Origin: a virus
Direction: 5' to 3' (one strand)
Length of the DNA stretch: 64,000 nucleotides
Virus record (IMG/VR): IMGVR_UViG_3300046171_000225
Location: 99,027-163,026 of that record
The position numbers and the translations under genes were made by a program. Shown piece by piece: positions 1 through 64,000 of the stretch (positions are counted from its first letter, which is position 1; every line of letters starts with the position of its first letter). Below the pieces are notes generated by a model. The model was not told the origin of the DNA and did not search any database. It was given only the letters and a program-made list of their open reading frames with translations.

Positions 1-1
1 A

Positions 2-85
2 GACAAAGATAAAAAGAAAGCGCAGATTGAAGCTTTAGTCGAAGAACTTATCGAGACTCATGCTCTATTAAATTTAGTTACTTGA
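2..85 (+). CDS. C-terminal end of a hypothetical protein (5' truncated)
   Basis: The frame is open from the window edge to the TGA at 83-85. It encodes 27 lysine- and glutamate-rich residues ending HALLNLVT. Only the tail is present, so no function can be assigned. Confidence 0.55.
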   Translation, partial: DKDKKKAQIEALVEELIETHALLNLVT

Positions 86-109
86 CATTTATTGAGAGGC
101 GACTATGAT
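82..109 (+). promoter_or_regulatory. possible sigma70-like promoter
   Basis: TTGACA at 82-87 is followed after 16 bases by TATGAT at 104-109. The -10 overlaps the start codon of the 105 gene, so it could only serve the next gene at 187. The -35 also contains the preceding stop codon, so this may be coincidence. Confidence 0.3.
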
Positions 110-194
110 GACAGGGTTCATAATTGGTATTTTTACCGGGTACTTGTTTGCTTACATTCAAGTAGCACTAGACAACGAGAAGGACAATGATTAG
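105..194 (+). CDS. 29-aa membrane peptide
   Basis: ATG at 105 follows GAGAGG. The peptide is MMTGFIIGIFTGYLFAY followed by a charged tail, so one transmembrane helix fills the N-terminal half. It overlaps the next gene by 8 bases, which suggests translational coupling. Function unknown. Confidence 0.5.
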   Translation: MMTGFIIGIFTGYLFAYIQVALDNEKDND

Positions 195-387
195 TATCTA
201 TGCACCGATGGTGACTTCAACACTGGCAGTGGTATGTGCTGTGTTCCTTATTGCAACCGGCGACTTCGCAGGGGCAGGAGCTTGGCTTATCTTTTCCACG
301 ATCATGATGTTGGTCGCTAGGTTTGAGGCTTTCTTGCAGCAAGCTGTTAAGATCCGCGCAGAGGTCCAGGGGCAAGAAGAAGGATAA
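187..387 (+). CDS. small two-helix membrane protein
   Basis: This 66-aa protein has two hydrophobic segments (about residues 5-25 and 28-46) and a short charged C-terminus. It starts inside the preceding gene. No family is recognised; small membrane proteins are abundant in this accessory region. Confidence 0.6.
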   Translation: MISIYAPMVTSTLAVVCAVFLIATGDFAGAGAWLIFSTIMMLVARFEAFLQQAVKIRAEVQGQEEG

Positions 388-391
388 GCTA

Positions 392-400
392 ACTATTTAT
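392..400 (+). promoter_or_regulatory. ACTANTTA element (candidate phage promoter)
   Basis: ACTATTTAT lies 26 bases before the ATG at 426 and is followed by the ribosome site GAGGAG. It is one of eleven copies of a motif that precedes gene groups in this window (see findings). Confidence 0.4.
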
Positions 401-425
401 TAGTGTCTCAGAGGAGCACTAATAA

Positions 426-650
426 ATGATTAGATGGATTCCAATATTTCTTGTTTCGTGTAGTTCCCTCGCGGGTTACGTTGACGTCAAGCCTGAGATA
501 GAAAATTTTGATGAGCCACTTGACACTTTGAAAGAAGAAGTTATAGACTCTGATAGTATCTGGGACACAGGTTTTGATGGTGATACGAGTAAAGTAAAAA
601 AAGAATCAGACACGGGAGTTTTTATTCCTTACCCTGATGACACGTATTGA
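426..650 (+). CDS. small acidic lipoprotein
   Basis: This 74-aa protein starts MIRWIPIFLVSCSSLAGY: a short hydrophobic stretch followed by LVSC, a plausible lipobox with the lipidated cysteine at position 12. The mature part is acidic with repeated DTG-like motifs, a style seen in lipoproteins of myxococcus-like bacteria. It is preceded by GAGGAG and an ACTATTTAT element. It may act at the host envelope, but no family is recognised. Confidence 0.55.
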   Translation: MIRWIPIFLVSCSSLAGYVDVKPEIENFDEPLDTLKEEVIDSDSIWDTGFDGDTSKVKKESDTGVFIPYPDDTY

Positions 651-657
651 GGAAGAT

Positions 658-774
658 ATGAACGACGAAGAATCAAAAAAGAATGTACACTACCTTATGT
701 CAGCTTGGATGTTGGGTACAGTTGCGTTCTTTAGTCTCTTCAGTTATATGTTCCTACACTACTTTTCTAATTGA
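658..774 (+). CDS. 38-aa single-helix membrane peptide
   Basis: ATG at 658 follows GAGGAAG. The peptide has a charged N-terminus (NDEESKK) and then one transmembrane helix. It ends just before the next ribosome site. Function unknown. Confidence 0.5.
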   Translation: MNDEESKKNVHYLMSAWMLGTVAFFSLFSYMFLHYFSN

Positions 775-788
775 TCCGTGGAGGGATT

Positions 789-1289
789 ATGAATGTGAAG
801 ACAATGGTCGAAAAGCTTACTGCTCTCGGTGTTACTGACGATACAGATATTAGTTTCACCTTTTCTGATTTTGCCGAAGTGATGCACTACACTGGCGATT
901 ACATAGAAAAGACGATTGATGAAACAGATTTTCTTTACACAATCTGTGATGTGATTAAATCTGATGCTTTTGAGGACAATCACATTATTGAAGAGATGGA
1001 TGATAACTGCCTTCTCCCAGAATGGGACGAAGACGAGTATGAGGATGAACAAGAATGGCAAGACCACCGTGAAGATACCATTCCTGATGTCCTTCAAGAG
1101 CAGTGGTTTGAATACGGTTGGGTTGATAGCAGCCTGACCCAGTACGACCATAAGCGAGGTCGTTGCGACGTTTCTTGTGAGTTCTCTATCCCATTCTCGA
1201 AGGTCCGAGAGCGTCAGGATGACTACTGGATGTCATGTGAAGTTTCAGTTGATATCCCAGACAGTGGACATATGACTTTCAACATTTGA
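789..1289 (+). CDS. acidic hypothetical protein
   Basis: The ATG at 789 is preferred because GGAGGG (780-785) lies just upstream; a TTG at 771 is in frame but has no site. The 166-aa product is very acidic around residues 70-100 (runs of D and E). Its opening, helix then LTALGVTDD, resembles the DUF6878 protein at 6542 (LKDLGVTRA), so a distant relationship is possible. Function unknown. Confidence 0.65.
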   Translation: MNVKTMVEKLTALGVTDDTDISFTFSDFAEVMHYTGDYIEKTIDETDFLYTICDVIKSDAFEDNHIIEEMDDNCLLPEWDEDEYEDEQEWQDHREDTIPDVLQEQWFEYGWVDSSLTQYDHKRGRCDVSCEFSIPFSKVRERQDDYWMSCEVSVDIPDSGHMTFNI

Positions 1290-1356
1290 TCTAGGAGAAT
1301 CTTTCAGGCCCTAAGGGAGCTAAGCTCCACTGCCAACAAATAACCACACGCATTAT

Positions 1357-1433
1357 AGGGCGGTAGCCAAGTGGTTAAGGCAGCGGTCTTATATACCGAA
1401 GATTCGTGGGTTCAAATCCCACCCGCCCTACCA
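1357..1433 (+). tRNA. tRNA-Ile (anticodon UAU)
   Basis: The acceptor stem AGGGCGG/CCGCCCT pairs perfectly, the T arm is GTGGG-TTCAAAT-CCCAC, and CCA is encoded at 1431-1433. The anticodon loop CTTATAT (1388-1394) gives UAU, which reads the rare Ile codon AUA. The outermost anticodon-stem pair is a G-A mismatch. Confidence 0.88.
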
Positions 1434-1444
1434 CTTTCCGCTTA

Positions 1445-1463
1445 CACACCGGATTATAGTGTG
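1445..1463 (+). repeat. hairpin with CACAC/GTGTG stem, copy 1
   Basis: CACAC (1445-1449) pairs with GTGTG (1459-1463) around CGGATTATA. A near-identical element lies at 1685-1708. The two flank the gene at 1482 between tRNA-Ile and tRNA-Lys. Confidence 0.4.
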
Positions 1464-1481
1464 ATAACAAAGGATAATAAA

Positions 1482-1670
1482 ATGAAGTTTCTAGAAAAGA
1501 ACAGCAAGATTTCAAATGGTTTTATTGTTGCGACCCTCCTGTCAATCGTGGGTTCAATCATAATTTGGAACACTGCGGGCTCTGACCCTGCACATATCGA
1601 GCGCCTTGCCCTGTTTGTTGGCCTCTGGGCTCCAACATTTATGGGCTTTGCTAACTATTACTCCGAGTGA
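1482..1670 (+). CDS. small two-helix membrane protein
   Basis: ATG at 1482 follows AAGGATAATAAA. A longer reading of the same frame would run into the tRNA-Ile gene and is rejected. The 62-aa product has two transmembrane segments (about residues 12-29 and 40-58). It lies between two tRNA genes. No family is recognised. Confidence 0.6.
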   Translation: MKFLEKNSKISNGFIVATLLSIVGSIIIWNTAGSDPAHIERLALFVGLWAPTFMGFANYYSE

Positions 1671-1684
1671 TATGTTAGTCTCGC

Positions 1685-1708
1685 TGGCACACCGGCTATA
1701 GTGTGCCA
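1685..1708 (+). repeat. perfect 8-bp hairpin, copy 2, just before tRNA-Lys
   Basis: TGGCACAC (1685-1692) pairs with GTGTGCCA (1701-1708) around the loop CGGCTATA. No T-run follows, so it is not a classic terminator. It could mark an RNA processing site before the tRNA at 1715 or an operator. Confidence 0.45.
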
Positions 1709-1714
1709 ACCTTT

Positions 1715-1787
1715 GGATCCTTAGCTCAATTGGCAGAGCTCCGGACTTTTAATCCGTAGGTTCTGGGTTCGAGTCCCAGAGGATCCA
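1715..1787 (+). tRNA. tRNA-Lys (anticodon UUU)
   Basis: The acceptor stem GGATCCT/AGGATCC is perfect, the D stem is GCTC/GAGC and the T arm is CTGGG-TTCGAGT-CCCAG. The loop CTTTTAA (1746-1752) gives anticodon UUU. The 3' CCA is not encoded, unlike tRNA-Ile. Confidence 0.9.
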
Positions 1788-1810
1788 CTTTTATTTATTA
1801 GGATGTCGTC

Positions 1811-2035
1811 ATGAAACAGTATAGAAAAGGTGATCGTTTCGAGGTCTTGAAGAAAGGCGAAGATACGAGCGGCAGTAAGGTTTCTAAGGGATCTATCGTT
1901 GTCATGTACGACATGTCTCTTGGATGCAACCCTCCTCCCAGCAATAGTTTTTATCTGAAGATCAAAGGTGTGACAACCGAAGGTCAAATAATTGATTGGC
2001 ATCTAGACAGCAGATATGTTAAAAAGATTATGTAG
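1811..2035 (+). CDS. hypothetical 74-aa protein
   Basis: ATG at 1811 is preceded by AGGA. The product is soluble and mostly beta-rich, with KGDRFEVLKKG near the start and a SIVVMYD segment that resembles small SH3-like barrels. That reading is only an impression; function unknown. Confidence 0.6.
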   Translation: MKQYRKGDRFEVLKKGEDTSGSKVSKGSIVVMYDMSLGCNPPPSNSFYLKIKGVTTEGQIIDWHLDSRYVKKIM

Positions 2036-2045
2036 GAGATAGAAA

Positions 2046-2144
2046 ATGTCGCTTCAGATATTTTTTTCTTTGGTCTTGTCTATTGGGTGGTTTACTGTTT
2101 GTGTTATTGCAGTTATCGCTCTTGCTAGTATACTTTGGGAATAA
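2046..2144 (+). CDS. 32-aa membrane peptide
   Basis: ATG at 2046 follows AGGAGATAGAAA. Nearly the whole peptide is one hydrophobic helix ending in WE. The spacing to the next membrane peptide suggests a small operon. Function unknown. Confidence 0.5.
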   Translation: MSLQIFFSLVLSIGWFTVCVIAVIALASILWE

Positions 2145-2158
2145 TAAGGAGGTAGAAA

Positions 2159-2233
2159 ATGTTTGACTGGGCAGATTTTTCTGTTTTGATGATCATGATT
2201 GCACATTTTGTTGCTTTGGTTCCTTCCTTCTAA
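2159..2233 (+). CDS. 24-aa membrane peptide
   Basis: A strong site AAGGAGG (2147-2153) precedes ATG 2159. The peptide MFDWADFSVLMIM and its tail form one hydrophobic helix. The ribosome site supports translation despite the length. Confidence 0.4.
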   Translation: MFDWADFSVLMIMIAHFVALVPSF

Positions 2234-2276
2234 TTACAGAGGGAGGGAATATTATTTGGTAGCTAAGAGAGAAGAA

Positions 2277-2771
2277 ATGTACATGTACCAAGCATTGAAG
2301 CTAGACGCTTCCTACAGGCCGATTGGCATTGTACCGTCGCTGGATGCCTTGGTTTCTTCTATCGTAGGAAAATCAACAGTTCTTGAGACCCACGATAAAT
2401 ATATTTCTTCAGCTCGTGCTACATTTGCTTTACCATCAGTGATCGTAATCGACAGGGTTGCGAAGAAAGGAAAAACATTTCCTTGCAACAGAAACAATGT
2501 CTTTATTAGAGACTGTGGAATTTGTCAGTATTGCAGCAAGAAACTGACTAAAGCAACATGCACTCTTGATCACGTTATTCCGAGAAGTAAAGGCGGAAAC
2601 CTATCTTGGGATAATATTGTTTTGTGCTGTATGCCATGCAACCAGAAGAAAGGGTCAAAAACTCTTTCACAAACTGGGATGAAACTTTTACGTCAACCCA
2701 AGCCTCTGTCCTATAGAGAGTATCTTTTGAACAATCCTCTTGACAGTGAGTCTTGGAAGGACTACATATAG
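2277..2771 (+). CDS. HNH endonuclease
   Basis: This 164-aa protein carries an HNH nuclease module in its C-terminal half: CQYC, then TLDHVIPRSKGG, then WDNIVLCCMPCNQKKG. These supply two Cys pairs for zinc, the catalytic His and the Asn. The opening YQALKLDASYRPIGIV is typical of the phage and bacterial family. Such enzymes nick DNA in homing or packaging roles; the role here is not determined. ATG 2277 is chosen by family length; a TTG near 2256 with GGGAGGG upstream is an alternative. It sits just before tRNA-Arg. Confidence 0.85.
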   Translation: MYMYQALKLDASYRPIGIVPSLDALVSSIVGKSTVLETHDKYISSARATFALPSVIVIDRVAKKGKTFPCNRNNVFIRDCGICQYCSKKLTKATCTLDHVIPRSKGGNLSWDNIVLCCMPCNQKKGSKTLSQTGMKLLRQPKPLSYREYLLNNPLDSESWKDYI

Positions 2772-2779
2772 TTTTATAA

Positions 2780-2856
<77 letters not shown>

Positions 2857-2876
2857 CTTTACAACATGGAGTAGTC

Positions 2877-3040
2877 ATGACACGCGAAGAAATGATTGAT
2901 GCTATCGTAAATGATGTAGACAATTGGGATCTAGACAATATTTTTGAATGGATTCAGAACGAGATGCGTGTTAAACTCAATGGCCTATCAATTGATGATA
3001 TTGCCGAAGAGTATTCCATGGTAGCAAGTAACGAACATTA

Positions 3041-3041
<1 letters not shown>
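2877..3041 (+). CDS. acidic 54-aa hypothetical protein
   Basis: ATG 2877 lies a few bases after GGAG in a gap between two tRNA genes. The product MTREEMIDAIVNDVDNWDL continues as an acidic helical protein. Its last stop base is the first base of tRNA-Leu. Function unknown. Confidence 0.6.
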
Positions 3042-3122
<81 letters not shown>

Positions 3123-3130
3123 TTTTTTTC

Positions 3131-3158
3131 TTGACAGACTATTTTGGTTTGTTATTTT
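3131..3158 (+). promoter_or_regulatory. sigma70-like promoter
   Basis: TTGACA (3131-3136), a 16-base spacer and TATTTT (3153-3158) lie upstream of the gene at 3186 and directly after the T-run that follows tRNA-Leu. Confidence 0.5.
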
Positions 3159-3185
3159 GAAAGAGCCGAAAGGCAAGGAGTAATC

Positions 3186-3386
3186 ATGAAGTTCAACAAG
3201 AGCAAGACCACAAGTAACTCGGTCTTCAACATTAGCCGCAACACTACCGCCAAGAAGGCTGGTATCAACAACCTCTCCATCACCACAAAGTCTGAGGACT
3301 GGCGTGTCACCGACACAACTGTTCGCATGACTCTCCGTGATGCTCGTGCTCTCAAGCAGTTCTTGAACGAGAACCTTACCGACTGA
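3186..3386 (+). CDS. hypothetical 66-aa basic protein
   Basis: ATG 3186 has a strong site AAGGAG (3175-3180). The protein is rich in Ser, Thr, Asn and Lys and ends in a helical DARALKQFLNENL. It follows a sigma70-like promoter. The family is not recognised. Confidence 0.65.
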   Translation: MKFNKSKTTSNSVFNISRNTTAKKAGINNLSITTKSEDWRVTDTTVRMTLRDARALKQFLNENLTD

Positions 3387-3395
3387 GGACGAAAG

Positions 3396-3899
3396 ATGCC
3401 TAACGGTCAGAGGAGCCTTGATCCACTCGCGGACATATCGCTCGTGAAAAGAAAGACTATGTCTTTTGGAAATGAAATTCCACATGGACTTCGAGTAGAA
3501 GTTTATTGGAACCATCGCAAGAAAATGTTTTCTGTTCGCACACTAGAAAACTTTTCTCTGCACTTTACAAAAGGCAAAGTTATCAGGCACCTCTACACCG
3601 TTAGGTTATCTGACGTTTCCTTTGTTGTTCAGCAGGCCGGAAGGCAAAAAGAGTTAGAGGAAGGAAGAAGAATTGTTCATGCTCTCTGTCGAGGCAAGAT
3701 CGAATATCCTATTCTCGAAAACAAAAATAAGAATATCCCTATTATTGGGGAAGAAGTAATTTACGACCCCAGCGTTCATTACTCTTTTGTCACACAAAAA
3801 ACTAAAGAACCAATCTATGAAGCAAAAGGTATTTTCCTTGACACAATGATTGGTGGTGGCGTTGGTGCTTATCCAAGAATCACACTATATAAATTGTAA
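3396..3899 (+). CDS. conserved phage protein, GLRVEVYWN family
   Basis: This 167-aa protein contains GLRVEVYWNHRKKMFSVR and then DVSFVVQQAGRQKELEEG with RRIVHALCRGK. This combination recurs, from memory, in phage and plasmid proteins of unknown function. ATG 3396 follows GAGGACG; an internal ATG at 3459-3465 would match the usual shorter N-terminus. The C-terminal 60 residues look like an added domain. Confidence 0.65.
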   Translation: MPNGQRSLDPLADISLVKRKTMSFGNEIPHGLRVEVYWNHRKKMFSVRTLENFSLHFTKGKVIRHLYTVRLSDVSFVVQQAGRQKELEEGRRIVHALCRGKIEYPILENKNKNIPIIGEEVIYDPSVHYSFVTQKTKEPIYEAKGIFLDTMIGGGVGAYPRITLYKL

Positions 3900-3941
3900 T
3901 ACAATCACACCCTAGGGTATTATATATTGTGAGGACAACAA

Positions 3942-4076
3942 ATGAAAAAGAAGAAAGCACCAAAGAAAAGAAATGTTGTTGTCCTAAACATGATCTCACG
4001 ACGGCAGAAAGCTGGCCCTCATCCTAACAAGAAGAGGAAAGAGAATAAAAAGGCTTGCCGTGGCAAGGTTACTTGA
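3942..4076 (+). CDS. small basic conserved phage protein
   Basis: The 44-aa product is very basic (MKKKKAPKKRN) with RNVVVLNMI, then a Lys/Arg stretch ending CRGKVT. I recall similar small proteins (RNxVALxMI ... KRACRGKV) in many phage genomes, function unknown. The upstream site is GAGGA. Confidence 0.6.
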   Translation: MKKKKAPKKRNVVVLNMISRRQKAGPHPNKKRKENKKACRGKVT

Positions 4077-4109
4077 CTACACTCCGAACGAAACCAATGT
4101 GAGGTAGAT

Positions 4110-4838
4110 ATGCTCAAGGCGACTGGCGGAAACTCCAAGCTACGGAAGACCAGCAAGAAGGTGAAGGCATATCTTGAAGAGCATGGCTCTCTGGATGGTT
4201 TCGTTCCACGCAAGGGAGCCTACAGGGTCTTTTCCTTCAACATTCCCGCAGGCGGTTATGAATTGGATGGCAAGAAATATATTACTTGCCCCGGCGCTGG
4301 ACCGTGTCTCGATGTATGCTACGCGAGACAAGGCACTTATCTTTTCAAGGGCTCCAAGAAACTCCGTATTGAGAACCATCAGACTCTCTTGCGTCTGCGT
4401 CGCACCGGAGGCCACGAAGCTGTTGTAGAGGCCCTACAGGGCGTAGTAGATAGCCTTCCAAGGACAACTGCAGTCTTGCGCCTGCATGACAGCGGTGATT
4501 ACTTCAAGGTTTGGTATCTCTCTGCTTGGATTGAAGTAGCAAAGAATAACCCGGACATTCTTTTCTATTGCTACACAAAGAGTATTCCTTTCTTTACTGG
4601 CTTGGACGAGAATACTCCTTCTAACTTCCGAACAACAAAATCTTATGGTGGCAAGTTTGATCATCTGATCGAAGGATCTAACTCTAAAATCTTTGAGACA
4701 GAGGAAGATAGGATCGACGCAGGGTACATTGATGGTAACGATTCTGATATGCCAGCGATTGTTGGCGAAGAACAGATTGGGCTTGTCTATCATGGAGTCA
4801 AGAAGCCTACAGCAGAAAACTTTGCTGCCCTAGCTTGA
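4110..4838 (+). CDS. GP88-family protein
   Basis: This 242-aa protein shows the hallmarks of the phage GP88 family: a Cys cluster (C60, C66, C70 in CPGAGPCLDVCYARQG), RLHDSGDYF (124-132), W140 and FYCYTKS (152-158). Its biochemical role is unknown; the conserved Cys set suggests metal or Fe-S binding. A second, larger member carrying a capsid-type N-terminal tag lies at 19393, so the phage has a free and a tagged version. ATG 4110 follows GAGGTAG. Confidence 0.75.
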   Translation: MLKATGGNSKLRKTSKKVKAYLEEHGSLDGFVPRKGAYRVFSFNIPAGGYELDGKKYITCPGAGPCLDVCYARQGTYLFKGSKKLRIENHQTLLRLRRTGGHEAVVEALQGVVDSLPRTTAVLRLHDSGDYFKVWYLSAWIEVAKNNPDILFYCYTKSIPFFTGLDENTPSNFRTTKSYGGKFDHLIEGSNSKIFETEEDRIDAGYIDGNDSDMPAIVGEEQIGLVYHGVKKPTAENFAALA

Positions 4839-4895
4839 CAGGTTCTGGGAACCCTACACCCATTTTATTTGACAACCAGACACAACGAGAAAAAG

Positions 4896-5117
4896 ATGCA
4901 GAGTAAAGTTATTGCTTCGCTGTCCGCAGAAACCCCAAAAGGACAGATTTATGTAACAGTCAGGCTTTCTCCTGAAGACAAGACGCCGATTGTTACCATA
5001 GATACTCCTGACTGGGACGAGCTCTATGATGAGGACGGACCTGGGTTGCGCCTTTGGTTGAATGATTTTCTTCTTCACGAAGGAGTAGAGCTTCCTTCCC
5101 GACGTGTCTGCGGCTAA
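4896..5117 (+). CDS. hypothetical 73-aa protein
   Basis: ATG 4896 gives MQSKVIASLSAETPKG followed by a beta-strand pattern and LRLWLNDFLLHEG. A TTG 27 bases upstream is in frame but is part of a TTGACA. The family is not recognised. Confidence 0.6.
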   Translation: MQSKVIASLSAETPKGQIYVTVRLSPEDKTPIVTIDTPDWDELYDEDGPGLRLWLNDFLLHEGVELPSRRVCG

Positions 5118-5143
5118 TATCTAAAAACTGTAGGAGTGTTCAA

Positions 5144-5452
5144 ATGAATTTTAGCACACACAATGATGGCCGTGTCAACATAAATGGAACGTCGCTTCAA
5201 GGGTATCTTGAAGCCGACTACCAGACGCTGAAGGCTGCGTTTGGAGAGCCGATGCAGTGTGGTGGTCCCAAGGTCAAGTGGGAATGGTGTCTCCAGTTTG
5301 AAGACGAGGAAATTGCTACGGTCTATGACTGGAAGAACTATCACCTATCGGAGCCAGAGCAGGTTGTGACTTGGCATATTGGTGGATTCAACAGGAATAT
5401 CTTTGAAAGAGTAAAGAAGATTATTGCTGACGTTCAAAAGCAGACAGTTTGA
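5144..5452 (+). CDS. conserved phage protein, TSLQGY/WHIGG type
   Basis: This 102-aa protein contains TSLQGYLEADYQTLKAAFG, KWEWCLQFEDEEIATVYDWK and WHIGGFN. I recall the same order of motifs in many phage hypothetical proteins. No function is established. The ribosome site is GTAGGAG. Confidence 0.7.
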   Translation: MNFSTHNDGRVNINGTSLQGYLEADYQTLKAAFGEPMQCGGPKVKWEWCLQFEDEEIATVYDWKNYHLSEPEQVVTWHIGGFNRNIFERVKKIIADVQKQTV

Positions 5453-5466
5453 TCTTTGGAGAGAAA

Positions 5467-5577
5467 ATGCTTGAGTACGAAGAAGGAATTATTTATGCTA
5501 CGATCATAGTAAATAGCATGATCTATGCTGGTGCTCTGATTACTTTCTTTCTCGCACCAGAGTTATTAGCACACTAG
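5467..5577 (+). CDS. 36-aa membrane peptide
   Basis: ATG 5467 follows TTTGGAGAGAAA. A short acidic start (MLEYEEG) precedes one transmembrane helix. Function unknown. Confidence 0.5.
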   Translation: MLEYEEGIIYATIIVNSMIYAGALITFFLAPELLAH

Positions 5578-5586
5578 GACAGTAGA

Positions 5587-5820
5587 ATGTTTCATTATCT
5601 CCGGCCTTCGGAAATAGAAGTGTGGCAGAAGGTTCAACACTTCAGGGCAAATGAAGTAAGTTGGGATAGAGAGAAGAAATACTTTCTTGTTTGGGCGGAT
5701 ACTGACTCGCCCGAAAGCCTAACGGAAAATGCCAGTTGGAGAGACGAACATTACCGTGGCTGGATCGACAGAGACTTCCAGTATGTGTTGGACACTATGA
5801 ATTTGCTTGACGGACGATAG
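5587..5820 (+). CDS. hypothetical 77-aa protein
   Basis: The product is rich in aromatic and charged residues (VWQKVQHFRANEVSWDREKK). The stop codon lies inside the left arm of a 13-bp hairpin. No family is recognised. Confidence 0.6.
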   Translation: MFHYLRPSEIEVWQKVQHFRANEVSWDREKKYFLVWADTDSPESLTENASWRDEHYRGWIDRDFQYVLDTMNLLDGR

Positions 5821-5842
5821 CCTAGTGATTAGGTTATCGTCC
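5812..5842 (+). other. strong 13-bp intercistronic hairpin
   Basis: GGACGATAGCCTA (5812-5824) pairs with TAGGTTATCGTCC (5830-5842), with one G-U pair and a 5-base loop. No T-run follows, so it may stabilise or process mRNA rather than terminate it. It lies between the 5587 gene and the lipoprotein at 5861. Confidence 0.6.
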
Positions 5843-5860
5843 TAACTCGTTGGAGGGCCT

Positions 5861-6073
5861 ATGCTGATTGATAAGCTGCTGTTACTCATCCTTGTCTTCT
5901 TTGGGGGTCTTATCTCCTGTGCTTCCTCTGACTCTGACGAGCAGGAAAGATTTGTAAAGGTCTACGAACAGGCTGCATGGGTGGTTTGGAAGGATACAGT
6001 GTCGGGTCAATGTCATGCCCAGTACGATAGGGATCGCGCTGCTGCTGTTGTTCAAAACGTGCCATGCCAGTGA
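5861..6073 (+). CDS. small lipoprotein
   Basis: The 70-aa product begins MLIDKLLLLILVFFGGLISCASS: a hydrophobic signal with lipobox LISC (Cys 20) followed by Ser/Asp, as expected for a lipidated envelope protein. The mature part has two further cysteines that could form a disulfide. Function unknown. The site is GGAGGG. Confidence 0.65.
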   Translation: MLIDKLLLLILVFFGGLISCASSDSDEQERFVKVYEQAAWVVWKDTVSGQCHAQYDRDRAAAVVQNVPCQ

Positions 6074-6125
6074 TGAAGAATAATGGTTGTGGTTGAGAAA
6101 AGAACGATCATTTGTGAGGGAAGAA

Positions 6126-6281
6126 ATGTTTGAGACTTTCATTGGCATTTTCTTTATGTTGGTTCTGATTGCGGGATTCTTTTCTCTTATGGGATTTATT
6201 TTCCGTAACCTAGTCGGAATCATCTTTGCCACCGTGGTCATCGGCGTCTTCTTCCTGTCCATGGGTGGTTCGACTCTATGA
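6126..6281 (+). CDS. small two-helix membrane protein
   Basis: ATG 6126 follows GAGGGAAG. The 51-aa product is almost entirely hydrophobic, with two helices separated by FRN. A TTG start further upstream is possible but lacks a site. Confidence 0.55.
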   Translation: MFETFIGIFFMLVLIAGFFSLMGFIFRNLVGIIFATVVIGVFFLSMGGSTL

Positions 6282-6283
6282 AA

Positions 6284-6333
6284 AAACCTCCTTGACACAA
6301 AACGACAAATTGTTAGTAGTGTCAGGGAGGTTT
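6284..6333 (+). promoter_or_regulatory. 15-bp inverted repeat holding a promoter and a ribosome site
   Basis: AAACCTCCTTGACAC (6284-6298) and GTGTCAGGGAGGTTT (6319-6333) match in 14 of 15 positions around a 20-base loop. The left arm contains TTGACA (6292-6297), with TAGTAG 16 bases on. The right arm contains GGGAGG, the ribosome site for the gene at 6337. It could be a repressor operator, or an RNA hairpin that hides the ribosome site if transcribed from upstream. Confidence 0.6.
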
Positions 6334-6336
6334 ATT

Positions 6337-6498
6337 ATGGAACACAACATTGAATTGATCGAGGAAGAAAGAGAGTCTATTTTATCTTTTGCAGGTTATT
6401 TTTTAGACAACGAGGCTCTTTGTATAGGTGATAGCACAGATGATGGAACACCAATACCTGATTGGGCGTTTTCAGATTTTGAGTTGACGCCAGCTTGA
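6337..6498 (+). CDS. acidic 53-aa hypothetical protein
   Basis: ATG 6337 is set by GGGAGG in the right arm of the inverted repeat. The product is very acidic (MEHNIELIEEERESIL) and soluble. Its placement behind a promoter/operator-like palindrome suggests tight control. Confidence 0.6.
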   Translation: MEHNIELIEEERESILSFAGYFLDNEALCIGDSTDDGTPIPDWAFSDFELTPA

Positions 6499-6541
6499 TA
6501 TATGATTAGGCGATCCGTGAAACCACAGCAGGAGTGTTCAA

Positions 6542-6952
6542 ATGAACTACGACGAGATGAAGAAGAAGAACACCGAGATTTTGTTGGCGAAGCTAAAAGA
6601 CTTGGGTGTTACTCGCGCAGAAGTGTTGTATTCTGGTGGTGGCGACTCGGGTGATTTTACGGATCCCTGTTTGTTTACTTCGGAAGGTCCGTGTGATGAT
6701 CCTATTTTCAAGCAGATTGTTGTTCAATACAGCAGGTATTTCAATGAAAGTTGGGAGATTGGAGAAAAAGATGTGGGCCTCGAAGAAGCCTTCATGGACT
6801 ATGCAGAGTCAATCCTAGAGCGGCATCACCCCGGCTGGGAAATCAATGAAGGAAGTAATGGAACCATGAATTTTTCTTTTGAAGAAATGAAAGTTACCAT
6901 TGACCACACCTACCATGAACCAGTTTCAGACTGGGATACTTACGCCCTATGA
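6542..6952 (+). CDS. DUF6878-like protein
   Basis: This 136-aa protein has LKDLGVTRAEVLYSGGGDSG early on, the signature I associate with DUF6878 (GVTRVxVxYxGxGDSG). The function of the family is unknown. It overlaps the next gene by 4 bases (ATGA), indicating co-translation. Confidence 0.65.
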   Translation: MNYDEMKKKNTEILLAKLKDLGVTRAEVLYSGGGDSGDFTDPCLFTSEGPCDDPIFKQIVVQYSRYFNESWEIGEKDVGLEEAFMDYAESILERHHPGWEINEGSNGTMNFSFEEMKVTIDHTYHEPVSDWDTYAL

Positions 6953-7386
6953 GCGAAGCAAAGTTTCTTTTCGAGGTGGAGCAGGAAGTATCTGATCTCC
7001 CAGAAGGATACTTTCGTTATGCTAGTGAAGCATGGGCTTCTTTCGTGCTTCCAAAGAAACTTCTTCCTCTCATTCAAAAGATGTGTGAGGGGATTGAAGA
7101 ACCAAGGATTACTTATGAGGTCCGGAAAATAAAAGCTGGACAACACTTTAGCCATGGCCGTTGGCACACTGATGGGAAAAAAGAAGGAGACGAGACACAC
7201 CGTCTTCTTACCATCGGAGGAAAACCAACGGAGGGGCATGGTGGAAAGATTCTTCATGCCGGAATGGTATGGGAATACGATGGAGCCTACCGTCATCGGG
7301 CAGTCCCAACAGACAAGGACTGCAAAAGATTCCTACTACGTGTGAGCAGAACGTCTATGCCTTATCGGAACCGTTGGGTCCGGTAG
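6949..7386 (+). CDS. possible 2-oxoglutarate/Fe(II)-type oxygenase-like protein
   Basis: The 145-aa product contains GRWHTDGKKEGDETHRLLTIGG and later VWEYDGAYRHRAVP with RFLLRVSRT. HxD, a distal His and a following Arg in a beta-rich protein fit the facial triad of Fe(II)/2OG oxygenases. The protein is short and the assignment rests on pattern only. It is translationally coupled to the DUF6878 gene. Confidence 0.55.
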   Translation: MSEAKFLFEVEQEVSDLPEGYFRYASEAWASFVLPKKLLPLIQKMCEGIEEPRITYEVRKIKAGQHFSHGRWHTDGKKEGDETHRLLTIGGKPTEGHGGKILHAGMVWEYDGAYRHRAVPTDKDCKRFLLRVSRTSMPYRNRWVR

Positions 7387-7409
7387 GGTATTCTTTCTTT
7401 GTAGAAAGG

Positions 7410-7438
7410 TTGACACCTTCTCCCGATGTGACTACGAC
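7410..7438 (+). promoter_or_regulatory. possible sigma70-like promoter
   Basis: TTGACA (7410-7415), 17 bases, then TACGAC (7433-7438), upstream of the gene at 7459. The -10 match is weak. Confidence 0.35.
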
Positions 7439-7458
7439 ATTTGTAGCCGGGAGGAATC

Positions 7459-7689
7459 ATGGGCTGGTTCGGTTCTGTTAGTGCAATTTTGAACTACCTG
7501 CGGGTTGTCAACGCAGACCGCGACGAGGAAGGAAACTTTCTTATCGCTGGAGAAAACATTTCTACTGGCTTCGGAGGACAAGATGCTGTTGTCTCCGAGA
7601 AGACAGTTTATTTTGTCGATGGCCAAGAAAAGAATCTTGCTCATGGTCTGAACGGCATGAGTCAGGGCCTTGCAGCAAAAGTATTCTGA
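7459..7689 (+). CDS. hypothetical 76-aa protein
   Basis: ATG 7459 follows GGGAGGAATC. The product MGWFGSVSAILNYLRVVNAD continues with a beta-rich middle. No family is recognised. Confidence 0.55.
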   Translation: MGWFGSVSAILNYLRVVNADRDEEGNFLIAGENISTGFGGQDAVVSEKTVYFVDGQEKNLAHGLNGMSQGLAAKVF

Positions 7690-7702
7690 AAGGGGAAAGA
7701 AA

Positions 7703-7960
7703 ATGTTTATTGACCACGAGATTTTTGATGATGGTACAGAGATCGAGCAGCATCGTACAGACGAGCGAGGAGCGATTCTTTGGTCCTTTGCCAACGGAGA
7801 CTATAAGCTCCAGCTTCTAGTCAATGATGAAATGGGGTATAGACTTACCACCAAGGGCTACTGCCGTCGCACCAAAGACCTAGAGCTCTTGAAGGGCGAG
7901 CGCGAGCGTTGGATGGAGTTGGGCAGCACCATCGACCGGTGGGCGGAGAAAACTATTTGA
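7703..7960 (+). CDS. hypothetical 85-aa protein
   Basis: ATG 7703 has AAAGGGGAAAG upstream; earlier in-frame starts lie inside the preceding gene. The protein has a beta-rich start and a basic helical C-terminus (LKGERERWMELG). Function unknown. Confidence 0.6.
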   Translation: MFIDHEIFDDGTEIEQHRTDERGAILWSFANGDYKLQLLVNDEMGYRLTTKGYCRRTKDLELLKGERERWMELGSTIDRWAEKTI

Positions 7961-8000
7961 AGGCCCGACATTCAGCGCCAATTTTTTCACAGGAGGGAAC

Positions 8001-8183
8001 ATGGAAAAGGTTTGGGACTACGAATGTTTTGATGAAACGATTAGCTTCGCAGAAAGTTTGGGTTGGGTTGACCCTCTAGGCGATGATGCTACCCCCAACC
8101 TCATCGACGAAACAGAGGGCGATGCTCTCAATTTTATCCAAGCAAAAGGATATGCTATCCGTGTTGACGGAGAAATCCTATGA
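8001..8183 (+). CDS. acidic 60-aa hypothetical protein
   Basis: GGAGGGAAC precedes ATG 8001. The acidic product overlaps the next gene by 4 bases (ATGA). No family is recognised. Confidence 0.55.
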   Translation: MEKVWDYECFDETISFAESLGWVDPLGDDATPNLIDETEGDALNFIQAKGYAIRVDGEIL

Positions 8184-8353
8184 CGTACAAAGAATTATTT
8201 GAAAGGTTGAAGAATCTTACTCCAACCCAGTTTGAACAAAACGTAACGATCTACGTGGCGGACCTAGACGAGTACCACCCTGCTTGGCAGGTTGGCGTTG
8301 CAGACGAGGAACAATCTGTTCTTGACGAAGACCATATCTTTTTGACAGTCTAA
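8180..8353 (+). CDS. conserved small phage protein (MTYKEL type)
   Basis: The 57-aa product begins MTYKELFERLKNLTPTQFEQ, then NVTIYVADLDEYHP and ends in DEDHIFLTV. I recall this pattern (MTYKELLxxLxxLxxEQL...VTVYxxxxDEYxP) as a common phage small protein of unknown role. It is coupled to the upstream gene by ATGA. Confidence 0.65.
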   Translation: MTYKELFERLKNLTPTQFEQNVTIYVADLDEYHPAWQVGVADEEQSVLDEDHIFLTV

Positions 8354-8370
8354 ACTGACTACGATACATT
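8342..8370 (+). promoter_or_regulatory. sigma70-like promoter
   Basis: TTGACA (8342-8347), 17 bases, TACATT (8365-8370), upstream of the gene at 8395. The -35 overlaps the end of the preceding gene. Confidence 0.5.
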
Positions 8371-8394
8371 ACGAACACAACAGAGGAGAGGACA

Positions 8395-8754
8395 ATGGGT
8401 ATCCGTTCAGAAGTAGCTTTCGCAGCCAAGCCAAACGTAGTAAATAACCTTACGACAGAGTCTCGTGCGACCCTTCTTCGTTACTTTGGAGAGCCTACGG
8501 AAACTACGGACGAAGGAACGCTATGGTTCGTTGAAGGTATTAAGTGGTATAGTACGGCCTATGACGACCTTATTGCGCTCTATAAAGACCTTGGTGAAAA
8601 CCATGCCTTTGATCAAGTTGATTATTTTCTTATTGAAGCCTGCTACGATTATCCCGAACATGGAAGTGAGGCGGATATTGGGGAATGGTACGATAATCCT
8701 TGGGGAGTAACAAAGAATATCAGCGTTAGTGTGGATTTTGAATTGACAGTCTAG
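8395..8754 (+). CDS. conserved phage protein (MGIRSEVAFA type)
   Basis: The 119-aa product starts MGIRSEVAFAAKP and contains LWFVEGIKWYSTAYDDLIALY and a C-terminal DFELTV strand. The opening recalls a common phage hypothetical family (MGYRSEVAxA...). No function is known. GAGGAG precedes ATG 8395. Confidence 0.65.
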   Translation: MGIRSEVAFAAKPNVVNNLTTESRATLLRYFGEPTETTDEGTLWFVEGIKWYSTAYDDLIALYKDLGENHAFDQVDYFLIEACYDYPEHGSEADIGEWYDNPWGVTKNISVSVDFELTV

Positions 8755-8770
8755 CTAAAGGAAAAAAATC

Positions 8771-8977
8771 ATGTTCCCAGAAAATTTCTTTGACAAGGTC
8801 AAGTATTTTGAAGACAACCCCAATAGGTGGAACGGTGGGTCGTCTAGTGAGGTTTACCTCATGCTAGAGGGGTATTGCCAAGACCTATGGGAGATGCACT
8901 ACAAGGGATGGACAAGGGAACACCTCAAGCAGATGATTGTTATCCTTGACGGCGAGATTGATGAAGGCTACGAGTGA
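8771..8977 (+). CDS. hypothetical 68-aa protein
   Basis: The product is rich in aromatic and acidic residues (FFDKVKYFEDNPNRWNGG). It follows AAAGGAAAAA. No family is recognised. Confidence 0.5.
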   Translation: MFPENFFDKVKYFEDNPNRWNGGSSSEVYLMLEGYCQDLWEMHYKGWTREHLKQMIVILDGEIDEGYE

Positions 8978-9004
8978 TAGAGAAATAATTTGTAGGAGCC
9001 AGCC

Positions 9005-9412
9005 ATGGATGAACCAGTAAACCTTGTGACCTTTCCCGAGCCCACAGAGCACCAGACCATGTTGTGGTCCACGGGGGAGAAGAGATACCAACTAAAAGCT
9101 CGTGCCAGCTACCATAGGGGAGCGGCTGTCACGGTAGGCGACCTAAAGGTTCATCCAAACTTCCGAGAAACAGAAAAAGTTTTCACCGAAGGAGTAAAGA
9201 TTCCGGTGACGTGGGAACATATTTCTCGGGCGGTTGAAGAAAAAGAAAAGTGGGAAAGGTTTGAAGAGTATTGTTTGGTCGACAATATTTTTTATATCGG
9301 AGAGGATGGAAAAAAGATAATTGGTACCGTCCAAAGAAATCATCGAAAGACCTACTACCAGCCAGACCGTATGGGCTATCCAGTGGCAGTTCTTACGGAT
9401 GAGGATGAATAA
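9005..9412 (+). CDS. hypothetical 135-aa protein
   Basis: ATG 9005 follows GTAGGAGCC. The protein mixes beta strands with a charged helix (AVEEKEKWERFEEY). It is the last gene before a clear terminator at 9439. Function unknown. Confidence 0.55.
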   Translation: MDEPVNLVTFPEPTEHQTMLWSTGEKRYQLKARASYHRGAAVTVGDLKVHPNFRETEKVFTEGVKIPVTWEHISRAVEEKEKWERFEEYCLVDNIFYIGEDGKKIIGTVQRNHRKTYYQPDRMGYPVAVLTDEDE

Positions 9413-9438
9413 ATCTTTCTCTACAACCAAAAGAAAAT

Positions 9439-9474
9439 AACCCTCTAACCCAGTACGGGAAGGAGGGTTTTTTT
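9439..9474 (+). terminator. rho-independent terminator
   Basis: AACCCTC pairs with GAGGGTT, with an inner CCC/GGG stem, and T7 (9468-9474) follows directly. It ends the unit that includes the 9005 gene. Confidence 0.85.
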
Positions 9475-9533
9475 GTGGACACTCTAAAGACAACGGAATA
9501 GGCCCTTGGTGAACCTCAAATTGGAGTGGCACC

Positions 9534-9761
9534 ATGCAAAGATTGATAGATGCTATTCGGAATGATGAATTGGTTGGCCGTGGTACGTGTAGCTCCATTG
9601 ACGAGTGCTACGACGACATAGACTTGGTTGATTCTCTCAACGAGGAAGACATCACCACACCCGAAGGTGCGGTGAAATGGGCAAGGGAACGAGAAGGTCT
9701 TTGGCAGGAGAAAGGAAGCAACGCTCGTTGGGGCGAAGACAACGATCTTTTCTACTTCTAG
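9534..9761 (+). CDS. conserved small phage protein
   Basis: The 75-aa product contains ELVGRGTCSSIDECYDD and GAVKWAREREGLWQEKG followed by RWGED. I recall these motifs from phage hypothetical proteins of the same length. Role unknown. ATG 9534 has weak upstream pairing (TTGGAGTGG). Confidence 0.65.
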   Translation: MQRLIDAIRNDELVGRGTCSSIDECYDDIDLVDSLNEEDITTPEGAVKWAREREGLWQEKGSNARWGEDNDLFYF

Positions 9762-9783
9762 GAAAATCTTTTTTGGAGGCACC

Positions 9784-10152
9784 ATGGAAAGGAAATCATG
9801 CGAGCAGTGTGGTCAAGTTTACTTCTCCGCCTACGCCAGAAGTACAAGGTGCTACCCTTGCTTCTCCGGCAGGGACTCTCATGCAGTGCAGGCTACCCGC
9901 GCTCTACAAGGATGGGCAACCAACCTTGAGAGAAAGGTCGTCCATCTTGAGTTTCAGATGCGAGCTATGGAACACACGATACACTCTTTGCGTTCGGATG
10001 CCCGCACCAAGACAGGGAAGATGCCAGGAGGAGACCACAAGAAGATTCTTCGCCAGGTCCATCCAGACAGAACGGCGGCTCTCTTGAAGGACGAAGAAAA
10101 ACTACGGTCTGTCTTGACCATGGCTTTCACCCACATCAACGGAAATAGTTGA
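9784..10152 (+). CDS. zinc-ribbon protein with J-domain-like C-terminus
   Basis: This 122-aa protein has CEQC...CYPC at residues 6-41, a likely zinc ribbon. A coiled-coil-like middle follows, then a C-terminal segment ILRQVHPDRTAALLKDEEK. The HPD in a helix-HPDR-helix context recalls a J-domain core (Hsp70 stimulation), seen in several phage small proteins. It lacks a full J-domain, so chaperone activity is unproven. ATG 9784 follows TTGGAGG. Confidence 0.6.
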   Translation: MERKSCEQCGQVYFSAYARSTRCYPCFSGRDSHAVQATRALQGWATNLERKVVHLEFQMRAMEHTIHSLRSDARTKTGKMPGGDHKKILRQVHPDRTAALLKDEEKLRSVLTMAFTHINGNS

Positions 10153-10167
10153 GGAGGAAAAAGAAAA

Positions 10168-10443
10168 ATGATTCCAAAGACGAAAGACGAAATCTATTGG
10201 GCTATCAAAGCAAAATTGGATTCAGCTATGCGCCAGTGGAAGAAGCCAGAGAGCTCCAGCATGGCAGACGTCTTCCTCCACATCCATGCAGCACAGAAGG
10301 CCCTAGCCGAGCATGAGCCCGAGGAACAAGAAAAGGAAAACCCACTAGGGGCATACCCTAGCTACGCTCGGTACACCCACGCTGAATGGTACAGACGCCA
10401 CCAGCACAAGACGGTTGTTGAGGAGGTGAAGGATGAAGCATAA
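10168..10443 (+). CDS. hypothetical 91-aa protein
   Basis: ATG 10168 follows GAGGAGGAAAAAG. The product is helical, with a Pro/Glu-rich middle and ending VVEEVKDEA. It overlaps the next gene. Function unknown. Confidence 0.55.
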   Translation: MIPKTKDEIYWAIKAKLDSAMRQWKKPESSSMADVFLHIHAAQKALAEHEPEEQEKENPLGAYPSYARYTHAEWYRRHQHKTVVEEVKDEA

Positions 10444-10644
10444 GGACCACCACTATTGGGAAGGAGACGGTAAGCCCCAGAGAGAGCGTACCGTCAGTGC
10501 AACCAACATGCCTGACGAGTTCTAGACGCCTACTTGGCTGGTCGTTTCTCGTTCGAGGAAGCCTACGCTCTTTACCCCGGACCAGATATTTATTCCTACG
10601 AAGTGAAAGAAGAAATCGGTGAGGAGGTGAAGAATGAAAAATAA
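10433..10644 (+). CDS. small protein broken by a -1 frame break
   Basis: ATG 10433 (site GAGGAGG) encodes 30 residues to a TAG at 10523-10525. The -1 frame then continues without stops as LDAYLAGRFSFEEAYALYPG and on to TAA at 10642-10644, overlapping the next ATG. One extra C in GTTCTAG would give MPDEFLDAYLAG. A missing base in the assembly is the simplest reading; real frameshifting or decay is possible. Confidence 0.55.
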
Positions 10645-10954
10645 AGAGTGGTGGGAAGAAGAAGACTACAACTGGGAAGAAGACTACAACTGGGGAGGTA
10701 CAGAAGACAACCCGTGGGAGAGAGACCTCGCAAAAAGCCTTCTTGACCGAGCATGGAATTCCAAGGGAATGATAGCAAGTATTATTACCCACCATGGGGT
10801 AGAAGAAAGAACCGTAGTAGGAAGGAATGGATTCTACTCTTGGGGAGAAGAAATTATTCTTACACTGGACAGACCTCTGATGGGAAGGACCAGTAATACC
10901 TACACGGTAGACAGAACCAACGTAGGTAGCGTGAGCTTCCACAAGCCCAAGTGA
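10634..10954 (+). CDS. hypothetical 106-aa protein
   Basis: GAGGAGG lies just upstream of ATG 10634. The N-terminus has a tandem repeat EEDYNW (18-bp unit twice, 10658-10693) rich in Trp and acid. The rest is a predicted alpha/beta domain. A G-rich stretch follows the stop. Function unknown. Confidence 0.55.
   Translation: MKNKEWWEEEDYNWEEDYNWGGTEDNPWERDLAKSLLDRAWNSKGMIASIITHHGVEERTVVGRNGFYSWGEEIILTLDRPLMGRTSNTYTVDRTNVGSVSFHKPK
10658..10693 (+). repeat. 18-bp tandem repeat, two copies
   Basis: GAAGAAGACTACAACTGG occurs at 10658-10675 and again at 10676-10693, in frame within the 10634 gene. Confidence 0.8.
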
Positions 10955-11157
10955 GGGGTGTGGGATGGAGTGGTGGAGAGTGGGTGAATGTGGGGTGAAG
11001 TGGGAAGAAGGGGTAGGTGGGTCTAGTCCAAGAAAAAGAAAAGACGAGGGAGCATAGAAATTAGCTCAACCTCGCCAGAAAGGGAAATGTGTCAGGTACG
11101 GAGTAAATAGTTCTCCGTTGGAGAAAAAGAATATCTTTTCGAGGAGTGGAGGAATAA
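10955..11157 (+). other. intergenic region with G-quadruplex motif and small hairpin
   Basis: The top strand from 10953 to 11022 is almost free of C and rich in G. Runs of 3-4 G at 10982, 10992, 11002, 11010 and 11019, separated by 5-7 bases, satisfy the usual quadruplex rule. Further on, ACGGAG/CTCCGT forms a 6-bp hairpin near 11099-11119. No gene or tRNA is visible. Confidence 0.6.
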
Positions 11158-11388
11158 ATGCTGGTAGAACGAAAAGGAAAGGAATTCGGAGAGAAAATGT
11201 TTCTGGATTGGTTCTTTGAAGGACAAAAAGAAGCTGCTCTAGTAGAAGTTTTCCTCCAGGCACAAAAAGAAACTTCTTCTCTACAGCAGAAAGAAAAGAA
11301 ACCCTTCATTGATGCGTTCGAGAAGGGTTGGGAAGGAGCACGAGCACAGGTCTTCTGCATCTTTCCAGAACCAGCAGGAGAGGCATAG
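11158..11388 (+). CDS. hypothetical 76-aa helical protein
   Basis: GTGGAGGAATAA precedes ATG 11158. The product is mostly helical and charged, with many Lys, Glu and Gln. No family is recognised. Confidence 0.55.
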   Translation: MLVERKGKEFGEKMFLDWFFEGQKEAALVEVFLQAQKETSSLQQKEKKPFIDAFEKGWEGARAQVFCIFPEPAGEA

Positions 11389-11460
11389 ATAATTCTTTGC
11401 TCCCTCTACAGGAATCCGATAGCCATCATGGGCACACACTCTCTCTACACGAGGTGAAAC

Positions 11461-11727
11461 ATGGAAGACGAGAAGAACCTGCTACTGGTCCCCAACTACA
11501 TCATGGAAGGCTACAGAACCTATTTTGATTTGGACGGGAAGCAGAAAATGTTGTCTCACGAGGATGCAATTATCTTTTTCTTGAAGTCCGAAGCCTTTTG
11601 GCTTGGTGTCAACACTCCCGAGCTTCACTCATGGGGGATGCAGCGCAGCGACGGAAAGAGTTTCTTTGCCCTCGTCGTCAAGAACGGCACCATCCCAACC
11701 TACGCAGCCAAGAAGGAGGTAGCATGA
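11461..11727 (+). CDS. hypothetical 88-aa protein
   Basis: ATG 11461 follows GAGGTGAAAC. It contains LLLVPNYIMEGYRTYFDLDG and ends KKEVA. It overlaps the next gene by ATGA. GC content rises sharply from here on. Confidence 0.55.
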   Translation: MEDEKNLLLVPNYIMEGYRTYFDLDGKQKMLSHEDAIIFFLKSEAFWLGVNTPELHSWGMQRSDGKSFFALVVKNGTIPTYAAKKEVA

Positions 11728-12245
11728 GCAGCACTATCCACGCCTTGGAAGACGCGAAGGCCATTGTCCGACAGGCCATCGAAGACCGCAAGAAGGGTGT
11801 GCGCTATGACGAGGCGAAGGTGCGTCGTCTAGAAGCCGCTGCGGAGTGGGTACAAGGAGACAGGTACATTCCCATCGGGTCTAGCCTCATGTTTGAGGGG
11901 GTTGACCTTTGGGAACTGTACTACTGGTACGACGCTGGGCTCTGTTCCGACCTGGCATTACCCGAGGACTACTACGCTGCTCGCGTCCCTTCTGTTGAGG
12001 GGCTTGCGTTCGCTGCTGCAACCATTGTGTTCGCTGACCACGGTGACCTCACTGGGGCTCCTGCTGGGTACAGAGCTAGGTGGACGGGCGGTAGCGATAG
12101 CTGGGACAACCTTGAGTGGACTGGAGTCTTTGTAGATTTGAGCACCGACCGAACCTTCGGAACGTGGACAGTCCGGCAGGTTCAAACTAGCACTGGTCGC
12201 AAGTTTCGTGTCTGGGCGTTTGGGAAGGAAGTACGACGAGGGTGA
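11724..12245 (+). CDS. hypothetical 173-aa protein
   Basis: The start at 11724 overlaps the preceding stop and has AAGGAGG upstream. A helical N-terminus (ALEDAKAIVRQAIEDRKKG) is followed by a Trp/Tyr-rich beta domain. The gene is GC-rich relative to the flanks. Function unknown. Confidence 0.6.
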   Translation: MSSTIHALEDAKAIVRQAIEDRKKGVRYDEAKVRRLEAAAEWVQGDRYIPIGSSLMFEGVDLWELYYWYDAGLCSDLALPEDYYAARVPSVEGLAFAAATIVFADHGDLTGAPAGYRARWTGGSDSWDNLEWTGVFVDLSTDRTFGTWTVRQVQTSTGRKFRVWAFGKEVRRG

Positions 12246-12260
12246 ACAAAAGAATTATTC

Positions 12261-12288
12261 TTGACCTCGCAGATAAAGTGAATACTAG
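12261..12288 (+). promoter_or_regulatory. possible sigma70-like promoter
   Basis: TTGACC (12261-12266), 16 bases, TACTAG (12283-12288), upstream of the 12345/12424 gene. Confidence 0.35.
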
Positions 12289-12344
12289 GAGGGGGCGGGA
12301 AGCTCCCGACAACCAATAGAGCCCGAAGGGGCACGGAGGCCAAC

Positions 12345-12480
12345 ATGGCACGCATGGCACGAGGCATCATGGGATTGCAGGACGGAGAGCGCGTATCGTT
12401 GGAAGGCTGGTCGTCAGCTTTCGATGATGCGAGAGAGGCAGGGCACATCGGGTATAGCTCTGGTGGCTACTCAGATGGTT
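12345..12480 (+). CDS. probable N-terminal part of the DUF932-like gene, out of frame
   Basis: ATG 12345 has a good site (GGAGG 10 bases upstream). It opens a frame (MARMARGIMGLQDGER) different from that of the DUF932-like domain downstream, whose own first ATG (12424) has no site. Either a base is miscalled near 12430-12480 or this is a short leader ORF. The end coordinate is approximate; the frame stays open to 12767 but soon loses sensible composition. Confidence 0.35.
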
Positions 12481-13182
12481 CACCCCAAGACGGTAGACCA
12501 CTTGGTTCGCCAGACCTTCGAGGACGCGACGCGCTACAAAGTCACCAGCGCGGACTACGGTGTCACAGGCCTCAAGGGCAAGTACACCAACGCCTCATGG
12601 TACGGGCAGTGGACCTTGGACCCGAAGGACGACTCGGGCATGGGCATCTCCATCATCGCTCGTATGGGCAAGATGCCGTTGAGCGTTGGCGCAGGGAGCA
12701 GAGTTTTTCTTTGCACCAACGGCATGTTCAATGCCTCCGACGCCCACATGAAGTTTGGGCAGACTAACTCGCTCCAACGATACCTTGCCCCCATCCTCAC
12801 CGAGATGAGCCTGCAGGTTGGACCCATGCACGCTCGACGTGTCGCCATGCGTGAAGCCATGCGTGGTGTGCGAGTGACCGAGGCAGGGGCACAGCGTTGG
12901 TTGGGTGAGCTTGCATGGCAGCGACACATTGACGCCGATGGTCCTGTCATCCTCGATGCCCTTCCAGAGAACAGCATCAAGCGCATCGCGGAGGACGTTG
13001 TTCAGCCCCAGCACGACGCCTTCTTGCTGGAGGACGGCACCCGCAGCTTGGACACCTTGTACCAAGCCTCGAACTACTGGTGCCGCTTCACGCCCCATGG
13101 TCAGCGCATGGAAGCCCTACAGGCCATCGACGCGCACTTCCAACGGCTGGTCGAGGCTCCACCGGAGTACCTGTCAGCCTAG
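12424..13182 (+). CDS. DUF932-like (phage/plasmid-like) protein
   Basis: The 252-aa product follows the pattern of the DUF932 family: HPKTVDHLVR, a GLKGKYTNASWYGQWTL strand pair, GMGISIIARMG, then GSRVFLCTNGMF and a C-terminal LDTLYQASNYWCRF. Members are common in phages and plasmids; function unknown. The gene is GC-rich and ends before a strong terminator. The true start may be at 12345 if a frame error is present. Confidence 0.6.
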   Translation: MMRERQGTSGIALVATQMVHPKTVDHLVRQTFEDATRYKVTSADYGVTGLKGKYTNASWYGQWTLDPKDDSGMGISIIARMGKMPLSVGAGSRVFLCTNGMFNASDAHMKFGQTNSLQRYLAPILTEMSLQVGPMHARRVAMREAMRGVRVTEAGAQRWLGELAWQRHIDADGPVILDALPENSIKRIAEDVVQPQHDAFLLEDGTRSLDTLYQASNYWCRFTPHGQRMEALQAIDAHFQRLVEAPPEYLSA

Positions 13183-13216
13183 TCACCCTCCTGGCGAATC
13201 GTCCTGGCAAAATGAG

Positions 13217-13250
13217 CCCTCACCGTTTCGGCGGTGGGGGTTTTCTTTTT
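13217..13250 (+). terminator. rho-independent terminator
   Basis: CCCTCACC (13217-13224) pairs with GGTGGGGG (13233-13240), followed by TTTTCTTTTT. A near-copy lies at 13563, on the other side of the gene at 13310. Confidence 0.85.
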
Positions 13251-13309
13251 GTTGCACCCCCAAGAAGAACTGACTAGCAGAGCGAAGGAAAAATCCTTTG
13301 GAGGTCATC

Positions 13310-13522
13310 ATGGAGAAGTTCTTGAAGTTCCTTACCACCTGCATGGCCCTCGGCATGTTGCCTTGGGTCGTGGCCAGCCTGCTCAACGTGCTCGTGTTCC
13401 CCCAGTCCAACTGGGCCTGCATGTTCAGCCCCGGAGCCACGACGGCCATCGTCGCCGTTCACTGCATGTGGTGTTGGTGGCTGTTCGGTGTGGTCCACCC
13501 GTACCTCACGACCGAGGACTAG
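13310..13522 (+). CDS. 70-aa membrane protein
   Basis: GGAGG (13300-13304) sets ATG 13310. Two hydrophobic segments (about residues 5-28 and 42-62) carry Cys and Trp (HCMWCWW). The gene stands alone between two near-identical terminators, like a cassette. Confidence 0.6.
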   Translation: MEKFLKFLTTCMALGMLPWVVASLLNVLVFPQSNWACMFSPGATTAIVAVHCMWCWWLFGVVHPYLTTED

Positions 13523-13562
13523 CCCCCGCTGCACGCTGGCCGTTGAGCTCAACTGGCCCAAG

Positions 13563-13595
13563 CCCTCACCAAGCCGTTGGTGGGGGTTTTCTTTT
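13563..13595 (+). terminator. rho-independent terminator (near-copy of the 13217 one)
   Basis: CCCTCACCAA (13563-13572) pairs with TTGGTGGGGG (13577-13586) around GCCG, followed by TTTTCTTTT. Confidence 0.85.
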
Positions 13596-13856
13596 GCCTT
13601 CATCTCGCGGCCTGAAATGGGTCTAGGAGCTCGGGGTACCCCTCCCCCCCCTCTACCCCCTAGAGATAAGTCCCTAGGGCCTCGCCGCGCCCCACACCAC
13701 CTGATACATCCGCGACACCCACAGAAATTTTCCAGATTTAAGCCCTTTAAAAAAACCTACATAAAAGTTGACTTCCCAAATCGGGCATGCTAAAAATACC
13801 CCCAAATAAAATTTCCAGATTTAGGAATATCCCCCTCACTGTCTAAGGAGCTACAA
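13596..13856 (+). promoter_or_regulatory. non-coding regulatory region before the HNH gene
   Basis: No gene is visible. It holds a C-rich tract (13641-13670), the palindrome GGGGTACCCC (13633-13642) and a direct repeat TTTCCAGATTTA (13729-13740 and 13812-13823). A sigma70-like promoter lies between the repeats: TTGACT 13768-13773, 17 bases, TAAAAA 13791-13796. The repeats bracket the promoter and could be operator sites. Confidence 0.5.
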
Positions 13857-14414
13857 ATGCCTAGTTGCGCAAGCTGTGGAACAGAGTTTGAACTAACCAA
13901 GCCTAACAAACGCTTTTGTTCAAAGAGATGTAAGGATAGGGAAAGAAAGAAAAGATATAGACAAACGGCTAGAGGGCGAGAAAAGCACAATCAGTATCGC
14001 GACAGGTATAGAAAATCAGAAAAGGGTCAAGAGAGGGAAAAAGAATACCGCAAGGGGTACGAGAAAAGGCCCCGAGTGAGATTAAGAAAAAATATAAGCA
14101 AAAGCATACGTGATGCACTTAAGGCAGCTAACAACGTCAAAAAATCAAGCATGTTTGAGAAGCTTCCCTACACGCCATTACAATTAAACGAACACCTAGA
14201 GAAGCAGTTTGATGAAAGAATGAGTTGGGACAACTATGGCACCTATTGGCATATAGATCATATAATACCACAAGCTGCGCTTCCTTATGATAGTATGGAA
14301 CACCCTAACTTCGCTAAGTGTTGGGCGCTTGATAATCTCCAGCCCTTGAGTGCTGTTGAGAATATTAAAAAGGGTAGCCTTCATGAGGGCCAGAGGCATT
14401 ATTTCAGTACCTAG
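13857..14414 (+). CDS. HNH homing-type endonuclease
   Basis: The 185-aa protein begins with a zinc-finger-like CASCG...FCSKRCKDRERKKRYR and a very basic helical linker. It ends with an HNH core: WHIDHIIPQAALPY, then CWALDNLQPLSAVENIKKG. This layout is typical of free-standing homing endonucleases in phages. AAGGAG precedes ATG 13857. With the GIY-YIG gene that follows, it sits exactly at the border between accessory and cargo regions. Confidence 0.8.
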   Translation: MPSCASCGTEFELTKPNKRFCSKRCKDRERKKRYRQTARGREKHNQYRDRYRKSEKGQEREKEYRKGYEKRPRVRLRKNISKSIRDALKAANNVKKSSMFEKLPYTPLQLNEHLEKQFDERMSWDNYGTYWHIDHIIPQAALPYDSMEHPNFAKCWALDNLQPLSAVENIKKGSLHEGQRHYFST

Positions 14415-14439
14415 GCCTTAATTAAATCTTCTGTGGAAC

Positions 14440-14468
14440 TTGACACCTAACCCCCTATAGGTTAAGCT
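14440..14468 (+). promoter_or_regulatory. sigma70-like promoter
   Basis: TTGACA (14440-14445), 17 bases, TAAGCT (14463-14468), just upstream of ATG 14474. The spacing to the start codon is very short, so the transcript would be almost leaderless. Confidence 0.35.
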
Positions 14469-14473
14469 ACCCC

Positions 14474-15100
14474 ATGGAAGACCCCAAAGGAGAAAAAGTT
14501 TGCCCTAGCTGTGGTACTCTTAAGCCCCTAACGGAATATGGGGTACGCAAAAGTAAGAAAAGCGGTAGGAGAAGCTGGTGCAAGGCATGTATGGTTACCC
14601 ATACCCGTATCAGAAGAGAAAAACTAAAAGAAGAGTTCGCTCTAAACCCACCTCAGTACACAGGGGCAATGATTACTTGCCGTAGGTGTGGGGAAGAGAA
14701 GGTTGATTCAGATTACCACTTTGACTACTCTAAGAAATCGGGTATCGGAACCATATGTAAGCCCTGTCATACAGGCGCTAGGGCTACCTCTGTTAAGCGA
14801 CAGCCTAGTGGCATATATACTATAAAAAATAAAAAGAATGGACGCATCTATATTGGACAAGCCATACACTTGGCCCGTAGGTGGGCAGACCACAGGCGTG
14901 GCCTACAAAAAGGCAATCATAATAATAAGGTCCTACAAGCCGACTATGACCTTCATGGTCTAGAGGGCTTTCACTACGAAGTTATAGAAAACATGGGACG
15001 GGGACAAAAGCGCTCTGCTCTACTTCTAAGAGAAATGGAAAAAATTCTGGAACACCATAGTCAAGGAGCAGAACTTTATAACCTTCTTGTTCTCGATTAG
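14474..15100 (+). CDS. GIY-YIG endonuclease with two zinc fingers
   Basis: The 208-aa protein has two CxxC...CxxC fingers (CPSCG...CKACM near residues 11-39 and CRRCGEE...CKPCH near 64-98). The GIY-YIG domain follows: SGIYTIKNKKNGRIYIGQA, then RRWADHRRGL and a C-terminal Glu-rich segment. The fingers probably bind the target DNA. It lies in tandem with the HNH gene. Confidence 0.85.
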   Translation: MEDPKGEKVCPSCGTLKPLTEYGVRKSKKSGRRSWCKACMVTHTRIRREKLKEEFALNPPQYTGAMITCRRCGEEKVDSDYHFDYSKKSGIGTICKPCHTGARATSVKRQPSGIYTIKNKKNGRIYIGQAIHLARRWADHRRGLQKGNHNNKVLQADYDLHGLEGFHYEVIENMGRGQKRSALLLREMEKILEHHSQGAELYNLLVLD

Positions 15101-15109
15101 ACTACTTAT
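15101..15109 (+). promoter_or_regulatory. ACTANTTA element
   Basis: ACTACTTAT lies 21 bases before the GTG at 15130, at the start of the tagged-protein region. Confidence 0.4.
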
Positions 15110-15129
15110 GGTATAACGGAGTGCTTTAA

Positions 15130-15837
15130 GTGAAAAAATTATTTGAGTCATGGAGAGGCTACTTAACCGAGATGCCAAGAGAGTTTGGCCCTATATTTGA
15201 TCAGCCATATGGTGGAGCTGGTGGAGATGAGGTTGAGGAGTTTAAGAACTTAAGCCGAGAAGAGATTGAAAGAGAGAAAAAATTTGGCAACCTCTACTGC
15301 CAAGAAGATGTTTGTTGGATAGGCAAAAAGGGAAGAATGATCAAGGTTGATCTTGACTATGTCTATCCAATACAGGGAAATATCTTTTATCAAGACAAGC
15401 TTGATTATTTTAAAAATCTGTTTAGGACACAAGATGAAGTTTATCTGCATGCTCCTTACGGGATTTTATCTATTGTTGACCTAGATAGTATTAAGGAAAG
15501 CATAGAATACGAAATGTATAGCGGTGATCATAAAGCCCTAACCACTGGTGATGAAGAGCTTGATGTGTATATTCTCGATAAAGAAAAATATGTAGAGGAT
15601 AATGACCTTGAAGAAGAAGAGGTTCAACAACTCGAGCAAGATCTTCAATACGCTATAGCAAACAACGAGGGAGATTTAGGCGACACAATCTTTCAATCAA
15701 GGGACGGAAACCATAGAATATTTGGGGCTAGAGCTGCGGGTAAAAAATATATTTGGGCGATAATGTATCAAAATCAATACGATGATGTAATGGGTGAAAA
15801 GCCTTGGATGGCTGGATACAAGAAGTATCTAAAATGA
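15130..15837 (+). CDS. tagged virion-cargo candidate with ParB-like C-terminus
   Basis: This 235-aa protein starts at GTG 15130 with the tag MKKLFESWRGYLTE, which recurs in unrelated neighbours and ends in LTE. In T4, N-terminal tags cut at LxE or IxE by the prohead protease mark proteins packed in the head. The body is acidic. Near the C-terminus QSRDGNHRIFGARAAGKKYI resembles the substrate loop of ParB/sulfiredoxin-fold proteins. I infer delivery with the virion; the activity is unknown. Confidence 0.65.
   Translation: MKKLFESWRGYLTEMPREFGPIFDQPYGGAGGDEVEEFKNLSREEIEREKKFGNLYCQEDVCWIGKKGRMIKVDLDYVYPIQGNIFYQDKLDYFKNLFRTQDEVYLHAPYGILSIVDLDSIKESIEYEMYSGDHKALTTGDEELDVYILDKEKYVEDNDLEEEEVQQLEQDLQYAIANNEGDLGDTIFQSRDGNHRIFGARAAGKKYIWAIMYQNQYDDVMGEKPWMAGYKKYLK
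15131..15155 (+). repeat. 25-bp direct repeat encoding the N-terminal tag (copy 1 of 2)
   Basis: These 25 bases are identical to 15864-15888. They encode the MKKLFESWR tag in two otherwise unrelated genes; a diverged version opens the gene at 17062. This suggests the tag has been copied between genes. Confidence 0.85.
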
Positions 15838-15862
15838 TTTCTTTACGGGAGACGGAAAGCAA

Positions 15863-16714
15863 ATGAAAAAATTATTTGAGTCATGGAGGAGGTATGTTGG
15901 AGAAGGTATTCTCCAAGAGGTTCCTCTAGAGGGCTTTGGTAAGTATGGCGATGAGGGAGACGAAAAGTTTAAGTCTATTGCATATGATCAAGTTGATGAT
16001 CCCGACTATGTTAAGCGCTCTGTTGCTCTATTTGAAAAAGTTCCCGATCCCTTTTATATTATTGTTGTTGACAATGTGGGACAAGCTGGTCGTGGCCTAC
16101 CCCCTAAGCTTCCCGAAATAAAAAATTGGGTCGAACAAAAAATGTGCCCGGAGTCCGGCGAGGGGCCGGATGATTGCTGGAGACGGGATGCTAAGTTTCT
16201 TGTTGTTGGGCACCATTCCCTGAGTGATGACTATGAAGGCCCTGAATGGCAACTTGTCCATGATGTTATTGGTCACTCAGCTCAAGACAGCGTTTACCGT
16301 AACTTAGAGAAAGTTCCAGTTACCTCTGGTGGATATGATAACTGGTGGGCTACTAAGTTTCTCTCAAAGTACTATAAAGAAAAAGATGTTGCTCATCGCG
16401 AACTCCAAGGAATTATGATGGAAGAGTTCCCTAAAGCTATTCATCAGGCCCTCCCTGAGCATCTAAGGCTGGGAGAGACAGAAGACGACCTTCTGCCAGA
16501 TATTCTTGGTGCCATCTTCGTTGGAGATTTTGGACCGGAAGACGCAGACAAGGTAGATCTAGAATACCTCAGGGATCTTAATCCTGATATCAGTCCTCTG
16601 GGCCTCCGAGAGCAGGTTAAGACTGCTATTACCTTATATAAAAAATACCTTCTCACATGGTGGGAAGATCAATTAAACCCTAAGGGCGAAATAAGCGTCC
16701 TTATTCCCTTTTAG
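15863..16714 (+). CDS. tagged virion-cargo candidate with HDxxGH motif
   Basis: The 283-aa protein starts MKKLFESWRRYVGEGILQE, the shared tag with possible cleavage after VGE or LQE. Around residue 132 it has VHDVIGHS, a His/Asp pair that could bind metal, after a hydrophobic FLVVGHHSL strand. The C-terminal half is helical. The family is not recognised. The tag DNA is identical to that of the 15130 gene. Confidence 0.65.
   Translation: MKKLFESWRRYVGEGILQEVPLEGFGKYGDEGDEKFKSIAYDQVDDPDYVKRSVALFEKVPDPFYIIVVDNVGQAGRGLPPKLPEIKNWVEQKMCPESGEGPDDCWRRDAKFLVVGHHSLSDDYEGPEWQLVHDVIGHSAQDSVYRNLEKVPVTSGGYDNWWATKFLSKYYKEKDVAHRELQGIMMEEFPKAIHQALPEHLRLGETEDDLLPDILGAIFVGDFGPEDADKVDLEYLRDLNPDISPLGLREQVKTAITLYKKYLLTWWEDQLNPKGEISVLIPF
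15864..15888 (+). repeat. 25-bp direct repeat encoding the N-terminal tag (copy 2 of 2)
   Basis: Identical to 15131-15155. The two copies are 733 bases apart and lie at the same position relative to each start codon. Confidence 0.85.
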
Positions 16715-16723
16715 GAGATTGTC

Positions 16724-17062
16724 ATGAGAATCAGGATTATAAAAGCCAAAAGACTTCTAGAAGGAGACGAAGATCCTAGAAGAGGTATGAAAGAAAGAAT
16801 GGAAAAAGCTGAAGAAGCTATTGAGATGTTCTTCGACCAGATCTTTGCACAAGCTCAAAGCGTAGAGGAGCATGATGCTCTTGTAGGACTTTTCTTTGAT
16901 CGCATGGCTATCTACTCTAGTCCACCAGAAGACGGTCTGTCTGATGAAGAGTTCGTAGATTTACTTTTCAAGAACACCAGAAAGATGAAAGAGCCTGCAG
17001 AAATGGATGAGCCGGAGCCTATGAGACCCCAGGGTGCTCAGGACAGAAGGGAAGAGGACTAA
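16724..17062 (+). CDS. acidic helical protein with second tag type
   Basis: The 112-aa protein begins MRIRIIKAKRLLEGDE. This M-(K/R)-I-x-I-I pattern ending in LLE is shared with the genes at 23244 and 24263 and may be a second class of head-targeting tag. The rest is helical and very acidic with a Pro-rich tail. It overlaps the kinase-like gene by one base. Confidence 0.6.
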   Translation: MRIRIIKAKRLLEGDEDPRRGMKERMEKAEEAIEMFFDQIFAQAQSVEEHDALVGLFFDRMAIYSSPPEDGLSDEEFVDLLFKNTRKMKEPAEMDEPEPMRPQGAQDRREED

Positions 17063-17748
17063 TGCAAAAATTATTTGAAGCCTGGAATAAGTTCCTTACA
17101 GAAGACGAAAAGGCTTACTTCCCTTGGCTCGCTGCTCTCCAAAATCTAGAAGATCCAGATCGTGAAGCTGTGGAAGAGGCTTTCCCTGAGTGGGAGCACT
17201 TGGGTGCTGGCTCTTACCGAGCTGTTATGTCTCCAAAGGGCGAAGAGGATTATATTATTAAGGTTATCCACGATAAGAAAGATGCTTACCAAAATGAGAT
17301 GGAGTACGAAGTATCAAAGGATTTTCCTACTCTTTTCCCTAAAGCATTCGCTCATCATCCTAAGTTTAACTGGATCGTCCTTGAGAAAGTCAAGGTTATT
17401 GAGAGTTTGAACATGGAGTTCCGTAGAGCGTTTGAAGCCGCTTTCCCAAAAGTGACAAAATACGCGTCGGACGCTGGGGTAAAGAACTTCTTCCTTGCTT
17501 TCAAGTCCGTACTCTATGCTGCAGCTCTTGGTGCTGACCCGGATGCAGAAGATGATATCTCACCAGCACAGATGGAAAACATTAAAAAGATAAGAGATTT
17601 CGGACTTGAGCAATCTGAGCCTTTCCGTGAACTTGTCAAGGCAATTGCAACATACAAGATCGATGTCTCTGATATTTCAGTTGGAAACATTGGAATCAAT
17701 GATGAAGGTAAATTTATTATTATCGACTCTTCAATTTGGGAGGCGTGA
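17062..17748 (+). CDS. tagged protein-kinase-like protein
   Basis: This 228-aa protein opens with MQKLFEAWNKFLTE. It then shows kinase-fold landmarks: a Gly loop LGAGSYRAVM (47-56), Lys 67 in YIIKV, glutamates at 79-83 and a hinge-like WIVLEKV (104-110). A catalytic-loop-like DVSDISVGNIGI (201-212) has Asp and Asn 209, and IIDSS (220-224) takes the place of DFG. It is small and divergent, so phosphotransfer is not proven. If packaged, it could act on host proteins at once, as T4 Alt (an ADP-ribosyltransferase) does. Confidence 0.65.
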   Translation: MQKLFEAWNKFLTEDEKAYFPWLAALQNLEDPDREAVEEAFPEWEHLGAGSYRAVMSPKGEEDYIIKVIHDKKDAYQNEMEYEVSKDFPTLFPKAFAHHPKFNWIVLEKVKVIESLNMEFRRAFEAAFPKVTKYASDAGVKNFFLAFKSVLYAAALGADPDAEDDISPAQMENIKKIRDFGLEQSEPFRELVKAIATYKIDVSDISVGNIGINDEGKFIIIDSSIWEA

Positions 17749-17942
17749 TGCAACTCTCTAAGAGGTTTAAGAAAGTTATTGCTTGGAGATTTCTTTCTTT
17801 TTTTGTTACCATACTCATCAATTACCTTGTTTTTGGGTCTTGGAATAAATCTTTTTGGTTTACGGTCGTGCTCATGACCATTTTTACAATTTTACATTAT
17901 TATTTTGAGATGATGTGGGAAAAAATCGAAGATAGGATCTAG
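17748..17942 (+). CDS. DUF2061-like membrane protein
   Basis: The 64-aa product KRFKKVIAWRFLSFFVTI... with a second hydrophobic helix and HYYFEMMWEKIE matches the DUF2061 pattern (basic start, two helices, aromatic end). Function unknown. It overlaps the kinase gene stop (TGATG) and has GGGAGG upstream. Confidence 0.65.
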   Translation: MQLSKRFKKVIAWRFLSFFVTILINYLVFGSWNKSFWFTVVLMTIFTILHYYFEMMWEKIEDRI

Positions 17943-17948
17943 TTTTGT

Positions 17949-17958
17949 ACTATTTATA
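17949..17958 (+). promoter_or_regulatory. ACTANTTA element
   Basis: ACTATTTATA ends only 3 bases before ATG 17962, and no ribosome site is present between them. If it works as a -10 element, the transcript would be leaderless. Confidence 0.4.
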
Positions 17959-17961
17959 CAT

Positions 17962-18300
17962 ATGAATCTGTACCTGTACAAAGCAAAATTAGATCGTGTG
18001 ATTGATGGAGACACTGTCGATGCTATGATCGACCTTGGATTCAACACTTGGGTACATAAAAGAATACGCTTGCTTGGCATAGATGCTCCCGAGACGCGCA
18101 CCAGGGACCTTGAAGAGAAGGCAGCAGGGCTACAGACCAAGGAACGCCTCACGAGCCTTCTAGAGGCCTCAGGAGGCGAGTTTGTCGTTGAATCTCATGG
18201 TGTTGGCAAGTACGGTCGCTGCCTTGGTACTCTATGGATTGGAGATCAAAATATAAATAATCTTCTTCTTTCGGAAGGGCTCGCGGAGGTCTATGAATGA
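17962..18300 (+). CDS. Staphylococcal-nuclease-like nuclease (TNase)
   Basis: The 112-aa protein has the SNase core: VIDGDTVDA (13-21), RIRLLGIDAPETR (34-46), GKYGRCLGTLW (82-92) and NINNLLLSEGLAE. Arg 36, Asp 41, Glu 44 and Arg 86 line up with the catalytic set. These calcium-dependent enzymes cut DNA or RNA. No signal peptide is visible. It overlaps the lipoprotein gene by 4 bases. Confidence 0.85.
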   Translation: MNLYLYKAKLDRVIDGDTVDAMIDLGFNTWVHKRIRLLGIDAPETRTRDLEEKAAGLQTKERLTSLLEASGGEFVVESHGVGKYGRCLGTLWIGDQNINNLLLSEGLAEVYE

Positions 18301-19340
18301 AAGGTTGGCTTAGAAGCTTATTAATGGTGCTAGTCATTACAGGCTGTGTTGAATGGGACATAGGCGATCCCGCAGATACTACCCCACCTGTTCCGAATGC
18401 TCCGGATATTATAGCCGACCCTGTAGAAGATGTTATCCAGCAACCCGAAAGGAACAAGGTTGATGTTTTATGGGTCATAGACAACTCTGGTTCCATGGAG
18501 CAAGAGCAACAAGCCCTTATTCTAAGCTTTGAATCGTTTATACAATACTTTATTGATTCGGACTTGGATTGGCACATTGGTGTGACCTCAACCGACATGT
18601 CGCCCGGACCCGACCCCGGAATCGGCGGAAAACTTCGGCGATCTGGTGGTCGCGTTTATATAGATGGGGATACACCCAACCCTATCGGTGTATTTTCCGA
18701 CATGGCCGCGATGGGTACAACCGGGTCTGGTACGGAAGAAGGTATTGCGGCCACTTGGTCCGCACTAACCAAACACCGCTCCTGCGAGCACAACTTCGGA
18801 TTTTATCGCGAAGACGCGAAACTGGTCGTGATTGTTATTTCCGATGAAAACGACCATAGCGAGAGTCCCAAATGGTCTGAATGGGTACCCGGAATGTTGT
18901 CCCTAAAGTCAAAGCCCGATGAGATTGCCTTTCATGCCATTGTTTGTACCTCTCCCGGCCCCATAAACGGTATAGGATGCGGTCCTCCTTATTTCGGTGA
19001 TGAATCTGTTGGCTATTTATATATGGACTCTGCTGCGGCCCTAAACGGCTCTGTCTGGGACATCCGACAAAAAAATTGGGATCCCTTTATGTCGGAGTTG
19101 GGTTTGTTGTCGATAGCCCGTCGTCAAGAGTTTTTCCTAAGTTCTGTTCCGGTTGTCGAATCCATTGTTGTGTGGGTCGAAGATGGAGACTGGGAATACA
19201 CCTTTGAGTTGGATGTGGACTTTGGTTATGATGAAATCCGTAACTCTATTTACTTTTATAGTATCCTGCCCCCGGAAGGATCACAGGTTCATATTCAATA
19301 CGTTCCACGGTCGGAAGGACTTGCAGAGAAATATGAGTGA
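18297..19340 (+). CDS. lipoprotein with von Willebrand A domain
   Basis: The 347-aa protein starts with a lipoprotein signal (MKGWLRSLLMVLVITGC, Cys 17). A Pro/Asp linker is followed by a vWA domain: KVDVLWVIDNSGSM holds the metal site D62-x-S64-x-S66, with GTTGSGTEEG and VIVISDENDH further on. Such vWA lipoproteins are frequent in myxococcus-like bacteria, so the gene may come from the host lineage. It should sit on the envelope facing outward or the periplasm, where it could alter adhesion or superinfection; that is inference. It is coupled to the nuclease gene by ATGA. Confidence 0.8.
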   Translation: MKGWLRSLLMVLVITGCVEWDIGDPADTTPPVPNAPDIIADPVEDVIQQPERNKVDVLWVIDNSGSMEQEQQALILSFESFIQYFIDSDLDWHIGVTSTDMSPGPDPGIGGKLRRSGGRVYIDGDTPNPIGVFSDMAAMGTTGSGTEEGIAATWSALTKHRSCEHNFGFYREDAKLVVIVISDENDHSESPKWSEWVPGMLSLKSKPDEIAFHAIVCTSPGPINGIGCGPPYFGDESVGYLYMDSAAALNGSVWDIRQKNWDPFMSELGLLSIARRQEFFLSSVPVVESIVVWVEDGDWEYTFELDVDFGYDEIRNSIYFYSILPPEGSQVHIQYVPRSEGLAEKYE

Positions 19341-19363
19341 AACTCCTTTCGACTCATGAAACA

Positions 19364-19373
19364 ACTACTTATA
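19364..19373 (+). promoter_or_regulatory. ACTANTTA element
   Basis: ACTACTTATA with GAGG downstream, about 19 bases before ATG 19393. Confidence 0.4.
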
Positions 19374-19392
19374 CTATATCGAGGTTTATAAA

Positions 19393-20991
19393 ATGAAAGA
19401 CATACTGCAGAACTGGAATTCCTACACAGGAAAGGCCAAACTTACAGAATCGCAGAAAAACAAACTTCATGTCAAACACCAAGCACTAAGCAACAACGGC
19501 TCATTAGACTTGATATTTGAGTCTGGTTTTGACAATATGTTCGAATCAGTAGCTAAATGGCAACAATTTTATGAAGATGGCTGCCAAATTCTTGGTAAGA
19601 AGGCAGTATCAGAGGTTTTAAACTACAGGATATGTTTAGAGTCTTTAAAAGAAGCAAGAAAAAAAGACAAAAAACATACACCAATGAACAAGCCGTCTCA
19701 ACAAATTGCACGAATGTATGGCTTGCCGGACATACAGCAGAGCCAAACAGAACCAGGAGCACTAGAGTCTACAGTCGAGTATTTCGAGCGTGTCTTAAAG
19801 ATGGATCTCTCCCCTGAAGAAAGGGAAGGCCTTGAAGACCTTATGCTTGCGATAGATAATGAAGAAGAGGAAAAGAGTCAAGAGGAAGAAAGTGAAGAGG
19901 AAGACTCTTTCGATCCCTTTTCTAACTTAAAAGCTAGAGCTATCGATAAACAAGAAGTCCCTGGCTTCTATGACAGTCCAACAGAGGTTTGTTATTTACA
20001 ACTCTCTGATGAAAATTCAAAGCTTGAGAGTTTGGATATTGTTTCCATGTCTTTACCTGTTGGATATACATGTAAGTATGCTGGGTCTTGTAAAACTTTT
20101 GTAGAGCCATTAGGTAGAGATGAGAAAGGGGACTTCACAACAAAGCTGAGAACAACACCTAAAACGATAACTCACTGTTTCATGGGCGCGATAGAACAGC
20201 GCTCACCAGAATATAGAGCTAAAGTTTGGTATAATGCTTACTTATTAAAGGTGCCATCTGCCGTAAGGTATATGAACAAGGGACTTTTAGACGCTGTCGC
20301 GGCAGATCCAGCTGACATTTCCATGGAAGAGTTGATTATAAGAAGTATAAAAAATTATATGGAACAAAAAGCTAAAAAGATAAAACTGTTCAGAATACAT
20401 GCTGGTGGAGATTTCTTTTCCCAAGAGTATTTTGACGCTTGGTTAGGTGCTGTAAGACATTTTAAAAACATTATTTTCTATGCTTACACGACTTCTCTCC
20501 CTTACTGGTCCGCCCGTGTAAATGATATTCCGCCTAACCTTAGACTGGTCGCATCTGCCGAAACGGCATCTAAGCGAGCTTATAGAGAATCGATCAAAAG
20601 TGCTATTGATTCATTTAGAAAAGTTTACATTAAAGACACTCCTCGGTCAGCTGCTGAAGCCCGATTGCAAATTGACGTCAATGACTTTGAAGCTGTACTA
20701 GGGGAGGGAGATTTTGCATTGTTGCTTCACGGTGCTAGACAAGAAGCAGGAAAAACAGTTGAAATATCCTCTTCCTTTAAAAATCCGGATGGCACAAGGG
20801 ACAGTATGAAAGTTAATGCGTCTACTTTAGCAAAATTTAATTCCAAGTTAATTAAACTTAAGGCTAAACAGTTCCAGACTGACCCAGAAATAGCAGAACA
20901 ACAAATGAGAGATATCCTGATTGCAACAGCCAAATGGCACGAAGAAAGAATGGCTCCTCCAGCCCCTAAGGATGAAGAAGATGACAAATAA
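19393..20991 (+). CDS. tagged GP88-family protein
   Basis: This 532-aa protein starts MKDILQNWNSYTGKAKLTE, a longer form of the tag ending in LTE. A helical, acidic region follows to about residue 190. The C-terminal half is GP88-like: TCKYAGSCK (about 226), THCFMGA (about 259), FRIHAGGDFFSQEYFDAW (about 332) and FYAYTTSLPYW (about 358). It is a distant paralogue of the untagged 242-aa protein at 4110. The pair suggests that one acts from the virion and one after infection. Confidence 0.7.
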   Translation: MKDILQNWNSYTGKAKLTESQKNKLHVKHQALSNNGSLDLIFESGFDNMFESVAKWQQFYEDGCQILGKKAVSEVLNYRICLESLKEARKKDKKHTPMNKPSQQIARMYGLPDIQQSQTEPGALESTVEYFERVLKMDLSPEEREGLEDLMLAIDNEEEEKSQEEESEEEDSFDPFSNLKARAIDKQEVPGFYDSPTEVCYLQLSDENSKLESLDIVSMSLPVGYTCKYAGSCKTFVEPLGRDEKGDFTTKLRTTPKTITHCFMGAIEQRSPEYRAKVWYNAYLLKVPSAVRYMNKGLLDAVAADPADISMEELIIRSIKNYMEQKAKKIKLFRIHAGGDFFSQEYFDAWLGAVRHFKNIIFYAYTTSLPYWSARVNDIPPNLRLVASAETASKRAYRESIKSAIDSFRKVYIKDTPRSAAEARLQIDVNDFEAVLGEGDFALLLHGARQEAGKTVEISSSFKNPDGTRDSMKVNASTLAKFNSKLIKLKAKQFQTDPEIAEQQMRDILIATAKWHEERMAPPAPKDEEDDK

Positions 20992-22846
20992 GTTCCACAA
21001 TGCATGGCGGGGCTTTTTGAATGAACAGGAGGACAAGCCACCAGAAGAACTGCCTGACGGCGAGCTCACCAAAGATGAACTTGCCATATGGCAGAATGTT
21101 CTTGCTGATGTGTCGAAGTCTTTCTCTCTAAAAGAATCTTTTCTAGCAGAATACCTCATAGAACAGAGTCCTCCACAAAGGATCCTGGATCCTCCATTCC
21201 CAGAAGAAGAAGATTACGATCCACGTAACCCCCCTTTTGATCCACGGAGAACTCCCCCTCCGACAGGCATGCCGTATGACCCTCTGAGTGACCCTGAAGA
21301 GATTCACAAAAGTATGCAGACTACCAGAGCTCAGCAGAAAAAGGGCGAAGAAAAAGGCTTTCCAAAGGCTGTAGATAAAGACGATCCACAGGAAATGATC
21401 CCAGGTATTGGGTCTGTGATGCCGATTAAATTAAGCTCAAAATACTCAAAAGACAGTAGTTTTTGCCAAGTATTTCCTGGTATTAACAAATGGAGCCAGG
21501 AGAGTGCTGACAATTTCGGTGAGACCGTCCTATTTGTTTACGCCACAATGCAGACAACTTGGCCGAGAGTGGCAGTGTTCTTCCGTTTTTTGGTAGACTT
21601 TGTCAAGGAAAATCAGGCTAGTCCATCAAACTTTGAGCAGTTTGTCTATCGTCCCCCTAGAAACAATACTCAAACGGACTATAATGAATTTAAATATTAC
21701 CTTGGCAAGGATCTTTATGCAAAGTATTCTAGAAGGCTGAGACAGGCTGTCAAAGCAAGAGATGATGCTTCAAGCAGAGAATACCTAATTAATAAAGTGA
21801 AAGAACTACGTTCTCTCAAAGGCAGAGATGGAAGATCTCGTTATGAGACAAATAAAAGAATCAGAGCCAGAGTAGATCGTATGGAGCGTGTACTACGTGA
21901 TTCTCAAAGAATCCCTGAAATAGAATACGAAATCGAAGAGAAAGTCAATGAGCAGAGAAACCAGTTCAGAGACCAAGGTCTTCCAGACTACGAGACAGCC
22001 AGAGATAACTATGAAAACGCTTTAAGTAACCACAACGGCTACAGAGGAACCGAGCTAACTGCCCTGTTTAAAAAAATTCATGGAGTTTCCGAACTAACTC
22101 CTGAGCAGGAAGAATATGTTAGCACAGCCCGAGGGGTGATTGCTTACATGGCTGCTACTCCCGGAGCTAGATACTATGTACCTACTTGGAACAGTAGAGC
22201 AAGTATTTTTTCTAGTGTCTCCGAGCATTTGAAAAAGTACAATAAAGACAAAAACCCCAATGACCTATTAGATCTATTGGTTGATGTCGTAAAGATCCCA
22301 GGGATCGGCGTTGTGAAGGGTGGCTTATTAGTCCAGCTTCTAACTGGACAACTGGGGTGTATTGATAATGTCTGGCAAAAAATTCTTTATGCTCAGGACG
22401 AAGTCATTGCAGAAAGAGTAAAAAGAATAGTCCGCTCTAAGAAACCAGATGCAGAGAAGGCACTCAGAGATTATGCAAGTGCTTATATCACTCTTCTAGA
22501 AACACTGGAGAAAAGTTACTCTGTAGACTCTAAGGGCATATTTGAAGTATGGTCACAAATTACCACCCTTGCCAATAAAGGTGGTCCCAATAAGGGATAC
22601 AATATGAATCTAGAGTTTCTAAAAAAATCTACGGGTAAGCGAAGTAAAAAACTTAGCCCTGTTCAGATTGCTGTTAGAGGCGAATCAAATAGTGACACGT
22701 TCAAATTCTACACCATGGGTGGTGGGCCTAATGAACCACGCACTGCCAAAGAGCAAGACCCTAGAACCCTAGATTACCCACAGGCCGTAAAAGAAAGCAA
22801 AGTTCTAGAGACTTTCAAGAAGTGGAAGAAGTCTCAGTGGGACTAA
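20981..22846 (+). CDS. tagged protein with helix-hairpin-helix motif
   Basis: The 621-aa protein starts MTNKFHNAWRGFLNE, matching the tag and LxE end; an ATG 9 bases earlier is also possible. A Pro-rich acidic segment (about residues 60-95) and charged helices follow. VVKIPGIGVVKGGLLVQLLTG (about residue 440) is a helix-hairpin-helix-like motif that binds DNA backbone in glycosylases and ligases. It may be a DNA-associated head protein. It overlaps the GP88 gene by 11 bases. Confidence 0.65.
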   Translation: MTNKFHNAWRGFLNEQEDKPPEELPDGELTKDELAIWQNVLADVSKSFSLKESFLAEYLIEQSPPQRILDPPFPEEEDYDPRNPPFDPRRTPPPTGMPYDPLSDPEEIHKSMQTTRAQQKKGEEKGFPKAVDKDDPQEMIPGIGSVMPIKLSSKYSKDSSFCQVFPGINKWSQESADNFGETVLFVYATMQTTWPRVAVFFRFLVDFVKENQASPSNFEQFVYRPPRNNTQTDYNEFKYYLGKDLYAKYSRRLRQAVKARDDASSREYLINKVKELRSLKGRDGRSRYETNKRIRARVDRMERVLRDSQRIPEIEYEIEEKVNEQRNQFRDQGLPDYETARDNYENALSNHNGYRGTELTALFKKIHGVSELTPEQEEYVSTARGVIAYMAATPGARYYVPTWNSRASIFSSVSEHLKKYNKDKNPNDLLDLLVDVVKIPGIGVVKGGLLVQLLTGQLGCIDNVWQKILYAQDEVIAERVKRIVRSKKPDAEKALRDYASAYITLLETLEKSYSVDSKGIFEVWSQITTLANKGGPNKGYNMNLEFLKKSTGKRSKKLSPVQIAVRGESNSDTFKFYTMGGGPNEPRTAKEQDPRTLDYPQAVKESKVLETFKKWKKSQWD

Positions 22847-22886
22847 ATAAAATTTAAGTAGATTTGTTCCTCTAATCTCAAAAGAA

Positions 22887-22896
22887 ACTAATTAGT
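22887..22896 (+). promoter_or_regulatory. ACTANTTA element (palindromic form ACTAATTAGT)
   Basis: A perfect 10-base palindrome 25 bases before ATG 22922; identical copies lie at 28651 and 33479. Confidence 0.45.
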
Positions 22897-22921
22897 TTAG
22901 TTTGTGTGGAGGTGTATCTAA

Positions 22922-23212
22922 ATGTCAGGAAGTACAATCAGCATTAGCAATGAGAGAATGTGGAAAATGTTTACTCTGGTTACTGGTGTACTTATCGTGC
23001 CTTTAGTTGGCTGGGTTTGGAATACAAACGTAGCTGTAGCGCAGATACAAAATGATCTTCAAGATGCTGAAGGGACTATTGTTGTTCTTGGGCAAAAAGT
23101 TGAAGAATCTGATGTTAATGCAAAAGCTATCATCTCCATGAAGAAAGATATAGAATACATGAAAGAGACTCTTGACAGAGTAGAAAGAATTGTTGTCGAT
23201 AAGCAGAGGTAG
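22922..23212 (+). CDS. membrane-anchored coiled-coil protein (holin- or spanin-like?)
   Basis: The 96-aa product has a charged N-terminus, one transmembrane helix (about residues 14-34, VTGVLIVPLVGWVW) and a coiled coil (LQDAEGTIVVLGQKVEESD and on). This arrangement is common in small phage lysis-related membrane proteins, but no diagnostic motif is seen. GTGGAGG precedes ATG 22922. Confidence 0.55.
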   Translation: MSGSTISISNERMWKMFTLVTGVLIVPLVGWVWNTNVAVAQIQNDLQDAEGTIVVLGQKVEESDVNAKAIISMKKDIEYMKETLDRVERIVVDKQR

Positions 23213-23243
23213 AGAGTCATCTAGCGAAGGAGCACAAAATACC

Positions 23244-24266
23244 ATGAAAATCAAGATAATTCCAGCTGGAGCCCTCGAAGAAAAGAAGAAAAAGAAGGCT
23301 AAAAAGAAAGACGACCGCTGCACTCGTATAGCCAAAAGAAAATATAAGGTGTGGCCCTCTGCTTACGCCTCAGGAGCCGTGGTACAGTGTAGGCGAGGTA
23401 AGATATGGAAAGGACTCAAAGAGGGCCAGGAAGAGCCTCTAGAGGCAGCTGAGGAGGCTATCCTAGACACGTTGAAGGCAGAAGGTGGTGCCGCTGGTCT
23501 AGAACCCCTAGAGAAGGCTGTGGCAGACTTGAAATTGCCTGAGGATTTTAACATTGTAGAGTTTTTGAAGGATCTCGACACTGTTGGGCAGCATGAAGAT
23601 GGGGACTACTACTCTAAGCAGGGTCTAGAAGAGGGAGAGATCATTGATTTCCCAGCTAAGGAGCGCTCCGACGAGAACGTCCAGCTAGTAAACCAGTTAT
23701 TTAAAGATTTCAACCAGCTACAAGACGTAGATAATAAAGATGAAATCGGCATTGTTCTTACACTAAATTTGAGACAGCTTGAATCTGATCAGATGAGAGA
23801 AGTTGACCCTGACCTCAACCAAGTAGCTTTTGAGAAGATGTATGGCAGAGTGGTCGATGTTGTTGAGAAAGCGATACAAGATAACGTCGTAGAACTAAGA
23901 GAAGCCAAAAAAAAAAGAAAGAAGCGAAAAAAAGCAGGCACTGAGTCCTCAAAAGAGAAATCCCTAAGAGACTGGTTTGGTCGTAAGGGAGCAAAGGGCA
24001 AGAAAGGCGGCTGGGTTGATTGTAACGCTCCAGACGGCAAAGGTGGCTACAAAGCTTGTGGTCGTGAGAAAGGCGAGAAGCGTAAAAAGTATCCTGCCTG
24101 CAGACCAACCCCTGCTGCTTGCAAAGAGCGCGGAAAAGGCAAGACTTGGGGCAAAAAAGCTAAGAAAAAGAAGAAAATGAAGGAATCTGCTGAAGAATAT
24201 GTCTACGGAGTTAAAAATCCGGGTCGTATGGGCAACATTTATAAAATAAAGGTGGTTAAGTCATGA
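23244..24266 (+). CDS. basic protein with WPSAYAS and DUF6321-like modules
   Basis: ATG 23244 gives a 340-aa protein with MKIKIIPAGALEE (second tag type). Module 1, residues 26-50, is CTRIAKRKYKVWPSAYASG...VVQC. Module 2, about 242-306, is SLRDWFGRKGAKGKKGGW, DCNAPDG, CGR and YPACRPTPAACK, which I associate with DUF6321. Both are Lys- and Cys-rich and known from marine phages. The acidic centre separates two strongly basic ends. A DNA-condensing or zinc-binding head protein is plausible but unproven. Confidence 0.65.
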   Translation: MKIKIIPAGALEEKKKKKAKKKDDRCTRIAKRKYKVWPSAYASGAVVQCRRGKIWKGLKEGQEEPLEAAEEAILDTLKAEGGAAGLEPLEKAVADLKLPEDFNIVEFLKDLDTVGQHEDGDYYSKQGLEEGEIIDFPAKERSDENVQLVNQLFKDFNQLQDVDNKDEIGIVLTLNLRQLESDQMREVDPDLNQVAFEKMYGRVVDVVEKAIQDNVVELREAKKKRKKRKKAGTESSKEKSLRDWFGRKGAKGKKGGWVDCNAPDGKGGYKACGREKGEKRKKYPACRPTPAACKERGKGKTWGKKAKKKKKMKESAEEYVYGVKNPGRMGNIYKIKVVKS

Positions 24267-24670
24267 TTATCCGTATTGTAAAAAAGGTTTTGGAGATGGC
24301 ATGCCCCCGTGCTACCCAAGATGTGGACCTAAACACAAAAAACAGAAACAGTACCAGAGAAAACCACATGTATGGGCCTCTAAATGTGAAAGAGCCCGGT
24401 GATTATTGGGAAAAACTGGCCAAAAAGTGGGATACAACTGAAAAAGCTGCAAAAAAGAGCACTTGTGGTGTCTGTGTAGCCTTCGACATCTCTCCACGTA
24501 TGGATGATTGTATGCCCGGTTCTGTTTCTGACGACAGTGGGCGTCTTGGTTACTGCTGGATGCATCATTTTAAGTGTCACTCTGCTCGATCCTGCGACAC
24601 ATGGGCTACTGGTGGCCCTATAACTAAAGATAAGGTATCTTATGAATGGCAGAGAAAAGGCGAAAAATGA
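24263..24670 (+). CDS. Cys-rich protein
   Basis: The 135-aa product begins MIIRIVKKVLE (second tag type, LE end). Its C-terminal domain is CGVCVAFDISPRMDDCMPG, LGYCWMHHFKCHSARSCDTW: six cysteines and several His, so a metal or Fe-S site is likely. I recall this domain from other large marine phages, function unknown. It overlaps both neighbours by 4 bases. Confidence 0.6.
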   Translation: MIIRIVKKVLEMACPRATQDVDLNTKNRNSTRENHMYGPLNVKEPGDYWEKLAKKWDTTEKAAKKSTCGVCVAFDISPRMDDCMPGSVSDDSGRLGYCWMHHFKCHSARSCDTWATGGPITKDKVSYEWQRKGEK

Positions 24671-26385
24671 AAAAGATACTTGAGTCGTGGAGACTATACG
24701 AGAATCAAGCCCTAAAAGACGGGATTGAAAGAGAGTTTAGAATTATCCTCATTAACTGGGTTAGCAAGTATAGTCCGGGCTCATCTGAAGGTAAAAAACT
24801 TGAGGCATGGTTTAATACTAATAAAAAGTCGCAGTTTAATAAATATTCTTATGACCAATTATATGGAGCCATGGTCCAGTATATGGATCAAATTGCAGTT
24901 GTTCCTCTAATGGTGGGGGAAGAGCTTTTTCCTAGGCGTGTGGCGTATAGTAAAAACAGTCAGCAATTAGCTGCTTATGGTCCCCCACCGCTAAACCCTC
25001 CATACGATAAACAAAAAACTGGTATGTTTATAGTTAATGCCCAAAAATGGTCACAAAGTGATGAAGGGAGAAAGAAAGATATTATTAACCATGAAGCTGG
25101 CCATTGGCTAGATTGGTTTAAAGGGTTTATTGGTAGCAATACAGATACAAAATTTGCTTCCCAAAGTGGCACTGACCTGTCCTTACTTAAAACCATATTT
25201 TTGGACTCTCCCGTGGATGGGCACGGGTTAAATCAAGAACAGCTACAATATTTTGGTAGCAAAAAGGAACAACGTGCTTACTTGAAACAATATGTCGGCT
25301 CTAGTTTATCCAAAGGCGATATATTTAATATTTGTACTGCTCAGCGAGAAATAGTTGCCTCCGGTGGCTTTAAAAGCCTCACACCAGAGAAATATAAGGA
25401 TATATCATCCCGAGTCAATTTCAGACCCGAACTGATTCTTTATTTTAATTGTGGCAGAGCCAGTCAAGATCAAATTATTGATGCTGTTAAGCAGCTGGTC
25501 AAAGTAGATCAAGGGCAACGCACCATGGTTGCAGAGCGAGAAGCGTCAGTTGACCCTAAAATGAAGAAATATCTTGAGGACCATCCTTACATGGAGCCTG
25601 ACGGCATGCAGGAAGGTGAAACTCAAGATATCCCAGAGACGCAGCGTAAGATTTTATTAAGAATCAAAAAACAATTACAAAAATCTGCTGAAAAACATGC
25701 TCGACAAGCGAGACAGGCTACAGATATTGCAAAAGCATCACAAAAATCATCTGATTTGCATCGCGATCAAGTTGATCAGCTTGATGCAATGACCGAAGAC
25801 AACTTAGAAGAAAAAAGAGGAGCAACTCCTGCCTACTGTAGGTCCACTGCATGTAAAGATATGGGGTTCACACAGAAAGCCAGTTGTAAATCCCAAGGTA
25901 TTAAGGATTGTTACAGAGGCAAAAAGAAAAATGAGCAAGTTGAGCTTCAGGAGCGTTGCCAAAAGGGATATAAGACACACCCAACAAGAAAAACAAAGAT
26001 TATGTTTGGTAAACGGTATAGAAATTGTGTAAAAGCAGAGGAAGGCCGCATGTTAGAGGCCGACCCTAAGAAAGGAACGGGCAAAAAGCCTAAAGGTTCT
26101 GGTAGAAGACTATATACTGATGAAAATCCTAAAGATACAGTTTCTGTTGAGTTCTCTTCAGTAGCTGCTATCAAGCGTACACTTGCAAAAGCATCTTTCA
26201 AGGCCAAGTCTCACAAAAGACAGTCTCAGATTATTAACCTTATACACCAGAGAGTCAGGGCTGCATATAAAAATGCAAAGGATCCAAAAGTAAAAGCAAG
26301 GCTTAAAAGAGCTTATGAATATGCAGAAGAAAGAAAAGAAGCTTCAAAGAAAAAGACAGCAAGACTGAGGAAGGCTAAAAAATGA
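24667..26385 (+). CDS. tagged metallopeptidase-like protein with basic Cys modules
   Basis: The 572-aa protein starts MKKILESWRLYE, a tag ending in LYE. A zincin motif IINHEAGHWLDWF places H142, E143 and H146 as a gluzincin/metzincin-type site. A helical region follows, then two Cys modules (ATPAYCRSTACKDMGFTQ... and CQKGYKTHPTRKTKIMFGK...) and a very basic C-terminus (KKKTARLRKAKK). It may be a protease packed in the head or carried with DNA. Proteolysis is not shown. It overlaps the preceding gene by ATGA. Confidence 0.65.
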   Translation: MKKILESWRLYENQALKDGIEREFRIILINWVSKYSPGSSEGKKLEAWFNTNKKSQFNKYSYDQLYGAMVQYMDQIAVVPLMVGEELFPRRVAYSKNSQQLAAYGPPPLNPPYDKQKTGMFIVNAQKWSQSDEGRKKDIINHEAGHWLDWFKGFIGSNTDTKFASQSGTDLSLLKTIFLDSPVDGHGLNQEQLQYFGSKKEQRAYLKQYVGSSLSKGDIFNICTAQREIVASGGFKSLTPEKYKDISSRVNFRPELILYFNCGRASQDQIIDAVKQLVKVDQGQRTMVAEREASVDPKMKKYLEDHPYMEPDGMQEGETQDIPETQRKILLRIKKQLQKSAEKHARQARQATDIAKASQKSSDLHRDQVDQLDAMTEDNLEEKRGATPAYCRSTACKDMGFTQKASCKSQGIKDCYRGKKKNEQVELQERCQKGYKTHPTRKTKIMFGKRYRNCVKAEEGRMLEADPKKGTGKKPKGSGRRLYTDENPKDTVSVEFSSVAAIKRTLAKASFKAKSHKRQSQIINLIHQRVRAAYKNAKDPKVKARLKRAYEYAEERKEASKKKTARLRKAKK

Positions 26386-26978
26386 TTCTAACAGAAGAAA
26401 AACTAAAATCAATTATTCTTGATGAGCTACGAAAGACGGTTTTTAAAGAGGGCTTACGTCATCACTACGTCAATCGTGTCCCTGTTCATGAATCTATCTA
26501 TCGTATTGGTTCTCCTTGTTACTTCAATGTAATCAGTCAGGCAAGAGACTTTTATAAGAAGGGCCTCTATGAAGCTGTTAATGAAGAGGAGAGGGACATT
26601 CTAGAGAACACTAACCTTGGTGAATGGGCGATGTTTGAAGGAGAAGAAATCCCTTTGGATTTCCCGATGTATGCGGAGACTCTCGAAGAAGCCAAGAAGA
26701 AAAAGAAGAAAGATCCCCCGATTGGCAAGCCTTCCAGAAACACAGGCTCTGGCAAGAAGTATAAAGTCTTTGTTCGCAACCCTAAGACTGGTAAGATCAA
26801 GAAGATTACTTACGGTGATTCCAAAGGTGGCCTCAAGGGTGGCTGGAACAGCCCTGAGGCTCGTAAGTCATTCGCTGCACGTCATAAGTGTGCCGAGAAG
26901 AAAGATCGCACTAAGGCCGGTTACTGGGCCTGCAGAGCACATAAAGATTTTGGACCAGGAATCGGAAGGTTCTGGTGA
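26382..26978 (+). CDS. basic protein with DUF5872-like C-terminus
   Basis: The 198-aa protein starts MILTEEKLKSIILDEL. A Lys stretch (KKKKKKD) leads to a C-terminal module KKYKVFVRNPKTGKIKKITYGD ... RKSFAARHKCAEKKDRTKAGYWACRAH, which I associate with DUF5872. The function is unknown; the basic, two-Cys module suggests nucleic-acid or metal binding. It is coupled to both neighbours by 4-base overlaps. Confidence 0.65.
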   Translation: MILTEEKLKSIILDELRKTVFKEGLRHHYVNRVPVHESIYRIGSPCYFNVISQARDFYKKGLYEAVNEEERDILENTNLGEWAMFEGEEIPLDFPMYAETLEEAKKKKKKDPPIGKPSRNTGSGKKYKVFVRNPKTGKIKKITYGDSKGGLKGGWNSPEARKSFAARHKCAEKKDRTKAGYWACRAHKDFGPGIGRFW

Positions 26979-27250
26979 TGGATTTTCCCTTCTCTGAAAA
27001 GAAGGTCGGAAATAAACTATTCCTCCGAGAGTTTAGAGAAGATGTAGACTCTGAGGAATTGATTTGGCATCAAGACAAAGAAGACAGAAAGGTCAAGATT
27101 ATTGAAGCTAACGGATGGAAGTTACAAATGGATAATGAACTTCCTGTCTTGTTAGAAAACGGCTCTACTTACTATATACCTGCCTACCATTTTCATCGAG
27201 TAATAAAGGGTAACGGCAGACTACTTATAGAAGTGGAGAAAAGCCCATGA
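26975..27250 (+). CDS. cupin-like small protein
   Basis: The 91-aa product has ELIWHQDKEDRKVKIIEANGW, LPVLLENGSTYYIPAYHFHRVIKG and a final LLIEVEKSP strand, fitting a single small cupin barrel with a His-rich edge. No tag is visible. Homologues in large marine phages are known to me only as hypothetical proteins. It overlaps both neighbours by 4 bases. Confidence 0.6.
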   Translation: MMDFPFSEKKVGNKLFLREFREDVDSEELIWHQDKEDRKVKIIEANGWKLQMDNELPVLLENGSTYYIPAYHFHRVIKGNGRLLIEVEKSP

Positions 27251-27822
27251 AATCACTTCTAGAAAATTGGAACAACTTCCTTACTGAACAAAAATCTTTT
27301 ACAGATAAGGAAAAGATAGCACTTGTTATATTTGGAGAAGCTCGTGGAGAGTCGAACGCTGGAAAGCGAGCTGTTTTGCATGTTGCTATGAATAGGGCTA
27401 AACACGAGGGCAAGTCTGTACTAGAGGTTATGCAAGAGCCGGGTCAATTTTCAATTTTAAATGATAATACTTTTGCTGATATATACAAAGAAGCACAATC
27501 GGGCGATATACCAAAAAAGAAATATGCAGAGAGTCTTGAAATTGTAAGTAATCCTGGAAAAGATATTACAGGAGGATCGACTCATTACCTAACCACAGAA
27601 CTCTACTATGGCAAAAGAAAATGGTGGGCTGACTATGACAAGAATATATGCTGGGTACCCATGATAGAAATAGGAAAGCATGTATTTGGAATTGAGACGG
27701 GCACATACCCGCCACCAGATGGACTTAAATGTGTATATAGCATCGAAAAAGGCAAAAGAAAGTACAATATGTCCACGGTCCCAGCAAGGCACGATTTCGG
27801 TCAGCATCCCAAGCTACCCTAA
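27247..27822 (+). CDS. tagged SleB/CwlJ-like cell-wall hydrolase
   Basis: The 191-aa protein starts MKSLLENWNNFLTE (tag with LTE). The SleB-type hydrolase domain follows: IALVIFGEARGESNAGKRAV with catalytic Glu 31, then HVAMNRAKHEG, VMQEPGQFSILN and ITGGSTHYL. Such enzymes cut peptidoglycan glycan strands. A packaged form could help DNA entry; a role in lysis is the alternative, although no signal peptide is present. It is the best-defined enzyme among the tagged proteins. Confidence 0.8.
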   Translation: MKSLLENWNNFLTEQKSFTDKEKIALVIFGEARGESNAGKRAVLHVAMNRAKHEGKSVLEVMQEPGQFSILNDNTFADIYKEAQSGDIPKKKYAESLEIVSNPGKDITGGSTHYLTTELYYGKRKWWADYDKNICWVPMIEIGKHVFGIETGTYPPPDGLKCVYSIEKGKRKYNMSTVPARHDFGQHPKLP

Positions 27823-27900
27823 CCGTACCGGTGCAACAATAAATAAATGCTTTTTATGAATTATGGGTCTATGTATAGTCCAATGTGGAGGGTCTATACA

Positions 27901-28068
27901 ATGACTTTTATATCAGGGCAAAAAGGTAATGTTGCAGTAGAGTACGGACTTATCGTTTGTTTGCTACTTGCTATTGTTGCTTCTTTATACATAGATGTTG
28001 GCGCAAAAATGAACACCTCTTTGTATACTTTAACAGATGCTATGGGAATTACTAATACTCAAGGCTAA
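27901..28068 (+). CDS. Flp-type pilin-like protein
   Basis: GGAGGG (27887-27892) sets ATG 27901. The 55-aa product is MTFISGQKG|NVAVEYGLIVCLLLAIVASLY and a short tail. This is the Flp/Fap pilin layout: a short leader ending in Gly 9, Glu at +5 followed by Tyr, and a single hydrophobic helix. Host TadV-type peptidases cut such leaders. A phage-borne pilin could enter or block host Tad pili. The match is to a short motif, so a chance resemblance is possible. Confidence 0.65.
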   Translation: MTFISGQKGNVAVEYGLIVCLLLAIVASLYIDVGAKMNTSLYTLTDAMGITNTQG

Positions 28069-28095
28069 TTACTACATATTTTAGGAGTTATTAGC

Positions 28096-28602
28096 ATGAG
28101 TGGTTTTAGTTCATTTAAGAATAGTAAACTTTTGTTTGAAAACTGGAGAAGTCATGTCACAGAAATCTCTGACCCAGTAGCAGACAAGTTAGCGTCTATG
28201 AGTGACGCAGAAAAAGAAGAAATGGAAGGCATACTAGATTCTGACGACGACAACGAGGGTTCAATGACCCTTCAGGAAGACGGACACACTGATGTTGCCT
28301 CTGCGATGCGCAAACTTAAGGTTGCCTGTGAGAACGCTCAGGACCTTCTAGAGGTGCTTTCTAGAATGCCACACGAAGGAGATCTTCCCTCTTGGTGGAT
28401 GAGTAAAGCTACGCTCGCTTCAAACTACCTTAGCAAGATGAGAGATTATCTTGTTTACCCTTCAGAAAAGCAGCTTAAACTACCTCTAGAAGAGAAAGAC
28501 GATCCTGTCTCTAAAGAAATCAGTAAGCTGGTCGATAAGGGAACTCCTCACAAGCAAGCTGTTGCAATCGCTCTTGATATGGAAGAGAAAGGTAAGATTT
28601 AA
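28096..28602 (+). CDS. tagged virion protein candidate
   Basis: The 168-aa protein carries the tag 9 residues in: LLFENWRSHVTE. A domain DVASAMRKLKVACENAQDLLEVL ... LPSWWMSKATLASNYLSKMRDYL recurs in large marine phages as a structural-type protein. The end KLVDKGTPHKQAVAIALDMEEKG is a small helical module. It may be a head core protein. AGGAG precedes ATG 28096. Confidence 0.6.
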   Translation: MSGFSSFKNSKLLFENWRSHVTEISDPVADKLASMSDAEKEEMEGILDSDDDNEGSMTLQEDGHTDVASAMRKLKVACENAQDLLEVLSRMPHEGDLPSWWMSKATLASNYLSKMRDYLVYPSEKQLKLPLEEKDDPVSKEISKLVDKGTPHKQAVAIALDMEEKGKI

Positions 28603-28650
28603 GCAACAGCTTCCTTAAACAAACTAATCTGCATAAATGCAAATTCTAGT

Positions 28651-28660
28651 ACTAATTAGT
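28651..28660 (+). promoter_or_regulatory. ACTANTTA element (palindromic form ACTAATTAGT)
   Basis: ACTAATTAGT lies 23 bases before ATG 28684, with GTAGGG between. Confidence 0.45.
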
Positions 28661-28683
28661 ATGTATCTTTGTAGGGTGGTAAC

Positions 28684-28833
28684 ATGGTTAAGTTTTCTAA
28701 AGATTTGGTAAAAAAGTATATTTTTCAGGCTTTAAAGGAAAGAGATCCAAATATTAAAGCTAAGATAACAAAGAAAGATATCTCCAATATTGTTAGAGAA
28801 GAAGTCTCCTCCTACTACGAGGGGAAAAAATGA
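28684..28833 (+). CDS. 49-aa helical protein
   Basis: The product MVKFSKDLVKKYIFQALKE continues as a basic helical protein. LKE at residue 19 could be a protease site like those of neighbours. It overlaps the next gene by ATGA. Function unknown. Confidence 0.55.
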   Translation: MVKFSKDLVKKYIFQALKERDPNIKAKITKKDISNIVREEVSSYYEGKK

Positions 28834-29771
28834 ATATAAAACAATTTGAAGATTACTTACGCAAACAAGTCCTTACAGAAAGGAAAGGATATCTGGAAAG
28901 CAGAGAGTCCTTCTCGGAGACAAAAGATCTTAATATTCTGGACGAAGGCGTAATGGATGCAATTGCTTCTTTAATTGGTCGTAGCGAGACAGTTCAGAGG
29001 TTCTTTGCAGGCAGATACCTAAGCTATATGGGAGTTCCAACTAGTAGTAAACTTTACGCCCCATTTATGGCATATATCGCAGATATTGACAAAGTAGAGC
29101 TACAAAAACTATTCAACGGTGAGGCAAAAGCAAGAAAAGATTTTGCCGAGTATTCGACGTTGCTCACACTACAAATTCTACAAAATGATTTTACAGATAT
29201 TTTTGGCTTAAATGAAAAGACTCATATTGGAGGCGCTTTATTAGACGCTATTCAATCTGCTATTGACAGTGACTCATTTAAGGAAGCGGTTAGAGGTTCT
29301 ATTTATGATTCTCTTATGAATGTTAGCAAGGACAATTTCAGTGCCGCTGAGAAAGAATTAGATGGAGATGAAGATGGGATCGATAATGCGGTAGAAAAGA
29401 TCCTCGGGTCAGATTCCAACAAGCCAGATGATATAGAGGCTATAAAAACCAAACTACGAACTGCAAGTGATGAACCACCTCCAGACATTTTTGTACCTGC
29501 AGATCCCAAAGAAGTAGAGCCTGTAAAAACGAAAGTGGCTAAGAAAAAGAAAAAAGCAGAACCTGAAGGTCAACTAGGTCTCTTCGGACAAGAACCAGTG
29601 AAAAAGGAAAAAGAGGTTACTGACGAGTTGGAGGATAAGGAAGAAGATACTGATGATAATCAGGCTGAGGAAGGGCCACAAAGGGGCAATGAAGAAGCTC
29701 AGCAGACAAGCCTGTTTGAAGAATCTTCTCCAATCTCCTCAGAATTGTTACAGAGGATACTAGATCAATGA
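28830..29771 (+). CDS. tagged protein with two clamp-binding-like motifs
   Basis: The 313-aa protein starts MNIKQFEDYLRKQVLTE (LTE end). A helical domain (about residues 40-190) is followed by a Lys-rich then acidic tail. That tail holds QLGLF (about 247-251) and QTSLF (about 291-295), both matching the bacterial sliding-clamp binding consensus QLxLF in an unstructured context. No other domain is recognised. Confidence 0.6.
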   Translation: MNIKQFEDYLRKQVLTERKGYLESRESFSETKDLNILDEGVMDAIASLIGRSETVQRFFAGRYLSYMGVPTSSKLYAPFMAYIADIDKVELQKLFNGEAKARKDFAEYSTLLTLQILQNDFTDIFGLNEKTHIGGALLDAIQSAIDSDSFKEAVRGSIYDSLMNVSKDNFSAAEKELDGDEDGIDNAVEKILGSDSNKPDDIEAIKTKLRTASDEPPPDIFVPADPKEVEPVKTKVAKKKKKAEPEGQLGLFGQEPVKKEKEVTDELEDKEEDTDDNQAEEGPQRGNEEAQQTSLFEESSPISSELLQRILDQ

Positions 29772-30136
29772 ACGATTCAAAGATTAAGACAATCGTGGAA
29801 GAGGTTATCAAAGAGTATTTTGCTCTAGTAGGACCATCCCTTCCCACTGCCGGTAGCGTATCACACCAGACAGTCGGTCCATTTGCTCAGCACATTCGCT
29901 CTGTTTCGGGTGGGCTTGATATTATCCTACAAAGTGTAAATGATGACGTAGCGGAGATTGAGGATGTGGATGCACAAGAACTTTTATTTGTATCTATTCC
30001 CGCTTTGCTTAACAAGATTGACACACTTAAGTCTGCAATTGAGAGAAGAGCCGGACTCAATGACCCCGAATCCCAGAAAAGAGAACCTATAGTCTCTGTT
30101 GAGAAAAGAAAGAAATACTACCTGAAGAGAAAATGA
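29768..30136 (+). CDS. hypothetical 122-aa helical protein
   Basis: The product MNDSKIKTIVEEVIKEYFALV has a helical start, a Gly/Ser stretch and a basic tail (EKRKKYYLKRK). VIKE at 13-16 is a weak tag-like site. It is coupled on both sides by ATGA overlaps. Function unknown. Confidence 0.55.
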   Translation: MNDSKIKTIVEEVIKEYFALVGPSLPTAGSVSHQTVGPFAQHIRSVSGGLDIILQSVNDDVAEIEDVDAQELLFVSIPALLNKIDTLKSAIERRAGLNDPESQKREPIVSVEKRKKYYLKRK

Positions 30137-30369
30137 GCCTCAATCCCAGCAACTCTTTTGGAGATGGATTCTCCGGTAGATTTGAGTGCGGTGACATCGT
30201 GTCTTGGAAGAATCTTGGAAAAGATGTCAACGTTGGGATGGTGTATGAAATCTATACAATTAAAATGGGCGGTCGTCAAATAAAAAAAGCAAAAATAGCT
30301 TCTTTCAAAGACATGCTGCATTACGAAATACTTGTATTAGAGCTAAAATTAGTTTCAAAAGCTAAGTAG
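30133..30369 (+). CDS. hypothetical 78-aa protein
   Basis: The product contains RFECGDIVSWKNLGKD and a beta-rich body, perhaps an SH3-like barrel. It has no tag and ends the operon before an ACTATTTATA element. Confidence 0.55.
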   Translation: MSLNPSNSFGDGFSGRFECGDIVSWKNLGKDVNVGMVYEIYTIKMGGRQIKKAKIASFKDMLHYEILVLELKLVSKAK

Positions 30370-30374
30370 TACAT

Positions 30375-30384
30375 ACTATTTATA
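30375..30384 (+). promoter_or_regulatory. ACTANTTA element
   Basis: ACTATTTATA lies 19 bases before ATG 30404, followed by GAGG. Confidence 0.45.
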
Positions 30385-30403
30385 GTGTTGAGGTACCCGC
30401 AAC

Positions 30404-32347
30404 ATGAAATTTAAAGTAATCAAGAAGTGCCAAGAAGATCTTACTTCTTTACATGAACTATTAAAGAGTTTTCTGCCTTTTGCAAAAAATAGAATGGGAT
30501 TTGATAAACCGCCCACAATCTATTTTCAATCAGACGATGCAAATGCAAAAAGGCTTTTAGGAAAAACTGCTCATTATGATCCAACGGCGATGACTGTTAC
30601 CATATACGTCACAGGAAGGCATCCCAAAGACGTTCTAAGGTCCCTCTCGCACGAGTTAGTCCATCATGCACAAAACTGTAGGGGTGAGTTTGCAAAGCTC
30701 CCACAGACGTCTGTAGGCTATGCTCAGAACGATAGTCACTTGAGGGCTATGGAGGAGGAGGCATACAAAGAAGGCAACCTATGTATGCGTGATTGGGAAG
30801 ATGGTGTAAAAGGTGGAAGTATTAGAGTTGACCTTAAGCTAAATGAATCAAAAAATAATATTGTTTCTATGCTGGAGGCTGTATCTATATCTCGTGGTAT
30901 GGGTTCTTACTCTACAAGGAATAGAGATGTAGCAATCGTCCAATCTTTGTTAGTTCAAAGTGATTCTTCCGCACTACCAAGATTTGGAATTGATGGAATC
31001 TTTAGAGGCGAAACTCAAGCAGCTGTCAAGAAATTTCAGAAGAAAAACCAGCTAGACGCAACTGGTACCGTTGATCAGCAGACATACGACCTACTTGTTC
31101 AAAAGGGAGATCTAAAGAAAGCTGAAGAAGAAGCTGAATCTCTCTTTGGTGGATCAGCTTCACCCGGCATGGGATACACAGGAGATGTAGTTGAAAGAAA
31201 AGAGAGAGTTGATCCAAAAACTCTCTTCAACAATCTAGTATCAAGCTTACAAGCAAAGGGGCTCAGTCCTAAAACTTCTCAAGAGGTTTCTAAGGCTCTA
31301 GTTGCAAATGCCAAAGGGGAATCAAACTTTGTTATTGGTATTGCCGGTGACCATGGAGACTATGCAAGTGTCAAGCACGCTGACAAGAACATACCAATCG
31401 CTGGTGATGGCCCTGCTTGTTCTCTTGGCTTGTGGCAGTTTAATGTCTGTGGTGGTCTAGGTCTAGATTTCATGAGAGCCAAAGGCTTGAGTCATGCAAA
31501 TAGCACCGATCAGCAAATATATGATACAATCACAGATTACGATAATCAAATTGATTACATGACAAATTATCTTGCCTCTAGGGGTCTTCCAAAAGATAAA
31601 AATGTTTATTTTTATATTAGTTGGCTAGTAAAGAATGTAATCAGGCCCGCTGAGCAGGCGCGAGCTATAAAATTAAGAAAAGGACATTACGAAAGCCTCA
31701 GAGCTTCGGGTGCTTTTGGCCTAGATCCAACTCTTAAGAGAGTAAGAGTCAAGCCTTCAAGAAAAATGTCAAAAGGCGGTATAATATACCTAGGCGACAG
31801 CCAAATGCAAGGAAATTTTGGAAAAGCTCTTGTTGCTAGGCATGGAAGTGGTGCCCTAATAGCTAAGCAAGGAACAACTGCTTCTAATTGGGTACGCAGC
31901 AGAAGATTGTTAGATGCATTAAAATTAAAACCATCAAGAATAATAATTTCTCTTGGAGGAAATGGTGTCGGAGATGCTGAGGGCTTGTTGAGAATGATTA
32001 AAGATCAGGCCCCTAACGCCAGCGTCATTTGGTCTGGTGCCCCTCCTCCAGTAAAAGATCGATTCTATACGAAGGGCGATAGGTACGAATCACTTTTCAG
32101 AAGCAGAAAAGCAAACAACTCTAGAATAAAACAAATTGTAGAGGACGCAGGTTTTAAATTTATCGATCCTTACGATTATTTTACAAGTTACACATCAAAG
32201 GGAGATGGAATTCATTTACCACGAGATGTTGCATATGCGTATGTTGATAAGACTTTTAATGAAATGAGTTCTCCGCTCAATGAGTGGAAGAATAAAGAAC
32301 TTAATAGACTACTTTTAGAAAAATTTAACTTAGGAGTTACAAAATGA
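30404..32347 (+). CDS. four-domain envelope-attack enzyme (zincin, PG-binding, lysozyme-like, SGNH)
   Basis: The 647-aa protein appears to join four parts. (1) Residues 1-140: zincin with SLSHELVHHAQ (H83, E84, H87). (2) About 178-233: peptidoglycan-binding type 1 repeat, FGIDGIFRGETQAAVKKFQ. (3) About 270-440: lysozyme-like, with AKGESNF and LGLWQFNVCGG. (4) About 458-625: SGNH hydrolase, with YLGDSQMQG (Ser in GDS), SLGGNGVGD and DGIHL. The last residues, EWKNKELNRLLLEKF, recur at the start of the next protein. I infer a wall- or envelope-processing virion enzyme. No signal peptide is present. Confidence 0.75.
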   Translation: MKFKVIKKCQEDLTSLHELLKSFLPFAKNRMGFDKPPTIYFQSDDANAKRLLGKTAHYDPTAMTVTIYVTGRHPKDVLRSLSHELVHHAQNCRGEFAKLPQTSVGYAQNDSHLRAMEEEAYKEGNLCMRDWEDGVKGGSIRVDLKLNESKNNIVSMLEAVSISRGMGSYSTRNRDVAIVQSLLVQSDSSALPRFGIDGIFRGETQAAVKKFQKKNQLDATGTVDQQTYDLLVQKGDLKKAEEEAESLFGGSASPGMGYTGDVVERKERVDPKTLFNNLVSSLQAKGLSPKTSQEVSKALVANAKGESNFVIGIAGDHGDYASVKHADKNIPIAGDGPACSLGLWQFNVCGGLGLDFMRAKGLSHANSTDQQIYDTITDYDNQIDYMTNYLASRGLPKDKNVYFYISWLVKNVIRPAEQARAIKLRKGHYESLRASGAFGLDPTLKRVRVKPSRKMSKGGIIYLGDSQMQGNFGKALVARHGSGALIAKQGTTASNWVRSRRLLDALKLKPSRIIISLGGNGVGDAEGLLRMIKDQAPNASVIWSGAPPPVKDRFYTKGDRYESLFRSRKANNSRIKQIVEDAGFKFIDPYDYFTSYTSKGDGIHLPRDVAYAYVDKTFNEMSSPLNEWKNKELNRLLLEKFNLGVTK

Positions 32348-32688
32348 ATACAAAGAACTGGAAAGACAAAGAGCTTAATAGGCTCCTTATGGAAAGATTC
32401 GGCTACTCAATGTCAGAAGGTGTCTGTGAAGAGGTACATCCCGGCATGTCTCACCAGCAGTACCTAGAAGAAAATGAGTTGGAAGAAATGCACTGCGGTT
32501 CTGGTAAAAGAGATGAAGATTTAGAAGAAATGCACTGTGGCTCTGGCAACAGGGATCAAGAACTAGAAGAAAATGCTTTTGTCCTGGCAGCGGACGCCGC
32601 TAGAGATGCTGGAGAAAAGGAATTTGAATTTCCTAAAGGTTCCGGCAAGATGCATCCAGTGACAATCAAAAAAGACATCCCAGAGTAA
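32344..32688 (+). CDS. protein with ELNRLL module and MHCGSG tandem repeats
   Basis: The 114-aa product starts NTKNWKDKELNRLLMERFGYS, a copy of the C-terminus of the preceding enzyme. Two 14-residue repeats LEEMHCGSG(K/N)RD follow, then a domain AADAARDAGEKEFEFPKGSGK. Cys and His in the repeats could bind metal. The shared end module may dock the proteins to the same partner. Confidence 0.6.
   Translation: MNTKNWKDKELNRLLMERFGYSMSEGVCEEVHPGMSHQQYLEENELEEMHCGSGKRDEDLEEMHCGSGNRDQELEENAFVLAADAARDAGEKEFEFPKGSGKMHPVTIKKDIPE
32479..32562 (+). repeat. 42-bp tandem repeat, two copies
   Basis: Imperfect copies at 32479-32520 and 32521-32562, in frame, encoding LEEMHCGSGKRDED and LEEMHCGSGNRDQE. Confidence 0.75.
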
Positions 32689-32702
32689 GCAAGGAAACAT
32701 AG

Positions 32703-33479
32703 ATGCCAGATATCTACGCACATACAGGTGATGCAAACCTGAGAATGAACAACGAATCTTCGTGGTCTGATGCTAGAGATGCCTCTACTGCTGAGGCTAT
32801 TGATACGACTGCCACTTCTTATGCCACTGGCATAAGGGTGCAGAACAACTCAGGAGCTTACACAGTTCGTCGTTATTTTTTAGCGGTAGATACAAGCGGT
32901 ATTTCTTTTAAACCTGCTTCCGCAACTTTAAAAATATATGGCCTCACCAATGCAGGTTCAAATATTATTGCCGTAAAAGTTAATCAAGCAGCTACGGGAG
33001 ACGCTAGTACAAACTTTGCTGCTGCTGACTTTGATCAGATTGATTTTACAACACCATTCTCAAGTGAGTATTCAGCAACTTGGAACACTAGTGGTTACAA
33101 TGAAATTGCTTTAAATGACGCTGCTTTAACAGAAATGTTAAACTTTGATAGCATCAAAATCGCAGTTATTGGCCATGATCATGATTTTCTCAATGTAGAA
33201 CCGTCAGTCGGCTTTTCCAGAACAACAGGATTTTACCCTGCGACAGCAACAAGCGTAGCTAATAGGCCATTAATATCTTACAGCCTAGAACATGGGGAAG
33301 CATCTTACGATGTATCAGATGATTATACTATTTCTACGTTTGGATCTAATAATTTAGACAAACAATTTATCAGAAATGTTGAGCAAGTTCCTTTTTCACT
33401 TGGAGTCAAAGGCCCAAGACACTTAAGAGGAAGAACAACGTCTTATTCTGTGACTTTGGGCAGTAAAGATAAAAAGTAA
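32703..33479 (+). CDS. beta-rich virion protein candidate
   Basis: The 258-aa protein is Ser/Thr/Asn-rich, low in charge and repetitive in strand pattern (DIYAHTGDANLRMNNESSWSD). It resembles DNRLRE-type decoration or fibre proteins of marine phages. It has no tag, so it is likely external rather than cargo. Confidence 0.55.
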   Translation: MPDIYAHTGDANLRMNNESSWSDARDASTAEAIDTTATSYATGIRVQNNSGAYTVRRYFLAVDTSGISFKPASATLKIYGLTNAGSNIIAVKVNQAATGDASTNFAAADFDQIDFTTPFSSEYSATWNTSGYNEIALNDAALTEMLNFDSIKIAVIGHDHDFLNVEPSVGFSRTTGFYPATATSVANRPLISYSLEHGEASYDVSDDYTISTFGSNNLDKQFIRNVEQVPFSLGVKGPRHLRGRTTSYSVTLGSKDKK

Positions 33480-33488
33480 CTAATTAGT
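33479..33488 (+). promoter_or_regulatory. ACTANTTA element (palindromic form ACTAATTAGT)
   Basis: ACTAATTAGT overlaps the stop of the 32703 gene and lies 14 bases before ATG 33503, with TTAGAGG following. Confidence 0.45.
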
Positions 33489-33502
33489 TAGAGGTTCTAA
33501 GA

Positions 33503-33823
33503 ATGAAAGTTGACTTAAACTCATTAACTAGAAATTTTATACTTCAAGAAGGAAAGAAAGGGTCTGCTGACCCTAATGCCCTCTTGCAAGCAATAAAAGA
33601 AGTGCTGGAGAATGTTCGCCCTAGAAGCAGGACAGATAAGAATAGAATTTTGGTTGCTCAGGCTCATTTGAGAGAAGTTATTAGCTCCTTTCGAAAATTA
33701 CAAGAGCGTGTAAACTTGCTCGAAGAAAAACTTCAAGTCTTAGAAGAAATATCAACTATGGCAGGTGGCAGTGTTGAAGGTGCTGCGGCTCCACTCGGTA
33801 TAAAGGATGAAAAAGATGACTAA
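33503..33823 (+). CDS. tagged helical protein
   Basis: The 106-aa product starts MKVDLNSLTRNFILQEGKK, with ILQE as a likely cleavage site. The rest is a long coiled coil (FRKLQERVNLLEEKLQVLEE). It could be a scaffold- or core-type head protein. It overlaps the next gene. Confidence 0.6.
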   Translation: MKVDLNSLTRNFILQEGKKGSADPNALLQAIKEVLENVRPRSRTDKNRILVAQAHLREVISSFRKLQERVNLLEEKLQVLEEISTMAGGSVEGAAAPLGIKDEKDD

Positions 33824-34685
33824 CATTCGTGGACTTAAAAAAATTATAGAAGTTCTATTAAATGAAAGCGAAGCAGAAAGATCTTCTTTATTAAAGGAAG
33901 ACCAGAATGTTTTTAAGTCTTTTATCAGACATTGCATTAATGAAGTATACCAAGAAGTTGAATCTGTCAATGACAAAATTTCTATTCTGAGAGAGACTGT
34001 CCAAGGGATGCTGAAAGAAGCAGAGGCAACCGGGGGATCCCCAGACGCCCCTTCAGATATCACAGCTATTAACTTTTTAAAGAACCTGTTGAAGAATATC
34101 ATTCCTTCTGTTGAGGAGAGCTACAAAGAACTGACATCGTCCAAGAAACAAAGAGCCTCTTTTAGAAAGCACATCCTAAATGCTACTGAGAACCTACTTA
34201 ACAGCCTGGACGCCAATCCTGAATCTCTAGAAGGTGAGTTAGATGAGCTTAAGGTTAAAGTGGCTGATGAGGAGGGTGACGATACTCCTGAAGGTTTTAT
34301 AGATATCTACGACGGAGAAAAAGATTCCAAAGAAGACAAGAGCAAAGATCCAGAAGAAGAGTTTGCGTCTGGTCTAGAAACCATGGATCTAGATAAGACA
34401 GGCAGAAACTCTGCCTTCGAAACATTTAAGAGAATTCAAAACCAGATTGAGAACGAATATTCTAAACTAGACCCTGATGCTAATGTAGAAGGAAGGAGTG
34501 AAACTGAGAGAGAGATATTTAGAGACTACCTACTCTTAAATATGAAACTTTACTTCGATACCTTTGAAGAAGATCTAAGTGTCGCCCCAGAGGAACCAGA
34601 GACTCCAGCAGAAGACGAGTACATCAGTAAGATGGCAGGTGATGATGATAAAGAATTAATACCTCCTGAAGAAGCTGGGCTGTAA
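33807..34685 (+). CDS. acidic structural-type protein with LLNE tag
   Basis: The 292-aa product starts (MKK)MTNIRGLKKIIEVLLNE; ATG 33807 or 33813. The body is very acidic and helical. It includes FASGLETMDLDKTGRNSAFETF and an acidic C-terminal tail, as in scaffold or core proteins. The next gene begins on its last base. Confidence 0.6.
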   Translation: MKKMTNIRGLKKIIEVLLNESEAERSSLLKEDQNVFKSFIRHCINEVYQEVESVNDKISILRETVQGMLKEAEATGGSPDAPSDITAINFLKNLLKNIIPSVEESYKELTSSKKQRASFRKHILNATENLLNSLDANPESLEGELDELKVKVADEEGDDTPEGFIDIYDGEKDSKEDKSKDPEEEFASGLETMDLDKTGRNSAFETFKRIQNQIENEYSKLDPDANVEGRSETEREIFRDYLLLNMKLYFDTFEEDLSVAPEEPETPAEDEYISKMAGDDDKELIPPEEAGL

Positions 34686-35038
34686 TGGCATGGAAAAAAG
34701 GTGTCAATAGAAAAGGTAAAAATACATACTATAGTATAATAAATAAATTAAAAAAAGAAAAGAAGATAAATAGAGAGTTTGAGATAACAGTCTCTAATTT
34801 ATCACTAGAAGAACTAATAGCACTTAAACTTGAATTGTCAACACAAGCAGTCTCAGGTAAACTTTACGGATTCCAAATATGGGAGAGTTTACCAAAGATA
34901 ATTCAAGAAGCTGCTTTAAAATATGCTGTATCGGCAACTAGAACAGGCACAGAAGCCATGTCTTTTCTCGGTTTAAAGAAAGACCGGTACCACATTTTGA
35001 TGAAGCAGTATGACGTAAACTCCTATTTTGAAGAATAA
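34685..35038 (+). CDS. hypothetical basic 117-aa protein
   Basis: The product begins MAWKKGVNRKGKNTYYSI and has a C-terminal helical domain with AVSATRTGTEAMSFLGLKK. I recall similar small proteins from T4-like cyanophages without known role. No tag is present. Confidence 0.55.
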   Translation: MAWKKGVNRKGKNTYYSIINKLKKEKKINREFEITVSNLSLEELIALKLELSTQAVSGKLYGFQIWESLPKIIQEAALKYAVSATRTGTEAMSFLGLKKDRYHILMKQYDVNSYFEE

Positions 35039-35062
35039 GAGTCACACTCTGAGTAGGAATAG

Positions 35063-35072
35063 ACTAATTATT
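35063..35072 (+). promoter_or_regulatory. ACTANTTA element
   Basis: ACTAATTATT lies 17 bases before the TTG at 35090, followed by TAGGGAGG. Confidence 0.35.
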
Positions 35073-35089
35073 ATAGGGAGGTGATTTAC

Positions 35090-35431
35090 TTGACAGGTAA
35101 AAAAGATAAAGGTAAGCCTTTGAAAAAGGGGTCTTACTCAATGTCAAAAAGAGTTGAAAGAAGGGAAAACATAAAGAGAAAGATGATGGAATTCTATGTT
35201 CAGAACCCCTGTGTTGACTGCGGGGAAACAGATCCTAGAGTTCTTGATTTTGACCATATCAGTAATAAAAAACACAATGTAAGTACTTTACTGAGAAAAG
35301 AATACTCTTGGGACTCAATTCTTGAAGAAGCCAATAAATGTGAAGTAAGATGTGCCAACTGTCATAGAAAGAAAACAGCTATAGAACAAAATCATTATAC
35401 AAATAGATTAATAAATGAATTTTATAATTAG
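35090..35431 (+). CDS. HNH endonuclease
   Basis: AGGGAGG (35075-35081) fits a TTG start at 35090; ATG 35141 is an alternative. The 113-aa product has CVDCGETDPRVLDFDHI and later CEVRCANCHRKKT, the zinc-bound HNH module of small phage nucleases. It is probably a free-standing mobile nuclease placed between structural and PhoH genes. Confidence 0.8.
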   Translation: MTGKKDKGKPLKKGSYSMSKRVERRENIKRKMMEFYVQNPCVDCGETDPRVLDFDHISNKKHNVSTLLRKEYSWDSILEEANKCEVRCANCHRKKTAIEQNHYTNRLINEFYN

Positions 35432-35445
35432 GGGGGGCCGATGTT

Positions 35446-35622
35446 GTGAAAAGATTCTTAAAATTTCAATTTGGGCTATTGACTGGAACCATTATTGGTA
35501 CTACCGTTGGTACGTTGATTAGTGCTCTTTTATATGGTGCGCTTGGTCTGGATGTACGTAACATTGATGTAATTGAAAAGTGTGTAAGAGAGGGATTAAA
35601 TGAAAAAGAGCTTGGTAAGTGA
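35446..35622 (+). CDS. 58-aa membrane protein
   Basis: A GTG start at 35446 follows a run of seven G (35431-35437). One long hydrophobic, Gly/Thr-rich helix (LLTGTIIGTTVGTLISALLYG) is followed by a charged tail. It overlaps the next gene by 23 bases. Confidence 0.45.
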   Translation: MKRFLKFQFGLLTGTIIGTTVGTLISALLYGALGLDVRNIDVIEKCVREGLNEKELGK

Positions 35623-36028
35623 GACAGTGATGGTGTCGGGTGGGTTCGATCCCATCCACAAAGGCCATATTCGTCTTATCCAAGAGGCAGCAAAGCATGG
35701 AGAGGTCATTGCTGTAGCAAACTCTGATGATTGGCTGATGCGTAAGAAAGGATATGTGTTCATGGACTTTGAGCATCGCGCCGAGGTTCTTATGGCCATC
35801 AAAGGTGTTGTCAAGGTTACAGCGGTAGACGATAGCGACGGCACAGTCTGTGCTGCAATCAGGGAACATCGTCCCACATACTTTGCCAATGGCGGAGATC
35901 GTGGCAAAGAAAATACTCCCGAACAAGACGTCTGCGAGGAGCTTGGCGTGCAGATGCTCTGGGGAGTAGGTGGCGAAGACAAGGCAGCTGCTTCTTCTGA
36001 GTTAGTCAAAAGAATAAAAACAAATTGA
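35600..36028 (+). CDS. cytidylyltransferase-like nucleotidyltransferase
   Basis: The 142-aa protein has the nucleotidyltransferase signature MVSGGFDPIHKGHIRLI (HxGH at 20-23), then FMDFEHRAEVLMAI and a C-terminal SSELVKRIK. It most resembles RfaE/TagD-type enzymes that activate sugar or glycerol phosphates with a nucleotide. It could feed the glycan island at 39-50 kb. The exact substrate cannot be told. Confidence 0.8.
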   Translation: MKKSLVSETVMVSGGFDPIHKGHIRLIQEAAKHGEVIAVANSDDWLMRKKGYVFMDFEHRAEVLMAIKGVVKVTAVDDSDGTVCAAIREHRPTYFANGGDRGKENTPEQDVCEELGVQMLWGVGGEDKAAASSELVKRIKTN

Positions 36029-36060
36029 GGTCGAAACCTAGCTGATATCATTTGCTGTGA

Positions 36061-36070
36061 ACTATTTAAA
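36061..36070 (+). promoter_or_regulatory. ACTANTTA element
   Basis: ACTATTTAAA lies 17 bases before the phoH start, with AGAAGGGG between. Confidence 0.4.
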
Positions 36071-36087
36071 TCAGAAGGGGTTTTTAT

Positions 36088-37443
36088 ATGGCTAAAAAAA
36101 CTTATGTACTGGATACCAGTGTATGTCTGTCTGATGCAAATAGCATTTATAACTATTCTAACAATGATATCATCATTCCTCTGAAAGTCTTAGAGGAGAT
36201 TGATAAGCACAAAAAGAGGCAAGATGGCGTTGGCGTAAACGCTAGAAACATTATCCGGTACTTTGATGAGCTTAGGAGCAAAGGAAGTCTCCAAAAAGGC
36301 GTTCGCTTAGGTAAAGGCAAGGGAATATTAAAAGTTCTTCCTGACAGTCTCTCAGATCTGCCCGCTGACCTAGACCCCGGTGTCCCAGACCATAAGATAT
36401 TGTCATCGGCCATTTCTGCAGACAAAGATAATGGAAACAGAAAGACCATTCTTGTTTCTCGCGATATTAATCTCCGTGTTATCTCTGACGCCGTTGGGAT
36501 CCTCAGCGAAGACTACACTGAAAATCAAATTATTAAAGAAGAGGGTGATCTATATAAAGGATTCCGAAGTGTTTCCGTTGACGAAAAACTGATCGATCAT
36601 TTCTACTCTGGTGAGGAAGTGTACCTAGAAGAAGAGCTTACAAAGACATTTTATCCAAATGAATTCGTTATGATGGTTTCGAACCAAAACGAGAAGAAGT
36701 CTGCTATAGGTAAATTTGTAAACCCATTCACTCCTTTGCATCGCCTTAACGAGTATAAGACTGGCCTCTGGGGTGTTCATTCTAGAAACAAAGAACAAAC
36801 ATTTGCTCTCGATCTTTTAATGGACCCATCAGTTCAGATTGTTTCCCTTGTAGGGAAGGCTGGGTCTGGTAAGACTTTGATCTCTGTTGCTGCAGGCCTA
36901 CAACAAGTGGTATCAAATCCAAATATCGCAGACCTAGCAAAAGGGTTCCGACAGAAAGATGGCTTGTATAAAAAGCTTGTTATCTCACGCCCTGTAATGC
37001 CTATGGGCAAAGATATTGGATTTTTACCGGGTACCATGGAAGAAAAGATGGCTCCGTGGCTCGCACCAGTCCAAGACAACTTGAAGTTTCTAACAGGCAA
37101 CGATCAAACAACACTCCAACAGTATATGGACAAAGGAGTTATCGAGATGGAGGCCCTTACCTACATTCGTGGTCGTTCGATTGCTAATGCTTTTATTGTT
37201 ATCGATGAGGCACAGAACCTTACCCATCACGAAATTAAGACCATTCTGACTCGTGTAGGAGAGGGGACTAAGATTGTTTTGACCGGCGACATCGAACAAA
37301 TCGACAATATTTATGTCAATGAGCGTTCTTCTGGTTTGACTCATGCTGTCGAAAGGTTTAAGGAATATGCAATCGCTGGTCATGTGACTCTCCGCAAGGG
37401 AGAGAGATCTGATGTAGCGTCGTTAGCGGCTAAAGTACTTTAG
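36088..37443 (+). CDS. phoH: PhoH-like ATPase with N-terminal PIN domain
   Basis: The 451-aa protein joins a PIN-type ribonuclease domain (about 1-150, starting TYVLDTSVCLSD) to a PhoH ATPase. Walker A is GKAGSGKT (about residue 255) and the Walker B-like AFIVIDEAQN lies near 370, with GRSIANAF and TGDIEQID. PhoH2 proteins are RNA helicases/nucleases; phoH is common in marine phages and often tied to phosphate stress. It has its own ACTATTTAAA element. Confidence 0.92.
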   Translation: MAKKTYVLDTSVCLSDANSIYNYSNNDIIIPLKVLEEIDKHKKRQDGVGVNARNIIRYFDELRSKGSLQKGVRLGKGKGILKVLPDSLSDLPADLDPGVPDHKILSSAISADKDNGNRKTILVSRDINLRVISDAVGILSEDYTENQIIKEEGDLYKGFRSVSVDEKLIDHFYSGEEVYLEEELTKTFYPNEFVMMVSNQNEKKSAIGKFVNPFTPLHRLNEYKTGLWGVHSRNKEQTFALDLLMDPSVQIVSLVGKAGSGKTLISVAAGLQQVVSNPNIADLAKGFRQKDGLYKKLVISRPVMPMGKDIGFLPGTMEEKMAPWLAPVQDNLKFLTGNDQTTLQQYMDKGVIEMEALTYIRGRSIANAFIVIDEAQNLTHHEIKTILTRVGEGTKIVLTGDIEQIDNIYVNERSSGLTHAVERFKEYAIAGHVTLRKGERSDVASLAAKVL

Positions 37444-37447
37444 TCTG

Positions 37448-37475
37448 TTGACAAAAAATATATTTAACTTATAAT
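37448..37475 (+). promoter_or_regulatory. near-consensus sigma70 promoter
   Basis: TTGACA (37448-37453), 16 bases, TATAAT (37470-37475), upstream of the 37493 gene. Both boxes are perfect, unlike the ACTANTTA elements nearby. Confidence 0.75.
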
Positions 37476-37492
37476 ATCTTTAGGGAGTTACG

Positions 37493-37750
37493 ATGAGTTT
37501 AGAAGTACAATGGAATAAAGATGATGATATTAAGAAAATTCCAAACGATGTAGAGAGCCCGCTTAAGAATATGATTGTTGAATACGTGGGGACTCAGAAT
37601 GATCCAGAGAATGGTCAAGTGACCATTGATATGATACTGGATTCTCTAATTAAGGAATTTCCTGAGTTGGTTTATGTACTTGCTGAAGAGAACTGGATTA
37701 GAGGTTACGAGCAAGGCCTCCAGGATATGGACAACTTCGGAGAAGAATGA
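37493..37750 (+). CDS. acidic 85-aa hypothetical protein
   Basis: AGGGAG precedes ATG 37493. The helical, acidic product contains VTIDMILDSLIKEFPELVYVLAE. It overlaps the next gene by ATGA and follows a strong promoter. Confidence 0.6.
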   Translation: MSLEVQWNKDDDIKKIPNDVESPLKNMIVEYVGTQNDPENGQVTIDMILDSLIKEFPELVYVLAEENWIRGYEQGLQDMDNFGEE

Positions 37751-38424
37751 TGTCTGACGGAATCCGAGCCTTCATCAAGGAAGCTAAAAATAATCTTAAA
37801 CTCTTTGGCTACAAAGATGTCATTGTTAAAGATGCTCTACCCGAACACGTAGATATTCAAGAAGTGCTTTCGAGAGTTGAAGCTAAGGTTCCTTTCCATG
37901 TTATTGAGGAGATTGATTGCTTTTATATTGGTCATTTTAAAGAGTTTGATCTAAAAGATATTAATGCCATGTACAAAGATGGTACTATCTACATCACCAA
38001 TGATCAAGATGATATAGACGACATGGTTGATGACATGATTCATGAAATTGCCCACGCAGCGGAAGATAGGTATGCTCAAGAGATATACTCGGACAGCCTA
38101 GTTCAGAGAGAGTTTTTGGGCAAGCGTGCAAGGCTAAGAGACACCATGAGAGAGTATGGCTTTGTAAGCGACGCAGATTATCCTAAGTTCTCAGAGCTTG
38201 AATACTCTAAAGAGTTCGATGATTATCTTTACAATGATGTCGGGGAAGAAAGACTCCACACATTTTGCAGTGGACTGTTTATTAGGCCTTATGCCTCCAC
38301 AGGAGTAAGAGAGTATTTTGCTACTGCGTTTGAAGAGTTTCTGCTTGGCGATCAAGCTTACCTAAAGCAGCTAAGCCCAGCTGCGTATGATAAAGTTGCT
38401 CTTATTTGCTTAGAAGAGGTGTGA
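37747..38424 (+). CDS. zincin metallopeptidase-like protein
   Basis: The 225-aa protein has DDMIHEIAHAAEDRYA, an HExxH site (about residues 99-103), and a downstream REYFATAFEEFLLGD that can supply the third metal ligand. This layout is seen in small phage zincins of the lethal-factor/peptidase-like type. No tag is present. It is co-translated with the 37493 gene. Confidence 0.65.
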   Translation: MMSDGIRAFIKEAKNNLKLFGYKDVIVKDALPEHVDIQEVLSRVEAKVPFHVIEEIDCFYIGHFKEFDLKDINAMYKDGTIYITNDQDDIDDMVDDMIHEIAHAAEDRYAQEIYSDSLVQREFLGKRARLRDTMREYGFVSDADYPKFSELEYSKEFDDYLYNDVGEERLHTFCSGLFIRPYASTGVREYFATAFEEFLLGDQAYLKQLSPAAYDKVALICLEEV

Positions 38425-38425
38425 T

Positions 38426-39187
38426 TTGCCACATATATCTTACTCTGAACTAAGAAACTGGTCAGAATGTCCTTGGAGACACAAGCTTCTTTATGTAGAC
38501 CGTGTTGAAGCCACACAAGGAAGCGAGCATACATCATTTGGTACAGCTGTTCATGAGACAGTAGAAAATATGCTGTTAGGTAAGTTGTCCGAGCCCTACC
38601 CATACTTCCATCAGAAATTTACTGAGGAGCTAAAATTAATTGGCATCGAAGAAGATACGGAGCTTGCAGGACAAATGAGAAAGCAGGTTGAGGGTTTGTT
38701 CGAGCTAGTGAGGCCCGGATTAGACGAATACTTCTCTGATAAAGGTGGCTGGTCTGTTGTTGCCACTGAAGAGTCCTTGATGGAGTCGATTCGGGAAGAT
38801 TACAACTTTAAGGGATATATCGATCTTATCATTCTTGATGGAAATGGACACTACCACATTATTGACTGGAAAACATGTTCATGGGGATGGAACGCAAGAA
38901 AGAAAAATGATATCCTCTATACTAGACAGCTAGTCCTCTACAAACATTACTATGCTCAAAAACTTAATATAAACCCAAGAGCTATCTCTACTCACTTTGG
39001 TCTTTTGAAGCGAACCACAAAGAAGAACCGTGTAGAAATATTTAGGGTCACCAGTGGCGAAAGAAAAACAAAAAATTCTCTTGACTTTTTAGACAAAGCA
39101 CTTTATAATATTCAAAATAAAAGATATATCAAAAATAGATTATCTTGCAAATATTGCCCTTTTCATGAGACTGAGCATTGTTCTTGA
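38426..39187 (+). CDS. PD-(D/E)XK nuclease of RecB/Cas4 type with Fe-S cysteines
   Basis: The 253-aa protein starts at TTG 38426. It has SYSELRNWSECPWRHKL, FGTAVHETVENML (motif I His), GYIDLIILDG and HIIDWKTC (the D...D-x-K core). Cys 15, C241, C244 and C252 (CKYC...C) match the Fe-S cluster arrangement of AddB/Cas4 nucleases. It is probably a single-strand exonuclease in phage DNA replication or recombination. No CRISPR array is present. Confidence 0.82.
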   Translation: MPHISYSELRNWSECPWRHKLLYVDRVEATQGSEHTSFGTAVHETVENMLLGKLSEPYPYFHQKFTEELKLIGIEEDTELAGQMRKQVEGLFELVRPGLDEYFSDKGGWSVVATEESLMESIREDYNFKGYIDLIILDGNGHYHIIDWKTCSWGWNARKKNDILYTRQLVLYKHYYAQKLNINPRAISTHFGLLKRTTKKNRVEIFRVTSGERKTKNSLDFLDKALYNIQNKRYIKNRLSCKYCPFHETEHCS

Positions 39188-39194
39188 GGATTAG

Positions 39195-40454
39195 ATGGAT
39201 AAAAAGATTAAGATTCTGACATTGTCAGATCACCCGATGTCACCTTCTGGCGTTGGCACTCAAACAAAATATTTCATAGAAGCCCTACTGAAGACAGGAA
39301 AATTCCAATTCGTCTGTCTCGGTGGGGCCATTAAGCATGACGATTACAGAATCCAAAAGATAGCACCATACGAAGATGACTGGATGGTGATACCGGTAGA
39401 CGGATATGGTGATCAACAAAAGATTCGCTCGATCATACGAAATGAAAAACCAGACATTTTGTGGTTTATGACTGACCCTCGTTTCTATGAATGGCTGTGG
39501 TTTATGGAGAATGAGGTTAGACCGAATGTACCTATGGTTTATTACCATGTTTGGGACAACCACCCAGCTCCGCTTTACAATAGACCATTCTACCTTTCAA
39601 CTGACGTGATTGTATCTATCTCAAAGGTAACTCATGAGATTGTGTCTGAGTCAGCACCAGAGGTAAAAAATATTTACCATCCTCATGCCGTAGATTCTAA
39701 AGTGTTTGTGCCCTACACACCAGAGCAGATTGAGAACATAAGGAAAGCTAGTTTTCCAAATGATGAAGAAGACCGTGTTGTGTTTTTCTGGAACAATAGA
39801 AATGCTAGAAGAAAGCAGAGCGGCTCTTTGGTGTTCTGGTTTGATGAATGGGCTACACGAGTCGGTAGGGATAAAGTACGTCTTGTAATGCATACAGATC
39901 CTAATGACCCTCACGGACAACCGTTGCAGCACATTATTGAACATCTTGGACCAGACGGTACGATAATGATTTCTTCTAATAAGGTCCCGCCAAAAACTTT
40001 AGCCGATATGTACAACATGGCTGATTGTACAATCAATATTTCTGATGCGGAAGGGTTTGGTCTTGCTACACTTGAATCACTCTCGTGCGGTACACCTATT
40101 ATAGTTAACATGACTGGTGGCCTGAAAGAGCAAGTCACAGACGGCAAGGAGTGGTTTGGCGTAGGCATAGAGCCAGCTTCTAAGGCTTTGATCGGCTCAC
40201 AGCAGGTGCCATATATCTACGAGGACAGGATCAGTAAGAGAGACTTCCACAAAGCCCTGGACCGTATTTATGAAATGACAAGAGCAGAGAGGAGACAGCT
40301 CGGCTTGAGAGGCAGAAAGCATGTGGAGAAAAACTATAGCTTTGAGAAATATTGCCAAGGCTGGGTAGACATAATGACTAACATTGTTGAGGAATATGGA
40401 TCTTGGGACTCTAGAAGTGATTATGTCCCATGGGAGTTAAAGGAACTAACATGA
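39195..40454 (+). CDS. glycosyltransferase, GT4 (family 1) type
   Basis: The 419-aa protein has a GT-B layout: ILTLSDHPMSPSGVGTQTKYF at the N-terminus and, in the C-terminal half, ADCTINISDAEGFGLATLESLSCGTPII, the donor-binding E-G-F-G-x(6)-E motif. It opens a run of glycan genes. It may decorate phage structures or alter host surface sugars. It overlaps the next gene by 4 bases. Confidence 0.85.
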   Translation: MDKKIKILTLSDHPMSPSGVGTQTKYFIEALLKTGKFQFVCLGGAIKHDDYRIQKIAPYEDDWMVIPVDGYGDQQKIRSIIRNEKPDILWFMTDPRFYEWLWFMENEVRPNVPMVYYHVWDNHPAPLYNRPFYLSTDVIVSISKVTHEIVSESAPEVKNIYHPHAVDSKVFVPYTPEQIENIRKASFPNDEEDRVVFFWNNRNARRKQSGSLVFWFDEWATRVGRDKVRLVMHTDPNDPHGQPLQHIIEHLGPDGTIMISSNKVPPKTLADMYNMADCTINISDAEGFGLATLESLSCGTPIIVNMTGGLKEQVTDGKEWFGVGIEPASKALIGSQQVPYIYEDRISKRDFHKALDRIYEMTRAERRQLGLRGRKHVEKNYSFEKYCQGWVDIMTNIVEEYGSWDSRSDYVPWELKELT

Positions 40455-41710
40455 GAAAGAAAGTATTAGTAAGGGGACCGGCGCTCACACAATCTGGATA
40501 TGGAGAGCACACACGATTCTTGTTGCGCTCTCTTAGAGCCTACCCAGATAAGTTTGACATTTACTTGATTGCGTTAAACTGGGGACAAACAGGTTGGCTT
40601 TCCGAAGAAACCGAGGAAAGAGACTGGATTGATTCTTTGATTCTTAAAACACATAACCACGTAGAATCCGGTGGTCGTTTTGATATGTCCGTTCAAGTTT
40701 CTATTCCAAATGAGTGGGAGAAACTAGCTCCTTACAATGTTGGAGTGACAGCAGGAATAGAGACGACCAAGGTGGCACCAGTGTGGCTAGAGAAAGGCAA
40801 CCAGATGGATAAAATCATCACCATCTCTAGGCATGCTAAGACTGTTCACGAGTCTACAATGTATGAAGGAATTAACAAGAATACTCAACAGCCTATGAAA
40901 CTCCAGAACGAGGTACCAGTTGAGATTGTACATTATCCCGTAAAAGAGTTTGAGTCTGACCCGCTTCCTTTAGACTTAGAATATGATTTCAATTATTTAA
41001 TGGTCTCTCAGTGGGGGCCTAGAAAAAATATGGAAAACGCTATTAAGTGGTGGATCGAGGAAAATTATGATGAGAAAGTAGGCTTGGTTATCAAGACATC
41101 TACTAAAAATAATTCAATTATGGATCGTCATCACGTAACCAAAATGCTGAAGAATCTAATCACTTCTGTCTTACCAGAAGAACATAAGTGCAAAATTTAT
41201 CTTCTCCACGGAGATTTGTCCGAAGGGCAGATGCAGTCTCTGTACCAAAATAAGAAAATTAAAGCACTGGTAACCTTGACTCACGGAGAAGGTTTTGGGT
41301 TACCGCTATTTGATGCTGCTTGCCACGGCTTGCCTGTCATAGCTCCAGCTTGGTCTGGCCATTGTGACTTCCTGTATATCAGTTACGAGAACGGCAACAA
41401 AAAGGCTTTCTTTGCGGATGTAGACTATGACATAGCCCCAGTACAGCCTCAAGCTGTTTGGGATGGTGTCGTGCAAAAAGACAGCATGTGGTGTTATACT
41501 CATGAGGGGCACTACAAAATGCGTCTAAGACAAGTTCGTAAAAACTGGGACAAGTGGAAAAAGAAGGCGAAAACACTTCGTAAATGGGTTTTAGAAAACT
41601 TTTCCTCTGAGAAGCAACATAAGCTATTCGCAGATGCTGTCTACGGAGACGACATTGACGTTGACTCTTGGCTTCAAGAGCTGAACACAAGTGTAGTTGT
41701 AAATGAATGA
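40451..41710 (+). CDS. glycosyltransferase, GT4 type
   Basis: ATG 40451 gives 419 aa; GTGG-rich DNA and the ATGA overlap support this start. N-terminal VRGPALTQSGYGEHTRFLLRSL and C-terminal LVTLTHGEGFGLPLFDAACHGLPVIAP are typical of GT4. A paralogue-like neighbour of the 39195 product. Confidence 0.82.
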   Translation: MRKKVLVRGPALTQSGYGEHTRFLLRSLRAYPDKFDIYLIALNWGQTGWLSEETEERDWIDSLILKTHNHVESGGRFDMSVQVSIPNEWEKLAPYNVGVTAGIETTKVAPVWLEKGNQMDKIITISRHAKTVHESTMYEGINKNTQQPMKLQNEVPVEIVHYPVKEFESDPLPLDLEYDFNYLMVSQWGPRKNMENAIKWWIEENYDEKVGLVIKTSTKNNSIMDRHHVTKMLKNLITSVLPEEHKCKIYLLHGDLSEGQMQSLYQNKKIKALVTLTHGEGFGLPLFDAACHGLPVIAPAWSGHCDFLYISYENGNKKAFFADVDYDIAPVQPQAVWDGVVQKDSMWCYTHEGHYKMRLRQVRKNWDKWKKKAKTLRKWVLENFSSEKQHKLFADAVYGDDIDVDSWLQELNTSVVVNE

Positions 41711-42539
41711 TATACTTTTTATAGCAGACTTTTTCCCTGACCAGGTCGCTGGAGGGGGAGAGCTAAACAATCAAGTTTTGATTGAAGACTTGATCCACGA
41801 TGGCTATAAAGTCTGCTGCAAAAAGAGTCACGAAGTTAAAGCTTGTGACATATTAAATTCAAGCAATGTGATAGTAGCTAATTTTATTAATTTTCATCCA
41901 CAACTTAGGACTCTCTTGCGAGCAAAACCGTATGTTATATATGAACACGACCACAAGTACCTTTCAAGCAGGAATCCTGCGTTCTATAGGAACTATAAAG
42001 CTCCAAAAGAAAAGATTATAAATCGAGAGTTTTATAGCGAAGCACGAGCAGTGCTGTGTCAGTCGCAGTTTCATGCCAACATAGCAATAAGTAATCTAGA
42101 ATTGCCGAATATAAAAAGTTTGGGTGGCAATTTGTGGTCCGATTCTCATCTTTCATTATTGGAAGAGGTTTGCTCTTCTTCTAAGAAGAAAATCCATGCT
42201 ATTATGGAATCTTCTAATTGGCACAAGGGAACTCAGGAAGCTTTAATGTATTGCCAGACTCTTGGTCTGGAACATGCTCTCATAAAGCCTCAGAGGCCGT
42301 CTGAGTTCTTGAGAGACCTTGGGCAGTATGACACATTAGTTTTCTTTCCGAAGACGCCAGAGACTCTCTCACGCATTGTGGTGGAGGCTCGTATGATGGG
42401 GATGTCTACTAAGACTACTAAAAACATTGGAGCTATCCATGAGCCTTGGTTTCGTAAAAAAGGACTTGACTTAATTGAGGCTATGCGCTATAAGCGTCAA
42501 GAAATAAAAAATATTATTTTGAGCGTGTTAGGTGGATAA
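41703..42539 (+). CDS. glycosyltransferase-like protein, short GT4 type
   Basis: The 278-aa product starts ILFIADFFPDQVAGGGELNNQ and ends with a fold resembling the GT4 donor domain (LVFFPKTPETLSRIVVEARMMG). It is shorter than the two upstream enzymes. It overlaps both neighbours by 8 bases. Confidence 0.7.
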   Translation: MNDILFIADFFPDQVAGGGELNNQVLIEDLIHDGYKVCCKKSHEVKACDILNSSNVIVANFINFHPQLRTLLRAKPYVIYEHDHKYLSSRNPAFYRNYKAPKEKIINREFYSEARAVLCQSQFHANIAISNLELPNIKSLGGNLWSDSHLSLLEEVCSSSKKKIHAIMESSNWHKGTQEALMYCQTLGLEHALIKPQRPSEFLRDLGQYDTLVFFPKTPETLSRIVVEARMMGMSTKTTKNIGAIHEPWFRKKGLDLIEAMRYKRQEIKNIILSVLGG

Positions 42540-43296
42540 GCCAAGAGTTTCGATTATTACATCCCTCTACGATGGCGATGAACATATTCAAGAGTTTATT
42601 GAAGATATTGTTAAGCAAACCTATTTTTCTAAGTGCGAATTGATAATAGTTGATGGCGCTTCTCCTGGGAATGAAAAAGAAATAATTGAAGAATATAGTC
42701 TTATCTACAATAACATTAAATACTTTAGACTAGACAAAGATCCTGGCATCTACGGATGCTGGAATTATGGAATCCAACATAGTCAAGGTGAATACATAAC
42801 AAATGCCAACTTAGATGATAAAAGGGCCTACAACCAGATAGAGAAATTCGTAGAACTCCTCGATACCAATCCAGGCGTAGATCTTGTTTACTCATACTCC
42901 TTTGTGACTAACCAAAGTCATGAAAATTTCTATCGTAATTCTTCTGGCTATCAAGTTTACCCTACTTATCCGTTTACAAAAGAAGCAATGATCAAGTGTT
43001 TGCCTGGTTGCCAGCCTGTATGGAGACGGTCTATTCATGGCAAGGCAGGACTATTTGATACTTCTTATAAGTATGCTGGTGATTGGGAAATGTGGCTGAG
43101 GGCTGTCCGTAATGGTTGTTCATTCCAAATGATAGAAGGAGTGTACGGGATTTACTATATGAATCCAGAAGGGCTCTCTACCTCAAAAGAACATCAAGTC
43201 GATAGATTTAAAGAAGAACAGAAAGTGTTTTGGGAGTACACGGACGTCTACGGGCCAAAAGTCACTGAGGCTTACAGCGAGTATTTTAGCAAATGA
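42532..43296 (+). CDS. glycosyltransferase family 2
   Basis: The GTG start at 42532 overlaps the preceding stop. The 254-aa GT-A protein shows [43 protein letters not shown] (the DxD-like site) and [10 protein letters not shown]. Member of a glycan-building operon. Confidence 0.85.
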
Positions 43297-43467
43297 AGAA
43301 AGTTATATCTTTTAGCCTTTGGGGAGATAACCCAAAATACTGCGTGGGAGCTGTTCGGAATGCAGAGATCGCTCCAGTTCATTATCCCGACTGGGTCTGC
43401 AGATTTCATGTGGGTAAGTCAGTTCCTACGCAGTATGTAGAAGCTCTTGCAGAAGATGGAAAACACT
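43293..43467 (+). pseudogene. N-terminal part of a glycan-related protein (frame broken)
   Basis: ATG 43293 encodes [20 protein letters not shown] and on to a TGA at 43465-43467. Related proteins, as I recall them, continue straight into the domain now found in the +1 frame from 43447. One base too many near 43443-43447 (CTCTTGC) would explain the break. Confidence 0.6.
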
Positions 43468-43941
43468 GAGGTTGTGATCCGAGAAACAGAAGGTGACTGG
43501 ACGGGTATGTTTTGGAGGTTTGAAGATGCATCGGATCCCTCTGTGGACGTTATGATATCCAGAGATACTGATTCCAGATTAAACGCTAGAGAAGCAGCCG
43601 CAGTATCAGAGTGGTTAGCCACTGATAAAGCTTTTCATATAATGAGAGATCACCCTTACCATGCTACTGAAATATTAGGAGGCATGTGGGGGGTCAAGAA
43701 TCCTTTTCTTTCTGAAATGGCCCAAATGATCCAAGCCTATAAAAAAGGCAACTTTTGGCAAGTTGATCAAAACTTTTTAAGAGAAAAGATATGGCCACTT
43801 GTAAACAGAAGCTACATTTCACATGATGATTTTTTTGAGAAGCATCCATGGCCCCTGGAAAGAGAGCCGAATCGTTTTGTTGGACAGGCTTTCGAAGCAG
43901 ACGATACAATGTCTGTACCTGAACATGCAAGGATGATATAG
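43447..43941 (+). pseudogene. C-terminal part of the same glycan-related protein
   Basis: The 164-residue frame runs from [21 protein letters not shown] through DVMISRDTDSRLNAREAAAV (a DxD motif), FHIMRDHPYH and GGMWG. This resembles glycosyltransferase-like proteins found beside phage and bacterial glycan genes. Together with 43293 it would make a protein of about 215 aa. Its TTG at 43447 has no ribosome site. Confidence 0.6.
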
Positions 43942-44490
43942 ATGAAAACTTTTAGATTTGATGATATTAATATAAATGAAAATTTAGAAAAGACCATAGA
44001 AATTGCACGTATTGTAAGAAGCAAATTCCCATGTGCAAGAATTATATTTTGTATCTCTCCAATGGTTCATGATGTTTCTAATGAAGAAGGGAAAAACGCT
44101 GAAAGAATCTTTCCCAAAATTTTAAACGCCTATAGTGATCATAGAGTGTTTTATAAGGCGAATGCTTGTGGGGTTCCACCGGTCCCAGAGTGGGTTGAAA
44201 CAGCTGGACATGGATTGTTTCATGTAGATCACAGGCTTTTGAGTAAGGAAGTACAAGAGATGAGTATTATATCCAGCTGTAGCCTTGCTAAGTCTTCTAC
44301 ATTTGTGCCGCCATTTAATAAATGGAATACGGATACAGAACAAATCTGCGAAGAATTTAATTTAAGTTTGGTTAAATTTGAAGATGGGTGGCTTTGTTGT
44401 GAGTACAACGAATATGATACAAATCATGACTTGTGGTATCTACACGCAAGGGAATTTACTTTAGAAGGATTTAGAAAATGGATATCTTAA
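43942..44490 (+). CDS. polysaccharide-deacetylase-like protein
   Basis: The 182-aa product begins FRFDDININENLEKTI and contains GHGLFHVDHRLLSKE and TFVPPFNKWN. RFDD and the HxxxH/D-containing strand fit the NodB-type deacetylase barrel. It probably removes acetyl groups from a glycan made by its neighbours; the substrate is unknown. It starts directly after the broken gene and overlaps the next. Confidence 0.65.
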   Translation: MKTFRFDDININENLEKTIEIARIVRSKFPCARIIFCISPMVHDVSNEEGKNAERIFPKILNAYSDHRVFYKANACGVPPVPEWVETAGHGLFHVDHRLLSKEVQEMSIISSCSLAKSSTFVPPFNKWNTDTEQICEEFNLSLVKFEDGWLCCEYNEYDTNHDLWYLHAREFTLEGFRKWIS

Positions 44491-44748
44491 GTAATATTAA
44501 GTGGGGTGGCTCGGGGATAGAGAGAGAACTCTATCTGTTTGTAGTTGATTTACTGGAGGACGGAGATACTATAGTTGAATTGGGTAGTGGTAACGTTAGC
44601 ACTTTAGTATTCGGGAGGCCAAAGTATATTATTTTTTCACGATACCTACAGAAAGTTAGAACACAATCTAGCTTTAAGCGTAGCAAAAGAGAATGACAGG
44701 GAAGCAATCTTTTTTACAGAGGGAGATTATTGGTGTCTAGTAAAGTAG
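44478..44748 (+). pseudogene. SAM-methyltransferase-like gene, frame broken
   Basis: ATG 44478 encodes DTIVELGSGNVST, a methyltransferase motif I, to a stop at 44694-44696. After a T6 run (44632-44637) the +1 frame continues FHDTYRKLEHNLALSVAKEN and ends at TAG 44746-44748. Dropping one T restores one reading frame of about 90 aa, still short for a methyltransferase. A sequencing indel or a decayed gene. Confidence 0.55.
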
Positions 44749-45302
44749 TTTCCATTCATCAGCCAAACTTTTTTCCTTGGTATCCCTTTTTCCACAAGAT
44801 GGAACAAGCAGATGTGTTTGTAATTTTAGAAAATTGTCAATTTGAAAAAAATAATTACCAAAATAGATTCAATTTAGGTGGCAAATGGTATACTATGAGT
44901 ACCAGCAAACATCTTTTACCAATAATAGAAAAAAAGTATTCCAATCATTTGGAAGACTGGGCAAAAATTAAAAGGCGACTTCCTGAATATAAGGAAATTC
45001 TAGACAGCTTTGATTGCTGCATAACTGAATCACTATCTGAAACTAATTTCAACATCATTTTGAAAATAAAAGATTTACTAAATATTTCAACTGAATTGGT
45101 AAAAGATTTTAGAACAGAACTTACATCTACTGATAGGTTGGTTGATATATGTAGATTTTATAACGCAAAAGAGTATATATCTGGCCCAAGTGGTAAAACT
45201 TATCTAAATTTAGATAAGTTTTATAATAATAATATAAAAGTTAGTTTTCAAGAGTGTAGTGGCGATAAGATAAGCATATTAGAATTTTTGCAAAGGATGT
45301 AA
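44730..45302 (+). CDS. WbqC-like protein
   Basis: The 190-aa protein starts at TTG 44730 or GTG 44733 after GGGAG. It opens VVSIHQPNFFPWYPFFHKM, then ADVFVILENCQFEKNNYQNR, the WbqC family signature found in O-antigen clusters. Its biochemical role is not settled; it is taken as a glycan-pathway enzyme. Confidence 0.8.
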   Translation: MVSSKVVSIHQPNFFPWYPFFHKMEQADVFVILENCQFEKNNYQNRFNLGGKWYTMSTSKHLLPIIEKKYSNHLEDWAKIKRRLPEYKEILDSFDCCITESLSETNFNIILKIKDLLNISTELVKDFRTELTSTDRLVDICRFYNAKEYISGPSGKTYLNLDKFYNNNIKVSFQECSGDKISILEFLQRM

Positions 45303-45303
45303 A

Positions 45304-45984
45304 ATGTTAGATAGGATAATTGTTAGTGCCGATGATGAATCATATTTTATTGAATATTTGCCTGTAGTGTCCAAGGCTTGGCAGAAGTATTTCCCAGAAG
45401 CACGGTTGACTTTAGCATTTGTCACAGATACAGAACATTCTTCCTTAGTGCAGAGAGCAAAAAGTTATGCAGATGTATACCTCTTTCCTAAAATTGCAGG
45501 TGTTCCTGTGCCAAATCAATCTAAATTGTCTAGGCACTTTTTAGCTTCGACCTTTGGTAGTGAAGTTTGCATGATTGAAGATTTAGATACTATTCCGCTG
45601 CAAAGAACATTTTTTGAAGATAAGTTGTGTTCAAGAAAAGAACAAACTCTTTTATGCGTTGGTCATGAGGTCTATCACAATACGCCTGATAGCGGCAAGT
45701 TTCCAATTAGTACTATGACAGCAGAGGGATTGATTTTTAAAGAATTTTTAAATCCAAAAAATCTAAGTTATAAGGAGTTGATGGGCCACTGGCAAGACAT
45801 GGACATACGGGACGTGAAAGCCAGAGTGACGTCAGACAAGTCGGTTTTTTCAGATGAATCACTAATCCGATATTTTATCGATAGATGGGATCTTCCTAAG
45901 ATCACTAAAGTTCCAAGAGGGGCCAACATTAGAGAACAGTGGATTGATAGATCCTGGTGGGCGATTAACATACAAAAAGCTTAG
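45304..45984 (+). CDS. glycosyltransferase-like protein, probable frame break at the end
   Basis: The 226-aa product has VCMIEDLDTIPL, a DxD-type metal site, and KSVFSDESLIRYFI. It ends DRSWWAINIQKA at a TAG. The +1 frame continues (KLRNDEYITCNFLRPPSQYYT) into the 45944 frame. An extra A in the A5 run at 45974-45978 would explain this, so the true protein is longer by about 45 residues. Confidence 0.6.
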   Translation: MLDRIIVSADDESYFIEYLPVVSKAWQKYFPEARLTLAFVTDTEHSSLVQRAKSYADVYLFPKIAGVPVPNQSKLSRHFLASTFGSEVCMIEDLDTIPLQRTFFEDKLCSRKEQTLLCVGHEVYHNTPDSGKFPISTMTAEGLIFKEFLNPKNLSYKELMGHWQDMDIRDVKARVTSDKSVFSDESLIRYFIDRWDLPKITKVPRGANIREQWIDRSWWAINIQKA

Positions 45985-46186
45985 AAATGATGAGTACATA
46001 ACATGTAATTTTTTAAGACCCCCTAGCCAATACTATACTGAAATGTATGAAATATTTAAACACGTATATGGAAACCACCCAGCGAGGAACGAGGTACTAC
46101 TTGAAAAAAATAAAAAGATATTGATAATACAAGAAGAGGGCAGACATAGTGAAAATAAGAATTTTCGTGAATGCTGGTGTATGTAG
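45944..46186 (+). pseudogene. joined remnants: end of the 45304 protein and start of a CgeB-like protein
   Basis: This frame holds the missing tail of the upstream protein (RNDEYITCNFL...ARNEVLLEK). Across an A7 run (46104-46110) it then enters KKILIIQEEGRHSENKNF, the start of a CgeB-like glycosyltransferase. One more A would give a stop (TAA) for the first and a TTG start for the second. It ends at a TAG. Confidence 0.5.
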
Positions 46187-46235
46187 CGCTCTTTAACTAA
46201 GTTGGGGCACACCGTAGATGTGTGGGGACTAGGTC

Positions 46236-46955
46236 CATGAAACATATGCGAATACGCCCAACTGGGATTCATATGATATAATAATTAATTTAGAAAATTA
46301 TGATTTACAAAATTGGGTTCCCGATCTCTCAGAGACTACTCGACCAAAAAAGTTTCTGTGGAGCATAGATGCACATTGCCGTGGCATGGAACCATTTCTA
46401 GACACTTATAATAATGGTAAATATGATTTAATTCTACAAGCCACTAAAGATTTTGTAGATGAAAATAGTATATGGTTTCCAAATTGTTACGATAGTAATT
46501 TGATTCGGCCTTGCGCAGCAAAAGCTACTTTTTTGGGCTTTTGTGGATCGATACTCAATAGGAAAAGCATATTGGACCTTCTGACGGAAAGGTATGATCT
46601 AAAACAGGATATATGGCTTTTAGGTGAGGAGATGGTACAGGCTGTTTCATCATACGCTATACATTTTAATATCAATTTAGCTAATGACATAAACTATAGA
46701 AGTTTTGAGACTATAGGGTGCGGGACTACTTTGCTGACAAACTCCAATCCCCAGTACGAAGAACTTGGTTTTATAAGCATGGAAAATTGCTTAATCTACG
46801 ATAGTATAGACGACATCCATAAAAAAATAGATATTGCTTTAGGTAACCCAAAGCTGATTTCATCTATCTCTAAGGCAGGGTTAGAGCTATCTAAAAAGCA
46901 CACCTATGACATTAGAGCTAAATATTTAATTGACATATACGAGAAAGAAATATGA
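46236..46955 (+). pseudogene. main part of a CgeB-like glycosyltransferase (broken 5' end)
   Basis: The frame runs HETYANTPNWDSYDIIINLE, RPKKFLWSIDAHC, FVDENSIWFPNCYDSN and FETIGCGTTLLTNSNPQYEELGF, the conserved C-terminal donor part of CgeB/GT1 proteins. It is preceded by RSLTKLGHTVDVWGLG in another frame and by an in-frame TAG at 46184. At least one indel (CC at 46235-46236) and one nonsense change separate it from its start. The undisturbed part begins at the first ATG, 46386. Confidence 0.6.
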
Positions 46956-47881
46956 GCAAGCTTATGATAACAGGCGGTTCTGGTATGGTTGGCTCTGCGT
47001 TCAAACAGCTGTTACCAGATGCTGATTACCCGACTCGCCAAGAGTTAAGCTCTATATTAAAAAACATTTCTTACAAGCAACAGTTTGAAGGCAAAAATAT
47101 AATTCATCTTGCGGCAAAGGTTGGTGGAGTCAAGGCAAACACAGAACAAGTAGCAGATTTTTATAGCCAAAACTCTATACTAAATGAAAGGGTGTTATCC
47201 GCATCTCATCTCGGAAGAGCAAATAAGGTAATATCTCTTCTTTCAACCTGTGTTTATCCTGACGCCCCTTATATAGTCTATCCTCTTACCGAGGACCAAC
47301 TGCATCTCGGTCCACCACATCCATCTAACTTTGGTTATGCATACGCAAAAAGAATGGTAGACGTTATATCTCGTGCGTACCGCCAACAACATGGATGCAA
47401 CTTCATCACAGCTATTCCAAATAACCTTTATGGTGAAAATGATAATTTCGACTTAGAAGATGGTCACGTTATACCAGCGATTATAAGAAAAGTATGGGAA
47501 GCAAAAATAAATAACAACCCATTTATAGAATGTTGGGGGGATGGCTCGCCATTAAGAGAGTTCACATATTCTGAAGACATCGTTAAGATATTAATTTTTT
47601 TATTAGAAAACTATGACGAGCCAGAACCAATTAATATTGGAAACACCGAAGAATATTCTATTAAACAAGTTGTAGAAATGATTTGTTCTATTTTGGAGTA
47701 TAACGGTAAGGTAAAATGGAATACGCAAATGCCATCTGGCCAGAGCAGAAAGCCTAGCTCTAATCGAAAGCTATTAGATTTGGGCTGGGATAAAAAATGG
47801 TACACTTCTTTAGAAAAAGGATTGACAAAAACATGTTTATGGGTTAAACATAATTATCCTTTAATAAGGGGTGTTATGTGA
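46952..47881 (+). CDS. fcl: GDP-L-fucose synthase-like reductase/epimerase
   Basis: The 309-aa short-chain dehydrogenase has the Rossmann loop [32 protein letters not shown] and the catalytic YAYAKRM (YxxxK). This matches GDP-4-keto-6-deoxymannose epimerase/reductase. With the GMD gene next to it, the pair would make GDP-L-fucose from GDP-mannose. The start overlaps the preceding stop by ATGA. Confidence 0.85.
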
Positions 47882-48849
47882 AAACCGCATTAGTGACAGG
47901 CGTAACTGGTCAAGACGGCTCTTACTTATCTGAATTACTGCTGGATAAGGGCTATAAAGTAATTGGTCTTAAAAGAAGAACTTCTACCATTTGCACGGAG
48001 CGTTTAGACCACATCTTTGAGCACCCCAATTTTATCATGAGGTATTTTGAACTGAGTGATTCGGGGTGTATATGGAGATTGTTATCTGAGTATAAGCCAG
48101 ACGAGATCTACAACCTTGCCGCGCAGTCTCACGTTAGAGTATCTTTCGAGGTGCCGGAAAGCACAACAGATACTATAGTTATGGGAACATTAAGAATCTT
48201 AGAGGCAATGAGACACATTGTGCCTAACTCACGATTTTACCAAGCGTCATCTTCAGAGATGTATGGAGATAGCCCTGTTAGTCCTCAAAACGAGAATACG
48301 GCACTTCAGCCAGCTTCTCCGTATGCATGTGCTAAGGTTTATGCTCACCATCTCGTGAGAAACTATAGAGAGTCATACGGCTTACATGCATCATCTGGTA
48401 TTCTTTTTAATCATGAATCTCCGCGCAGGGGAGAGACATTTGTTACTCGTAAAATTACAATGGCAGCTGCAAAAATTAAGCTCGGATTGCAAGATAAGCT
48501 TTACTTGGGTAATTTAGATGCAAAACGCGATTGGGGCTATGCGGGTGACTATGTTAAGATGATGTGGCTGATGTTACAGCAGGATAAGCCGGATGACTAC
48601 GTTATAGCAACTGGTGAAACACACTCTGTCCAAGAGCTTTTGGAAGTTGTATTTAACCATGCTGGACTTGATATTAAGAAGCATGTTGAGCAGGATAGTC
48701 GTCTTTTCCGGCCTCATGAGGTGCCACTGCTTCTTGGCGATGCCTCTAAAGCAAAAAATATTTTATCTTGGGACCCGGAGATTAAATTTAAACAATTAGC
48801 TATTATGATGTATGAGTCAGATTTGGAGAAATTAAAAAATGACAAATAG
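47878..48849 (+). CDS. gmd: GDP-mannose 4,6-dehydratase
   Basis: The 323-aa protein (GTG start) has [22 protein letters not shown], the NADP loop, then [23 protein letters not shown] and the active-site [10 protein letters not shown], and [17 protein letters not shown]. These are diagnostic for GMD. It forms the first step towards GDP-fucose or related deoxysugars. Operon neighbour of fcl. Confidence 0.9.
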
Positions 48850-49693
48850 CAAGGCACTAGTCACAGGTGGATGTGGTTTTATTGGTAGTAACTTAGTAGA
48901 TCATCTAAAGAGTTTAGACTATGATGTGATTGTTATTGATAACTTAACTTCTGGTAAGAGAGAGTATTGTCGTAACGATGTAGAATATTGGCATGCAGAT
49001 TTCCAAGATGTTCTCACTAACGGTGCTCTAGATAACACAGGGATTGAAGTAATTTTTCATCTTGCTGCAGAGGCTAGGATCCAGCCAAGTTTCGAAGATC
49101 CAGTTTATACTTGCAAAAACAATTCATTTGGAACAACTATAGTTTGTGAGTTTGCAAGAAAAAATAATTGTAGAGTTATTTATGCCGGGTCTAGTTCTTT
49201 CTACGGTGGCGTATATCTTAATCCATACTCATTCGCAAAGTGGCAAGGAGAAGAAGTGTGTAAAATGTATTCCAAGGTTTATGGAATCAGTACATCAATT
49301 ATGAGATTTTTTAATGTTTATGGTCCACGAAATCCCCTGATAGGACAGTACACCCCAGTTGTTGCTATTTTTGAACAACAAAAAAAATCTGGTCTGCCCT
49401 TAACTGTGGTCGGCGATGGTGAACAAAGAAGAGACTTTACACATGTGGCAGATATATGTAACGGTTTAGAATTGGCTGGCAGAGATACTTGGGACTCTGA
49501 AGTTTTTAACCTTGGGACAGGGACAAATTATTCTATTAATGAGTTGGCGGATATGTACGATCACGAAAAAACACACATACCAGCAAGACCTGGCGAGGCT
49601 AGAATCTCTTTAGCTGACAACACCAAAACAAAAGAACTATTAGGATGGTCCCCAAAGCAGAATTTGGAAGAGTACGTTAGGAGTGTAATATGA
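48839..49693 (+). CDS. NAD-dependent sugar epimerase (UDP-glucose 4-epimerase type)
   Basis: The 284-aa protein shows [35 protein letters not shown] and YSFAK (YxxxK). It resembles UDP-glucose/GlcNAc 4-epimerases. A frame overlap of 11 bases with gmd and a 4-base overlap with the next gene suggest one operon. Confidence 0.8.
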
Positions 49694-50025
49694 AAGTAGG
49701 AATCATTGGGAATGGATTTGTCGGTTCCGCCCTTATACAAGCCTTCAGACTAAAATCAGAGATTTTAGTTTATGATATACAAGATAGCAAAAGCAACTCT
49801 ACTCTAGAGAAAGTTTCAAAAGAGTGTGATTTTGTGTTTGTTTGTTTACCGACTCCAATGAATGTTCATAACAACGGGATTATTGATACTAAAATTATTG
49901 AAGATGTGTTCGAAAAGATCAGTTCCATCAACAGCGAAGCGATTTATGTGATAAAGTCAACAGTGATTCCAGGGGACAACAAAAAAATTAGAGATGAAAT
50001 ATCCAAATTTAAAGATTGTTTTTAA
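49690..50025 (+). pseudogene. N-terminal half of a UDP-glucose/GDP-mannose 6-dehydrogenase
   Basis: The 111 residues start [18 protein letters not shown], the Rossmann loop, then FVFVCLPTPMN and VIKSTVIPG. The frame stops soon after A7 (49981-49987). Removing one A restores reading into the second half. NAD-binding half only. Confidence 0.7.
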
Positions 50026-50536
50026 TCCTGAGTTTCTAACCGAGCGATCTGCACATCTAGACTTTATCAATGCTCCCAGGATAGTTGTTGGCGGTGAAGA
50101 ATCATTAGCAAAAAAACTAGAAGATTTTTACAGAATTAGATTTCCTTATAAAAATATTATTATAACCGATTCTATATCCGCAGAATTTTCAAAATACATG
50201 TGTAATTGTTTTTTTGCAACAAAAATTTCATTTATGAATGAAATGAAGCAAGCTTGCTTAGCGGTAGACGCCGATTGGTACCGTATCAATCAAGTATTTT
50301 CTACTGATGGTCGAATTGGTAACTCTCACTTAGAGGTGCCTGGGCATGATGGTAGCCATGGTTTTGGTGGAAAATGCTTCCCAAAAGATATAAACGCTTT
50401 TATAAATTACTTTTTACAAATTGGCATTAAGCCTACTATGCTACAAGCTGCATGGGAAAAAAACTTAGAAGTTAGAGAGGAACATGACTGGCACTCCATC
50501 GAAGGAGCTGTCACAAAGGAGAAAAATAATGAGTAA
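49994..50536 (+). pseudogene. C-terminal half of the same dehydrogenase
   Basis: The frame runs YPNLKIVFNPEFLTERSAH, FSKYMCNCFFATKISFMNE and GFGGKCFPKDI, which holds the catalytic Cys of UDP-sugar dehydrogenases. The protein ends soon after, so it lacks the usual C-terminal UDP-binding domain and would be about 280 aa once repaired. Activity is therefore doubtful or depends on another form. Confidence 0.7.
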
Positions 50537-50729
50537 CGATAACGATATGCACCTTAGCAACCAAGCAGTTGGAGCGCTTATGATGGCATTACAGAGGTCT
50601 CTCCTAGAGCAATCTGATATTGTCCCAACGCTCAAAGGTTTTAAGTTCAGGCTAAGCGAAAGTGGATTAATGGTGATGAATCCTCCAACAGTTAAACTAA
50701 AAGAGGATTTTGAGGATGCCGAAGTATAA
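50529..50729 (+). CDS. conserved small T4-like phage protein
   Basis: ATG 50529 follows AAAGGAG and overlaps the dehydrogenase stop. The 66-aa product has HLSNQAVGALMMALQRSLLEQ and a SGLMVMNPPTVKL end, recalling a small protein near gp55 in marine T4-like phages. Role unknown. Confidence 0.6.
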   Translation: MSNDNDMHLSNQAVGALMMALQRSLLEQSDIVPTLKGFKFRLSESGLMVMNPPTVKLKEDFEDAEV

Positions 50730-50958
50730 TTATAAGTGTTTTGCATGCAACAAAGAGTTTGAAGTTCGTCACTCGATGACAGAAAGCATTGAAAGCTGTA
50801 CTTTCTGTCAAGAAAAGAATGTTAAGAAGATACCGTCCTTAAACTTTTCAGTAGGAAAAGCTTCCAGTGCCGGAAAATTAGTGAAGGAATACATTGAAGA
50901 TACAAAGAGACAAGTCTCTGATGAGAAAGATAAGTTAAAAAGGGAATACCATGATTGA
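50716..50958 (+). CDS. FmdB-type zinc-ribbon protein
   Basis: ATG 50716 follows GAGG. The 80-aa product starts MPKYNYKCFACNKEFEVRHSM with a second CTFC pair, the FmdB zinc ribbon. A basic, charged helix follows. Probably a small regulatory or nucleic-acid-binding protein. Confidence 0.78.
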   Translation: MPKYNYKCFACNKEFEVRHSMTESIESCTFCQEKNVKKIPSLNFSVGKASSAGKLVKEYIEDTKRQVSDEKDKLKREYHD

Positions 50959-51940
50959 AATATCACTTTTGTTATCTGTTGTCTTAAATATTTTTCTTTT
51001 ATGGTATGCTCGAAATACTCTAATAAATCTCTTATACCTTTCCGATGGCTTAGCGGCTCTTTACGAAGATGTCCTAAGCTTTTCGGTTCATTTAAAGAAA
51101 GTTTATGAACTTGAAAGGTTCTATGGTGATCCAACTTTAACACACCTCTTGGAGCATGCAAATGCACTAAGAGAGGAACTTGAAAATTATGAAGATATTT
51201 TTCTCCTCTCTGAACCACCAGAAGAAGAGAGGAGGGCGAACTTGATGACAGCGAGGAGACGTAAAAGAAGTAAAAGAGTATACTTCGGAGAAGATCACGA
51301 AAAAGCTATATTAAGATATAATGAGTCCACGGATCCAAGAGAAAAAGAGTTGCTCTATAGGACACTAATACAGCCAGCATTCTCTGAAATGGTTGATAAG
51401 ATCGTATACACCTATAAGTTCACTAATCTTCCAAACATAGAAGATCTCAAAGAAGACTGTAAAGTTCACCTTACAACGATCATACACAAGTACAGTCCCG
51501 AGAAGAAATCTAAAGCCTTCTCTTACTTTAGTGTCATCACCAAGAACTGGTTTATTCACAAGGTTAAAAAGAATAGTTCCAAGTCTAGGCGAGAAGTCGA
51601 TTTAGATGAGTTGACCACTGAACACCAGCTTAAGTATGCATGTGATAGAATTAAGTACGACGAAGAAAGACAGAGAGAAGAGTTCTGGGGCCTCCTATGG
51701 CAGGAAATAGAGGTCTGGGAAACCATGAAACTCAAAGCAAATGAAGAGAAAGTACTTAAAGCTATTAAGATTTTGATCAAAGATCGAGATAATCCGAATC
51801 TAATTTTTAACAAAAAAGCTATTTATTTATATATTCGAGAGCTTACTGGTTTAAACACCAAGCAAGTTGTGAATAATCTTAACAAGTTAAGAGAAAAATA
51901 TAGACATTTTAAGTTTAAATGGGATGAGGGCAGATTTTGA
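50951..51940 (+). CDS. membrane protein joined in frame to a gp55-like late sigma factor
   Basis: The 329-residue frame has two parts. Residues 1-98 are a membrane-anchored helical protein (IEISLLLSVVLNIFLLWYAR..., YELERFYGDPTLTHLLEHA) that I recall as a separate gene in marine T4-like phages. From Met 99 (ATG 51245, site GGAGGG, TGATG overlap in another frame) it reads as gp55, the T4 late sigma factor: HKYSPEKKSKAFSYFSVITKN is the sigma region 2-like segment. A 231-aa gp55 from 51245 is the likely main product. A lost base may have fused two genes, or the fusion is real. This factor may recognise the ACTANTTA elements. Confidence 0.7.
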   Translation: MIEISLLLSVVLNIFLLWYARNTLINLLYLSDGLAALYEDVLSFSVHLKKVYELERFYGDPTLTHLLEHANALREELENYEDIFLLSEPPEEERRANLMTARRRKRSKRVYFGEDHEKAILRYNESTDPREKELLYRTLIQPAFSEMVDKIVYTYKFTNLPNIEDLKEDCKVHLTTIIHKYSPEKKSKAFSYFSVITKNWFIHKVKKNSSKSRREVDLDELTTEHQLKYACDRIKYDEERQREEFWGLLWQEIEVWETMKLKANEEKVLKAIKILIKDRDNPNLIFNKKAIYLYIRELTGLNTKQVVNNLNKLREKYRHFKFKWDEGRF

Positions 51941-52221
51941 AAAAGTTAGACCATTACTTGCAAGAAGCAGTCGATAACATTGAGAACGACCGCAAGATTA
52001 CAAGAGAACTTCTCGATGACGTTGTTAGGTATCTTAGTAAAGATGAAGCGCGTCATCGAGAAGTTGGCTTGACTGCTTCTAAGTATGTGGAAACTCTACA
52101 ACGCTCAAATGAGCAGCTTGTAAAAATTGCTGCTCTAATACAAAAGAACCAAAGCAAGGACACAGGCCTCTCCGACGCAGATAAAGAAGACATCTTTAAT
52201 ATGATTCAGGAGAAAGACTGA
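51937..52221 (+). CDS. small acidic helical protein
   Basis: TTG start at 51937 overlapping the sigma stop, with GATGAGGG upstream. The 94-aa coiled-coil-like product (KKLDHYLQEAVDNIENDRKI) is of unknown role but lies between gp55 and baseplate genes. The next gene shares its last base. Confidence 0.6.
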   Translation: MKKLDHYLQEAVDNIENDRKITRELLDDVVRYLSKDEARHREVGLTASKYVETLQRSNEQLVKIAALIQKNQSKDTGLSDADKEDIFNMIQEKD

Positions 52222-52355
52222 TGGCCTATAAGACGATGAGAGAGGTGCTCGACAGCAATGTTGAGCTTAACCGAGGCTCTCTTGAGAGGTTTGGCCTAAG
52301 GTCTAGACGTAGAGAATCAGTTCAACTTCATGTTTCAGATTCAACAAGCAGTTGA
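52221..52355 (+). CDS. 44-aa hypothetical protein
   Basis: ATG 52221 shares the A of the preceding TGA. The basic product MAYKTMREVLDSNVELNRGS continues to residue 44 and overlaps the next gene by 26 bases. No family is recognised. Confidence 0.5.
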   Translation: MAYKTMREVLDSNVELNRGSLERFGLRSRRRESVQLHVSDSTSS

Positions 52356-52821
52356 TAAAGTCTTTGAAATGTCTCTAGATGACCAAGAGGGTCCTCCGTA
52401 TTATGCTGTTTGCCTTGCGTCGTTTGAGAATCCTACGGGCAAAATATCTAACAAAGTAGATCTTAAGAGACCGATCACTCAGGTTATTGCACGAGTTCCT
52501 AAGATCCATGGATCTATCCCAAAGCCCTACGCAGTAGGCTCAGGGGGGCTTGCATTCCAACAATACGTTCGTATGGCGATTGGCATGCACCCTACGTTCT
52601 ATGCGGAGATATCAAATAATACTCCACTCCCTAAGCCAGGAAATATTATTAAAGTAGATATATCTTCTGGTGATTCAAAATATGGCGAGTACCTTGGAAT
52701 AATCGATTCATCTTCGATTGTTGATACTTGTGGAGAATTATTTGCGTCTAAGTCGGTTGAAAACCCAGAGGCACTAAGAGCCGTATTGGGCGATGTTGGA
52801 GGAAGCAATGACTCAGAATGA
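52330..52821 (+). CDS. baseplate-type structural protein candidate
   Basis: The 163-aa product has a beta-rich pattern: ITQVIARVPKIHG, FYAEISNNTPLPKPGNIIKVDISSG and a helical end. The P-K-P-G-N-x-I-x-V strand suggests an OB-like fold, as found in baseplate hub proteins. It precedes a spike-like protein. Inference from position and composition. Confidence 0.5.
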   Translation: MFQIQQAVDKVFEMSLDDQEGPPYYAVCLASFENPTGKISNKVDLKRPITQVIARVPKIHGSIPKPYAVGSGGLAFQQYVRMAIGMHPTFYAEISNNTPLPKPGNIIKVDISSGDSKYGEYLGIIDSSSIVDTCGELFASKSVENPEALRAVLGDVGGSNDSE

Positions 52822-53890
52822 ATCTGCTAGGGACTTCTCTGGCTTTCCAGATGCTTTGAAAAAGCAAGTCGAAGGCACAGATGAAGAAATAAGAAAGAAA
52901 ATAGCTTCTGGAGAGGCTTGCATTCTTCCCGGCCAGCTAAATACACCTCTCTTTGAGCCTCTTCCGACTTTTGATAAAACAGAGTGCGAAGAAGTTTATC
53001 CTTCTCAGAAAGACCTGTGGGGCAGGCATAGAATTGTGTTTGGTAGAGATAGAAGTGAGAGAAGTCATGGCAGTGGGTACGGTGGAATTGGTGCTACGAC
53101 TGCTGGGTCAATAGATATTGTTGTTGGCAGTGGCGGAAGTAAGCCTCTTCAAAAAGATATTGTAGGCCCCAACTTTATAACTGATGCTGCAAGGGTCCTT
53201 GTCTCGCAGAGGACAGACATAGATAAGAACTTTGCCCTTCCTTTTGGGCAGAGCACAGGATTAAAAGCATCCGTAAACCGCTCCGCAGTTGGTATTAAAG
53301 CTGATTCCATTAGAATAGTCGGAAGGGAAGACGTTAGAATTTATACAAAGAAAAGAACTCCAACCAATCCCAAGATTGTAAACAGCGACACTGTTGTGGA
53401 ATATAATTCTAGAGGACAAAAGATAGAGAGTGATGGTCCTGATCGTGGAATTCATCTTATCGCTCACGAAAAAACAGGGACAATCAAAGTTCTAAATCCG
53501 GTTATTCCTGGCAGAGAAGGTGCCCCTTCCCTATATACGCTCAACAGACTCCAGCCAATGGTGAAAGGAGACAATCTCGTCATTCTGTTGAAAGAAATAA
53601 TGGCCCAGATGGGCGAGATCATCACATGGGTACAGAATTTTACTAATTCACAAATGAAATTCAATAACTATTTATCAACTCATACTCATGAGGTTGTAGG
53701 AGCCGCTCCTGGAGTTGCTATTCCAAGCATACCTGTTGCTATCTCTTATGTGCAAGAGCTGATTGATCAAGTCAATAACCATGTAGCTCTTGGTGATAAA
53801 AAGAAATTTGACTTTTCTAATGTTAATCAAGTTTTTCTTTCTCCTACTGGACAAATCAATATACTTTCTAGATATAACAAGACAAACTGA
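52808..53890 (+). CDS. baseplate spike/hub-like structural protein
   Basis: GGAGGAA (52798) sets ATG 52808, inside the end of the preceding gene. The 360-aa product has an acidic N-terminus, a central beta pattern (GIKADSIRIVGREDVRIYTK) like VgrG/gp5-type beta-helices and STHTHEVVGAAPG, a Thr-His-rich loop. A cell-puncturing spike component is plausible. Confidence 0.55.
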   Translation: MTQNESARDFSGFPDALKKQVEGTDEEIRKKIASGEACILPGQLNTPLFEPLPTFDKTECEEVYPSQKDLWGRHRIVFGRDRSERSHGSGYGGIGATTAGSIDIVVGSGGSKPLQKDIVGPNFITDAARVLVSQRTDIDKNFALPFGQSTGLKASVNRSAVGIKADSIRIVGREDVRIYTKKRTPTNPKIVNSDTVVEYNSRGQKIESDGPDRGIHLIAHEKTGTIKVLNPVIPGREGAPSLYTLNRLQPMVKGDNLVILLKEIMAQMGEIITWVQNFTNSQMKFNNYLSTHTHEVVGAAPGVAIPSIPVAISYVQELIDQVNNHVALGDKKKFDFSNVNQVFLSPTGQINILSRYNKTN

Positions 53891-53903
53891 GGACATTTAG
53901 AAA

Positions 53904-56900
53904 ATGCCATCATTTAACCCAAACGCAGGACAATCAACCATAGGAGACTCAGATTCTCCTGGAGAGGATGACTCTTCAGTTGGACTAGATTTTGATGATT
54001 CGAACGGAAATGACTGTCCACCCGGACAAACTAGGAACATACTTACTGGAGAGTGTGAAGTAGATGTACGTACTCCTGGCCTACCTAGTATCCCTAGTGT
54101 GCCTGGTGGTCCTGAAAATCCTGGTGAGCCGCCAGACGATGGCGGGGATATCACTTTAGAATACGGCATTATAGGGTGTACGGATCCTTCTGCTTTAAAC
54201 TACGAGCCAGAGGCTACACGCCCCTGTGGCCAATGGGCTTATGTTACCGACGAGTTAGGAAACTTTAGTGAGTCACCGAATGAAGGTGAAGAAGGACTAT
54301 TCCTAATTGAGTTTATAAACGGAACACCCAATGAGTGTTGCGTTCTACCAGGTCAAGAAGGAGATCCAGGAGCTTCTGATGACAGCGGAATAATAGTAGA
54401 TTCTGAAGGAGTAACGGCTTCTAAATGCCAGCCAGAGGAGCAGCCCGGTCAAGCTTTGAATGGTTTTATTCAAACATGTGTTCCTAATCTAGATGCTTTT
54501 GTTCCGAATTGGCTGACGATGGATGATGGACAGACATTTTTTAATAAAAGAACGTGCGAATATTCTATTGTAATGCACGCTGATCCTCCGGAGTGTAGTC
54601 AAGAATACCTTAACTCTTTCATACCTGAAGCGGTAGAAAGATTGCTCCGGTTTTACAACAAGGAAGAAATAGCAGAGTTCAGTTCTGGCTTTAGGCCATC
54701 TACAGAGGCATTGACACAAGGTGGTCTTTCTAGAGAAGGTTTAACTTTTGCGGGCTCTGCTGAGGTAAAGACTTTCTATATTTCTCCTAGGCCACTAGAA
54801 AAGACAAGAGTTCTTATAGTAGTTGGCGCTGAAGAATTTAACAGAATTCCTGAAAAAGAAGAAAACTATTCTTCAGCTCCCATTACTGGGCTTAGTGTTG
54901 TTCCAAGTTATGTTGTATTCTACGGTTCCGAGATCCTTGATATTTTTGATAAAGTATCGAAATCACTTAGATCTTACGAGCCAAAGTACGCTGACTGGGT
55001 CCTTAAAACTGGCAAGATTATTAGAGGTCTAAATTTCTCTGCTGATGCGAACCGGATTGAATCTTTCTATAAGGACCTATCCTTGTTCATTGGAGAGTCT
55101 GACCTATCCTATTACAAGCTGGAGACATTAGAAATTGGCTTTGATGAGGCGTACCAGATACAATATGTAAAAGTAAAAGAGCCCTACAGACCTGTGGTTA
55201 CTTTGGAAAAGGGATTTGATGTCTTTGTTGCGAAGGCTAAAAATACGACTGCCTTAGCTTATGTCTCTAGGCTTCCAGACATGTACAGAGATATTCTTTC
55301 TAGAAGTTCGGCATCTTGGTACGACTTGGTAAGTTCTTACAGATTTCCTCAAATAGAAGAGGTTTATGTTAATGACTTGACATCTCCACTTGTTGAAGGG
55401 AATGAAGGCATAAAAGCTCTCGCGGATGCTAGTTGTCCTCTGGATGGAGGCGGGTACACTCAGAGGAAGAACGCTGGTGAGTGGGCATTAACACAAGTTA
55501 ACTCAATTGCGGAAGCGTTGCTCTCTCAGCTTCGAGTAGAGCCTTGTGTTTTAGTTGATGGCAAAATTCTAGAGCAAAGAAACAGAGAAAATCTTGCCAC
55601 GCAGGTTATCGATCTAACACTAAAAGAATATCTTGCAAGCGACAGGATTATTAGCGATCTTCCTGAGCTTATTGCAAACGGCAGATGGGACAGCATTGAA
55701 GAACTTTATACTGGTTTAATGGATAATTTAGGATATTGTGGCTTGATTGGCCTAATTCAATCTGCAGTAGACTGCTTGTTGAGTGCTCTAGGGTACGAAG
55801 ATTCGATCAAAATTATTATTTCTGCAACAGTAAAGGCAATGGACAAAGAGGCATTTGCGGATTTCATCAGTAAGATGCCACTGCCTTTACAAGAAATAAT
55901 CGTGTCTGCAGTGAATGAAACAGCACCGCAACTGTTGCCATTCTTACAAAGTCTTATCACGGTTAGAGTTGTTGATGAGAACGACTTAGAAGTCCAATCA
56001 GTAGTAGATACGACAACAGCTTATAGCTACACAAGTGCGGGCAGACTGCCTCGCCCAGAGGCTTTGGCGCGACCTAACCAGACACGCACATTCAGTGGGA
56101 GGATGGCTCAGCCGAGGTATGCCATTCCGTCAACTCAAGATATAAAAACCCTAAACGAAGTTGTTGTAGACCTTATAACGAATGATCTGCTGGGCATCGA
56201 CCAGCTACTTTCGGTCATCGAAACTTTACCAGGAGCTCCAATAGTTATTTCTGCCCTAGAGAAGTTAGACAAGTTCTGCGCTGCTCCTCCTCGTTTTTAT
56301 CCACCTCTTAGTGATATATTACAGCTTCCTGGGTTTAACGTAGACATTTGTGAACTTCAGGATGGTATCACGCTGGCTACTAAGCCAAGACTTCAAATGC
56401 CAAAACTAACCATCGCGGGTATCACGGATGTAGTAATAGAGAACGCGCTTGTTGCTCTCAAAGAAATTGCAAGAAGAGTTCTGATTTTGGTTCTTAGAAA
56501 GATTCTGGAAATTATCTTTGAAGAGCTTTGCAAACAAAGAGTTGGCTCAGACCCAACAAATTTGAGATCTCTGATGCAAGCAGGGTGCTCTGGAGGCATA
56601 GACGAAGATGTTGTAGGGCAAGCCCTAGAAGACATCGCCAACACACTTGGTTGCTTCGCGGATAAAGATTCAATAGTAAGGTTTGTCGATAACATTTCGT
56701 CTGTAGTGACAGAGTGTGAACTAGTTGACCTTATAAACGGAGAAGCCTCAGATTCAATCTACAACTTGGTGACGCAAATCATAGCAGCGGATCCTGTGAC
56801 TGAGCCTATGCTAGAATGCTTGAATGATCGAGATTCTATTAAAGATTTCTTTAAGGCTATTGGGCTCTTTATCGACACGAATACTTTGTGCAACATAGGC

Positions 56901-59051
56901 CCACTTGACCTGCCGTTCAGCCAAGAAGTGTGCGATGATCTTGGACTACTAGATCTATTCCGAGACACAAGGGCGAGAGCTCTTAGAGAGAAGGGTGTAG
57001 ATGGTGAGTGTATCGAGCAACAACTTTGTCTCCTGAGAGATAAGACTATTGATGACTTGAGAGAACTCACAGATATGCTCAATAGTGGAGTTTTTGACAA
57101 CATCTTGCCTGACTTCGTACAGGACATAGACAACCCATCTAGCGAAGCTTTGTTGCCTGCCATTAGCCCTGCTGAAACGCTCTCTTTACAGCTTGCGTTT
57201 GATTCGATGTATGAATCTCTCACGCTTAGTTACACGCAGGACTTGATAGGAAGTCGTGGGTTCTTAAATATGTGTTTAGCAGACTCTAGAGGACGCGGGT
57301 ACAATCAGCATAAATCCCTCGAAAGGTCTATCCTTGGGCCGTCTGTTTTCAATGTGTACGGGTCTAGGGGAACGAGATCTTATCCGCCATGGAATGAATG
57401 GGGTATCGGAGCAAACTCCCCTGCTCCACACAATGATTGGATCCAGGAGCCTATACAATATTCTGGTGGTAGATTCTTGACTTTCCCGTATTTGTTTAAC
57501 CCACTGGCTTCGATAGCAGATGAGCAAGGCAACTACCAGTTCGAGCTTAGCGATCAGGGTGATGATCAGGATAATCCGGACGTAGTAGTTACCGGTAGAC
57601 CTCCTGCTGTTGGAGGCTTGCCAGATAAAGTCGGTGGATACCTCCAAGATCAGCTGAGAACTTTGTCTCCTACATTTAACAAGAATAGCACTTACTCAAC
57701 TATTCTACAGTGGGAGGACTACGATGAATCAACTGGTAACAGAGAATTCAATATAGAGGTATCCTATGATTATAATTACTCTCAATCAAATTCAACTTAC
57801 GAAAGGGATTTATGTAGAATAAAAGTAGATACGACCATTAATCCACCTGGGGTGTTAACTCCACTAAGAGAGTCAGATATTGCTTTCACTACGGAAGACC
57901 CGATACCAGAAGATATTCTAGAATATATTGGACTAATTGCTGGTGATAGACAGGGTTTGCAGACTCCAGCAGATGTCTGGGGTGCTTTTATGGAGGCTAA
58001 AGTCAGACAATCACTCATAGACACTAGCTTGCTGGGTAACGAAGTGTACGAAACTTTCGCTAACAACAGTTACAATGCGGTTAGTGAGGGCCTACTCGCT
58101 AGACTCGCAGAAGACATAGCAAAGGTGGATGTGTTTGACTACGGGTATGATTTTAACTCGGTTCCTCAGATTATTTATTTCCATGAAGATCCAGGGGGAG
58201 AATACGAAGGCAACATAGCTGCTGCAATCGGTAGATACGGTGGCTCTGAGGCTAACCCTCCGTTTTACATCAGACAACCTGAAGAGTTCGGTTTTCTAAA
58301 GGTCGCAAATGCCATTGCTCCTGAGATAAAGAATTGTGAAGATGGAGTAGCCGCTACTAGGTTCCCTAATTTCCATGAACTTCGAGATGTAGCCTCGGGC
58401 TTGATTGGAAAAATTAAAGATGATGAGAGACTATCTTACGCAAAGGGTAATATACTTTCTATTGTAGAAGCTCCTTTTGATCGAGCTTTGCCTGCGTCTG
58501 CGGTTGCTTTAAACGAATCTCTTATTTATGCAACATGCAGGACCTACATATCTGAAGTGCTTTTAAAGGGACTCCCAGTGTTCTATTTCTTGGTTCCGAA
58601 GTACCCTGACCACTACAGCAACATTTTGTCGGAGTTTGTTGCCCAGTCTTTGGAGCTAGGGCTACAAGAAACAGGTCGTGGGCTGAGATATCTTGAAAAC
58701 GCAAAAGATTATTATTATCTCTTCATGGAGCAAGTGGTACAGACTTTCATGACGAAAATAGATAGAAATCTAGTCGAGGATGTGTCGGAAGAAGAGTTTG
58801 AGGCATTAGAAAATATATCTAATTATATAAGTGCTAATTGGCAGGGACATTTCTTCAAAAAACTAGATCCTGTCGAGACCAGAGAAGAGAAACAAAAACG
58901 TTGGAGAGATGTCTTTGAGGGCAGAGACGAATTTGTCTTAGAAAATGCTAGAGTTATTCTCAAGAGGTACATTGGTGAAGAGATCTCTAGGATGACATCT
59001 TGTTCTCAACTGTCTTGCCAAAGATGGGCGAGTATCCAATCGCTTCTATAG
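53904..59051 (+). CDS. giant baseplate/virion structural protein
   Basis: This 1715-residue frame is the largest gene in the window. The N-terminus is acidic, then Pro/Gly-rich with Cys. At about residue 92 it has GCTDPSALNYEPEA, a Cys/Asp motif repeated in secreted proteins of Bacteroidota and known in some marine phages. A very long mixed helical and beta body follows. It lies between spike-like and gp25 genes, so it is likely a baseplate or tail protein. Near 58990 the -1 frame opens (DDILFSTVLPKMGEYPI) and continues in the next gene. A missing G in AGGATGAC may split one protein of about 2,050 residues. Confidence 0.65.
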   Translation: MPSFNPNAGQSTIGDSDSPGEDDSSVGLDFDDSNGNDCPPGQTRNILTGECEVDVRTPGLPSIPSVPGGPENPGEPPDDGGDITLEYGIIGCTDPSALNYEPEATRPCGQWAYVTDELGNFSESPNEGEEGLFLIEFINGTPNECCVLPGQEGDPGASDDSGIIVDSEGVTASKCQPEEQPGQALNGFIQTCVPNLDAFVPNWLTMDDGQTFFNKRTCEYSIVMHADPPECSQEYLNSFIPEAVERLLRFYNKEEIAEFSSGFRPSTEALTQGGLSREGLTFAGSAEVKTFYISPRPLEKTRVLIVVGAEEFNRIPEKEENYSSAPITGLSVVPSYVVFYGSEILDIFDKVSKSLRSYEPKYADWVLKTGKIIRGLNFSADANRIESFYKDLSLFIGESDLSYYKLETLEIGFDEAYQIQYVKVKEPYRPVVTLEKGFDVFVAKAKNTTALAYVSRLPDMYRDILSRSSASWYDLVSSYRFPQIEEVYVNDLTSPLVEGNEGIKALADASCPLDGGGYTQRKNAGEWALTQVNSIAEALLSQLRVEPCVLVDGKILEQRNRENLATQVIDLTLKEYLASDRIISDLPELIANGRWDSIEELYTGLMDNLGYCGLIGLIQSAVDCLLSALGYEDSIKIIISATVKAMDKEAFADFISKMPLPLQEIIVSAVNETAPQLLPFLQSLITVRVVDENDLEVQSVVDTTTAYSYTSAGRLPRPEALARPNQTRTFSGRMAQPRYAIPSTQDIKTLNEVVVDLITNDLLGIDQLLSVIETLPGAPIVISALEKLDKFCAAPPRFYPPLSDILQLPGFNVDICELQDGITLATKPRLQMPKLTIAGITDVVIENALVALKEIARRVLILVLRKILEIIFEELCKQRVGSDPTNLRSLMQAGCSGGIDEDVVGQALEDIANTLGCFADKDSIVRFVDNISSVVTECELVDLINGEASDSIYNLVTQIIAADPVTEPMLECLNDRDSIKDFFKAIGLFIDTNTLCNIGPLDLPFSQEVCDDLGLLDLFRDTRARALREKGVDGECIEQQLCLLRDKTIDDLRELTDMLNSGVFDNILPDFVQDIDNPSSEALLPAISPAETLSLQLAFDSMYESLTLSYTQDLIGSRGFLNMCLADSRGRGYNQHKSLERSILGPSVFNVYGSRGTRSYPPWNEWGIGANSPAPHNDWIQEPIQYSGGRFLTFPYLFNPLASIADEQGNYQFELSDQGDDQDNPDVVVTGRPPAVGGLPDKVGGYLQDQLRTLSPTFNKNSTYSTILQWEDYDESTGNREFNIEVSYDYNYSQSNSTYERDLCRIKVDTTINPPGVLTPLRESDIAFTTEDPIPEDILEYIGLIAGDRQGLQTPADVWGAFMEAKVRQSLIDTSLLGNEVYETFANNSYNAVSEGLLARLAEDIAKVDVFDYGYDFNSVPQIIYFHEDPGGEYEGNIAAAIGRYGGSEANPPFYIRQPEEFGFLKVANAIAPEIKNCEDGVAATRFPNFHELRDVASGLIGKIKDDERLSYAKGNILSIVEAPFDRALPASAVALNESLIYATCRTYISEVLLKGLPVFYFLVPKYPDHYSNILSEFVAQSLELGLQETGRGLRYLENAKDYYYLFMEQVVQTFMTKIDRNLVEDVSEEEFEALENISNYISANWQGHFFKKLDPVETREEKQKRWRDVFEGRDEFVLENARVILKRYIGEEISRMTSCSQLSCQRWASIQSLL

Positions 59052-60061
59052 ATGATATTATAATTAAGTCGCCTAATCGGGTTCCAACTCAGGTAATTCC
59101 CGGTATTCCTCAGTGGGACGACGTGCCCTACGCCGCAGGCGCTGTAAATAATGATAGCGACGGTGGCCCTGTTGATGTTCCAACTCTTCAGTACTACGCT
59201 GCAAACTCAGGCGGGTCTAACAATACGCTAGAACATCCACTTGACAGCATGAGCCCTGCCTTTGATGAACGTGGCTGGCCTTTCGTACTCGAAAGATATG
59301 TCACATATGCTGGAAATGAGATCACTCATCCATATGGAAGAATCATAAATATTTTCGATTGGCAAGATATTACTCCCGGAACCTACAATGTAGGTGACTT
59401 GAAGTTCGGTCTACGCTTGTCGTATGTTCCTTCTTCGTTCGAAAAGAGTTCAATGGACATTGATTCAATACGCCAGAATACTAACAACAATATTGCCTTC
59501 TCTGAGAAAGCTTACTCGGATGTGTTTAAGAACCTAATACCTCTTGTGGACGTTGAGGTACCGATAGATGCTACTGCATCTGTTTACGATCCGGCGATGT
59601 ACGGAGATTATATACAAGCACTCATCTGTAAACTGATAGAAACTCAAGAGTATAGAATGACATTTAAGTATAACTTCCCACTACATCGTTATATGTCTTT
59701 GATGGCTGTTTACGTTTCCACTACCTTTGTGCCGTCAATCGGCCAGTTGAAAGACGGCTGGGCAGCTACTGTCCTTGACAAGCGAGGCGGAGGGCAGTGG
59801 ATTGGGTTTGGTAAATTTGGTGGCATGAGAACGTGGAGAGGCAACGAGGGAACCAAAAAGTCATTTAGAAAAGCAAAAAGAAACCTTAGACAGATGTTAG
59901 AAGCTTCTTGTAATACTAATTACCTTTACAAGGATAGAGATTTATCAACGCCTTCTGAAGCTTATGTGGACACACAGAGGCCGAAAGACGACAAGGGCTT
60001 TGGCATCAAGTGGTGGCAATGGAGTTCATTGCGTCCACCACCTTGTAAAGAGGACGAATAA
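59024..60061 (+). CDS. probable C-terminal part of the giant structural protein
   Basis: The frame opens at 58991 and the first ATG is at 59024; no ribosome site is visible. The 345 residues contain PVDVPTLQYYAANSGGSNN, GWPFVLERYVTYAGNE and a basic, Trp-rich end (GIKWWQWSSLRPPP). FVLERY-type strands read like the middle of a larger protein. Either the end of the 53904 protein after a -1 break, or a separate baseplate protein. Confidence 0.55.
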   Translation: MGEYPIASIDDIIIKSPNRVPTQVIPGIPQWDDVPYAAGAVNNDSDGGPVDVPTLQYYAANSGGSNNTLEHPLDSMSPAFDERGWPFVLERYVTYAGNEITHPYGRIINIFDWQDITPGTYNVGDLKFGLRLSYVPSSFEKSSMDIDSIRQNTNNNIAFSEKAYSDVFKNLIPLVDVEVPIDATASVYDPAMYGDYIQALICKLIETQEYRMTFKYNFPLHRYMSLMAVYVSTTFVPSIGQLKDGWAATVLDKRGGGQWIGFGKFGGMRTWRGNEGTKKSFRKAKRNLRQMLEASCNTNYLYKDRDLSTPSEAYVDTQRPKDDKGFGIKWWQWSSLRPPPCKEDE

Positions 60062-60445
60062 ATGGCTGGCTTTTCACCTAAACTACCACTCACACTAGAC
60101 CCGGATGATGGGTATAGTTTGACAAAAAGCATTCAAGAAGTAGCAAAACAAAACTTCAAAATGCTTGTCCTCACAAATCCGGGAGAGAGAATCATGGATC
60201 CTGATTTTGGCGTGGGCATTCAGTCCTATCTTTTCGAAAACAATGGCCCAGCGGTCTATACGCAAATTGACGCAAGAGTGAGAGAGCAAGCCGCAAAGTA
60301 CCTCCCGTTCATCCAAGTGCAGGATGTCGACTTTAATACTCCCGATAATAATCCTGGCCTGAGCGAAAACTTTTTAGGAGTTTCTATAAAATACACTATA
60401 AAAAGATTAAACATCGGAGATGTTTTAGAAATTCCGTTAAATTAG
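60062..60445 (+). CDS. 25: baseplate wedge protein gp25-like
   Basis: The 127-aa protein matches the gp25/W family: IQEVAKQNFKMLVLTNPGERIMDPDFGVGI, YLFENNGPA and a VSIKYTIKRL strand. In T4 this is the baseplate wedge component at the inner ring; the family is lysozyme-like in fold but not catalytic. It follows the preceding stop with no gap. Confidence 0.9.
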   Translation: MAGFSPKLPLTLDPDDGYSLTKSIQEVAKQNFKMLVLTNPGERIMDPDFGVGIQSYLFENNGPAVYTQIDARVREQAAKYLPFIQVQDVDFNTPDNNPGLSENFLGVSIKYTIKRLNIGDVLEIPLN

Positions 60446-60453
60446 AATAAATT

Positions 60454-60463
60454 ACTATTTATT
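60454..60463 (+). promoter_or_regulatory. ACTANTTA element
   Basis: ACTATTTATT lies 22 bases before ATG 60486, with GGGAG between. Confidence 0.4.
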
Positions 60464-60485
60464 AGAAGAACTGGGAGAACCGTAA

Positions 60486-61568
60486 ATGCCTTCTCGTAAA
60501 ACCCCTATAAAGTATACAAGTAGAGAATTTGAGTCTATCAAGAGAGACCTTTTAGAGCACGCAAGAAGGTATTACCCAGACAGTTTTAAAGATTTTAATG
60601 AAGCATCTTTTGGTGCTCTAATGATTGATACCGTTGCTTATATCGGAGATATCATTTCTTTTTACCTAGATTACCAAGTAAACGAGTCTTTTCTAGATAC
60701 TGCCATAGAATACAATAACATTGTTAGGCTGTCAAGGCAGATGGGCTACAAATACAAAGCCAATCCGTCCTCGTATGGAACAGTTGCATTATACGCCATC
60801 ATTCCTGCCAGCACCTCTGGCTTAGGGCCTGACACTGTGTACCTCCCAATTTTAAAGAAAGGCAGCGAGCTAAGTTCGACGTCAGGCAATACTTTTATTT
60901 TAGATGAAGACGTAAGATTTGATGATCCTTCAAATGAGATAGTTGTTGCAAGAACTGACACCACAACAGGCTTGCCTTCTTCTTATGCAGTTAGAGCCTT
61001 CGGCAGAGTGGTCTCTGGTATCTTCGATACCGACACGGTAGCGATTGGATCTTTCGAGAGATTCAAGAGAATTGAACTAAAATCACAAAACATATCCGAG
61101 ATTATATCTGTCACTGACTCTGAAGGTAACGAATACTTTGAAGTAGAGAATCTATCACAAAACACGGTTTACAAAGAGGTTGTCAACAAAGGTGATAACA
61201 AAACCACCGCCCCTTCTCTCCTTAGACCTTTGATCGTTCCTAGAAGATTTGTTGTAGAAAGGACTAGAGATAATGTGTTCCTACAATTTGGATATGGAGG
61301 CCCGACAGAGATCAGAAATCCTTCAGTTGCAGATCCTAAGAATGTAGTATTGCAACTAAATGGCAGAGACTATATAAGTGATAATTCTTTTGATCCCTAT
61401 AAGCTGCTAAATACTGACAAGTTTGGAGTAGCACCAGCTAATACTACTTTGACCATTGTTTATAGAACAAATACAGCTGCTAATGTAAATGCAGCGGTTG
61501 GCTCAATTACAAGAGTAATCCGACCAATTGTAGAGTTCAACAACAGGACAGACCTTGATAACACCTGA
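60486..61568 (+). CDS. 6: baseplate wedge gp6/J-like protein, N-terminal part
   Basis: The 360 residues have KYTSREFESIKRDLLEHARRY, ALMIDTVAYIGDIISFYLDYQVNES and FGYGGP, the gp6/Mu gp47-like baseplate wedge pattern. It ends at a TGA (61566-61568) in the middle of a conserved segment (EFNNRTDL). The +1 frame carries on as ITPEVASIVGSLEAFNQEP. An extra C in GACCTTG would explain the break; a programmed frameshift is less likely because the site has no known slippery sequence. Confidence 0.75.
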   Translation: MPSRKTPIKYTSREFESIKRDLLEHARRYYPDSFKDFNEASFGALMIDTVAYIGDIISFYLDYQVNESFLDTAIEYNNIVRLSRQMGYKYKANPSSYGTVALYAIIPASTSGLGPDTVYLPILKKGSELSSTSGNTFILDEDVRFDDPSNEIVVARTDTTTGLPSSYAVRAFGRVVSGIFDTDTVAIGSFERFKRIELKSQNISEIISVTDSEGNEYFEVENLSQNTVYKEVVNKGDNKTTAPSLLRPLIVPRRFVVERTRDNVFLQFGYGGPTEIRNPSVADPKNVVLQLNGRDYISDNSFDPYKLLNTDKFGVAPANTTLTIVYRTNTAANVNAAVGSITRVIRPIVEFNNRTDLDNT

Positions 61569-62280
61569 GGTTGCTTCTATTGTAGGATCATTAGAAGCGT
61601 TTAACCAAGAGCCAATTGTTGGAGATACAACTCTACCATCTGCTGAAGAACTTAAGAGAAGAACAATAGATCACTTTGCAACTCAAAACAGAGCAGTAAC
61701 TCAAAGAGATTACGAAGCACTAGTATATGCAATGCCAGATAAGTTTGGGTCGGTGAAGCGATGCAGGGTTGTCAGAGATCCCGACTCCTTGAGAAGAAAC
61801 CTAAACTTGTATGTCATATCTGAAGATGCATCTGGAAAGCTTGTGACTACGAATACTACAATCAAAGAAAATATTAAAGTATGGCTTAACAGAAGTAAAA
61901 TGATTAGTGATACGATTGATATCCTAGACGCCAAGATAGTAAACGTGGGAATTGACTTTGAAGTTATTGCTGACGAAGAGGCGAACAGGTTCCAGATCCT
62001 ATCTGATTGCACAAACGCTATAAAAGAGCTTTTCGTAGTTTCACCATTTATTGGCGAACCACTTTACCTGACAGATATATTCAGTGCCCTGAATAAAGTG
62101 AAGGGAGTCGTTGACACAAAGAGGGTCAATATTTCTAGGAAAACGGGAGCAAATTATTCTAGTACTAGATTTGATTTAGACGAGGCACTTTCAGCAGATG
62201 GAAGATATTTATCAGTGCCACTGAACGTAGCGATAGAGCTCAAGTTTCCGGACACCGACATTAAGGGAGCAATTTCATAA
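61555..62280 (+). CDS. 6: baseplate wedge gp6/J-like protein, C-terminal part
   Basis: The frame starts TTG ATA ACA CCT, matching LITPEVAS in the continuous protein. It contains TIDHFATQNRAVTQRDYEALVYAMP, FGSVKRCRVVRD and LYLTDIFSALNKVKGV, the conserved C-terminal half of gp6-like proteins. It has no ribosome site of its own. It should be read as one protein of about 600 residues with the upstream part. Confidence 0.75.
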   Translation: MITPEVASIVGSLEAFNQEPIVGDTTLPSAEELKRRTIDHFATQNRAVTQRDYEALVYAMPDKFGSVKRCRVVRDPDSLRRNLNLYVISEDASGKLVTTNTTIKENIKVWLNRSKMISDTIDILDAKIVNVGIDFEVIADEEANRFQILSDCTNAIKELFVVSPFIGEPLYLTDIFSALNKVKGVVDTKRVNISRKTGANYSSTRFDLDEALSADGRYLSVPLNVAIELKFPDTDIKGAIS

Positions 62281-62630
62281 TGGCCATCAAAAGATACTTT
62301 GCAACCAAAGACAATACTATCACTAATGCTTTTAAGTCTAATCTAGTGACTAGAGGCACAGGCTCTAACATGGGAGAGTCTGACATTCTTGAAGTATTCT
62401 CTATCCATGGGCAGGCGTCTTCTTCTTCTGGCCTTAGTTCTGAGCTTTCTAGAGTAATCTTGGAGTTTGACACAGCGGATGTAGCTTCAGACAGGTCTTC
62501 AGGCGCTTTGCCTGAGAGCGGGAGTGTTTCTTTTTTCTTAAAGATGTTTAATGCTAAGCATGGCCAAACTTTGCCAAAAAACTACACTTTAGAGATTAAA
62601 GCTATCACTGGTTCGAGCGGCACGGATTGA
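62280..62630 (+). CDS. virion structural protein, N-terminal part (frame broken)
   Basis: The 116 residues AIKRYFATKDNTITNAFKSN, GTGSNMGESDILEVFSIHGQ and ELSRVILEFDT occur at the start of a long structural protein next to gp6 in marine T4-like phages, as far as I recall. It ends at a TGA (62628-62630) after KAITGSSGTD. A missing T in GGATTGACT would join it to the 62627 frame. The start overlaps the gp6 stop by one base. Confidence 0.65.
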   Translation: MAIKRYFATKDNTITNAFKSNLVTRGTGSNMGESDILEVFSIHGQASSSSGLSSELSRVILEFDTADVASDRSSGALPESGSVSFFLKMFNAKHGQTLPKNYTLEIKAITGSSGTD

Positions 62631-63844
62631 CTTGGGAAGAAGGGTATGGCCTAGATATGGAAGGCTATACAGATGTAACAGCAGGTGGAACTGGCTCGAA
62701 CTGGGTCAATTATAAAGCCAATGCAGCGTGGTCAACCACTGGTGGAGATTACGCGAATCCAAACACAGACTTATCTTCTTCGTTTGAACAGTATTTCTCT
62801 ACCGGAACAGAAGACTTAGAAGTAGATGTCACCACGCTTGTAGAGCAGTGGCTCAACAGCGATGGTAACGTTTTGGGCCAAAAGAGCAATTATGGATTTG
62901 GAGTGATGCTATCGTCTAGCCACGAAACAGATCCAAGATCTTTCTACACTAAAAAGTTTTTTGCTCGTGGTTCAGAGTTCTTTTTCAAGCGTCCTGTTCT
63001 TGAGGCACGCTGGGATTCAAGGGATCTTGACAACAGGGGCAACTTCATTTATTCGAGTTCTCTTGCGACACCGGATGAGAACTTAAATAAGATATTTCTA
63101 TACAATTATTTCAGAGGACAGCTAAGAAATATCCCCAGTATTGGTACGGGAAATATCTATGTTAGTTTCTTTTCTGGCTCCGCAGATGATACTGCTCCTT
63201 CTGGGAGTGCTCTTGAGCTTGTGGTCGATGGCGTACATGTCACCGATGCAGCCCGTAACAAGGTTGTCACGGGCTCTTATTACTCTACGGGGATCTACAC
63301 TGCTAGTGTTGCTTTGACAGCCGCTACGACCCCTCTAGAGACTGTATATGACGTTTGGTTCCAAGGTGGAGACTCCATAGCAGACGCAACGCAGGCAACA
63401 ACTCAGTTCCACACAGGAACTATTGAGCCCGAAACTATCGATTCTTACAATATTGCACCTTCGGATCGTTATGTGACCAATATAACCAACCTAAAGCCAG
63501 AATACTCAAGAGAAGAAACAGCGAGATTTAGAGTTTATGTTCGCCAAAAGAACTGGTCTCCTACTATTTACAACGTAGCATCTTCTCAAATAGAGAACTA
63601 CCCCATCGAAAGCGGATCTTATAGAGTGTTTAGAGTAGTAGATGAACTAGATGTTATACCATACGGAACTGGCAGTAATTTACATACTGCGATGAGCTAC
63701 GACATGTCAGGAAACTACTTTGACCTTGATATGTCGATGCTAGAGACAGACTACATGTACGGTATCACATTTACTTACTACAACAACTCTATTGGAGGCT
63801 GGGTCGAGCAACCAGAGATATTTAAATTTAGGGTCCAAGAATGA
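62627..63844 (+). CDS. virion structural protein, C-terminal part
   Basis: The frame reads TWEEGYGLDMEGYTDVTAGG, VLEARWDSRDLDNRGNFIYSSSL and ends IFKFRVQE. It is beta-rich, Ser/Thr/Gly-rich and lacks a ribosome site. With the 62280 part it makes a protein of about 520 residues, probably a baseplate or tail-associated protein (position as gp7/gp8-like). Confidence 0.65.
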   Translation: MTWEEGYGLDMEGYTDVTAGGTGSNWVNYKANAAWSTTGGDYANPNTDLSSSFEQYFSTGTEDLEVDVTTLVEQWLNSDGNVLGQKSNYGFGVMLSSSHETDPRSFYTKKFFARGSEFFFKRPVLEARWDSRDLDNRGNFIYSSSLATPDENLNKIFLYNYFRGQLRNIPSIGTGNIYVSFFSGSADDTAPSGSALELVVDGVHVTDAARNKVVTGSYYSTGIYTASVALTAATTPLETVYDVWFQGGDSIADATQATTQFHTGTIEPETIDSYNIAPSDRYVTNITNLKPEYSREETARFRVYVRQKNWSPTIYNVASSQIENYPIESGSYRVFRVVDELDVIPYGTGSNLHTAMSYDMSGNYFDLDMSMLETDYMYGITFTYYNNSIGGWVEQPEIFKFRVQE

Positions 63845-64000
63845 GCAGTAAGAATCTTTTCGATAAGGGGAAGTCCTACAAGGTGCTTTCCTCTGTAGAT
63901 CCGGATACTCTAGGGAGAGATGCCGAATCTTACAGCAATATCCAAGAACAAGTTGAAGATAAAAGAAGATTTGTTCCAAATGTAGATTTTTCGGACGCTT
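63841..64000 (+). CDS. structural protein, 3' truncated by the window
   Basis: ATG 63841 overlaps the preceding stop (ATGA). The visible part SSKNLFDKGKSYKVLSSVD, DPDTLGRDAESYSNIQEQVED and RRFVPNVDFSDA matches the start of a structural protein in marine T4-like phages, next in the baseplate block. It runs off the window. Confidence 0.7.
   Translation, partial: MSSKNLFDKGKSYKVLSSVDPDTLGRDAESYSNIQEQVEDKRRFVPNVDFSDA

What the first reader, a model, noticed from the sequence alone, without database searches (positions are those of the whole stretch)
27901..28068. Phage-encoded Flp-type pilin
A 55-aa protein with a G|NVAVEYG leader junction (Glu +5, Tyr +6) and one hydrophobic helix, behind a strong ribosome site, sits among virion-cargo genes. 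Flp pilins build Tad adhesion pili. A phage version could block Tad pili (superinfection exclusion), recruit them or be an unusual membrane anchor.
Basis: partly seen in the sequence, partly recalled or inferred. Interest (0 to 1): 0.75.

Follow-up and report, generated by a model that had tools for sequence, protein, structure and literature searches.

The report
T4-like phage gene resembling Flp pilin
A large virus of bacteria carries a tiny gene that looks like the building block of a bacterial adhesion hair (Tad pilus), and at least four related viruses carry their own fast-changing versions, which suggests that these viruses interfere with, or feed into, their host's hair-making machine.

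Summary
Window 27901-28068 encodes a 55-aa protein with a Shine-Dalgarno site, 9-aa leader, G|NVAVEYG junction and one helix. Its best Pfam match is Flp_Fap over the full model (E 2.9e-4; 21 bits, below the curated cut-off of 32.2). Its only PDB matches are Tad pilins. A profile of 27 bacterial Flps ranks it at E 5.8e-8 among 15,337 viral ORFs; 0 of 5,000 shuffles reach its score.

Related T4-like contigs supply the conservation test. Five contigs (four distinct proteins) carry a 45-50-aa Flp-like ORF directly after a conserved 117-aa gene and directly before a phage tmRNA gene. All keep G-1, Glu+5, Tyr+6 and a leader Phe. Between two contigs flanking proteins are 88-89% identical, the pilins only 32%.

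The 163-kb record has no Peptidase_A24, TadE or T2SSE match, so processing would need the host's Tad machine. Best explanation: a decoy or variant pilin acting on host Tad pili, possibly for superinfection exclusion. Function and host are untested. Flp genes in temperate prophages were known; this T4-like, tmRNA-linked, hypervariable group looks like a new variant.

The parts
27901..28068 (+). Flp-like prepilin gene, 55 aa
   Evidence: Pfam Flp_Fap E 2.9e-4, positions 1-46/46; bacterial Flp profile E 5.8e-8; PDB Tad pilins E 0.0098
27887..27892 (+). Shine-Dalgarno site GGAGGG, 8 nt before the ATG
   Evidence: read directly
27901..27927 (+). predicted leader peptide MTFISGQKG; predicted cut after Gly-9
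   Evidence: Phe and Gly of the leader conserved in all five phage proteins; cleavage itself inferred
27928..28065 (+). predicted mature pilin, 46 aa, Glu+5 and Tyr+6, one long helix
   Evidence: alignment; AlphaFold helix of residues 7-47
27247..27822 (+). neighbour: Hydrolase_2 cell-wall hydrolase (context; pairing not seen in relatives)
   Evidence: Pfam PF07486 E 9.4e-11; related Flp-like genes have no hydrolase beside them
34685..35038 (+). 117-aa conserved gene whose homologs in related contigs are directly followed by the Flp-like gene and a tmRNA (context; neither is beside it in the window)

Best explanation
The gene encodes a phage-borne Flp-type (Tad, type IVb) prepilin. Supported here: it is Flp-like in sequence, it belongs to a recurrent, fast-diverging group of such genes in related T4-like phages, and the record encodes no detectable prepilin peptidase, TadE or T2SSE homolog. 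Inferred: during infection the protein is inserted in the host inner membrane, cut after Gly-9 by the host Tad prepilin peptidase (TadV/CpaA/FppA type), and competes with the host Flp pilin for the Tad machine through its conserved Glu+5/Tyr+6 end. There it acts as a decoy, cap or variant subunit that suppresses or alters Tad pili on the infected cell, most likely to exclude pilus-dependent superinfecting phages or to reduce adhesion. My estimates: 0.85 that it is truly Flp-type, about 0.5 that it works through the host Tad machine, about 0.3 for exclusion specifically.
For: Full-length Flp_Fap match and Tad pilins as the only PDB matches; bacterial Flp profile E 5.8e-8 and 0/5,000 shuffles. 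Five distinct proteins keep leader Phe, Gly-1, Glu+5 and Tyr+6; in the Caulobacter Tad pilus Glu+5 hydrogen-bonds to residues +3 and Tyr+6 of neighbouring pilins (PMC11067988). L128 and L129: flanking proteins 88-89% identical, pilin 32%; DNA 51% against 82-97% in flanks, no gaps, motif kept, as expected of an arms-race or host-matched gene under constraint at the assembly end. No Peptidase_A24, TadE or T2SSE match in the record, so any processing is by the host. Phages are known to shut down pili for superinfection exclusion (PMC11436027).
Against: Score is below the curated Pfam cut-off. Host unknown, so presence of a Tad machine in it is unproven. No functional data. Most contigs with the 117-aa gene lack the Flp-like gene, so it is dispensable. 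The bacterial profile was built from sequences retrieved with a motif pattern partly derived from the window protein, which biases it towards the motif.
Confidence: 0.48

Rival explanations
1. A productive pilin: the phage pilin is built into working host pili and changes their adhesion or specificity, for example to promote contact or aggregation of infected cells, rather than blocking them.
For: All residues known to matter for processing and packing are kept; mature length 46 aa is like PilA's 45.
Against: A benefit to a lytic-type phage is less obvious; the versions in L123, L127, L128 and L129 are shorter (35-40 aa mature).
Confidence: 0.15
2. A small single-helix membrane protein with another job (holin, antiholin or lysis regulator, membrane anchor) that resembles Flp by convergence.
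For: In the window it directly follows a Hydrolase_2 cell-wall hydrolase gene; sub-threshold Pfam score.
Against: Related Flp-like genes sit between the 117-aa gene and a tmRNA, with no hydrolase beside them. Gly-1, Glu+5, Tyr+6 and the leader Phe are invariant while the helix is not; a holin would not need them. Composition-preserving shuffles never score as well.
Confidence: 0.15
3. A hitchhiking gene picked up from a host, with no current role.
For: It is accessory, lies at a different site from the relatives' copies, and has no close homolog.
Against: Open frame, ribosome site, and motif kept in five of five very divergent phage proteins; decay would not spare just these residues.
Confidence: 0.08

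Closest known systems
Flp/Fap pilins of Tad (type IVb/IVc) pili, PF04964; Caulobacter PilA (PDB 8u2b, 8u1k)
   Same: Short leader ending in Gly, Glu+5, Tyr+6, single N-terminal helix, no globular domain; 46-aa mature form against 45 in PilA
   Different: Encoded by a T4-like phage without any tad genes; sequence divergent (below Pfam cut-off; about 28% identity to PilA); 9-aa leader against 14
Flp genes in temperate prophages: V. harveyi phi345 (PMC12482185), Sinorhizobium phiLM21-like prophages (PMC12429752), and temperate-phage contigs found here beside terminase genes
   Same: Flp-type pilin gene carried by a tailed phage without the rest of a tad locus being evident nearby
   Different: Those found here score well above the Pfam cut-off (59-79 bits) and sit in temperate phages; the window gene is in a T4-like phage, and its relatives are hypervariable and tmRNA-linked
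Phage inhibitors of type IV pili (D3112 Gp05, DMS3 Aqs1; PMC11436027)
   Same: Proposed outcome: loss of pili and superinfection exclusion
   Different: Those inactivate the PilB ATPase; this one would mimic the pilin itself, in the Tad system

Membership tests
Flp/Fap pilin (PF04964) | Score over the curated Pfam gathering cut-off | tested here: not met
   21 bits against 32.2, although E 2.9e-4 over the full model; so called Flp-type or Flp-like, not a formal Pfam member
Flp/Fap pilin (PF04964) | Prepilin site G|xxxxEY with Glu+5 and Tyr+6 | tested here: met
   Present here and in all four distinct relatives
Flp/Fap pilin (PF04964) | Short protein with one N-terminal hydrophobic helix and no globular domain | tested here: met
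   55 aa; helix 7-47 in the model
Flp/Fap pilin (PF04964) | Specific sequence similarity beyond hydrophobic composition | tested here: met
   Bacterial Flp profile E 5.8e-8; 0/5,000 shuffles
Flp/Fap pilin (PF04964) | Encoded with tad biogenesis genes | tested here: not met
   No Peptidase_A24, TadE or T2SSE match in the 163-kb record; the record may be incomplete
Flp/Fap pilin (PF04964) | Cleaved by a TadV-type peptidase and assembled into a pilus | not testable with these tools
   needs experiment
Holin or lysis protein | Conserved pairing with an endolysin gene | tested here: not met
   Hydrolase_2 beside it in the window but not beside the related Flp-like genes

The most novel reading that the evidence does not exclude
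A group of T4-like phages maintains a hypervariable decoy-pilin cassette, usually placed flush against a phage tmRNA gene, whose pilin is exchanged or diversified to match the host's Tad pilin and which jams or redirects the host Tad machine during infection.
Probability: 0.3. Interest if true: 0.8.

Novelty: new variant of a known kind. Interest (0 to 1): 0.62.

Why it matters
Phages are known to shut down type IV pili with proteins that disable the pilus motor. A phage that makes a mimic of the pilin itself would be a different way to control a widespread adhesion machine. The phage proteins keep only the few residues thought to matter for cleavage and packing while the rest changes fast, so they form a natural test set for what the Tad machine reads in its substrate, and make pilus-based competition between phages testable.

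Tried and rejected
Direct searches with the protein found no relative in viral contigs or isolate phages; a PilA query and the L128 protein also found nothing in isolate phages. Low-complexity masking may explain the BLAST nulls, so they are not used as evidence of absence. Records related through the downstream gene had no Flp match. A T4-style late promoter was considered (AATAAATA at 27838), but ATAAATA is not enriched on the coding strand (8 against 18), so it is dropped. Promoter and terminator scans gave no signal above shuffles. The holin idea was rejected as main explanation because the hydrolase pairing is not conserved. The structure search with a lone helix gave no hits. A literature search for the tmRNA tag sequences led nowhere. 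The terminase places the phage among T4-like phages, nearest to Flavobacterium phage immuto (46.6%); that phage and Microcystis phage Mel-JY01 have no Flp match, and neither settles the host.

Full report
What is there. The window is the last 64 kb of a 163,026-base IMG/VR virus record. Its large terminase matches 2,806 phage records (2,179 over at least 80% of its length), closest to Flavobacterium phage immuto at 46.6% identity, so it is a divergent T4-like phage. At 27901-28068 there is a 55-aa ORF, MTFISGQKGNVAVEYGLIVCLLLAIVASLYIDVGAKMNTSLYTLTDAMGITNTQG, with GGAGGG 8 nt before the ATG.

Is it Flp-like? Pfam gives Flp_Fap, positions 1-46 of 46, E 2.9e-4, 21 bits against a curated cut-off of 32.2. 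Among PDB sequences the only two matches up to E 10 are Tad pilins, E 0.0098 and 0.049. For another measure I built a profile from 27 bacterial Flps, taken from loci of 13 genome records and from further hits in three of those genomes, and searched 15,337 stop-to-stop ORFs of the window, its record and related viral loci. The six best were the window ORF (32.0 bits, E 5.8e-8) and five from related contigs (22-34 bits); the next ORF had 10.4 bits. None of 5,000 shuffles of any of the five distinct proteins reached its real score. Caveat: the bacterial set was retrieved with a motif pattern derived partly from the window protein, so some bias towards the motif remains; the Pfam and PDB results are free of that.

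Is the site conserved in relatives? Searches with the protein itself found nothing. I therefore reached relatives through neighbouring genes. Contigs related through the gene at 28096 have no Flp match. Contigs related through the gene at 26975 gave one. Following that lead to a conserved 117-aa gene (window 34685-35038) showed that in five of seven contigs a 45-50-aa Flp-like ORF follows directly. These are L123 and L124 (identical in flp), L127, L128 and L129. In all five a tmRNA gene follows at once. A wider scan added contigs with the 117-aa gene but no further Flp match. The gene is therefore recurrent but accessory.

What the relatives show. In register with the window protein, all five distinct proteins share a leader Phe, Gly-1, Glu+5 and Tyr+6, and little else. 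Between L128 and L129 the flanking proteins are 88-89% identical and the pilins 32%. At the DNA level flanks are 82-97% identical and flp is 51%, ungapped and of the same length. Either allele exchange or strong diversifying selection is at work, and the residues thought to matter for cleavage and filament packing are spared. In the solved Caulobacter pilus, Glu+5 hydrogen-bonds to residue +3 and Tyr+6 of neighbouring pilins (PMC11067988).

Position in the window. Here the gene is not at the tmRNA site: the record has no tmRNA above threshold, and the Flp-like ORF lies 6.6 kb upstream of the 117-aa gene, after a Hydrolase_2 gene. Close relatives of that stretch carry other genes there, so it looks like an exchangeable slot. 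The hydrolase pairing is not seen in relatives, which weakens a lysis role.

Mechanism. The record shows no Peptidase_A24, TadE or T2SSE ATPase. A phage prepilin could therefore be processed and assembled only by the host. I infer that it enters the host Tad pathway as a decoy or variant subunit and lowers or alters Tad piliation, with superinfection exclusion as the likeliest benefit. Phages are known to disable a pilus ATPase to that end (PMC11436027). No step of this is shown experimentally, and the host is unknown.

What is already known. Flp pilin genes have been reported in V. harveyi prophages as candidate virulence factors (PMC12482185) and listed in Sinorhizobium prophages (PMC12429752). 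I also found near-canonical Flp genes beside terminase genes in several temperate-phage contigs. Literature searches for phage-encoded pilins found no account of one in a T4-like phage, but the library holds only open-licence papers. The T4-like, largely tmRNA-linked, divergent group is thus a new variant of a known kind.

Noticed in passing
L128:3005-3490, L129:8389-8889, L123:8407-8864, L127:8406-8899: The Flp-like gene ends 0-8 nt before the tmRNA 5' end; in L128 and L129 the TAA abuts the tmRNA. If tmRNA 5' processing (RNase P) cuts there, the flp message would end at its stop codon; whether this affects its translation is unknown.
   Followed up: partly
L123, L125-L129, L150, L158, L162, L163: Phage-encoded tmRNA genes with unusual tags (ANNNNYELALAA, ANNNNFVLAQAA, ANNNNHFESVRLAA, ANNNAHFDSVRLAA and others), downstream of the 117-aa gene in related T4-like contigs; none in the window's own record.
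   Followed up: partly
L196-L198, L201, L205-L208, L210, L216: Near-canonical Flp genes beside terminase genes in temperate-phage contigs, mostly on the opposite strand, as moron-like insertions.
   Followed up: partly
window 15863, 17062, 19393, 24646, 27247; L120:11914: Several otherwise unrelated proteins share an N-terminus of the form MKxLLENWRxYL, possibly a capsid-targeting tag; the hydrolase before the Flp-like gene carries it.
   Followed up: partly
window 18297-19340: A lipoprotein-like protein with a DVLWVIDNSGSM vWA-type motif but no Pfam match at 1e-3. From memory such proteins are common in Myxococcota and Bdellovibrionota; a possible host clue, not tested.
   Followed up: no
window 4110-4838 and 19393-20991: Two GP88-family (PF17338) proteins in one phage, the second with the shared N-terminal tag.
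   Followed up: no
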